Source: Thiorhodospira sibirica ATCC 700588
GTDB lineage: Bacteria; Pseudomonadota; Gammaproteobacteria; Ectothiorhodospirales; Ectothiorhodospiraceae
Reading direction: 5' to 3'
Length of the DNA: 34,683 bases
Assembly: GCF_000227725.2 (NCBI RefSeq)
Contig: NZ_MU255056.1
Coordinates: forward strand, 717,242 to 751,924
Shown: one piece after another, positions 1-34,683 of the stretch
Layout of the letters: each line of letters begins with the position of its first letter
Position numbering within the stretch: position 1 is the first letter of the stretch
Made by a program: the position numbers and the translations under genes
Notes under the pieces: model-generated
What the model saw: only the letters and a program-made list of their open reading frames with translations
The model's database searches: none
Told to the model about the DNA's origin: nothing

Positions 1-103
1 TTTTTGCGAATCTTCTTGCTGCATTTCTAGGGCATGTGGGCCACTTCCTAGAAAAAATCGTAGGTTAAGCCATTACGCGATTAATTTCCAAACAGCCTCT
101 AAG

Positions 104-720
104 GAAATCAACGCCTCCCTTGGCGATCATGATCTGATGCTGCGTGAAGGCCGTATGGTGGACGCCAGCATGATTGCTGCACCGAGCTCGACCAAAACAC
201 CGACAACAAGCGCGACCCGGAGATGCATCAGACCAAGAAGGGCAATCAGTGGCACTTCGGCATGAAGGTGCATATCGGTGTTGACGATGAAATTGGGCTG
301 ATTCACCGCTTGGAAACCACCGCCGCCAATACGCATGACCGTGAAGTCAGCCATAAGCTACTTCACGGACACGAGCGTCGTGTCTTTGGTGAGGCAGGCT
401 AGCGCGGTATTGAAAAACGCGCAAAACACAGCGAGCGCTCAGTGGATTGGTATATCGCTGAGCGAGCGGGTAAGCGCAAGGAATTTGACCCAGACAGCGC
501 TCAAGCAAAGCTTGAAAAGCTCAAGGCTCAGATTCGCGCCAAGGTAGAGCATCCGTTTCGATACATCAAGCGCGTATTTGGCGACTCCAAGGTTCGCTAC
601 CGAGGCCAAGCGAAGAATCGCAACCGTTTTTACGGGCTGGCTGGCTTGACGAACCTGATGATCGCGCAGAAGTTGTTACCCGCATCGGGTTACTACGCCC
701 GAAATCCGTCGATTAGGCGG
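104..720 (+). pseudogene. Broken IS5-family transposase
   Basis: Conceptual translation across two frames gives an IS5-type DDE transposase: a segment with [19 protein letters not shown] (frame 2), then [19 protein letters not shown] (frame 1), then a C-terminal part ending in GLAGLTNLMIAQKLLP. A one-base loss in the A-run near 193-197 shifts the frame. A TAG at 400-402 replaces the codon expected between GEAG and RGIEKR. The N-terminal third is absent or unrecognisable upstream of about 104. The remnant reads on into unrelated sequence to a stop at 843. It cannot encode an active transposase. Confidence 0.8.
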
Positions 721-749
721 TTTTCGGGCCAGAAAGCCGCGCACAATGG

Positions 750-1208
750 CCGAAATATGACCATAAATCGCAGTCAAATGATGTTGAGAAGCATTTGCGA
801 AAATGGCGTGGTTTCAAACCAGCGTTATTCAGACCTTCCTTAAAAGACCAACAGCGCCATTATGTGGTTTTCCTGCCGGATACCGATGCCTATGATGACT
901 TCCGGTCAACCCACTTTCAGACCCTGCATGACCAACACTGGCAGATTGAGCAATACCACCGCATGATCAAACAGCTCTGCCATATCGAGAAATTCCAGGT
1001 GCGCGGTAAGGTGCCGATACGCAATCCTATCTTTGCCGCTTTGTGCAGTTATGTCCACCTCCAGCAGATGAAGTTCGTTGACATGATCAGCAATGCTTAC
1101 CCATGGCAATGCCATTTGTACACCCAGGTAGTCGCCGCTTTCGTCCGCAACTTCATGCAAGGTAAGCAGCACCTTAACCCACAATTTCAGTCCACCGTCA
1201 ATGCGTAA
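750..1208 (+). pseudogene. C-terminal fragment of a DDE transposase (IS701/IS4-like)
   Basis: The open frame ending at the TAA at 1206-1208 contains HWQIEQYHRMIKQLCHIEKF and GKVPIRNPIFAALCSYVHLQQ. This is the region around the catalytic glutamate in IS701/IS4-like transposases, followed by the usual short C-terminus. The N-terminal and central parts with the two catalytic aspartates are missing, and no start codon with a ribosome site precedes it. It abuts the IS5 remnant, so one element probably inserted into or recombined with the other. The family name is from memory of motif style and is less certain than the transposase call. Confidence 0.6.
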
Positions 1209-1232
1209 GTCCTAAATCAGGTACTGGTGGAA

Positions 1233-1252
1233 ATACCCGGCGATCCGGGTAT
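1233..1252. repeat. Perfect 8-bp stem-loop between IS remnants
   Basis: ATACCCGG (1233-1240) and CCGGGTAT (1245-1252) form a perfect stem with a 4-base loop. It lies about 17 bases beyond the tnpB-side repeat end at 1269. No T-run follows on either strand, so a terminator role is not supported. Confidence 0.5.
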
Positions 1253-1268
1253 CAATCTGGCTATGCCT

Positions 1269-1385
1269 ATTCTGCTGCTAAAAACCTGAACAAAGTTGCT
1301 CAGGATAGTTTTTCGGTAATTCGCTCTCCGTTGATAGCGCCCCGAAGGGCGAGCAACTGGAGTCCGGGTTGAGCAGTCCCAACCG
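1269..1385 (-). repeat. 3' end of the TnpB element, likely omega-RNA scaffold (copy A)
   Basis: This 117-base block covers the last codons of tnpB and the element's right end. A close second copy lies at 3000-3115. On the minus strand it contains a GGTTG/CAACC hairpin and a 5-bp hairpin closed by a TTCG tetraloop (1338-1351). In studied TnpB systems the guide RNA scaffold is transcribed from the 3' end of tnpB into the right end, and the flanking sequence acts as guide. By that logic the guide here would read leftward from about 1268. Transcription and the exact end are inferred. Confidence 0.55.
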
Positions 1386-2684
1386 GAGGCGCTCAGTCCG
1401 TTCCAGCAAGATCGCCTTGACCCGCTTGAACGGGGTAAACCGCTCAATGTCCGGGTCTGATAACCTCGCCAGCACGTTTCGCGCAGCGTTTTGGTCTGCC
1501 TGCAACACAACCCCGTCGGAACAGTAAAATTGATCCCCTTGCCGTTTGCCGTCAAGACATCCAGTTCGAGAATCCATTTGCGATGTGTAAGCAGGATTAA
1601 CGAGAACGACCGTCGAACCTCGACGGCTTGAAACACTGTCAAGTGCTTGGGCAATAACACCTTTCGTCCAGATTGCCAGCCGACGATTGGCATTCTTGCC
1701 GAAGGACTTGCTCGCCATGGGGGCGGTTAAATCTTCTGCCGCGATCACGGCGGCTTTATCGACCACCTTGTGAACGGATTGAAATACGATGTCGCGGATG
1801 CGCGCATGGGTTTTGCTCATCTGCCGGTTGAGCTTCTTGCGCCCCAAGTTGAACTGGCGAATGTGTTGACGCTTGCGCGGGTTGCGGGTGTTGTTGGCGA
1901 GTGCCCGCAGCTTGGCGCGACGCTGGTATTTGATCTTGAGTTTGTCGGAGGTGTCGGTGAGGATCGCGCCTAGTTCCTGGCCGTGGTGGTCGCCGTCGGA
2001 ATCGACCAAGACTTCGGAGTAGCCTTTATTAACACCCAATGTTTGTGTGCCGCAATCTTGCTTGACTTCAACATCGACGGTGTAATGCACCTCAATACGG
2101 TCATCGTCTTTGATGATAATGCGCAGGGTGCCGGTCGGCTCAACGGTGGTATTCAGTGGAATGGCGATGCGTTGACCTTTCACCAAGCCGGGAATTTTGA
2201 TCCAGGCGCGCCCACCCCGTTGAAAGGTGGTGTAGTTATCCGAGCGCACGACAATCTGGTTGTGCGTGTGATTGTGACCATGCTTCCAGTGCTTGCGCAT
2301 CACTCGGCGTAAATAAGGATCGTGTACCCAGGCGTTGCCTTTGAGCGCGGTGAACAGGCGTTTTTGTTCGCTCTTGTCCTGGGTGTGACGCAAGATGCAG
2401 CGGCGCGCTTTGACCTTGGCCGCTTCCATAGTGGCGGTGATGTCGCCTTTGGCATCGCGCAGCGTCTCTTTCCAAGCATTGGCCGAGACCGGGAAAACGC
2501 GGCCTTGGCCCAGCCAGGCGTCACGAATCTGGCGGTCGCTTAACCCAACGCCGCCAATCGAGCCAAAACACTGCCAAGTCTCGGAGCGCACCTGCCCGAG
2601 TCGTCGCGCCTGTTCGCGCAACGCCCCGACCTTGCCCTGGTTCGGGCGCTTGGCGTGCAAAATCCGCGTGACTTTCATTCGCAC
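1278..2684 (-). CDS. tnpB: IS607-type TnpB RNA-guided nuclease-like protein, RuvC-I Asp changed to Asn
   Basis: The 468-residue protein has the length and order of TnpB, the transposon-encoded ancestor of Cas12: a basic N-terminal region, then a split RuvC nuclease. The three RuvC motifs can be placed: LGVNKGYSEVLVDSDGD (211-231 region), AAEDLT with E317, and QADQNAARNV with D397. The first catalytic position, normally Asp in G-x-D-x-G, is Asn219 (codon AAT at 2030-2028). The zinc-ribbon area keeps only C376 and C388, as in some subfamilies lacking two CxxC pairs. The start overlaps the tnpA remnant by 10 bases, as in IS607 elements. It may be a nuclease-dead protein or simply a decaying copy. 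Confidence 0.8.
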   Translation of the reverse strand: MRMKVTRILHAKRPNQGKVGALREQARRLGQVRSETWQCFGSIGGVGLSDRQIRDAWLGQGRVFPVSANAWKETLRDAKGDITATMEAAKVKARRCILRHTQDKSEQKRLFTALKGNAWVHDPYLRRVMRKHWKHGHNHTHNQIVVRSDNYTTFQRGGRAWIKIPGLVKGQRIAIPLNTTVEPTGTLRIIIKDDDRIEVHYTVDVEVKQDCGTQTLGVNKGYSEVLVDSDGDHHGQELGAILTDTSDKLKIKYQRRAKLRALANNTRNPRKRQHIRQFNLGRKKLNRQMSKTHARIRDIVFQSVHKVVDKAAVIAAEDLTAPMASKSFGKNANRRLAIWTKGVIAQALDSVSSRRGSTVVLVNPAYTSQMDSRTGCLDGKRQGDQFYCSDGVVLQADQNAARNVLARLSDPDIERFTPFKRVKAILLERTERLRLGLLNPDSSCSPFGALSTESELPKNYPEQLCSGF

Positions 2685-2818
2685 AAATCCTTGGGCTGGC
2701 GAACGGGCATCTCGGCAAAGTCCTCCTTGAGCTTCCCCTCGCGCTCCCAGCGCCGAATTGTCGAGGGTGCTTTCCCGATCCGTTTCGCAAACTCGTTAAT
2801 GCGATATATCTTGCTCAT
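2675..2818 (-). pseudogene. tnpA: IS607 TnpA serine recombinase reduced to its N-terminal HTH
   Basis: The 47-residue frame starts MSKIYRINEFAKRIGKAP and continues STIRRWEREGKL, the MerR-like DNA-binding head of IS607 serine recombinases. Family members are about 200 residues and carry a catalytic domain with a YARVS-type motif after the head. Here about 15 unrelated residues follow and the frame ends inside the start of tnpB. An internal deletion is the simplest explanation. The start at 2818 is chosen because the upstream extension is not family-like. The remaining peptide could still bind DNA, but recombinase activity is lost. Confidence 0.7.
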
Positions 2819-2849
2819 ATAAGCGATTATAGATATTTGCAGAAAAAAA

Positions 2850-2999
2850 TCAAGCAACAGTTTTTAGCTCCATAAACCTAGGAATCTCATCAATATGAGC
2901 GTAGATAATATCTCGGCGTTTTTTGAACGCTTGTATTAAATGCTGCTTGGATAGCTCAACAGCGCGATCCATAAAATCTAGCTTAGTGCGGTCATCAGC
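2850..2999 (-). pseudogene. C-terminal fragment of an unrecognised gene, cut off by the solitary repeat
   Basis: Reading the minus strand from 2999, the frame is open to a TGA at 2850-2852. It contains FMDRAVELSKQHLIQAF then KKRRDIIYAHIDEIPRF. An ATG occurs at about 2961. The composition (helical, charged, no low complexity) looks like real protein, but I do not recognise the family. The frame enters copy B of the repeat at 3000 and meets a stop at about 3009. It is therefore probably a gene tail whose front was displaced by insertion of that element. No clear ribosome site precedes the ATG. Confidence 0.35.
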
Positions 3000-3115
3000 A
3001 TTCTGCTCCTAAAAACCTAAACAAAGTTGCTTATGCGATTTTTAGGCACTTCGCTCTCCGTTGATAACACCCTTGCGGGCGAGCAACTGGAGTCCTGGTT
3101 GAGCAGTCCCAACCG
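3000..3115 (-). repeat. Solitary second copy of the TnpB right end / omega-RNA-like block (copy B)
   Basis: The block matches 1269-1385 over its whole length with scattered substitutions, roughly 85% by eye. No tnpB lies next to it: an in-frame TGA precedes the conserved region. The GGTTG/CAACC hairpin is unchanged. The 5-bp tetraloop hairpin (3068-3081) keeps its stem but has GCAA in place of TTCG, with one G-C pair changed to G-U. Keeping the structure while the protein frame is lost suggests an RNA-level role, or a relic of another element of the same family. Confidence 0.6.
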
Positions 3116-3244
3116 AATGGCCGGTCAACACCGGCAACATGGGCGGTTTCAGCCGTCGAAACCCAGCTTGCGCCATAAAAGTGGCCTCGGCGTTCATCCT
3201 GAACAGAGAACAACTTTGCGATTCGACTTCGACCCCGACCATGG

Positions 3245-3283
3245 AACGCGAAACCTTCGCGTTTGTAGATAACATATCTACAA
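3245..3283. repeat. Two adjacent perfect hairpins
   Basis: AACGCGAA/TTCGCGTT (3245-3252 and 3256-3263, 3-base loop) is followed at once by TTGTAGATA/TATCTACAA (3263-3271 and 3275-3283, 3-base loop). They lie about 130 bases from copy B and could mark the far end of a small non-autonomous element spanning about 3000-3283. The second dyad could alternatively be an operator. Confidence 0.45.
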
Positions 3284-3404
3284 TGGAGAATTCTGATAAA
3301 CAATGAAGAAAAAATAAAGAACTGTTTTTTGCTCTAATCCTTGCCACCCATCACGTTTATGGTAAACGCTAAGGATTCACTGAACTGAGATCATGGAGGT
3401 GAGC

Positions 3405-4337
3405 ATGGGAAGCGTCAAATGCGTGGCAGAAGAAGTGGCCCGAAGTCTGCGCGAAGCGCATCCGGGGTTGCGTAAGACGGTGGTCGACAAACGGGCGCTG
3501 GCTGTTGGATTGATGCTCGAGGGGCAAACGTCGAACACGGTGGAGTTGGCGAACATGTTACCGCTACGCGTGGGGGATCGGCGTTACCGCTGGCGTGGTG
3601 CGCCGAGGAGGGCGCGGCCCATCTCGGTTGGGAGACGCAACGGGGGCTGTTGGAGCGGGTTCGCTCCTGGGTACCGCCGGGGACGCGGGTATTACTCTCA
3701 GCCGATCGGTTCTATCCCGGCGTGGCGCTGTTGGAGTGGCTCCAAGCCCAAGGCTGGAGTTGCCGGCTGCGGCTCAAGGGCCACCTGCGCCTCGACATTG
3801 GGCAGAGCGAGGAGACGACCACGGGGGCACTGGCCCAAAGTGTGCGCGAGCGCTACCTCACTGATGTCGGGCTGTTTGCCTGCGGGGTGCGCACCCTCTT
3901 CGGGATCCTGCACGACCCTGGACATCCACAGCCCTGGATCATCGCGATGGACACCCCACCGACGCCCGCCCGCGTCTTGGATGACGCCGCCCGGTGGTCC
4001 ATTGAGCCGATGTTCTCGGATTTCAAAAGCCGCAACTTCAACCTCCAGCACGCTGATCGTCTGGAGCGCCTCGTCCTGATCATGGTCCTGATCATGGTCC
4101 TGATCATGGTCCTGATCATGGCCCTGTCCATGTATGGGTGTGTGTGCGTGGGACGCGCCGAGGCGCGCGCCGCGCTAACCCCCTTGAAAAAAAGTCCAGA
4201 CTCAACACAACCCCGCGCATGGGACCTTCAGAAAAGCCTCTCGCAGTCCGGTGTCCTGGTTTAAACGCGGCCTGCGCTATCTGCAGCGCTGCCTCCAAAA
4301 CAACATCCCGTTACCCCCTTTTTATGCCCGCGAGTAG
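3405..4337 (+). pseudogene. Broken IS4-family transposase
   Basis: A ribosome site GGAGG lies 5 bases before ATG 3405, and the N-terminus (MGSVKCVAEEVARSL) is intact. After NMLPL the sequence jumps to RVGDR, so a block carrying the first catalytic Asp is deleted. A one-base loss near 3578 shifts the frame. The downstream part (LERVRSWVPPGTRVLL, then ADRFYPGVALLEW) and the glutamate region RWSIEPMFSDFKSRNF are in frame 2. Another shift near 4240 leads to SWFKRGLRYLQRCLQ and the stop at 4335-4337. A 12-bp repeat expansion also lengthens the C-terminal helix. It is inactive. Confidence 0.8.
4073..4132 (+). repeat. 12-bp tandem repeat, four perfect copies plus one degenerate
   Basis: The unit GTCCTGATCATG repeats perfectly at 4073, 4085, 4097 and 4109. 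A fifth unit at 4121 has changed bases. It encodes repeated VLIM inside the transposase remnant, where intact relatives have a single copy. Being a multiple of three, it keeps the frame. The unit contains the palindrome TGATCA. Confidence 0.9.
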
Positions 4338-4458
4338 CTGATCGGTGGTAAGGCTCTTGACCCTGCGGATTGAGGGTTGGATACTTCCACAGGCAAGGTG
4401 GCCTCGGTCTGTTTGGCTTGGCCACCACGATACCGACTGACTTTTACGCAGGAGAGGC

Positions 4459-4878
4459 ATGATGACGACCGACAGTAATGTGAAGGAGTTTATTGAGGAA
4501 ATTAAACTCCGGGTGTTTGATGATCAGTTCATTGATCGCGAGGAGGAGCGCGAGTTGTTGCAGATCGCGATTCAAAAAGGGCTTGGCGTGGATAAAGGGC
4601 TGGCGTTTATCCGTCAGGTAGCGGCGGAAAAGGGCATCGTGGTGGAGCGCGAGGCCAATGATCGGGTGAAGGAGATTCTGGAGCGCTTTGCGGCCAATGA
4701 TGGGGTGGTGGATAAGAAGGAATTTGAGGATGCATTGGCTTTGTATAAGTCCGCGACCAAGGGCAAGATTCCTGATCCGGAAATGAAACGCCGTTTGAAG
4801 CAGTTGATGGTTGATCAGGGCTGGAAAGCGAAGGAAGGCGGGCTGTTTGGTTCCAAGTGGTTTTCAGCCATCAGTTGA
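4459..4878 (+). CDS. Small charged conserved hypothetical protein
   Basis: The 139-residue protein starts after GGAGAG. It is rich in Glu, Lys and Asp and is predicted by eye to be mostly helical, with no signal peptide or membrane segment. The N-terminal half contains DDQFIDREEERELLQIAI, and the middle has FAANDGVVDKKEFEDAL, a D-x-D-like loop reminiscent of EF-hand or TerB-like acidic folds but not diagnostic. It ends in GGLFGSKWFSAIS. I recall similar proteins in sulfur-oxidising gammaproteobacteria but cannot name a function. It is the first intact chromosomal gene after the IS cluster and is convergent with bioF. Confidence 0.75.
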   Translation: MMTTDSNVKEFIEEIKLRVFDDQFIDREEERELLQIAIQKGLGVDKGLAFIRQVAAEKGIVVEREANDRVKEILERFAANDGVVDKKEFEDALALYKSATKGKIPDPEMKRRLKQLMVDQGWKAKEGGLFGSKWFSAIS

Positions 4879-4900
4879 TGGTATTGCCGTGAAACACGGG

Positions 4901-5003
4901 GGCCTGTTCAAGCGGCAGGCGCCCCAGTATGGCTTTAAATCTGGCCGAGTATAACTCGGCGCTCCCAAAAGGCCTACTCAAGCGGCAGGCGCGCCAGTGC
5001 GGC
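4901..5003. repeat. 33-bp direct repeat of the bioF 3' end
   Basis: 4901-4933 and 4971-5003 are near-identical (28 of 33 by eye), 70 bases apart. The right copy holds the last bioF codons (LARLPLE) and the stop. The left copy would encode LGRLPLE in the same direction beyond the stop. It looks like a partial duplication of the gene end. Confidence 0.7.
4944..4960 (-). terminator. Stem-loop between convergent genes, possible bioF terminator
   Basis: GCCGAGT (4944-4950) pairs with ACTCGGC (4954-4960) around a 3-base loop, 14 bases beyond the bioF stop. The minus-strand downstream sequence is CAGATTTAAAG, a weak T-run, so termination is plausible but not strong. The position also suits the plus-strand gene at 4459. 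Confidence 0.4.
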
Positions 5004-6143
5004 CAGCAGATGATCCACATGCGCCTGTTCGTGTGCTGCACTTAAGGTAATTCGCAGTCGGGCGCTGCCCGCAGGCACGGTGGGCGGGCGGATGGCCGGT
5101 ACCAGCAGGCCGTTTTCCAGTAGATAGGCGCTGCATTGCAGCGCCTTTTCGCTCTCACCCAGGATGATGGGCTGGATGGGGGTGTGGCTGTCCAGAAGGG
5201 TTAAACCCAGGGCCTGGGCTTTGCCGCGAAAATATTGGATCAATTCATGCAAATGGGTGCGCCGCCAAGGCTCTTCCTGCAGTAGTTGCAGACTGGTCAG
5301 GGTGGCATGGGCCAGCGCCGGGGGGGAGGCGGTGGTGTAGATGTAGCTGCGGGCGGTTTGCATCAGGTAGGCTATCAAGGCTTCACTGCCCGCCACAAAG
5401 GCCCCGGCGGTACCCAACGCCTTGCCCAGCGTGCCGATCAATACCGGGACTTCATCTTCGCGCAAACCATACTGCGCCACGGTGCCGGCCCCATCCGGGC
5501 CTAGCACGCCGATACCATGCGCATCATCCACCACTAGGGCGGCCTGATGCTGTTGTGCTATCTGGGCTAACTGCGGCAAGGGGGCGATGTCGCCATCCAT
5601 GCTAAACACGCCATCGCTGATGATCAGGGTCGGTGTATGCGCGGTGTCATGTTGACTCAAGCGGCGTTGCAGGTGCGCCAGATCCCGATGCCGATAGCGC
5701 AGCCAGCGCGCCCTGGATAACCTTGCGCCATCCAGCAGCGAGGCGTGATTCAAACGATCCTGTAAAATCAGCCCGCCTTGCGTCATCAAAGCCTGCAAGA
5801 CCCCCAGATTGGCCAGATAGCCCGATGAAAATAACAGGGCTGCCGGGCGTTGCAGCAGGCGCGCCAGGGCCTGTTCCAGGGCATGATGCGCCTGGCTATG
5901 CCCATTGACCAGATGGGCCGCGCCGCTGCCCACGCCGTAGCGCTGTATCCCTTCCACAAAGGCCGCCCTGACTTTAGGATGCTGGGCCAGCCCCAGATAG
6001 TCATTGGCACAAAAAGCCAGCGCCGGCTTGCCGTCGATGATCTGCTCAGGCTGCTGCGCACCGTCCAGCACGCGGCGCTGACGGTATAACCCTTGTACCT
6101 GCCGACGGGCCAGTAATGCAGGAATCTGTTCAAGCGGGTTCAT
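4974..6143 (-). CDS. bioF: 8-amino-7-oxononanoate synthase (biotin synthesis)
   Basis: BioF is a pyridoxal-phosphate enzyme of the alpha-oxoamine synthase family. It condenses pimeloyl-ACP (or -CoA) with L-alanine to form 8-amino-7-oxononanoate. The 389 residues match the family length. Visible motifs are FCANDYLGLA near 45-53, GVGSGAAHLVNGHSQAH at 70-86, VVDDAHGIGVLG at 204-215 with the cofactor-contacting Asp and His, and TLGKALGTAGAF with the Schiff-base lysine K241. No other bio gene is in the window, so bioF stands apart from a bio operon here. It is cytoplasmic. Confidence 0.95.
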   Translation of the reverse strand: MNPLEQIPALLARRQVQGLYRQRRVLDGAQQPEQIIDGKPALAFCANDYLGLAQHPKVRAAFVEGIQRYGVGSGAAHLVNGHSQAHHALEQALARLLQRPAALLFSSGYLANLGVLQALMTQGGLILQDRLNHASLLDGARLSRARWLRYRHRDLAHLQRRLSQHDTAHTPTLIISDGVFSMDGDIAPLPQLAQIAQQHQAALVVDDAHGIGVLGPDGAGTVAQYGLREDEVPVLIGTLGKALGTAGAFVAGSEALIAYLMQTARSYIYTTASPPALAHATLTSLQLLQEEPWRRTHLHELIQYFRGKAQALGLTLLDSHTPIQPIILGESEKALQCSAYLLENGLLVPAIRPPTVPAGSARLRITLSAAHEQAHVDHLLAALARLPLE

Positions 6144-6455
6144 CAGTTTGCGCGGGAAACCCCGGCCGCAAGGCCAAGGAGGGATAGCGCAGCACGCAAA
6201 GCGTGCTCCTGTTCCCGAGGCCTCCTCTTTGGTAGCTTGCTCTCTTTATACATGGATGCTATCTTCATTTTAACCGCCGGGCTGGCGGGGTTAGTCTGTG
6301 GAGAAACTGTAAGTCCGGTGTCTCTTTGAGGCATTTGGCAGGTCTCGGCGAAGCAGAAAGCGCTCAGCAGCAATGCTGGGAATCCCCGTCCTTCCTGCCT
6401 GCCGCGACGCACGCGGCGCAGGCAGGTAGGGCGGAGAGGATGTCAAGTGTGCGAT
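6144..6455. other. Intergenic region bioF-zur with hairpins
   Basis: I see no convincing gene in these 312 bases. GCACGC/GCGTGC with a 3-base loop lies around 6191-6205. A longer imperfect GC-rich hairpin, CCTGCC to GGCAGG, spans 6394-6426 just beyond the zur stop. Neither is followed by a T-run. The bioF promoter should lie here on the minus strand, but no clear -35/-10 pair stands out. Confidence 0.5.
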
Positions 6456-6935
6456 TTAAGGCTCAGCCACCCCCACGCAAGCGCGGCAGATGCCCTGGAT
6501 CTCAAAGATTTGCTGTTGTATGACAAAGCCTTGCTGGTGGATTTTTTGCTGTAATGCGGAGTTGATCCAATGGCCTTTCAATTCCTGAATCTGGCCACAG
6601 GTGCGGCAGATCAGCAAACAGCATTGATGGTGTGTATCCGGCCAGGGACAGCCGACGTAGGCATTCAGGCTTTCGATACGGTGGATGAGGCCCTGTTCCA
6701 GTAAAAAATCCAGGGTGCGATACACGGTGGGGGGTTTGACCATGTGCTCGCGTGAGCTGAGATCGCGGATCAGGTCATAGGCCTTGACCGCTTCATGCGT
6801 CTGCCAGATCTGCGTCAAAACCATCCGGCGCAGGCGGGTCAGTTTGACGCTACGTTGTGTGCATAGGTGTTGTGCGGTTTCCAGCGCCTGATGAATGCAG
6901 CGCTGGTGATTCTGTGGGTTGTCGCAATCGTGCAT
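6456..6935 (-). CDS. zur: Fur-family zinc uptake regulator (Zur-like)
   Basis: The 159-residue protein has a winged-helix DNA-binding half and a metal-binding dimerisation half. The segment KPPTVYRTLDFLLEQGLIHR followed by IESLNAYVGC is characteristic of the Zur branch, rather than Fur or PerR. Two CxxC pairs (CRTC after HHQCCLLI, and CRAC near the C-terminus) form the structural zinc site. Zur normally represses zinc-uptake genes when zinc is sufficient. It starts 9 bases after the EAL/HDOD gene, so the two are probably cotranscribed. No zinc transporter gene is nearby, so the branch assignment rests on motif style. Confidence 0.8.
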   Translation of the reverse strand: MHDCDNPQNHQRCIHQALETAQHLCTQRSVKLTRLRRMVLTQIWQTHEAVKAYDLIRDLSSREHMVKPPTVYRTLDFLLEQGLIHRIESLNAYVGCPWPDTHHQCCLLICRTCGQIQELKGHWINSALQQKIHQQGFVIQQQIFEIQGICRACVGVAEP

Positions 6936-6944
6936 GAGTGTCAG

Positions 6945-8177
6945 TTATGAGATATCCACGCCCATTTCTTCAATAAAGGCGTGGGCCCAGTTAAGGGATT
7001 CAAAATACAGTTGGCTGGTGTGGTGCTCATTCAGTTGGGCAAAATGGCGACACTGATCAATGGTGCCGGATTCAAACAAAATGACACAGCTTAGGGCCTC
7101 GCCCATTGATCCCTTGTGTTCAAGCAGGGCGTCGGTGATGTCTTGCGCCAAGGGGAGTTCTTCAAGGATTTCCGGCATGGGAATTTGCAACAGCTGATCG
7201 AGTACCGAAAACAGGCCGACCATGAAATATTTTTCCGAGCCTTGTTGCCCGGTATGCCGGGCCAACAGCTCACACATTCGCGCCCGGACAAAGGCTTCCT
7301 TGATCAAGACCGTGGGCTGTTCGTTGATTCCGGCCAGCGTCAGGAGAGTGACCCATTTGCGAATGGCCTCGGTTCCCAGAAGGGTGACGGCGTGGCGCAC
7401 GCTGTCTACCTTGCGCCCCAGACCAAAAAAAGCGGAGTTGATCAGCCGCAGAAGTTGGTAACTGATCGAAATATCTAAGGAAATCAGGCGTTGCAGTTCT
7501 TCCAGATTCAGTTCGCTGTCTTGAAACTGTGCCATGAGGCGCATCAGGGAGAGGCGATTGGGCGGGATGGTTTTGCCCCGACAGATCACGGGGCGGGCGA
7601 GATGGTAGCCTTGGAAATAGGAAAAACCGAGTTCTATGCAGAGGTCGTGCTGTGTCTGGTTTTCTATCTTTTCCGCCAGCAGCTGTGTTCCGGTGGGGGA
7701 TAAATACCGCAGCTGGGCAAGCAGTTCATTTTTGCTTTTATTTTGGACTTCAAGTTTGACAATATCGGCCAAGTCGAGAAAGGCCGCATTATTGACCTCA
7801 TACACCCAATCATCCAGCGCAATCTTGAAGCCTTCCCGCGAGAGCTGGGCCACCGCCTGCAAGATGGGTTCATCGGCAACCACATTTTCCAGGACTTCAA
7901 GCACCACCCGTTGCTTGGGGAGGGTATTGAGTACGCCACTGGCCAGCAGGTTATGCGTGACATTGATGAAGGCAAGCTGCTGCTCGGCGAGTACATTCAA
8001 TCCTACGGCGGTCATCGCCTGCAAAATCAGATGACAGGAGGCCTGATCGCCGTCCAGAATATTGGCATTCTGGTCCGCCTCGGTTTCCCGAAACAGCAGT
8101 TCATAGGCATATACATCGCCCGCACGATCATAGATCGGCTGCCGTGCAATAAAAACGTCCGTCATAGGAACATTCAT
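6945..8177 (-). CDS. EAL/HDOD signalling protein (YuxH type)
   Basis: The protein is 410 residues. An N-terminal EAL-like domain (about 5-200) is followed by an HDOD domain (about 205-390) with ISLDISISYQLLRLINSAF. Most c-di-GMP phosphodiesterase positions can be matched: E26 in YELLFR (EAL becomes ELL), N72, E94, D122-D123, K141, E169 and Q189. However, the loop after the two aspartates reads DDWVYE instead of DFGTG, which is often linked to lost activity. This arrangement is typical of YuxH-type proteins that act as c-di-GMP receptors or scaffolds. Alternative start at 8165; the AAGGG site does not decide between them. Confidence 0.85.
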   Translation of the reverse strand: MNVPMTDVFIARQPIYDRAGDVYAYELLFRETEADQNANILDGDQASCHLILQAMTAVGLNVLAEQQLAFINVTHNLLASGVLNTLPKQRVVLEVLENVVADEPILQAVAQLSREGFKIALDDWVYEVNNAAFLDLADIVKLEVQNKSKNELLAQLRYLSPTGTQLLAEKIENQTQHDLCIELGFSYFQGYHLARPVICRGKTIPPNRLSLMRLMAQFQDSELNLEELQRLISLDISISYQLLRLINSAFFGLGRKVDSVRHAVTLLGTEAIRKWVTLLTLAGINEQPTVLIKEAFVRARMCELLARHTGQQGSEKYFMVGLFSVLDQLLQIPMPEILEELPLAQDITDALLEHKGSMGEALSCVILFESGTIDQCRHFAQLNEHHTSQLYFESLNWAHAFIEEMGVDIS

Positions 8178-8364
8178 CCCTTGAGTATCCAGAGGCCTCC
8201 CTCATGGCTCCTTATATTTTCCAAGAGCAATCCGCGTCCGAGGGGAGGTAACCCAACGCGCTATATTTACTGTATCAGCCACATAAGTTTAACGATAAAG
8301 CATACATACCAATAGGGCAAAACGCCGGGTTTGAAGCCTCCCATCACGACCGGTCAGGGCATAT

Positions 8365-8745
8365 TCAGGCGGCCTGCTCAGGGATTTCTTCACCCATACG
8401 TACAATCTGGTTGCGCCCGTCAAAATAACACAAGGTGGGCTTGAAACGCTCCGCCTGGGCCGCATCCATCTGGGTATAGGCGCAGATGATGACGCGATCC
8501 CCTGGACTGGCCTTGTGTGCGGCGGCGCCATTGACCGAGATCACGCCACTGCCGGCCTCGGCACGGATGGCATAGGTCACAAAGCGTTCCCCATTGGCCA
8601 GATTGTAAATATGAATCTGTTCGTAAGGACGAATCCCTGATGCTTCTAGCAAATGTGCGTCGATTGCGCAAGACCCTTCGTATTCTAATTCGGAATGGGT
8701 CACAGTTACCTTGTGTAATTTGCACTTGAGTAATGTAAGCAACAT
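8365..8745 (-). CDS. panD: Aspartate 1-decarboxylase proenzyme
   Basis: PanD converts L-aspartate to beta-alanine for pantothenate synthesis. The proenzyme self-cleaves at a Gly-Ser bond to generate the pyruvoyl cofactor. The 126 residues match the family, and the cleavage motif YEGSCAID places it at G24-S25. A ribosome site GAGGA precedes the ATG. It is the last gene of the minus-strand run panB-panC-panD, supplying beta-alanine to PanC, which joins it to pantoate. Confidence 0.96.
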
Positions 8746-8807
8746 GGTGGATATCCTCGCAAAGCGTAAAGGTCAAGTATAGGAAAAAAGGCGTGCATTA
8801 TGCGCGA

Positions 8808-9668
8808 TCAAGGGCCATGCGGCAAATCCAGAGGGCAATTATCAATCAGGCGCGCTTTACCTAGCCAGGCACTGGCAAGAATCACCCGTTGTCGGTCAGC
8901 GGGCGTAGGTAGTGCCAGGTCATGGCGACGGCGCACGGTGAGGTATTCCGGCAAGAAACCCGCAGCCTGTAAATCTTTCAGGGCGCGTGCTTCGTGTAGC
9001 GCGATAGGCTCAGCAGAACTCAGCAGCGCTGTGCGCAGTTGTTGCAGCGTGCGATAGAGCGCCGGGGCTTGCGCGCGCTGTTGTGGGGTGAGATAGCTGT
9101 TGCGCGAACTCATGGCCAACCCATCGCTTTCGCGCAGGGTGGGGTGGGCGATGATGTTGACCGGGATGTTGAGATCTTCGACCATGCGCTGAATCAGCAA
9201 CAGCTGCTGAAAGTCTTTTTCACCAAACACCGCGCACTGGGGACGTACCAGATTGAACAGTTTGCAAACCACCGTCGCGACTCCAGCAAAATGTCCTTTG
9301 CGGTGTTCGCCTTCCAGAATCTCGCTCAGGGTGGGTACGATGACCGTGCTGATGTCATGCAGGGGGCGAGGATAGATGAGCTGCGCACTTGGGGCAAACA
9401 GTACATCCACCTGATGGGTCTCAAGCAAGGCACGGTCGGCGTCCAAGGTACGCGGGTAGGCCGCGAGATCCTCGGCGCGATCAAATTGCAGGGGATTGAC
9501 AAATACGCTGACCACGACCCGCTCAGCCACGCGGCGGGCGTGCTGGATTAATGCCAGATGACCGGCATGAAGATTGCCCATGGTCGGTACCAGGGCGATG
9601 GATTGATCCTGTTGGCGCCATGCCGCCAAGGCATTGTCCAGGGCATGTGGGGTGGTAACAGAGAGCAT
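8808..9668 (-). CDS. panC: Pantothenate synthetase
   Basis: PanC ligates pantoate and beta-alanine with ATP. The frame is open further upstream, but the family N-terminus (MLSVTTPHALDNALAAWR, then SIALVPTMGNLHAGHLALI) fixes the start at 9668, 23 bases after the panB stop. The result is 286 residues, normal length. HIGH-type nucleotide motif GNLHAGH, the KMSKS-equivalent SSRNSYLT, and VFGEKDFQQLLLIQRMV are visible. It lies between panB and panD in one operon. Confidence 0.96.
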   Translation of the reverse strand: MLSVTTPHALDNALAAWRQQDQSIALVPTMGNLHAGHLALIQHARRVAERVVVSVFVNPLQFDRAEDLAAYPRTLDADRALLETHQVDVLFAPSAQLIYPRPLHDISTVIVPTLSEILEGEHRKGHFAGVATVVCKLFNLVRPQCAVFGEKDFQQLLLIQRMVEDLNIPVNIIAHPTLRESDGLAMSSRNSYLTPQQRAQAPALYRTLQQLRTALLSSAEPIALHEARALKDLQAAGFLPEYLTVRRRHDLALPTPADRQRVILASAWLGKARLIDNCPLDLPHGP

Positions 9669-9691
9669 TGGGAGCGATTTTCCGGATTGAG

Positions 9692-10507
9692 CTACTGACT
9701 GAATAGATGCTGGGCGTCGGGGAATTGCCGCTGGCGCACGGCCTCGACATAGGACGCCAGTGCGCCTTGCACGGTTCCGCTGCTCTGTAAGAAATCTTTG
9801 GCAAAGCGGGGCAGGCGCTCGCTCATGCCGAGCACATCGTGCAACACCAGAATCTGGCCATCGCAGTCTGCCCCCGCGCCAATACCAATCACCGGGATGC
9901 TGACCCGTGAGCGGATTTGCCCGGCCAGGGGGGCGGGGACGCATTCCAGCAATAATAAATCCGCCCCGGCATCCTGTAATTGGAGCGCATCACTGAGCAT
10001 ACGTTCCGCCGCCCCGGCATCACGCCCCTGCACACGATAGGCGCCCAGTTTATGTATGGATTGCGGGCGCAGTCCCAGATGTGCGCACACCGGAACGCCA
10101 TGCGCCGCCAATGCCGCCACCACCTCGGCCTGACTGGCGTCGCCTTCCAGCTTGACCGCCTGCACACCGCCTTCCTGCATCAGGCGGGCGGCATTGTGCA
10201 GGGCTTGTTTGGGATCACAATAGCTCATGAACGGCATATCAGCCATCACGAAGGCTTGCTGGGTGCCACGCACCACCATCTGCGCATGATAAATCATGTG
10301 ATCCATGTTGACCGGGATGGTGCTTTCATGTCCTTGCACCACCATCCCCAGGGAATCGCCCACCAGAATTAAATCAACCCCGGCCTGTTCCAGCAGGCGG
10401 GCAAAGCCTGCATCGTAGGCCGTCAGGCTGACAATGGGCTGCCCCGCTTGGCGCAGGGTGCGCAAATACTCAATGCTGATGCGACCGTTTGCTTTGGATA
10501 CGCTCAT
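9692..10507 (-). CDS. panB: 3-methyl-2-oxobutanoate hydroxymethyltransferase
   Basis: PanB transfers a hydroxymethyl group from methylene-tetrahydrofolate to ketoisovalerate, giving ketopantoate. At 271 residues it has the usual length. Motifs include VSLTAYDAGFARLLEQAGVD, LVGDSLGMVVQGH, KLEGD and PVIGIGAGADCDGQILVLHD. These bind the magnesium ion, the keto acid and the folate. It follows folK, so a folate gene and a folate-using gene share the run. Confidence 0.96.
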   Translation of the reverse strand: MSVSKANGRISIEYLRTLRQAGQPIVSLTAYDAGFARLLEQAGVDLILVGDSLGMVVQGHESTIPVNMDHMIYHAQMVVRGTQQAFVMADMPFMSYCDPKQALHNAARLMQEGGVQAVKLEGDASQAEVVAALAAHGVPVCAHLGLRPQSIHKLGAYRVQGRDAGAAERMLSDALQLQDAGADLLLLECVPAPLAGQIRSRVSIPVIGIGAGADCDGQILVLHDVLGMSERLPRFAKDFLQSSGTVQGALASYVEAVRQRQFPDAQHLFSQ

Positions 10508-10599
10508 AAAATGTGCAGTTCGTGTGGTGAGTCGGTGTTATGCGGCCTGGGATGCTTGGCGTTGATCTGGCCACCGGCTGATGGCAGTGGACCTGATCT

Positions 10600-11211
10600 T
10601 TAAAGCGGCGCCTTGCGTGGTGCGGCAGACGCGCCGACTTGAACCTGCCAGACGCCGCAGGGCTGCTGTGGATGCGTTAATACCGGCTGAAGCCCCTCGG
10701 CGGGACAGTGTGCAAGCAATGTCGTTAATGACCCCAGTCCGGGAATATTTAACGTGGGTGCAATTTCTGCCAAAGGATACAACACAAAGGCGCGCATGGG
10801 CAGCCCCGGATGGGGAAGCGTCAGTTGGGGATGTTGCATCTGTTGCTGTCCATACAGCAGCAAATCCAGATCCAGCGTGCGTGGCCCCCAACGTACCCCA
10901 TTGCGCGTGCGGCCCTGCTGTTGTTCCAGATCCTGCAAGGCCTGAAGCAAGGCAAAGGGATCCAGGGTTGAGCTGAGTTCGGCCACGGCATTGACATAAT
11001 CGGGCTGGTCAATCGGCCCCATCGGCGGGTTTTGGTAGAGCTGCGAATGCTGGCGCAGGCGTGTACCGGGCAGACGATCCAAAGCCTGTAAGGCGCGCTG
11101 GAGTTGTGCGACGGGGTGATCCAGATTGGCCCCCAGACCGACATAGCATATCACCGCCTGCGATGCTGAGGCGCTTTGCGTCAGGGGGGCGGTTGGGTGC
11201 GCTGCATTCAA
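10600..11211 (-). CDS. folK: Hydroxymethyl-dihydropterin pyrophosphokinase
   Basis: FolK transfers pyrophosphate from ATP to 6-hydroxymethyl-dihydropterin in folate synthesis. YVGLGANLDHP opens the domain at about residue 24. The core motif GPRTLDLDLLLYG carries the metal-binding aspartates, and LPHPGLPMRAFVLYPLAEIAP closes the pterin site. At 203 residues it has an extra N-terminal stretch of about 20 residues (Ala/Ser/Thr-rich) and a C-terminal extension, so the true start could be internal. It begins 3 bases after the upstream Mth938-domain gene. Confidence 0.93.
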   Translation of the reverse strand: MNAAHPTAPLTQSASASQAVICYVGLGANLDHPVAQLQRALQALDRLPGTRLRQHSQLYQNPPMGPIDQPDYVNAVAELSSTLDPFALLQALQDLEQQQGRTRNGVRWGPRTLDLDLLLYGQQQMQHPQLTLPHPGLPMRAFVLYPLAEIAPTLNIPGLGSLTTLLAHCPAEGLQPVLTHPQQPCGVWQVQVGASAAPRKAPL

Positions 11212-11214
11212 GGA

Positions 11215-11586
11215 TCAGTCCTGCCATAATGCCGCCGCCACATGACGGCCTTCGGAAACAAGGAGGTTATAGGTTCGACATGCGGCCTCGGTGCGCATCA
11301 TCTCAAAGCCGATGCCTTTTGCATAGACCTTGGCCATCAGCGGCTGCATGGCGGAGTAGGGCGCATGCTGGCACCCCAATAACAAAAGTTCTGGCGGCTG
11401 CTGGAGCAAAGATAGCAGCTGTTCCAGGTCGAGCTGCGCCGCAGGGGTATGAATCCCGTCGGCAATCACTTGCGTGGGGGTAATCAGTAAATGGCTATGG
11501 TAGGCCCGATGATTCACCCAAATCTGCCCGTCGGCATAAGCCGTGACCCAATTGACCCCATCGGGCAGGTCTTGCTGCATTTTCAT
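11215..11586 (-). CDS. Mth938/NDUFAF3-like domain protein (DUF498)
   Basis: The 123-residue protein carries the DUF498/Mth938 fold signature: ITPTQVIADG, then LLLLGCQHAP, then KGIGFEMMRTEAACRTYNLL and a short tail VSEGRHVAAALW. The mitochondrial relative NDUFAF3 is a complex I assembly factor; the bacterial role is unsettled. It heads the minus-strand run folK-panB-panC-panD, starting after the csrA terminator, so it has its own promoter or a poorly visible one within 11587-11670. Confidence 0.85.
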   Translation of the reverse strand: MKMQQDLPDGVNWVTAYADGQIWVNHRAYHSHLLITPTQVIADGIHTPAAQLDLEQLLSLLQQPPELLLLGCQHAPYSAMQPLMAKVYAKGIGFEMMRTEAACRTYNLLVSEGRHVAAALWQD

Positions 11587-11670
11587 GGTGCAATATTTGA
11601 AGATGTCATGGCACTGCGTTGGCAGTGCAAGGCGGCGGGGTGAGCAGCGCTGAATGGACGCTGTGGCAAG

Positions 11671-11709
11671 GTGTCAAAATCATGCCTCGCCCGCAACGGA
11701 CGAGGCATG
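11671..11709 (-). terminator. Rho-independent terminator after csrA
   Basis: On the minus strand, CATGCCTCG and CGAGGCATG (11681-11689 and 11701-11709) form a 9-bp stem with further pairing inside the loop. GATTTTG follows immediately. It starts 12 bases after the csrA stop and separates csrA from the folK-pan run. Confidence 0.85.
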
Positions 11710-11721
11710 GAAAAGCCAGGA

Positions 11722-11931
11722 TCAGGAGTTTCCACCTGCGACAAAGCCAGCCTGTTGCTGCTCTTCTTGTTCGCGCTTGATGCGTTCGTAAATCTCTTCA
11801 CGATGCACTGCTATATCTTTGGGGGCATTGATGCCAATCCGTACCTGATTACCTTTAACACCCAGCACGGTTACGGCAACTTCGTCACCGATCATCAGGG
11901 TTTCGCCTACACGACGCGTCAAAATTAACAT
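11722..11931 (-). CDS. csrA: Carbon storage regulator, RNA-binding
   Basis: CsrA is a small dimeric protein that binds GGA motifs in mRNA leaders and controls translation. The start at 11931 gives the conserved [16 protein letters not shown] and follows an AGAAGGA site; the longer frame adds nine non-family residues. The 69 residues include the binding segment near the start and [11 protein letters not shown] with the RNA-contacting arginine. Position downstream of lysC and alaS is classical for gammaproteobacteria. A terminator follows. Confidence 0.96.
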
Positions 11932-12157
11932 AGTCCTTCTCTCCAAAAATAACTTCAATCACCTAAGTGGCTATACCAGACGTCTTGATCCGGTATCTCC
12001 AGCGTCTGGCCGGTCATCATCTATTTAATTGTTTAATATGTATGGTTTTTTTCTTGCCAAAGCCCAAGGCCTGACAAGCATACACCGAAAAACCCACGGT
12101 ATATGGAGCACACCCAAAGGGTCTGCTGCATTCTTTGAGCGCACGGCTTACATCAGC
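11932..12157 (-). other. csrA leader region
   Basis: These 226 bases between lysC and csrA contain a 7-bp dyad CCAGACG/CGTCTGG (11976-11982 and 12003-12009) with a 20-base loop, plus AT-rich stretches suited to a promoter. I cannot fix -35/-10 boxes with confidence. No tRNA gene is visible. Confidence 0.4.
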
Positions 12158-13384
12158 TCAGTCCACTGTGGGATTTTCCAGGCCAAAGGCATCGTGCAGG
12201 GCACGTACACCCAGCTCCAGATATTTTTCATCCACCACCACAGAGATCTTGATCTCAGAGGTAGAAATCATGCGGATGTTAATGCCTACCGAGGCCAGCG
12301 TCTTGAACATCTGGCTGGCAATACCGGCGTGCGAACGCATCCCCACACCCACCAGGGAAATCTTGACGATCTTTTTGTCGCCAGAGACTTGCCGCGCCCC
12401 GAGTTTGTCGGCTTGTAGCTGTAAAAGACCCAGCGCTTTGTCGTAATCGTTGCGGTGTACGGTGAAGGTAAAGTCGGTGGTGCCATCTGCGCCGATGTTT
12501 TGCACGATCATATCGACTTCGATATTGGCATCGGCAATGGGGCCCAGGATTTGGTAGGCAACGCCCGGCTGATCCGGAACGCCCAGCACGGTCAGCTGTG
12601 CCTCATTTTGATTAAAAGCAATGCCCGAAATGAGGGCTTGTTCCATGACGTTTTCCTCAAGCGTGATGAGTGTGCCCTCGCCTTCCTTGAAGCTGGACAG
12701 CACCCTTAAAGGGACATTGTATTTGCCGGCAAATTCCACCGACCGAATCTGCAAAACCTTGGAGCCCAAACTGGCCATTTCCAGCATCTCCTCAAAGGTG
12801 ATGCGTGAGAGGCGCCGGGCGTTGGGTACGACTCTGGGATCAGTGGTGTAAACGCCGTCCACATCGGTATAGATCTGGCATTCCTGGGCCTTGAGTGCCG
12901 CCGCCAGCGCCACTGCGGTGGTATCGGAACCGCCTCGGCCCAGGGTCGTGATATTGCCATGTTCGTCCACGCCCTGAAAGCCTGCCACCACAATGGCATA
13001 GCCATCCGCCAGATCACGGCGAATCCGGGCGCCATCAATATCGCGAATCCGCGCCTTGTTGTGGGCGCTGTCGGTCAGGATTTGTACCTGGGCGCCGGTA
13101 TAGGAGCGCGCCAGACAACCCTTGTTATTCAAGGCCATGGCAAGCAGGGCAATGGTGACCTGCTCGCCCGTGGACAGCAACACATCCAGCTCACGGCCAT
13201 CAATGCCGGGGTTGATTTCGCGGGCCAGACCCAGCAGGCGATCCGTTTCGCCGCTCATCGCCGAGACCACCACCACGACATCATGTCCGTTGCGGCGGTA
13301 ATCAATGACCTTATCCGCAACATGCTGGATGCGTTCTACGGTGCCCACTGAGGTACCGCCAAATTTTTGTACAATCAATGCCAT
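12158..13384 (-). CDS. lysC: Aspartate kinase
   Basis: Aspartokinase phosphorylates L-aspartate, the first step to lysine, threonine and methionine. The 408 residues begin LIVQKFGGTSVGTVERI, the nucleotide-binding motif. GRGGSDTTAVALAAAL and YTDVDGVYTTDPRVV follow in the kinase domain. Two ACT domains occupy about 265-405 (ISGIAFNQNEAQLTVLGVPD and VGVGMRSHAGIASQMF), which mediate allosteric feedback. An internal start for a separate beta subunit is possible but not shown. It lies between alaS and csrA. Confidence 0.95.
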   Translation of the reverse strand: MALIVQKFGGTSVGTVERIQHVADKVIDYRRNGHDVVVVVSAMSGETDRLLGLAREINPGIDGRELDVLLSTGEQVTIALLAMALNNKGCLARSYTGAQVQILTDSAHNKARIRDIDGARIRRDLADGYAIVVAGFQGVDEHGNITTLGRGGSDTTAVALAAALKAQECQIYTDVDGVYTTDPRVVPNARRLSRITFEEMLEMASLGSKVLQIRSVEFAGKYNVPLRVLSSFKEGEGTLITLEENVMEQALISGIAFNQNEAQLTVLGVPDQPGVAYQILGPIADANIEVDMIVQNIGADGTTDFTFTVHRNDYDKALGLLQLQADKLGARQVSGDKKIVKISLVGVGMRSHAGIASQMFKTLASVGINIRMISTSEIKISVVVDEKYLELGVRALHDAFGLENPTVD

Positions 13385-13467
13385 CGGTATCAGCCTGATG
13401 AGGATGAAAGAGTGACCCTGAACAGGGTCAACATCGTTGGTATATAAGGCATCATCTACGTAACAGG

Positions 13468-16068
13468 CTAGAGGATGCGCTCTTGTATCCAGCCGGATAC
13501 CGTATTCAATGCCCCTGGCAGGGCCTGCGGATTTGTGCCGCCGGCCATCGCCATATCGGGGCGACCGCCGCCCTTACCGCCGACCTGCTGGGCCACCATA
13601 TTGACCAGCTCACCGGCGGGCAGACGCTTGCTCAAACCGGGCGTCACGCCGGCCACCAGACTGACCTTGCCATCCTGTATGGTCGCCAGTACCACCGCAG
13701 CTTCACCCAGTTTGTTCTTAAGCTGATCGACGGTTTCGCGCAAGGATTTGGGATCGGCACCACTGAGCTCGGCGCTCAATACCTTGATTCCCGCCACATC
13801 CACAACCTGTTCAAGCAGCGCTTGCCCGGCCTGGGAAGCGAGTTTGGCTTTCAAGGTCTCAAGTTCCTTTTCCAGGCCTTTGCTGCGCTCTAACAACTGG
13901 CTCAGCTTATCGCCCAGCTCACTGCGGCTGGTACGCAAGACCCCCGCCAATGAGAACAGCTCATGTTCCGTGCTGCGCACATAGTCCAGGGCGCGCTCAC
14001 CGCTGAGGGCTTCAATGCGCCGTACCCCGGAGGCAACCCCGGATTCTGCGACGATCTTGAACAGACCGATGTCGCCGGTGCGTTCGACATGCACCCCGCC
14101 GCATAATTCCACCGAAAAAGGCCCCATCGACAAAACCCGCACTTCGGCACCGTATTTTTCCCCAAATAAGGCCAGGGCACCGGATTCCAGGGCGGCCTGC
14201 ATCGGCATCAGTTGCGCCTTGGTCTTGGCATTGGTACGGATGGCGTAGTTGACATGGCGCTCAATGCGCTCCAGTTGTTCTGGCGTCAGCGGCTCAAAAT
14301 GGGAAAAATCAAAGCGCAGACGTTCCGGGGCGACCAGTGAGCCTTTTTGCTGCACATGATCGCCCAGAATTTCTCGCAGGGCTGCGTGTAACAAATGGGT
14401 GGCCGAATGATTCAGGACAATCGCCAGACGCCGCTCGGCATCAATGTGTGCGCCTAAGGTCTCGCCGCAGCGAATCGTCCCATGTTGCACCACGCCAAAG
14501 TGTACATGCGCCTGTCCTTGTTTTTTGGTATCGCGCACCACAAAGCAGGTATCCACGCGGCGCAGCTCGCCGGTATCGCCGACCTGTCCGCCCGATTCGG
14601 CATAAAAGGGGGTGTGGTTGAGCACCACACCGCCTTCTTCACCCGCTTGGAGCGCCTCAACCACCTGCCCCGCTTTATTCAACAGGGCCACCACCTCGCC
14701 TTCGTCCTGCTCGTATTCATAGCCGGTGAACTCGCTGCTGACATCCAGCTGAATTTCGCCGGGGTAGTCCATGTCAAAGTGGCTGGCAGCGCGCGCTCGG
14801 GCGCGTTGTGCCGCCATTTCCTGTTCAAAACCGTGCAGATCCAGCGACAGGCCGCGCTCACGGGCAATATCAGCGGTCAGATCCACCGGGAAGCCATAGG
14901 TGTCGTAGAGCAAAAAGACGGTATGCCCTGGGAGGGTTTTTCCCTGCAGGTCTTTGATGTCCTGCTCCAGGATATGCAGCCCCTTGGCCAGCGTTTCGCT
15001 AAAGCGTTCCTCTTCCTGACGCAGAATGCGTTCAACCAGGGACTGTGATTTGACCAGCTCTGGATAGGCCTCGCCCATCACTGCGCTCAGGGTGGCCACC
15101 AGGCGATAAAAGAAGGCGTCCTGCAAGCCCAGCTTGTGCCCATGTCGCACTGCCCGGCGGATAATGCGGCGCAGCACATAGCCGCGTCCTTCATTGGAAG
15201 GCAACACCCCATCGGCAATCAAAAAGCTGCACGAGCGAATATGATCGGCAATGACTTTCAAGGAGGGATTGTGTCGATCTGCACACCCGGCCAAGTCCGC
15301 AGTGGCCTCAATCAGGCGCTGAAAAATGTCGATTTCGTAGTTGGAATGCACACCCTGCATCACCGCTGCCAGACGCTCAAGCCCCATGCCCGTGTCTACG
15401 GAAGGCTTGGGCAGCGGATGTAATACACCTTGGGCATCGCGGTTGTATTGCATGAACACGAGATTCCAGATCTCGACATAGCGATCACCGTCAGCATCGG
15501 GTGAGCCCGGTGGGCCGCCGGGAATCTCGGGCCCATGATCATAAAAGATCTCCGAGCAGGGCCCGCACGGGCCGGTATCCCCCATCGCCCAGAAATTATC
15601 CGCTGCGCCGATACGGGCAAACCGCGCTGGATCCACTCCAATCTCGTTGAGCCAGATCGCAGCGGCCTCGTCGTCTTCCTCAAACACCGTCACCCACAGG
15701 CGCTGCGCGGGAATCTTCAGAACCTGCGTCAGATAGCGCCACGCCAGTTCAATGGCATCACGCTTGAAATAATCGCCGAAGCTGAAATTTCCCAGCATTT
15801 CAAAGAAAGTATGATGGCGGGCGGTATAGCCGACATTTTCTAAATCGTTGTGTTTGCCACCGGCGCGGACACAGCGCTGCGCACTGGCGGCCCGCACATA
15901 CCCCAAGGATTCGCGTCCTAAAAAAACATCCTTGAAGGGCACCATGCCGGCATTGGTAAATAGCAGGGTGGGATCGTTCTCAGGGACCAGCGCACTGGAA
16001 GGCACGACCTCATGGCCATGACTCCGGAAGTAGTCAAGAAAACTGGAACGAATATCAGCACTTTTCAA
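13468..16068 (-). CDS. alaS: Alanine-tRNA ligase
   Basis: AlaRS charges tRNA-Ala and edits mischarged Ser/Gly. The 866 residues cover all domains: class II catalytic core ([19 protein letters not shown] near the N-terminus, then GCGxx-like metal and ATP regions), an editing domain with zinc ligands [14 protein letters not shown] and [13 protein letters not shown], a coiled-coil linker ([21 protein letters not shown]), and the glycine-rich C-terminal DHHA1 domain ([15 protein letters not shown]). It follows recX by 23 bases in the recA run. Confidence 0.97.
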
Positions 16069-16091
16069 TGCATATCTCCTGCAAACACAAA

Positions 16092-16589
16092 TTAAATGCC
16101 CTCGTCACATGCGCAAGGGTCTTGATCAAGCGCCTGGTAGCTCAGCGGCGCGGGGAAACCGCGCTGCATAAGAAAACGCACCCGGCGGGCGCGTTCATGT
16201 TCTGTTTCGGCCATGCCATGACCACCAAAGCGACGGCGTAGCGCCTGTCTGGCGGTATCGAGTTCATCATGCAGCGCCTCGCTCAGTCCATCACGGATAA
16301 GCTCTGCATCCACGCCGCGCTGGCGCAATTCGGCAATGATACGCAAAGAACCGTAGCCCTGTTGGACACGGTGGCGGATAAAGGATTCCACAAAGCGGCT
16401 TTCGCTTTGCAGCGCGTGTGTCTCTAAATGCGTCAATGTAGCTTCAATCGTGGCCGCATCCACCCCGCGCTGCCTGAGTTTTTGCGCCAGTTCCGCACGG
16501 GAATGCTCCCGGCGGGCCAACAGGCGCAGCGCCAACTGGCGCGCATCGGCAACCGGCTTAGGGCGCTGCCGGGGTGGATACACTGTCAA
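16092..16589 (-). CDS. recX: RecA regulator RecX
   Basis: RecX binds RecA filaments and limits their activity. The 165-residue helical protein has three-helix repeats typical of the family: [20 protein letters not shown], then [21 protein letters not shown], then [16 protein letters not shown]. Its start overlaps the recA end by 32 bases, so translation is probably coupled; an internal start closer to the ADARQLAL segment cannot be excluded. The C-terminus has a short Cys-Asp-rich tail. Confidence 0.92.
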
Positions 16590-17616
16590 ACTCCGCTCGC
16601 GGGGTGTCTGATCCGGTCAAGGACTGAGGCGCAAAATATTTCTGCCGGATCTGCTGTTCAATCTCCTGCGCAAGCTCCGGCTTTTCCTTCAGAAACTGGC
16701 GCGCATTGTCTTTGCCCTGACCGATGCGCTCACCTTGGTAGCTGTACCACGAGCCGGATTTATCAATCAGGCCGTCTTTTACGCCAATATCAATGAGTTC
16801 ACCCAAACGCGAGATCCCCTCGCCATAGAGAATCTCAAAGGTGGCTTCCTTGAAGGGGGGTGCCATCTTGTTCTTGATGACCTTCACCCGCGTGTCATTG
16901 CCAATGACCTCATCGCCTTTTTTGATCGAGCCGATGCGGCGGATATCCAGGCGCACCGAGGCATAAAATTTCAGCGCATTGCCCCCGGTGGTGGTTTCCG
17001 GCGAACCAAACATCACCCCGATTTTCATGCGAATCTGATTGATGAAGATCACTAACGTATTGGAGCGCTGGATATTGGCGGTGAGCTTGCGCAGCGCCTG
17101 TGACATCAGACGTGCCTGCAAACCGACATGGGTATCGCCCATCTCGCCCTCAATTTCTGCCTTGGGTGTCAACGCCGCGACGGAATCGATCACCACGATA
17201 TCCACCCCGCCAGAACGCACCAGCATATCGGCAATTTCCAGCGCCTGCTCGCCGGTGTCCGGTTGCGACACCAACAGCTCGTCAATATCCACACCAATCC
17301 GGCGGGCATAGCCCGGATCCAGGGCATGTTCAGCATCAATAAAAGCGGCAGTCCCGCCGGCGCGCTGTGCCTGGGCAATCACTTGCAAGGTCAGCGTAGT
17401 TTTCCCCGAGGACTCCGGGCCAAAGATCTCAACGACGCGCCCCTTGGGTAAACCACCGATACCCAGGGCAATATCCAAGGCCAGCGAGCCGGTGGAAATG
17501 GCCTCAATATCGCGCACGGCGGCCCCACCCCCCATGCGAATCACCGCGCCCTTGCCAAACTGGCGTTCGATCTGGGTTAATGCCGCCGATAATTGTTTCT
17601 TACGATCTTCATCCAT
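16558..17616 (-). CDS. recA: Recombinase A
   Basis: RecA polymerises on single-stranded DNA, catalyses strand exchange and triggers LexA self-cleavage. At 352 residues it is full length. [10 protein letters not shown] is the Walker A motif, [21 protein letters not shown] carries the Walker B and loop L1 region, and [24 protein letters not shown] is loop L2. The family N-terminus starts [17 protein letters not shown]. No canonical CTG-N10-CAG LexA box is visible in the 131 bases before it. Confidence 0.98.
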
Positions 17617-17706
17617 GCCCGAACCTCTGCAATTTAAGCTGAAAGGATAAAAACAGCCTTAATAGGCAGGAATTGTCACATATTTTAACCGGGTGTGTCA
17701 GCAGGA

Positions 17707-17736
17707 TTTATATTGAATGGGTCACACTCAAGGCAA
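17707..17736 (-). promoter_or_regulatory. Possible recA promoter
   Basis: On the minus strand TTGCCT (17736-17731) and TATAAA (17712-17707) are 18 bases apart, about 90 bases before the recA start. This resembles a sigma-70 promoter. The -35 box matches only partly, so the call is tentative. Confidence 0.35.
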
Positions 17737-17747
17737 AAAACCGGCCA

Positions 17748-18266
17748 TCAGCACGATGCTGTGCCGCCGTTGGCGTCGCTGATGCAGCGAATCAGCGCCC
17801 TCAGGGCAAAGTGTGCCGCCTGGGCACGGATACGCTCTCGGCTGCCGTGAAACTGCTGTGTGCAGGTGTGCGTCTTTGCCGTACGCAAGGCCCAGGCAAA
17901 ACAGACCGTGCCGACCGGTTTGTCCGGTGTTCCACCGCTCGGCCCGGCAATCCCGGTAATCGCCAATGCCAGATCGGCAGCACTCTGCGCCAAGGCTCCT
18001 TGCGCCATCGCCTGGGCCACCGGCTCACTCACCGCCCCGTGCCTTTGCAGCAGGCTTTCGGCCACCCCGAGCAATTGCATTTTGGCGGCATTGCTGTAGG
18101 TGACAAATCCGCATTCAAACCACATCGAAGCGCCAGGAATCGCGGTGAGTGTTGCCGAAACCAGGCCGCCGGTACACGATTCTGCGGTGGCCAGGTGCAG
18201 CCCCCGGGTGGCCAGACACTCGCCCAATTGCAGCGCCTGCGCGTGTAGCTCAGGGAGCGGTGACAT
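17748..18266 (-). CDS. pncC: Nicotinamide-nucleotide amidase (CinA C-terminal domain)
   Basis: PncC deamidates nicotinamide mononucleotide in pyridine nucleotide recycling. The 172 residues correspond to the stand-alone CinA C-terminal domain: LATAESCTGGLVSATLTAIPG with the catalytic serine, FVTYSNAAKMQLLGV, AVSEPVAQAMAQGAL, and ALAITGIAGPSGGTPDKPVGT. It starts on the last base of the pilZ stop codon (TGATG), so translation is likely coupled. Placement just before recA is common in proteobacteria. Confidence 0.93.
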   Translation of the reverse strand: MSPLPELHAQALQLGECLATRGLHLATAESCTGGLVSATLTAIPGASMWFECGFVTYSNAAKMQLLGVAESLLQRHGAVSEPVAQAMAQGALAQSAADLALAITGIAGPSGGTPDKPVGTVCFAWALRTAKTHTCTQQFHGSRERIRAQAAHFALRALIRCISDANGGTASC

Positions 18267-18562
18267 CAGCGCAGCATCTGACAGATACGCGCCGCCATGA
18301 CAAAGCCATCATTTTCCGGCGTAACCCGCAAAACCTCCACCTCGGCATCCAATGGTGAGACCAGGGTTTTATCCGGCGCCACCAGAACCCGCAGACGGGC
18401 GCCAGGGGCAAAGGCGTGTGTGCAATAAAAAGAGACGCCCTCGGCGCTGAGATTGCGCCCCATCGCAGCGTGATGCAAGCCTGTGCTCATTTCGGTGACT
18501 TCAATGGGCCAGTTAAACTGCATCCGGTAGAAATCACGACGGTCTTCGTAATCGATATTCAT
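18266..18562 (-). CDS. PilZ-domain protein, likely c-di-GMP receptor
   Basis: The 98-residue protein is a single PilZ domain. It has RRDFYR near residue 8, which fits RxxxR, and NLSAEGVSF near residue 38, which fits D/N-x-S-x-x-G. These two motifs bind cyclic di-GMP. It sits between corC and pncC, overlapping both by a few bases, an unusual place for a second-messenger receptor in a run otherwise devoted to RNA and membrane housekeeping. Confidence 0.85.
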   Translation of the reverse strand: MNIDYEDRRDFYRMQFNWPIEVTEMSTGLHHAAMGRNLSAEGVSFYCTHAFAPGARLRVLVAPDKTLVSPLDAEVEVLRVTPENDGFVMAARICQMLR

Positions 18563-19410
18563 GCAGGGTTTTCCCGGTGGCGTATTTCCAGCAGATGAAC
18601 ACGGCGATTATCCGCACGCAGAATGTGCACCCGAAACTGGTCGATCTCCAGTTCTTCGCCGCGTTTGGGAACATGACCAAAGCGATTGACCACAAACCCG
18701 CCGATGGTATCAAACTCATCTTCGTTGTAACTGGTCTGAAAATAGGCATTGAATTCATCCATCGGGGTCAATGCCTTGACCGTATAGCGCCCATTGGCAT
18801 GGGGCATGATCTGGCTGAGGTAATCCACAATATCATGCTCATCGTCAATCTCACCGACGATTTGCTCCAGAACATCCTCAATGGTCACCAGTCCGGCTAC
18901 GCCGCTATACTCATCGACCACAATCGCCATGTGGTTGCGGCTGTTGCGAAACTCGCGCAACAGCACATTCAGGCGTTTGCTCTCCGGCACAAACACCGGC
19001 GGGCGCAGCACCTCTTGCATCATAAAAGGCTCATCACAATCCGGCGCGAGATAGCGCAATAAGTCCTTGGCCAGCAAAATACCCACCACCTCGTCGCGAT
19101 CCTCGCCGATCACCGGAAAACGCGAATGGGCCGATTCGATCAAGGTCGGCAGAATATCCATCAGCGTGGCATCGCGGCGCACCACATCCATCTGCGCGCG
19201 CGGAATCATGATGTCACGCACCTGCATCTCGGCCACCTGCAAGACGCCTTCAATCATCCCCAACGCATCAAAATCCAGGAGTTTGCGCTGGTTGGCATTG
19301 CGCAAAAGCTCGATGAGCTGGGATCGGTCACGCGGTTCGCCGGTTAACGCATGGCTTAAGCGCTCCAGCCAGCTACGTAAGGGAGGTTCACTGCCAGATT
19401 GTTCATTCAT
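18559..19410 (-). CDS. corC: CorC/HlyC-family CBS-domain protein
   Basis: The frame is open upstream, but MNEQSGSEPPLRSWLERLSHA at 19410 is the family N-terminus and overlaps the ybeY stop by 8 bases, giving 283 residues. Two CBS motifs (VRDIMIPRAQMDVV and the region around LLRYLAPDCDEPFMM) precede a C-terminal CorC_HlyC transporter-associated domain (FQTSYNEDEFDTIGGFVV, then HVPKRGEELEIDQFRVHIL). Family members are linked to magnesium and cobalt homeostasis. No membrane segment is present, as in E. coli CorC. An lnt gene, the usual next gene, is absent here. Confidence 0.93.
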   Translation of the reverse strand: MNEQSGSEPPLRSWLERLSHALTGEPRDRSQLIELLRNANQRKLLDFDALGMIEGVLQVAEMQVRDIMIPRAQMDVVRRDATLMDILPTLIESAHSRFPVIGEDRDEVVGILLAKDLLRYLAPDCDEPFMMQEVLRPPVFVPESKRLNVLLREFRNSRNHMAIVVDEYSGVAGLVTIEDVLEQIVGEIDDEHDIVDYLSQIMPHANGRYTVKALTPMDEFNAYFQTSYNEDEFDTIGGFVVNRFGHVPKRGEELEIDQFRVHILRADNRRVHLLEIRHRENPA

Positions 19411-19867
19411 AAGGGTTAGAGTATGCCAGCTGGTTGAGAATCCGGGTTTCCAAGGCTTCCATGACGGTGGCCTCGTGATCAGTGAGATGATCATGGCCCC
19501 GCAAATGCAATACGCCATGCACGACCATGTGCGCGCAATGGGCACGCACGCTTTTACCCTGGGTCTGCGCCTCACTTATCACCACCGGGGCGCAGATGAG
19601 AATATCCCCTAAGTAAGTCAGGTGTTGATCGTAGGGGGCGTGCAACACAAAAGACAGCACATTGGTCGGGCCTGATTTGCCGCGATACTGCTGGTTGAGC
19701 AGCGCACTCTCTGGCGCATCCAGCAGGCGGATCAGCAGCGCCGAGGGGGGCATATCCTCCAGCGCCGCTGTCGCGATGCGGCGCAAGGTCTGCGCCGCAG
19801 GCAGGCCGCGCCGCGCACAGGCATATTGTATCGTGATGTGATGCGGGGAAAGTTCAGGCCTTGCCAT
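19403..19867 (-). CDS. ybeY: Endoribonuclease YbeY
   Basis: YbeY is a metal-dependent RNase needed for 16S rRNA 3'-end maturation and ribosome quality control. The start at 19867 (MARPELSPHHITIQYACARRG) overlaps phoH by 14 bases and gives 154 residues; the longer frame adds a non-family stretch. GKSGPTNVLSFVL lies in the core, and HMVVHGVLHLRGHDH supplies the three zinc-binding histidines. Confidence 0.96.
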   Translation of the reverse strand: MARPELSPHHITIQYACARRGLPAAQTLRRIATAALEDMPPSALLIRLLDAPESALLNQQYRGKSGPTNVLSFVLHAPYDQHLTYLGDILICAPVVISEAQTQGKSVRAHCAHMVVHGVLHLRGHDHLTDHEATVMEALETRILNQLAYSNPYE

Positions 19868-20849
19868 CAGCTTCGTAGGCCTCGATGATCCGTTGCACCA
19901 AGGGATGGCGCACCACATCGCGTGAGGTAAAAAAGGTAAAACTGACCCCATCGACGGCATTGAGCACCTTGATCACATGCCGCAATCCCGATTGGCGGTG
20001 TGAGGGCAGGTCCGTCTGCGTGACATCGCCATTGACCACGGCGGTAGAACCAAAGCCGATGCGGGTTAAAAACATCTTCATCTGATCGACCGTAGTATTT
20101 TGCGCCTCATCAAGAATCACAAAGGCATCATTCAAGGTGCGCCCCCGCATATAGGCCAAGGGCGCGACCTCAATCACCTGCCGCTCAATCAGTTTGCCGA
20201 CCTTCTCAAAGCCCAGCATCTCATAGAGCGCGTCATACATCGGGCGCAGATAGGGGTCGATTTTTTGCGCCAGATCCCCCGGCAAAAAGCCCAGCCGCTC
20301 ACCCGCTTCCACGGCCGGGCGCACCAATAATAAACGCCGTACCCGCTCGCTTTCCAGCGCCTCGCAGGCTGCCGCCACCGCCAGATAGGTTTTGCCCGTA
20401 CCCGCCGGGCCAATGCCAAAATTTAAATCATGGGTGCGGATGTTATGCAAATAGCGATTTTGATTATGACCCCGGCCCCGGATCACGCCATAACGCAATT
20501 TCAGCACCGCTTCATCAGGGAGGGTATCGCCCGTTGGACCACTGAGCAGGCGCTCAACATGGGCGGTTTGCAGATGCAAATGCACCCGCTGCGGGGTCAG
20601 GCTTTCGGTAGCCGTGATGCGGTAAAGATCCTGCAACACCTCATGCGCGGCGTGTACCGTCGACGCCTCGCCGATCACATCAAACCGGTTGCCACGATGG
20701 TTGATTTCCACACCGAGGCGCTGTTCCAGTAGGCGCAAATGTTGGTCAAACTGGCCACACAGACTGGCCAGGCGTTGATTATCCACCGGCTCCAGAGAAA
20801 GCGGCACCGTCAGCGGATGGGGGCTATCAGAATGAGGAATGTCTATCAA
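19854..20849 (-). CDS. ybeZ: PhoH-like ATPase (YbeZ)
   Basis: The 331-residue protein has a short N-terminal nucleic-acid-binding region and a P-loop domain with Walker A GPAGTGKTYLA and Walker B AFVILDEAQNTTVDQ. It is the usual partner of YbeY in rRNA processing and has helicase-like ATPase activity in characterised relatives. Order miaB-ybeZ-ybeY-corC is classical. It starts 42 bases after the miaB stop. Confidence 0.95.
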   Translation of the reverse strand: MIDIPHSDSPHPLTVPLSLEPVDNQRLASLCGQFDQHLRLLEQRLGVEINHRGNRFDVIGEASTVHAAHEVLQDLYRITATESLTPQRVHLHLQTAHVERLLSGPTGDTLPDEAVLKLRYGVIRGRGHNQNRYLHNIRTHDLNFGIGPAGTGKTYLAVAAACEALESERVRRLLLVRPAVEAGERLGFLPGDLAQKIDPYLRPMYDALYEMLGFEKVGKLIERQVIEVAPLAYMRGRTLNDAFVILDEAQNTTVDQMKMFLTRIGFGSTAVVNGDVTQTDLPSHRQSGLRHVIKVLNAVDGVSFTFFTSRDVVRHPLVQRIIEAYEADGKA

Positions 20850-20890
20850 AATACCTAAAACCTGCCGTCAATAATGACATCATCTTGGGG

Positions 20891-22210
20891 TTAAACGAGT
20901 TCACCGCGCAGGGTGTTCGTCAAGGCGTCGGTGATCCGCACCGCCACCGTCTGCCCGATCCGCGCAGACGCCGCGGGGAAGTTAATCACGCGGTTTTGGC
21001 TGGAGCGCCCGGTGAGCCACTGCGGATCTTTTTTGGAAGGCCCTTCGACCAGCACCTGCACCACCTGCCCCAGCATGGCCTCACTGTGTGCCTGCACCCG
21101 CGCATTGAGCAGGCTTTGCAGACGCATCAAGCGCGTCTTTTTTTCCGCCAGCGTAACCGCATCGGCCAGCATTGCCGCCGGTGTTCCCGGGCGCCGACTG
21201 TAGACAAAACTGAAGGATTGATCAAAATCCACATCCTCAATCAGACGCAGGGTCGCGGCAAAATCCTCCTCCGTCTCTCCCGGAAAGCCTACAATAAAGT
21301 CAGAGGAAATCAAGATATCCGGACGCGCCTGGCGCAATTTGCGCACCAGCGATTTATATTCCAGGGCAGTATGGCCGCGCTTCATCGCCGCCAGAATGCG
21401 ATCCGAACCGCTTTGCACCGGCAAATGCACATGACTAGCCAGCGCCGGAATCTCAGCAAAAGCCTCAATCAGGCTGGGGGAAAAATCCAGCGGATGCGAG
21501 GTGGTAAAGCGAATGCGCTCAATGCCCGCAATCTGGGACACAAAATACATCAACAGTGCCAGATCGCCCGTCCCGCCATCATCCATTAACCCCTCGTAGG
21601 CATTGACATTCTGCCCCAGCAGCGTCACCTCGCGCACACCTTGCGCGGCCAAGGCGCTGATTTCACGCAAGATATCCTCACAGGGACGGCTGACCTCCGC
21701 GCCACGCGTATAAGGCACCACGCAATAGGCGCAATATTTACTGCATCCCTCCATCACCGACACAAAGGCCACCGGCCCCTCGGCACGCGGCGGCGGCAAG
21801 TGGTCGAATTTTTCAATCTCGGGAAAAGAGACATCCATCTGCGTAGCGCCCTGGATGCGCGCCGCGCTCAACATCTGCGGCAGACGGTGCAGGGTCTGCG
21901 GGCCAAAAATCACATCCACAAACGGTGCCCGCGCCCGCAGCGCCTCACCTTCCTGACTGGCCACACAGCCGCCCACGCCAATCAACACCTCCGGTCGGCG
22001 CTGCTTGAGCTGACGCCAACGCCCTAATTGAGAAAAAACCTTCTCCTGGGCTTTTTCGCGTACCGAGCAGGTATTGAGCAACAACACATCCGCCAGCAGG
22101 GGATCATCCGTCGGCTGCATCTGCGCATCCGTCATTAACACATCGCAAATCTTGCCAGAGTCATACTCATTCATCTGACAACCGTGCGTTTGAATAAAAA
22201 AGCGTTGCAT
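20891..22210 (-). CDS. miaB: tRNA-2-methylthio-N6-dimethylallyladenosine synthase
   Basis: MiaB is a radical-SAM methylthiotransferase acting on A37 of tRNAs. It is 439 residues. The N-terminal UPF0004 domain begins [18 protein letters not shown] and carries three cluster-binding cysteines ([24 protein letters not shown]). The radical-SAM motif is [20 protein letters not shown] domain ends the protein ([19 protein letters not shown]). It heads the long minus-strand run and is divergent from mdh. Confidence 0.97.
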
Positions 22211-22607
22211 AAGACCGTTTCGTATGAATCCTGAAAAAAGAAAAAGTAGCGCCTAAACGGCGGGATTTGCAAAATGTGTGGCTGCTATGTACCCACAAAA
22301 AGAGCAATGCGTAAGTCGGGAGCCATCTCATCAGATTGCCCGCCAAAATCCCCGGATATCCAAAGCACTGGCCGCGTATCTTACCAATCACCAGCGCCCC
22401 ATGTCACAAATTCTGCGCCAGCGCGGCGCGGCTGTGAGATTTTCCGCTGCTCGGGTGATCGGTGGCCAGCGGAAATGGTGTAAACACGCCGCTCCCCTAC
22501 CCCCAATGGGCGGCTTGGGCTAAAATCGCGCATTCAAACCCGCCATTCACCCCACTAAATAAGGAGGAGCGCATGTCCTGATTGGGCATGGCGTTAAATA
22601 CTTTTTG
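22211..22607. other. Intergenic region between divergent miaB and mdh
   Basis: I see no full gene in these 397 bases. A 9-bp dyad TTTCCGCTG/CAGCGGAAA (22441-22449 and 22467-22475, 17-base loop) could be an operator or RNA hairpin. TAAAAT at 22521-22526 is a possible -10 for mdh without a clear -35. Promoters for both flanking genes should be here. The last 36 bases hold two mini reading frames listed separately. Confidence 0.5.
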
Positions 22608-22608
22608 A
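22573..22608 (+). promoter_or_regulatory. Two tiny upstream reading frames before mdh
   Basis: A strong AAGGAGGA site precedes not mdh but ATG-TCC-TGA (22573-22581), a two-codon frame. A second frame, MALNTF (22588-22608), ends in TGA that overlaps the mdh ATG by one base (TGATG). Both frames are in phase with each other but not with mdh. The layout would allow translational coupling onto the weakly signalled mdh start. Their function is inferred. Confidence 0.45.
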
Positions 22609-23585
22609 TGAAAACACCTGTACGCGTTACTGTCACCGGCGCCGCCGGACAAATCAGCTATTCCTTGTTATTTCGCATTGCCGCTGGCGACATGCTGGGC
22701 AAAGACCAGCCGGTAATTTTGCAACTTCTGGAAATCACCCCGGCGCTGGAGGCCCTTAAAGGGGTGGCGATGGAGCTCAATGATTGCGCATTCCCGCTGC
22801 TGGCTGGGATCGTGCAGACCGATGACCCGATGGTGGCCTTCAAGGATGCGCAATACGCCTTGTTGGTGGGTGCGCGCCCACGCGGCCCTGGTATGGAACG
22901 CAAAGACCTGCTGGAAGCCAATGCAGCGATTTTTTCCACCCAGGGTAAGGCCATCAATGCGGTGGCTAGCCGCGATATCAAGGTCTTGGTGGTGGGTAAT
23001 CCGGCCAATACCAATGCCCTGATTGCCCAGCGCAATGCCCCAGACATTAATCCACGCCAATTCACCGCGATGACCCGCCTGGATCATAACCGCGCCATTG
23101 CCCAATTAGCCGAAAAAACCGGAGCCACGGTCAATGATGTCAGCCAGATGGTGATTTGGGGCAACCATTCCTCAACCCAGTATCCTGATTTGCATCATAC
23201 CCAGGTTGGTTCACGTCCGGCGCTTGAGCTGGTTGATCAAGCCTGGTATGAAGGCACCTACATCCCGGAAGTGCAGCAGCGCGGTGCCGCCATCATCAAG
23301 GCACGCGGTGCCTCATCGGCCGCCTCCGCCGCCTCTGCCGCCATTGACCACATGCGCGACTGGGCCGCAGGTACCGGTTCATCCTGGGTTTCTATGGCGG
23401 TGTACAGCGACGGCGCCTATGGCGTGCAAGAAGGATTGATCTATTCTTTCCCATGCACCTGTCAGGGCAGTGACTGGAAAATCATCCAGGGTCTGGACAT
23501 CAATGAATTTTCCCGCGCCCGGATGCAGGCCACAGAACAAGAGCTGGCCGAAGAGCGCGATGCCGTGAAGCATCTCCTGCCTTAA
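22608..23585 (+). CDS. mdh: NAD-dependent malate dehydrogenase
   Basis: The enzyme interconverts malate and oxaloacetate in the citric acid cycle. The 325-residue protein has the group I bacterial/cytosolic-type sequence: [19 protein letters not shown] (Rossmann loop), [18 protein letters not shown] with the substrate arginine, [12 protein letters not shown], and the catalytic histidine in [14 protein letters not shown] 22608 is preferred over TTG 22605. No good ribosome site directly precedes it; the strong one serves an upstream mini-frame. Confidence 0.96.
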
Positions 23586-23702
23586 AACGCTTACCGCACG
23601 CCACAGCCTGGCGCCGCCTGCACAGCAGGCGATGCCAGTGCTGCCCAAGCCTGATAACCCTCCTCACGCAAACAAACTGCCAATTTACGCCGATTTATTT
23701 GT

Positions 23703-24056
23703 TTATTGGCGGTGTTCGACCGTGACCGTGGTGTAGATGCCACCGCGCACATTAAAGATGGCGCTTAGGCGCATAAAGCGAGGTTGCAACAGGGTAACAA
23801 GGTCTTCGAGGATGCGGTTGGTGATGGCCTCATGAAAAGCCCCCTGATCGCGGAATGACCAAACATACAGCTTGAGCGATTTAAGCTCTACACACAGCGC
23901 ATCGGGAATATAGGAAAGCTCCAGCGTGGCAAAATCGGGCTGGCCCGTCTTGGGACACAGGCAGGTAAACTCGGGGATGCGCATTTCAATGGTGTAATCG
24001 CGCTCGGGTGCCGGATTGGGGAAGGTTTCTAAAACAGCGGTTGAAGATGCGGACAT
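23703..24056 (-). CDS. queF: NADPH-dependent preQ0 reductase
   Basis: QueF reduces the nitrile of 7-cyano-7-deazaguanine to preQ1 on the queuosine tRNA pathway. The 117-residue length is the short, single-domain type. [13 protein letters not shown] contains the catalytic cysteine and downstream Asp, and [20 protein letters not shown] is the QueF substrate/cofactor motif. It is transcribed against mdh, alone on this strand. No other queuosine gene is in the window. Confidence 0.95.
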
Positions 24057-24361
24057 GGGATCATCTGCTCAAATGCAGGCATTGTACGGGTTAGCCAGAA
24101 AACATCAAGCCGCACCCCACCCTCAACACCCAGCCGTTCCAGATTTGCCCTGCGCTTTGTCGCATGCGCTGCCGTGGTGGCTGCGTCGCTTCCAGTACAG
24201 CAGCTCAATGTTGGTCAAATCATTGTTTTATATTCAAGATCTGCGGAAATTTCTGGCGCATGAGCACCTTGCTTTTTCGGAAGTCCGCTGTCGATACAGC
24301 GGGGCGTATTGAAATATGCTAGGCTTTGGCGGTTTAAGCCATGTGAGAGGATTCGTGATTC
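24057..24361. other. Intergenic region between divergent queF and yajQ
   Basis: No gene is seen in these 305 bases. A 7-bp hairpin CCGCTGT/ACAGCGG (24285-24302, loop CGAT) lies 60 bases before yajQ. AT-rich sequence around 24215-24240 could hold promoter elements, but none is clear. Confidence 0.45.
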
Positions 24362-24844
24362 ATGCCGTCATTTGATGTGGTTTCTGAAGTAGATATGCAC
24401 GAGTTGCACAATGCGGTGGATCAGACCAACCGCGAAATCGACACCCGCTATGATTTCAAAGGCTCCAGCGCCCGCGTGGAGCAAAATGAGGCGGAGCTGG
24501 TGGTGTCGGGGGATTCTGAGTTTCAGATCAACCAGATTCTGGATATCCTGCACCAGCGCATCAGCAAGCGTGGGATTGATATAGCCTGTCTGGAGCCGGG
24601 CAAAATTGAAGAAGGCACAGGCAAGGCGCGCCTTGCCATTACCGTGCGCCAGGGCATCGATCAGGATCAGGCCCGCAAGCTGACCCGTCTGATCAAAGAC
24701 AGCAAGATCAAGGTGCAGGCTGCCGTACAAGGTGAAAAGCTGCGTGTCACCGGCAAAAAACGCGACGACCTGCAAGCGGTCATTGCCTTATTAAAACAAG
24801 CAGATGTCGGTCTGCCGCTGCAATTTAATAACTTCCGCGATTAA
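24362..24844 (+). CDS. yajQ: YajQ-family nucleotide-binding protein
   Basis: The 160-residue protein has the double-ferredoxin-like fold signature of YajQ/DUF520: MPSFDVVSEVDMHELHNAVD, then NREIDTRYDFKGSSARV, and the C-terminal LPLQFNNFRD. Family members bind nucleotides; in Xanthomonas a homologue binds c-di-GMP and acts with a transcription factor. A GAGAGG site precedes the ATG. A terminator follows, so it is a single-gene unit. Confidence 0.95.
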   Translation: MPSFDVVSEVDMHELHNAVDQTNREIDTRYDFKGSSARVEQNEAELVVSGDSEFQINQILDILHQRISKRGIDIACLEPGKIEEGTGKARLAITVRQGIDQDQARKLTRLIKDSKIKVQAAVQGEKLRVTGKKRDDLQAVIALLKQADVGLPLQFNNFRD

Positions 24845-24908
24845 CGCCCCACCCCTGCCGGAAACGCCACCCTCCGACCCGCCGCAACTCCGCTCAAGCC
24901 TTGCAAGG

Positions 24909-24936
24909 AATCGCCGGATTTTACCCGGCGATTTTT
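24909..24936 (+). terminator. Rho-independent terminator after yajQ
   Basis: AATCGCCGG (24909-24917) pairs with CCGGCGATT (24925-24933), followed by a T-run to 24936. It lies 65 bases after the yajQ stop and isolates groESL from yajQ. Confidence 0.9.
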
Positions 24937-25013
24937 ACATCAAGCGCGTGCTGCAAGGGTGGCAAGCCGCCACACCGCGTACCACTGCACGAGCCATGAT
25001 CCCAGGCAGGGGC

Positions 25014-25041
25014 TTGACTTCCTGATTTTTGCCATTATCAT
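25014..25041 (+). promoter_or_regulatory. Sigma-70-type promoter of groESL
   Basis: TTGACT (25014-25019) and TATCAT (25036-25041) are 16 bases apart. The -10 box abuts the CIRCE operator, so bound HrcA would block it. No sigma-32-type -35/-10 pair stands out. Confidence 0.75.
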
Positions 25042-25067
25042 TAGCACTCACTTGAGGCGAGTGCTAA
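25041..25067. promoter_or_regulatory. CIRCE operator for HrcA
   Basis: TTAGCACTC (25041-25049), a 9-base spacer and GAGTGCTAA (25059-25067) match the CIRCE consensus perfectly. HrcA binds this inverted repeat and represses groE operons until heat or misfolded protein titrates GroEL. hrcA itself is not in the window. Confidence 0.97.
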
Positions 25068-25133
25068 CAATTTCAAAAAGCCTCAATCTCCTGACCATCA
25101 ACCCAATCTGTACAACTTGAGGAGTTCACATCT

Positions 25134-25424
25134 ATGAATATCCGTCCTTTGCATGATCGTGTGATCATCAAGCGCATGGAAGAAGAGCGCACCACCCCCG
25201 GTGGCATCGTGATCCCCGATACCGCCAAAGAAAAGCCCATCAAAGGCCAGGTGCTGGCAGTCGGCAAAGGTAAGCTTCAGGAAAATGGCGATGTACGTCC
25301 ATTGGATGTGAAGGTAGGCGACAAAGTGCTGTTTGGTAAATACTCCGGCACGGAAATCAAGGTCGATGGCGAAGAGCTGCTCGTCATGCGCGAAGAAGAC
25401 ATCATGGCCGTGATTGAAGGCTGA
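25134..25424 (+). CDS. groES: Co-chaperonin GroES
   Basis: GroES caps the GroEL cage during ATP-driven protein folding. At 96 residues it is the normal size. [20 protein letters not shown] opens it, the mobile loop reads [16 protein letters not shown], and it closes with [23 protein letters not shown] ribosome site precedes the ATG. It is 48 bases upstream of groEL under one CIRCE-controlled promoter. Confidence 0.98.
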
Positions 25425-25454
25425 TCAGCGCCTTACGCCACGCTTACCCTATAA

Positions 25455-27113
<1,659 letters not shown>

Positions 27114-27130
27114 TCGCCCAGGCACCTCTA

Positions 27131-27207
27131 CGCCAGCCGTGCTGATGCGCATACTGGCGCGGAGTTTGCCCCGCTGCGATGTGGCCGCGCTGGTGGCGAC
27201 ATCGCAG
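27131..27207. repeat. Structured groEL 3' region
   Basis: CTGCGATGT (27174-27182) and ACATCGCAG (27199-27207) form a perfect 9-bp dyad with a 16-base loop, and a shorter CGCCAG/CTGGCG dyad lies just before it. They precede the terminator and may protect the transcript end. Confidence 0.5.
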
Positions 27208-27221
27208 TCAGAACTATGCAC

Positions 27222-27258
27222 AAAGCCGACCCGCCTTCATGGGGGTCGGCTTTTTGTG
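27222..27258 (+). terminator. Rho-independent terminator after groESL
   Basis: AAAGCCGACCC (27222-27232) pairs with GGGTCGGCTTT (27243-27253), followed by TTTTTGTGTTT. It ends only about 30 bases before the next gene, leaving little room for an independent promoter there. Confidence 0.9.
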
Positions 27259-27288
27259 TTTGTGCTCACCCAAACATGGTGAGATGTG

Positions 27289-28488
27289 ATGGCAATACTG
27301 GCGCACCTTGAGGCGCAGCAACAGCAGCGTCAGCGACAAACACCCCGTGTATCGGTGTTGGTAGGGGAAGTGACCGCCGCCAATGCCATATGGGCCGACT
27401 GGCATCAACAGCGCGCCCTGCCAGCGGTTTACTGGTCGCTACATCATCCCCGCAGCAGTACCTCGCATTGGCTGGAAACCGTTTTTGCCAGCCACGCCCC
27501 CACACAGGCCGCCTGGCGTTATGTGGCGCAGCTCAGTCAGCAAAACCTCCCTGCGTTACAGGCGCAGCTGGGTGCGCAATCGATCTATCAGCGCAAATTA
27601 TGGTATGAGCACTGGATCAATCTTGATGATCCAGTCTTGGCGGCATTATTACGCGGTCTTTTGGAATCAGCCATGGCTCACACCCCGCCGACACTATTGC
27701 AGGCCCTGGGCTGGGTGCATAAATTTCAGCCGTATGGCAGTCCCGAGCAACACCTCATGGCATCGCTGGCAACGCTGATCCCCCAAACACAGCTACCGGG
27801 CCTGTTATGGACTGACCTGCCAGCAGACCCGGCGGTATTGAGCCGATGGCTGGAAGGCGCCGCCCGTCTGGCTGAAGCAGTTCCGGCCTTGCCATTGGCC
27901 GTTACTCTCTCCGCTACAAGCTATACCCAGTATATGCAGAGTATCCCTGAATCACGCCATAAAGCTCTGATTCGGGAAGGTTATCTACCGCTGGCCCCGC
28001 TGGACGCAGCGCGGCCAGACACACCGCCGCCCTCTGTCACCAACATCTTGCGCCATTATCACGTTGCCGAGGGGGTGTGGCATCAGGCCACGGCCTTGCA
28101 TCAAACGCTGGCAGCAACACCACCGCTGGATGCCGATCGGGCGCGCAGTCAGGCAGAACGCTTTTTATTTAATCTGCTGCAATCCATCCCGGAATTTAAG
28201 GATCGCTTTGTGTTGAATGCCCGCCTGCCGATACAGTTTGGTCAGGAGACGATGGAAGTGGATTTTCTGGCTGATCCGCCAGGACTCGTTCTGGAGCTGG
28301 ATGGCTATTATCACTTTCAGGACGCTGTATGTTATCGACGCGATCGGCGCAAGGACCTCTTGTTGCAACAGCACGGCTATACGGTGGTCCGCTACCTGGC
28401 AGAGGATGTGGTTAGCCATTTGGAGGAAATTCTGGCTACAATTCGTCATGCCTTGGTACATGCGCCCGGCAGACCCATTGATAGATAA
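27289..28488 (+). CDS. DUF559 (Vsr-like) nuclease fused to a degenerate P-loop-like region
   Basis: The 399-residue protein has two parts. Residues about 15-270 begin with a hydrophobic strand (RVSVLVG) where a P-loop would sit, but GxxxxGK[ST] is missing. LPGLLWTDLPAD and LPLAVTLSATSY later resemble Walker B and sensor strands, so this may be a dead NTPase fold; that is inference. Residues about 280-390 are a DUF559 endonuclease-like domain of the Vsr/PD-(D/E)xK group: E290, D325 in EVDFL, E336-L-D338 followed by G-Y-Y-H, D352-R-R, and HGYTVVRYLAEDV. A GTG lies one codon upstream. No strong ribosome site is visible. It leads the three-gene module. Confidence 0.8.
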   Translation: MAILAHLEAQQQQRQRQTPRVSVLVGEVTAANAIWADWHQQRALPAVYWSLHHPRSSTSHWLETVFASHAPTQAAWRYVAQLSQQNLPALQAQLGAQSIYQRKLWYEHWINLDDPVLAALLRGLLESAMAHTPPTLLQALGWVHKFQPYGSPEQHLMASLATLIPQTQLPGLLWTDLPADPAVLSRWLEGAARLAEAVPALPLAVTLSATSYTQYMQSIPESRHKALIREGYLPLAPLDAARPDTPPPSVTNILRHYHVAEGVWHQATALHQTLAATPPLDADRARSQAERFLFNLLQSIPEFKDRFVLNARLPIQFGQETMEVDFLADPPGLVLELDGYYHFQDAVCYRRDRRKDLLLQQHGYTVVRYLAEDVVSHLEEILATIRHALVHAPGRPIDR

Positions 28489-28523
28489 AGATTTTTTATC
28501 AAATACTTATGCGAGGATGCTTT

Positions 28524-29615
28524 ATGGAAACCCCCACCGCCCCACGGCTTGATGTTACCGATCTTATCCGCTTGCGCCTGTTGTGTGCCCCGCCAGAACA
28601 GGGTTTGACCTATGCAAACCTAAAAAAAGATCTCAAAGACTGGCTGCCCGCCACACTCCCTTGGCCGCAAACCCTGGATGATCATCTCAAGACCCTGCAG
28701 GCCAGCGGTGAGCTCATAAGCCCTGGGCGCGCCCGTTACCTTCTCAGCGAGGCCGCTGTGGCGCAGTCACAACACAAACTCGGGCGGTCAGCGCAGGCAG
28801 ACCGGCCACGCTGGAATCACTTCAGTCAGGGTGAATTGCAGGCCCTGGCGCTGGGGCTTGAATTTCCGCGCAATGAGGCCGAGCGCAAGCGTTTGCGCAG
28901 TGTCGATGGGCTGCGTGCCTTGATTTTGGTCAAGCACTACCAGCTGTCAACCCGCCCTTTTCCGACCTTGACGCAGGCCCGCGATGCCTTGTTGTGGCAG
29001 CATCTCAGTCATCCCGACACCGCCATGCGCCTGCAATCCCAGCTTAAGGCGCTGAACACACCGGCTTTTTCTCAGGGGATGCTGATGAAGGTGTTGCTCA
29101 ACGACCTGCTGGCACCCGGCAATCCGCCAGCTTTGAACTGGCAACCCGCCCTCAATCAACTGGTGGCCAAGTGCATCGGTGCCCGACGTATTGATGCCAG
29201 TGAATTGCGCAAGGCGGTGGTGCGCCGCGCCATGACGCCCCCCGCAGAGCTTTCGGCAAGCCCGCCGTCTGCACTCGCAGCGGTATCCAGCCCGCCCTTG
29301 AGAGATCGCCTCCCAGCGCCCATTGATCTGGTGCAGTTTGCCCGGGTGGTTATGAATACAGCCCAGCACACTCAGAGCGGGCGCTTTGGCAGGGACAAGA
29401 TTTTTATCTCCCATGTCTGGGCGCAGTTGTGTCAGCAAGCGGCGCAGTTTGGTCTGGACGAGGCACAGTTTAAGGAATACCTCACCCGTGCCAACAATCA
29501 GGGCCTGCTGCGTCTCAGTCGCGCCGATATGGCACATATACTGGATCAGGAAGATGTGGCACGCTCAGAAACCCATTATCTTAATTCCGCCTTTCATTTT
29601 ATCCATCTGGACTGA
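28524..29615 (+). CDS. Unrecognised protein with likely winged-helix domains at both ends
   Basis: I do not recognise the family. The chosen ATG at 28524 has GAGGA upstream and gives 363 residues; an in-frame ATG at 28509 adds five. Residues about 5-70 look like a winged helix (DLIRLRLLCAPPEQGLTYANL, then LDDHLKTLQASGELIS). The C-terminal 90 residues (FISHVWAQLCQQ to NNQGLLRLSRADM) look like a second one. The middle is helical, with a Pro/Ala/Ser-rich hinge near 235-260. It is 35 bases after the nuclease gene and 17 before the large ATPase gene, consistent with a DNA-binding or adaptor subunit. This role is inferred. Confidence 0.7.
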   Translation: METPTAPRLDVTDLIRLRLLCAPPEQGLTYANLKKDLKDWLPATLPWPQTLDDHLKTLQASGELISPGRARYLLSEAAVAQSQHKLGRSAQADRPRWNHFSQGELQALALGLEFPRNEAERKRLRSVDGLRALILVKHYQLSTRPFPTLTQARDALLWQHLSHPDTAMRLQSQLKALNTPAFSQGMLMKVLLNDLLAPGNPPALNWQPALNQLVAKCIGARRIDASELRKAVVRRAMTPPAELSASPPSALAAVSSPPLRDRLPAPIDLVQFARVVMNTAQHTQSGRFGRDKIFISHVWAQLCQQAAQFGLDEAQFKEYLTRANNQGLLRLSRADMAHILDQEDVARSETHYLNSAFHFIHLD

Positions 29616-29632
29616 CTGACAAGGAGTCCGCC

Positions 29633-32600
29633 ATGTCATCACCCAATCCCCATATCCAGGCCCTGCAATCTGCCCAGGCTAGCGATCTATTTCACGGAGT
29701 CACCCACCATCATCAGGTTTGGTTGCCTGATCCCTTTGATATCGACTTGATTCATCAGCAGGCGCGGGATGTCTATACCCAGCTCTTGCATCGCGCCAGC
29801 AGCCCGAATGGTGCCGATTCCGGCCGGATTTTATTATTGCTAGGTGACTCGGGTGCCGGCAAAACGCATTTAATGCGCGCCTTTCGCAACCAGACGCATC
29901 AGCAAAATCTGGGCTATTTTGCCTACATGCAGATGACCACCGAGTCTGATAATTATGCCCGCTATGTGCTGCGCTATACCATTGATTCACTGGATAAACC
30001 CTATTACACACCCTGGGGTACCGGCACCGCACTGATGCGCCTGTCAGACAGCCTCATAGAGCACCGCCAGATCCCGCCCAAAGTTCGGGAAATCTTGCGT
30101 GATGATCAGAAGCCTATAAAGGGTCGCATTGAGCTGGTTTATCGCATTGCGGATCATTTGCTGAAACACTCGAACCTGCAGCATATTGACCTTGATCTGC
30201 TTCGCGCCTTCTTGCTGTTGCAACTGCGCGATCCGGCGATCAATGCCCGGGTCTTTAAATTGCTGCGCTGTGAGACTTTGGCGACCTATGATCAAAACCT
30301 GCTCGGTGGTCTGCCGTCCAAAGACGCCCAGGAAGACCCGCCGCGTATGCTCTATGCCCTCGGGCAGCTGATTCGGGCGCTTAATGCCGGTGCCCTGGTG
30401 ATCTGTCTGGATCAGCTAGAAGATATTCAGAAAATGCAGGATGCAGACAGACGGTTTCGTGACGCAATGAGCCGCGCCGTCAGCTTGGCCGAGATCCCCA
30501 ACGTGGTGGTAGTGCTTTCATGCCTGACGGATTTTTACACCTTATTGCAGAATAACCTGATACGCACCCACATCGACCGGATTGAACGGGACCCTGCGCC
30601 GGTCAAGCTGAATGCAGAGCGTTCGGCAGACGAAATTGCCTTACTGATTGCTCGGCGCCTGGAGGATTTCTGGGACAGACAGAATATAGCAAGCGACCCG
30701 CAGCAGCCTTTGTTTCCCTTTAGTCATGCGCTACCCCAGCAGTTGGCGGGTCTGAGAACCCGAGATGTCTTGGAGCATTGCCGCAACTTGCTTCAAGACT
30801 CCCCGACGCCGAATACACCGACGCCAACCACGCTGTTGCCCTGCGATCAGAAATGGAACGATCACCGCGCCCAGGCCCATGAAATCCCCCATGAGGATGA
30901 GGCCCTGCTGGCCTTATTGCGCGTGGCGATTGAACAGTGTGCTGAGGAATTGCCCGGCGGATACCTGTTTAAGGTCAAGCCACACGGCGAGCGTCTGCGC
31001 GTGGATATCTGCGCGGCGAATGGGCAGATCGTGCAGGCGCTGTGCATCCAGTTATGTCAAAAGCCTGCAAGCGGCGGCGCGCTGCAAAAACAGATTGATG
31101 AACTGTATGCACAGGCAACGCAAAAGCAAACGGTAGGCACAGCGCAGCAACTGGGCATGGCGCTGGAACACGCTGGCCCACGCATTGCCGTTGCGGTGCG
31201 TTCCAGCGAGTTTCCCAGCAATCCCAAAACGCAGATTGCCAAACGCCTGGGACAATTTATCGCCCAAGGTGGGCGGCGGGTTGTTGTGGAAAACTCCGAC
31301 TGGCGGGAAATGGTGGCCCTGCAATCCTTTCGCCAGCAATATGCACAACACGACTGCTTTGCTACCTGGCTGCAAACCGAAAAACCGCTCAGCCATTTAC
31401 CCTCCTTGCAGGCGATGCTGGATTTGGCCAGCCTGAGCGTAGCACCCCCGCCGTCTGAGCACACGGCACCCCCGGCGCCTGCCGTTGCACCAACGCCCTC
31501 CCCACAACCCCCACCCACGACCCACAACACCGCATCCCCGCCAGCAACATCTGTACCCGGCACACTGTATCTGGGCATGTCTGCTGAATATCAGCCCAAG
31601 GCGTTGCAGCTGCCGCTGGAGTCCTTGGTACGCCATGCCGCCTTTCTTGGCGGCTCAGGCAGCGGCAAGACCACGCTGGCGCTGAATCTGATTGAGCAGC
31701 TGCTGTTGCAGGATATTCCCGTCATTTTCATTGACCGCAAAGGCGATCTTTGCAGTTACGCCAAGGAACAACGCTGGCAAGCGGCGCTTGCCCCTGAGCG
31801 GCTGGCACAGCGAGAGCAGCTCTCCCAGCGTATAGAGGTGGCCGTTTATACTCCCGGAACCTTAGGCTCTCAAGGGCGCGGGCTGAGCATTCCCATCGCA
31901 CCGGCAGGCTTGGGCGAATTATCCAGTGGCGAACGTCAGCAACTGGCACAACTGTCCGCCGCCGCCTTGAGTGGGCTGCTAGGCTATCGGCAAAGCAATC
32001 AGGATCGTCACCGGACAGCCATGTTAGGCCAGGCCATTGCCGTTTTGGCAGAACTTGAACCGCAGCGCCGCTTGAATCTGCAATGCCTGATGGAATTTAT
32101 CGACCGCCAGGACCCCAGCCTGATTCAGGCCCTGGGCAAGCTGGAATCCAAACACCTCAGCAAACTGGTACAAGACCTGCAGACCCTGAGTTTTACCAAC
32201 AACAGCCTGTTTATGGCCGAGGCTGAACCGCTGTGTATTGAAAGCCTGCTGGGACGCGGTCAATATCAACGCCCTGGACGCACCCGCCTGTCCATTATCA
32301 GCACCGCCTTTTTGGGCAATAACGACAATCTGCTGTTTTGGGTCGCACAGTTCTTACTGGAGCTGGGGCGCTATGCCAGTCATCACCCTGCCTCACGTTT
32401 GCAAGCCGCCGTACTGCTTGATGAGGCCGATCTATACCTGCCCGCGCAATCCAAACCGCCCACCAAAGAACCGCTGGAAAGCCTGCTGCGCAAGGCCCGC
32501 TCGGCCGGGCTGTCGCTGCTATTGTCCACGCAAAGCCCGGGTGATCTGGATTACAAAGGACGTGATCAGATCGGCACCTGGTTTATCGGCAAGATCAAAG

Positions 32601-32815
32601 AAGAAAACGCCATCCGCAAGCTCAAACCCATGCTTCAGGACGCCCGGACAGACATCTCCGGTAAACTTGCCGCCCAGGAAACCGGTGCCTTTTACTGGCT
32701 CGATGGAACACAGGTTACGGCCTTACAGGCGCAGCGCTCCCTGATCCTGGCCGAACAGATCCCCGCCGATGAAATCCTGCATCTGGCCGCCGCCAGCCGT
32801 ACACCCGCCCGATAA
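29633..32815 (+). CDS. Dual-ATPase protein: N-terminal AAA/STAND-like, C-terminal HerA/DUF87-like
   Basis: A strong AAGGAG site precedes the ATG. The 1060 residues hold two P-loop modules. The first has Walker A GDSGAGKT (71-78) and Walker B ALVICLDQLED (254-264). A middle region (about 415-600) is followed by a Pro/Thr/Ala linker (603-643). The second has Walker A GGSGSGKTT (673-681), VIFIDRKGDLCSYA, Walker B VLLDEADLYLP (926-936), and LLSTQSPGDLDYKGRDQIGTW with GKIKEENAIRKL, the HerA/DUF87-type C-terminus. HerA-like rings often move DNA with nucleases; AAA/STAND modules often sense ligands. It is the last gene of the module. Confidence 0.85.
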   Translation: MSSPNPHIQALQSAQASDLFHGVTHHHQVWLPDPFDIDLIHQQARDVYTQLLHRASSPNGADSGRILLLLGDSGAGKTHLMRAFRNQTHQQNLGYFAYMQMTTESDNYARYVLRYTIDSLDKPYYTPWGTGTALMRLSDSLIEHRQIPPKVREILRDDQKPIKGRIELVYRIADHLLKHSNLQHIDLDLLRAFLLLQLRDPAINARVFKLLRCETLATYDQNLLGGLPSKDAQEDPPRMLYALGQLIRALNAGALVICLDQLEDIQKMQDADRRFRDAMSRAVSLAEIPNVVVVLSCLTDFYTLLQNNLIRTHIDRIERDPAPVKLNAERSADEIALLIARRLEDFWDRQNIASDPQQPLFPFSHALPQQLAGLRTRDVLEHCRNLLQDSPTPNTPTPTTLLPCDQKWNDHRAQAHEIPHEDEALLALLRVAIEQCAEELPGGYLFKVKPHGERLRVDICAANGQIVQALCIQLCQKPASGGALQKQIDELYAQATQKQTVGTAQQLGMALEHAGPRIAVAVRSSEFPSNPKTQIAKRLGQFIAQGGRRVVVENSDWREMVALQSFRQQYAQHDCFATWLQTEKPLSHLPSLQAMLDLASLSVAPPPSEHTAPPAPAVAPTPSPQPPPTTHNTASPPATSVPGTLYLGMSAEYQPKALQLPLESLVRHAAFLGGSGSGKTTLALNLIEQLLLQDIPVIFIDRKGDLCSYAKEQRWQAALAPERLAQREQLSQRIEVAVYTPGTLGSQGRGLSIPIAPAGLGELSSGERQQLAQLSAAALSGLLGYRQSNQDRHRTAMLGQAIAVLAELEPQRRLNLQCLMEFIDRQDPSLIQALGKLESKHLSKLVQDLQTLSFTNNSLFMAEAEPLCIESLLGRGQYQRPGRTRLSIISTAFLGNNDNLLFWVAQFLLELGRYASHHPASRLQAAVLLDEADLYLPAQSKPPTKEPLESLLRKARSAGLSLLLSTQSPGDLDYKGRDQIGTWFIGKIKEENAIRKLKPMLQDARTDISGKLAAQETGAFYWLDGTQVTALQAQRSLILAEQIPADEILHLAAASRTPAR

Positions 32816-32958
32816 TGCGCACAATGGATATCAAAAAACCACCTGACTATGCCTCAATCAGTAACGCCTGCTTTTTGTATTGAATCTCTCAGGTCATATT
32901 CCCCGCCGCTTGCGGCGGGGACGTTAGCTGCTGTAATATACATCGAATATTTATATGC
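32816..32958. repeat. Junction region with a perfect GC-rich hairpin
   Basis: CCCCGCCGC (32901-32909) and GCGGCGGGG (32912-32920) form a perfect stem with a 2-base loop in an otherwise AT-rich gap between convergent genes. No T-run follows on either strand. The region marks the switch from GC-rich chromosome-like sequence to the AT-rich accessory tail. Confidence 0.6.
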
Positions 32959-33732
32959 TTAAATTTTCTTTCCTATGTAAAACACATACCCATAATATTC
33001 CTTATATTTATTATATAATTCAGCTTCATGTCTTTGGTATCTTACAAGATCTTCAGCTGCTTTATTCCCCGCATATTTTTTCAAAAATAGTTCTTGTGCA
33101 GGCACTTGAGGAACATAAAAATTTTCAGTCCAGCAGTTCTCTGGCAAAACAAAAGCAGCCATCGGTATGTATCCAGCTTTTTGCATTTGGCCTATCTTGT
33201 TTGCAATAGTATCAATTTCCGGATAAGCATCTTTCCAAAATCTATCAATCTCATCCGGCCTCGTTTCGGTGAACCAGGATGCCTCCGAAACGGCAATAAA
33301 ACCTCCAGTCTTGAGGAACTTACGCCATTCGTTTATGCCACGCTCAAAGCCGATATTATAGATAGCCCCCTCTGACCAGATCAGATCTAGCGCTTCATTT
33401 TCAAAGGAAAGATCGTCCATTGTACCAACAATGCCTGCCACTCTATTCTGGAGATTTTTCTTTCGGGCACTGTCGTTGAAAATGTCAATAAAGTCGGCAA
33501 ACAAATCAATGCCAGTGATATGCCCTGACGTGTGTTCCGCCAGCACCATTGTCTGACCACCTGTTCCGCATCCTATATCGGCTATTTTTGATTCACTTGT
33601 AAGGTTATCAATAAAACTCAAAGCTTTTGCGGTTACATCGGGACTCCCGGGCCCTTGTCGTTCTATGCTCGAAAAATACTCACAGATCAATTTAAAGTCA
33701 AATTCGTGTATTGATTTATCTGTCTGGCTCAT
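32959..33732 (-). CDS. Class I SAM-dependent methyltransferase
   Basis: The 257-residue protein has the Rossmann-type methyltransferase motif [19 protein letters not shown] near residue 50, GIDLFADFI (motif II), and [17 protein letters not shown] (motif IV). The sequence [14 protein letters not shown] precedes motif I. The substrate is not evident; small-molecule methylation is more likely than DNA, since no DNA-methylase motif is seen. Codons are AT-rich, unlike the genes to the left, suggesting recent transfer. GAGGATAGG precedes the ATG. It lies downstream of an attC site, so it may be an integron cassette. Confidence 0.85.
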
Positions 33733-33875
33733 ATTTCTTACCTATCCTCTTTTATTAGCGGCATTAGCAATAAACTAAACGCAACAAGCTGTTGACACGA
33801 TTAAAATATTTTTAATTGCTTTGTTTTCTTACAAAATTCCTTAGAGATTCATCACGCACAAAAATTTTTATGTGC
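33733..33875 (-). promoter_or_regulatory. AT-rich leader of the methyltransferase gene
   Basis: These 143 bases are strongly AT-rich and precede the methyltransferase on the minus strand. TTTAATTGC-like stretches and TTGACACG-type pieces offer several possible promoters, none decisive. Cassette genes usually depend on an upstream promoter, so an own promoter would be notable. Confidence 0.3.
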
Positions 33876-33947
33876 GCTTAACATCCAAGCTCACCAACGG
33901 CAATGGGGGCAGCGGAATTGCCGTTCGAGTGCAGCGCCTTGTTAGGC
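33876..33947 (-). other. attC: Integron attC recombination site
   Basis: The 72-base block has outer cores GCTTAAC (33876-33882, RYYYAAC) and GTTAGGC (33941-33947, GTTRRRY) that pair with each other. A perfect 9-bp inner stem AACGGCAAT/ATTGCCGTT lies within. Read on the minus strand it begins GCCTAACAAGGCGCTGCA, very like the common attC start in proteobacterial chromosomal integrons. It directly ends the DUF2442 gene, the normal place for a cassette site. Confidence 0.88.
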
Positions 33948-34174
33948 ACAATATGTTCTCGCAAAAACTCTGGTGCAAAATCTGCTCCATTTGTCCATGA
34001 CAATGTATGCCCCTCGATTTTGAACGATTTAAAAAATTGAATATCTTTTAACGGCTCGAATATTTCTCCATACAACTCAGATGAAAGATCGATTTCTCCT
34101 TGCGCGCCATCATTAAATGATAGCCATATTTTATAGCCATTTATATACTTAGCATCTTTTACATGGATAAACAT
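33878..34174 (-). CDS. DUF2442 protein, cassette-encoded
   Basis: The first 75 residues match DUF2442: FIHVKDAKYINGYKIWLSF, NDGAQGEIDLSSEL, FEPLKD, and LSWTNGADFAPEFLREHI. The last 22 residues or so (from NKALHSNGNSAAP) are encoded by the attC site, and the stop lies in its outer core. Its start is 5 bases beyond the DUF4160 stop. DUF4160-DUF2442 pairs recur in bacterial genomes and are often thought toxin-antitoxin-like; their role is not firmly known. Confidence 0.88.
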   Translation of the reverse strand: MFIHVKDAKYINGYKIWLSFNDGAQGEIDLSSELYGEIFEPLKDIQFFKSFKIEGHTLSWTNGADFAPEFLREHIVPNKALHSNGNSAAPIAVGELGC

Positions 34175-34179
34175 GAAAT

Positions 34180-34437
34180 TTACTCCAACGGCTCAATTTT
34201 CGATAGTGGTTTTCTATTCATGGCTGCCTGCCAATTTGCCATGAGTTCATCTTGGTGTAAAACGTACCAATCAAGTACTGCACTCAAAGCTCTCCTTGGA
34301 AATCTTCCAGTTACAACGCCTGTTTCAATATCTACGGTAATCTCATACTCTCCATATTCAGCATGAAAATGCGCGGGGGCATGTTCACGAATATGCATTC
34401 GTATGATGATTCCGAGGAATCGGCTTATCTCCGGCAT
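34180..34437 (-). CDS. DUF4160 protein, cassette-encoded
   Basis: The start at 34437 gives 85 residues beginning MPEISRFLGIIIRMHIREHA, then PAHFHAEYGEYEITVDIETG, the DUF4160 signature with conserved His residues. An AGGAAGAG site lies just upstream; the longer frame reads back through the attC and intron and is not coding. It is cotranscribed with the DUF2442 gene behind it. The two genes form one cassette between attC sites. Confidence 0.88.
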   Translation of the reverse strand: MPEISRFLGIIIRMHIREHAPAHFHAEYGEYEITVDIETGVVTGRFPRRALSAVLDWYVLHQDELMANWQAAMNRKPLSKIEPLE

Positions 34438-34455
34438 ATGCTCTCTTCCTTTTTT

Positions 34456-34515
34456 GCCCAATGCCATCCTCAGCCGCCGTGAGCGAAGCGAGCAGTCGAG
34501 CTGGAGGCCATTGTT
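34456..34515 (-). other. attC: attC site interrupted by a group II intron
   Basis: GCCCAATG at 34456-34463 and CATTGTT at 34509-34515 are paired outer arms. Inner arms CCTC-AGC (34468-34474) and GCT-GGAGG (34500-34507) pair as well. The right core stops after GTT at 34515, where intron sequence begins. In an intact site GTTRRRY would continue. This is the attC of the cassette preceding DUF4160. Confidence 0.7.
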
Positions 34516-34683
34516 GTACGCCCGACATGGGCATGAACTGATGGGGCGAAAGTCCTCTGTAGGAGTACCTGTGTATATAGTAGTCAGTAATGGGTGAGAC
34601 ACGGTGAGAAGGCCCGAACCTCCGGCAACAAGAGAGACCCGCGTGTCTCAACGAACGTAATGCGCACAACCGGCTGAAACGGC
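34516..34683 (+). mobile_element. 5' end of a group II intron, probably IIC-attC type
   Basis: Directly after TTGTT the sequence starts GTACGCCCGACATGGGC, like the GTGYG-type intron start followed by a GCCC/GGGC hairpin. GGGGCGAAAGTCCTC and AGAAGGCCCGAACC continue as in domain I of class C introns. Such introns insert in attC sites after TTGTT, in the orientation opposite to cassette genes, as here. Only the first 168 bases are in the window; the reverse transcriptase gene would be to the right. The second base pair of the start (GTAC rather than GTGC) departs from consensus. Confidence 0.7.

Follow-up and report, generated by a model that had tools for sequence, protein, structure and literature searches.

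Three adjacent genes of Thiorhodospira sibirica ATCC 700588 (P1, P2 and P3) encode a nuclease-domain protein, a winged-helix protein and a double ATPase, and they move as a set between bacteria, probably to destroy invading DNA. We put the probability at roughly 0.58 that they form a mobile restriction-like translocase-nuclease of the 'HerA/FtsK capture' type, with P3 as a two-layer motor, P2 as an adaptor and P1 as the cutter. HerA/FtsK capture systems are known as a prediction only, and the module described here is a compact, conserved example with clear borders that can be cloned and tested. Coordinates given without a locus name refer to the window, the whole stretch of 34,683 nucleotides that was analysed.

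Gene layout and domain composition

The three genes are preceded by groEL, and all lie on the plus strand. A stem-loop followed by a T-run (27220..27258, plus strand), resembling an intrinsic terminator, was read directly in the sequence as GCCGACCC...GGGGTCGGC then TTTTT. It is absent from the listing of the hairpin scan because its loop is too long for that scan. This element closes the groESL unit, so that P1-P2-P3 forms a separate operon. P1 (27289..28488, plus strand) encodes 399 amino acids from an ATG. The longer open reading frame for P2 runs from 28509 to 29615 (368 amino acids), but the start at 28524 has a better ribosome site (AGGA), and P2 was placed at 28524..29615 (plus strand), which leaves a gap of 35 bases after P1. 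P3 (29633..32815, plus strand, 1060 amino acids) follows after 17 bases and has the ribosome site AAGGAG. The initial annotation had described three plus-strand genes with gaps of 35 and 17 bases; all the reading frames were found, and the 35-base gap is that measured from the start at 28524. Chance is excluded as the origin of the order P1-P2-P3, since the order is conserved in 13 Nitrosomonadaceae genomes.

P1 carries a DUF559 domain at residues 309-389 (Pfam; E 4.4e-9, score 36.6 bits, cutoff 20.6), and its profile matched the solved endonuclease-like protein 3hrl (E 0.0037). Residues E290, D325, E336 and D338, which had been proposed beforehand together with the domain, were invariant across nine aligned homologues and were present in 14/14 aligned P1 genes, and two distant homologues have them at the equivalent positions; both parts of that proposal are thus upheld. 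With these catalytic-type residues intact, P1 appears to be an active nuclease. No family match was found for its first 280 residues (N-terminal domain, about 1-280), which by eye resemble a degenerate STAND NTPase without the P-loop lysine. In a profile comparison of P1 with the distant P1', the nuclease domain alone aligned. In one copy of the module (L100), a stop codon interrupts P1 at position 300, and P2 and P3 are intact. Among the papers searched, none described a DUF559 defence system of such a kind.

Searches with P2 gave no convincing sequence match in Pfam, PADLOC or PDB. Its AlphaFold model, built from 10 sequences, had a mean pLDDT of 78 and a pTM of 0.62, with a pLDDT of about 90 at residues 11-90, and showed an N-terminal winged helix (about 16-90), a helical middle and a probable C-terminal winged helix (about 274-366). 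The N-terminal winged helix aligned with that of Hel308 (VIA-align, Z 10.1, rmsd 2.1 over 74 residues), and many MarR/PadR-type regulators were among the VIA-align matches of the model; Foldseek alone returned nothing with E < 0.001. Both ends of P2 had previously been called winged-helix-like. The N-terminal call is supported by the model and its structural matches, whereas at the C-terminal end the order of elements fits a winged helix and the pLDDT falls below 50 at residues 341-360, so that this domain is at most probable on the model. P2 was homologous over its length to P2' of two related loci (L151 and L152) and gave no significant match to the short P2' of two others (L149 and L150). 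Foldseek matches of the P2 model to Nt.BspD6I were of low probability and spanned more than 260 columns. They were kept as a lead only, because PMC10853773 relates such proteins to the FokI DNA-binding domain.

P3 consists of an Orc/Cdc6-like AAA+ ATPase (about 37-393), a region of REase topology (about 404-600), a linker and a HerA/FtsK-type ATPase (about 645-1045). In Pfam it matched AAA_22 (9.7e-13), DUF87 (3.8e-8) and HerA_C (5.6e-7), with DUF87 and HerA_C above their cutoffs. The two complete Walker A/B sets already reported for this 1060-residue protein (71-78 with 260-263, and 673-680 with 930-931) were verified, and both ATPase sites were intact in 35/35 aligned homologues. The structural model of P3 was poor overall (9 sequences, pLDDT 54); its top Foldseek matches were the HerA chains of SIR2-HerA complexes, and the HerA part matched 8wiv by profile (E 6e-9). 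ORC/Cdc6 proteins were among the best structural matches of residues 37-393 (Z about 13-14, with a large rmsd over the two subdomains). The same AAA+ part also matched RdrA (rmsd 2.8 over 149 residues) and TnsC structures, and weak profile matches were obtained to Cdc6 and, in one homologue, to BrxD. Residues 404-600 (pLDDT about 80) follow the order helix-strand-strand-strand-helix-strand of the PD-(D/E)XK core, a fold not confirmed by search. The catalytic acid expected at the motif is replaced there (CQK, CNK, CNR and others), and the REase-like domain should therefore be inactive. No wHTH was seen after this domain in structural and family searches.

Distribution, movement and neighbourhood

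A pattern scan of genome contigs returned nine relatives of P3, eight from Nitrosomonas and one from a Bacteroidales MAG, and all nine were accompanied by P2 and by P1 or the end of P1 in the same order. In a whole-genome search P3 was found in 13/125 Nitrosomonadaceae genomes, the five new ones also carrying P1-P2-P3. Co-occurrence of the three genes, which the initial annotation had put forward as a check, was therefore observed in one order in these 13 genomes and the Bacteroidales MAG. The Bacteroidales contig is 4.5 kb long, which makes its host assignment uncertain, and the same MAG gave the single strong P2 match among 247 Bacteroidota genomes. Within the class of T. sibirica, P2 was detected in 1/369 genomes, that of the window itself, and no other genome of its family held a full P3. 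No relative of P2 or P3 was found in viral contigs by the pattern scan, and plasmid records gave one weak HerA match and nothing more. Several HerA-like proteins from the class of T. sibirica (L002-L006) were rejected as relatives, as the HerA part alone matched and their neighbours were unrelated. In the P3 tree the window sequence grouped with Nitrosomonas (99/98) and next with the Bacteroidales sequence (96/96), all of them P1-bearing, and the window and Bacteroidales sequences had long branches. A distant P1'-P2'-P3' set with DUF559 nucleases was present in two further genomes.

The contigs of N. nitrosa (L031) and of an N. communis MAG (L033) aligned only over 7613-13099, at 91.5% identity. 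The edges of the alignment lie 29 bases before P1 and 3 bases after the P3 stop, and the flanks are unrelated. A comparison of flanks placed the 13 copies at about ten sites, with close relatives sharing one site. Since the edges hug the genes at unrelated sites, the three genes constitute a mobile cassette, and their horizontal movement as a unit is supported. Such sharp borders, together with the TnsC structures among the matches of the AAA+ part, would also suit genes that belong to a transposon-like or mobilising element, as its cargo or as its core (a target-selecting AAA+ protein, a nuclease and a translocase), and that promote their own spread. However, no shared terminal repeats were recognised at the cassette borders, no transposase or recombinase was seen to recur next to the copies, close relatives hold the cassette at one site, and the core form described below is fixed in place, and we regard this explanation as highly improbable. 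Between the same two Nitrosomonas copies, identity was mostly 93-98% in P1, in the HerA part and in the greater portion of P2, but about 80% in the AAA+ part of P3 and at the end of P2 (about 9682-11182 in L031 and L033), as if the AAA+ module of P3 had been exchanged between copies.

The GC and GC3 of P1-P3 in the window resemble those of the surrounding host genes, which indicates that this copy has not recently arrived in the genome. An empty site was sought in the relatives' region after groEL; none could be shown, because that region is not syntenic within the family. DNA beyond 32900 has a GC content of 42%. The stretch at 32959-34440 (about 40% GC) holds a SAM methyltransferase-domain gene and an adjoining DUF2442/DUF4160 pair, and it is likely a separate recent acquisition. 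At another locus, two oxidoreductase-like reading frames of equal length (L043:4598-5782 and 6661-7845) are identical over their initial 70 residues and appear to stem from a recent tandem duplication.

The 88 proteins flanking the Nitrosomonas copies were scanned against PADLOC. Clear defence genes lay near 2/13 copies (raw count), and the other matches look like generic ATPase, helicase or transposon-nuclease genes. The association of the module with defence islands is weak, and the enrichment that the initial annotation had named as a check was unsupported, with these two copies and a restriction-modification set near the window copy on its side. That set, on the minus strand downstream of the window (L040:4735-7666, about 754734-757665 of the contig, G000:C4), comprises a C5 cytosine methylase, a Vsr mismatch endonuclease and an EcoRII-C type endonuclease, about 4-7 kb from the module. 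In N. nitrosa, 2 kb after the module copy, a Thoeris-like TIR gene (ThsB, 8.6e-115) and a SIR2-like gene (ThsA, 3.1e-28) lie on opposite strands (L031:15041-17175). The scan of flanks also returned an HNH nuclease near another copy (L037).

The P2-P3 pair without the nuclease

A search of the phylum with the P2 profile recovered homologues in another class. In that class the P2-P3 pair lacks P1. A divergent lipoprotein gene adjoins it in 17/17 loci that extend far enough to include P2, and 15 of these 17 loci also have a flippase gene. P3 was present in 58/60 genomes of one family, spanning 25 genera; the remaining two are drafts with generic HerA matches only. Strong purifying selection on the P3 of this pair was evident from a dN of 0.096 and a dS of 1.39 (one pair compared), and P2 evolves faster than P3 (dN 0.38 vs 0.10, one pair). 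No full-length P1 was found elsewhere in these genomes, a few of which have isolated DUF559 domains. P2-P3 without P1 is a core, syntenic and vertically inherited pair in that family. Such a core pair at a conserved site is unlike a typical defence system, and it suggests that motor and adaptor can also function in the absence of the P1 nuclease. Given this vertically inherited pair without the nuclease, an antiviral role should not be taken for granted across the whole family of modules.

The chief reason to consider a cellular role is the nuclease-free form, which merits equal attention. P2-P3 would then be at heart a cellular DNA translocator, acting in chromosome or plasmid segregation or in replication-fork processing or repair, and with P1 it would process DNA in the manner of NurA-HerA and not as a weapon. 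The near-complete presence of the pair in one family with its constant lipoprotein neighbour, the selection on P3 and the lack of a full-length P1 in those genomes all agree with this, as do several Nitrosomonas copies that lie among housekeeping genes. On the other hand, the three-gene form is patchy and changes sites, and the apparent swapping of the P3 AAA+ part between copies is more arms-race-like. At least 45 of the 125 listed Nitrosomonadaceae genomes had no match at all and most others had a generic HerA match alone, so these bacteria live without the module. We judge this cellular reading to be unlikely. It is possible, and we suggest it tentatively, that the Orc/Cdc6-HerA motor with its adaptor is a nuclease-independent core DNA machine (for chromosome or plasmid maintenance, or as a fixed anti-plasmid barrier), with the DUF559-armed mobile form as its weaponised relative or with the core form as a domesticated capture system. 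The nuclease-free sister pair offers a natural system for studying the activity of the double motor itself, and for probing whether machines of this kind switch between defensive and housekeeping roles.

Relation to named systems and candidate mechanism

Comparison of P1-P3 with PADLOC, NCBIfam, Pfam and PHROGs gave domain-level matches only and no named system, in agreement, for the PADLOC and NCBIfam models, with the initial annotation. Its further statement that the module is not assignable had to be revised, as the domain set matches that of the 'HerA/FtsK capture systems' described in section 22 of PMC10853773. That section presents them as a counter-invader class predicted from sequence alone, with neighbourhoods of Orc/Cdc6, inactive REase, active REase, HerA/FtsK and wHTH components and sometimes a fast-evolving multi-wHTH protein (2-4 wHTH domains in the subset that has it). 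The inactive REase is inserted between the Orc/Cdc6 AAA+ core and a C-terminal wHTH, and the active REase belongs to one of two families, one of them AbiJ-type (PMC10853773). A BREX-related branch has been added to the class (PMC12839542).

Measured against the description in that section, the module has the Orc/Cdc6 AAA+ and HerA/FtsK ATPases (both in P3) and the wHTH protein (P2), which is likewise fast-evolving, and it shares the mobile neighbourhoods. Its active-looking nuclease and its REase-like domain lacking the catalytic acid may correspond to the two REase components. It differs from the systems described there in that its nuclease is of the DUF559 type with an extra N-terminal domain, in that Orc/Cdc6, dead REase and HerA are combined in one chain (P3) without a clear C-terminal wHTH following the dead REase, and in that its family has a nuclease-free, vertically inherited form. 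The exact module may already be listed in the supplement of PMC10853773.

As a HerA/FtsK capture-type machine, P3 would assemble into a ring in which the two ATPases make up separate layers. Of these, the Orc/Cdc6-like one, with P2, may load on or recognise the target DNA, and the HerA layer would pump dsDNA; the dead REase-like domain between the two layers could serve as a scaffold or sensor. P2 would be a fast-evolving winged-helix subunit for specificity or docking. P1 is predicted to dock on the motor via its N-terminal domain and to cut the DNA that the motor presents, so that invading plasmid or phage DNA is destroyed or the cell is killed. We infer the complex, its target, the DNA cutting and the defence outcome from several lines of evidence: the patchy distribution, the discrete cassette, the conserved nuclease and ATPase residues, the domain set matching that of the predicted class and the faster evolution of P2 than of P3, as with the multi-wHTH protein of that class (class and protein as described in section 22 of PMC10853773). 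By analogy, HerA proteins with nuclease or effector partners form defence complexes in the solved cases. Counted against the capture-type reading were the P2-P3 core pair without P1, the weak link to defence islands, the host-like GC in the window and the lack in the module of a self/non-self mark (methylase). The initial annotation had proposed a sensor-translocase-nuclease defence system; that make-up is supported, as are strict co-occurrence in a single gene order and movement of the genes as a unit, but defence-island enrichment is not, and the nuclease-free pair complicates the defence role.

Other HerA-containing systems were compared with the module. DUF4297-HerA cuts dsDNA, stops phage and forms a large ring complex (PMC11291478), and like SIR2-HerA (Nezha) it resembles the module in having a HerA motor with an effector or nuclease encoded alongside. 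However, P3 carries an additional ATPase as well as a dead REase-like domain and could not accommodate the N-terminal HAS barrel of classic HerA, and the module has a nuclease of another family and an extra winged-helix subunit. Both systems were rejected, as P1 and P2 match neither SIR2 nor DUF4297 in the Pfam and PADLOC scans. In PADLOC the HerA part of P3 matched mad8 of MADS best (E 4.9e-18), but this model has 314 residues and covers the HerA part alone. MADS was also rejected: the module has no methyltransferase, kinase or other genes of the mad1-mad8 set, and in the window it is flanked by groEL and by a methyltransferase-domain gene unrelated to MADS. DndFGH is similarly a restriction-type unit of three genes, one of them for a HerA protein and one for a wHTH protein, but it was rejected because in the PADLOC scan neither P1 nor P2 matches a DndF or DndG model and the HerA part of P3 matches DndH at only 0.0016. 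In the two-gene P2'-P3' loci L151:5026-9212 and L152:6513-11074, the HerA part matches DndH at 5e-25 and 4e-32, respectively, a possible link between the P2-P3 family and DndFGH.
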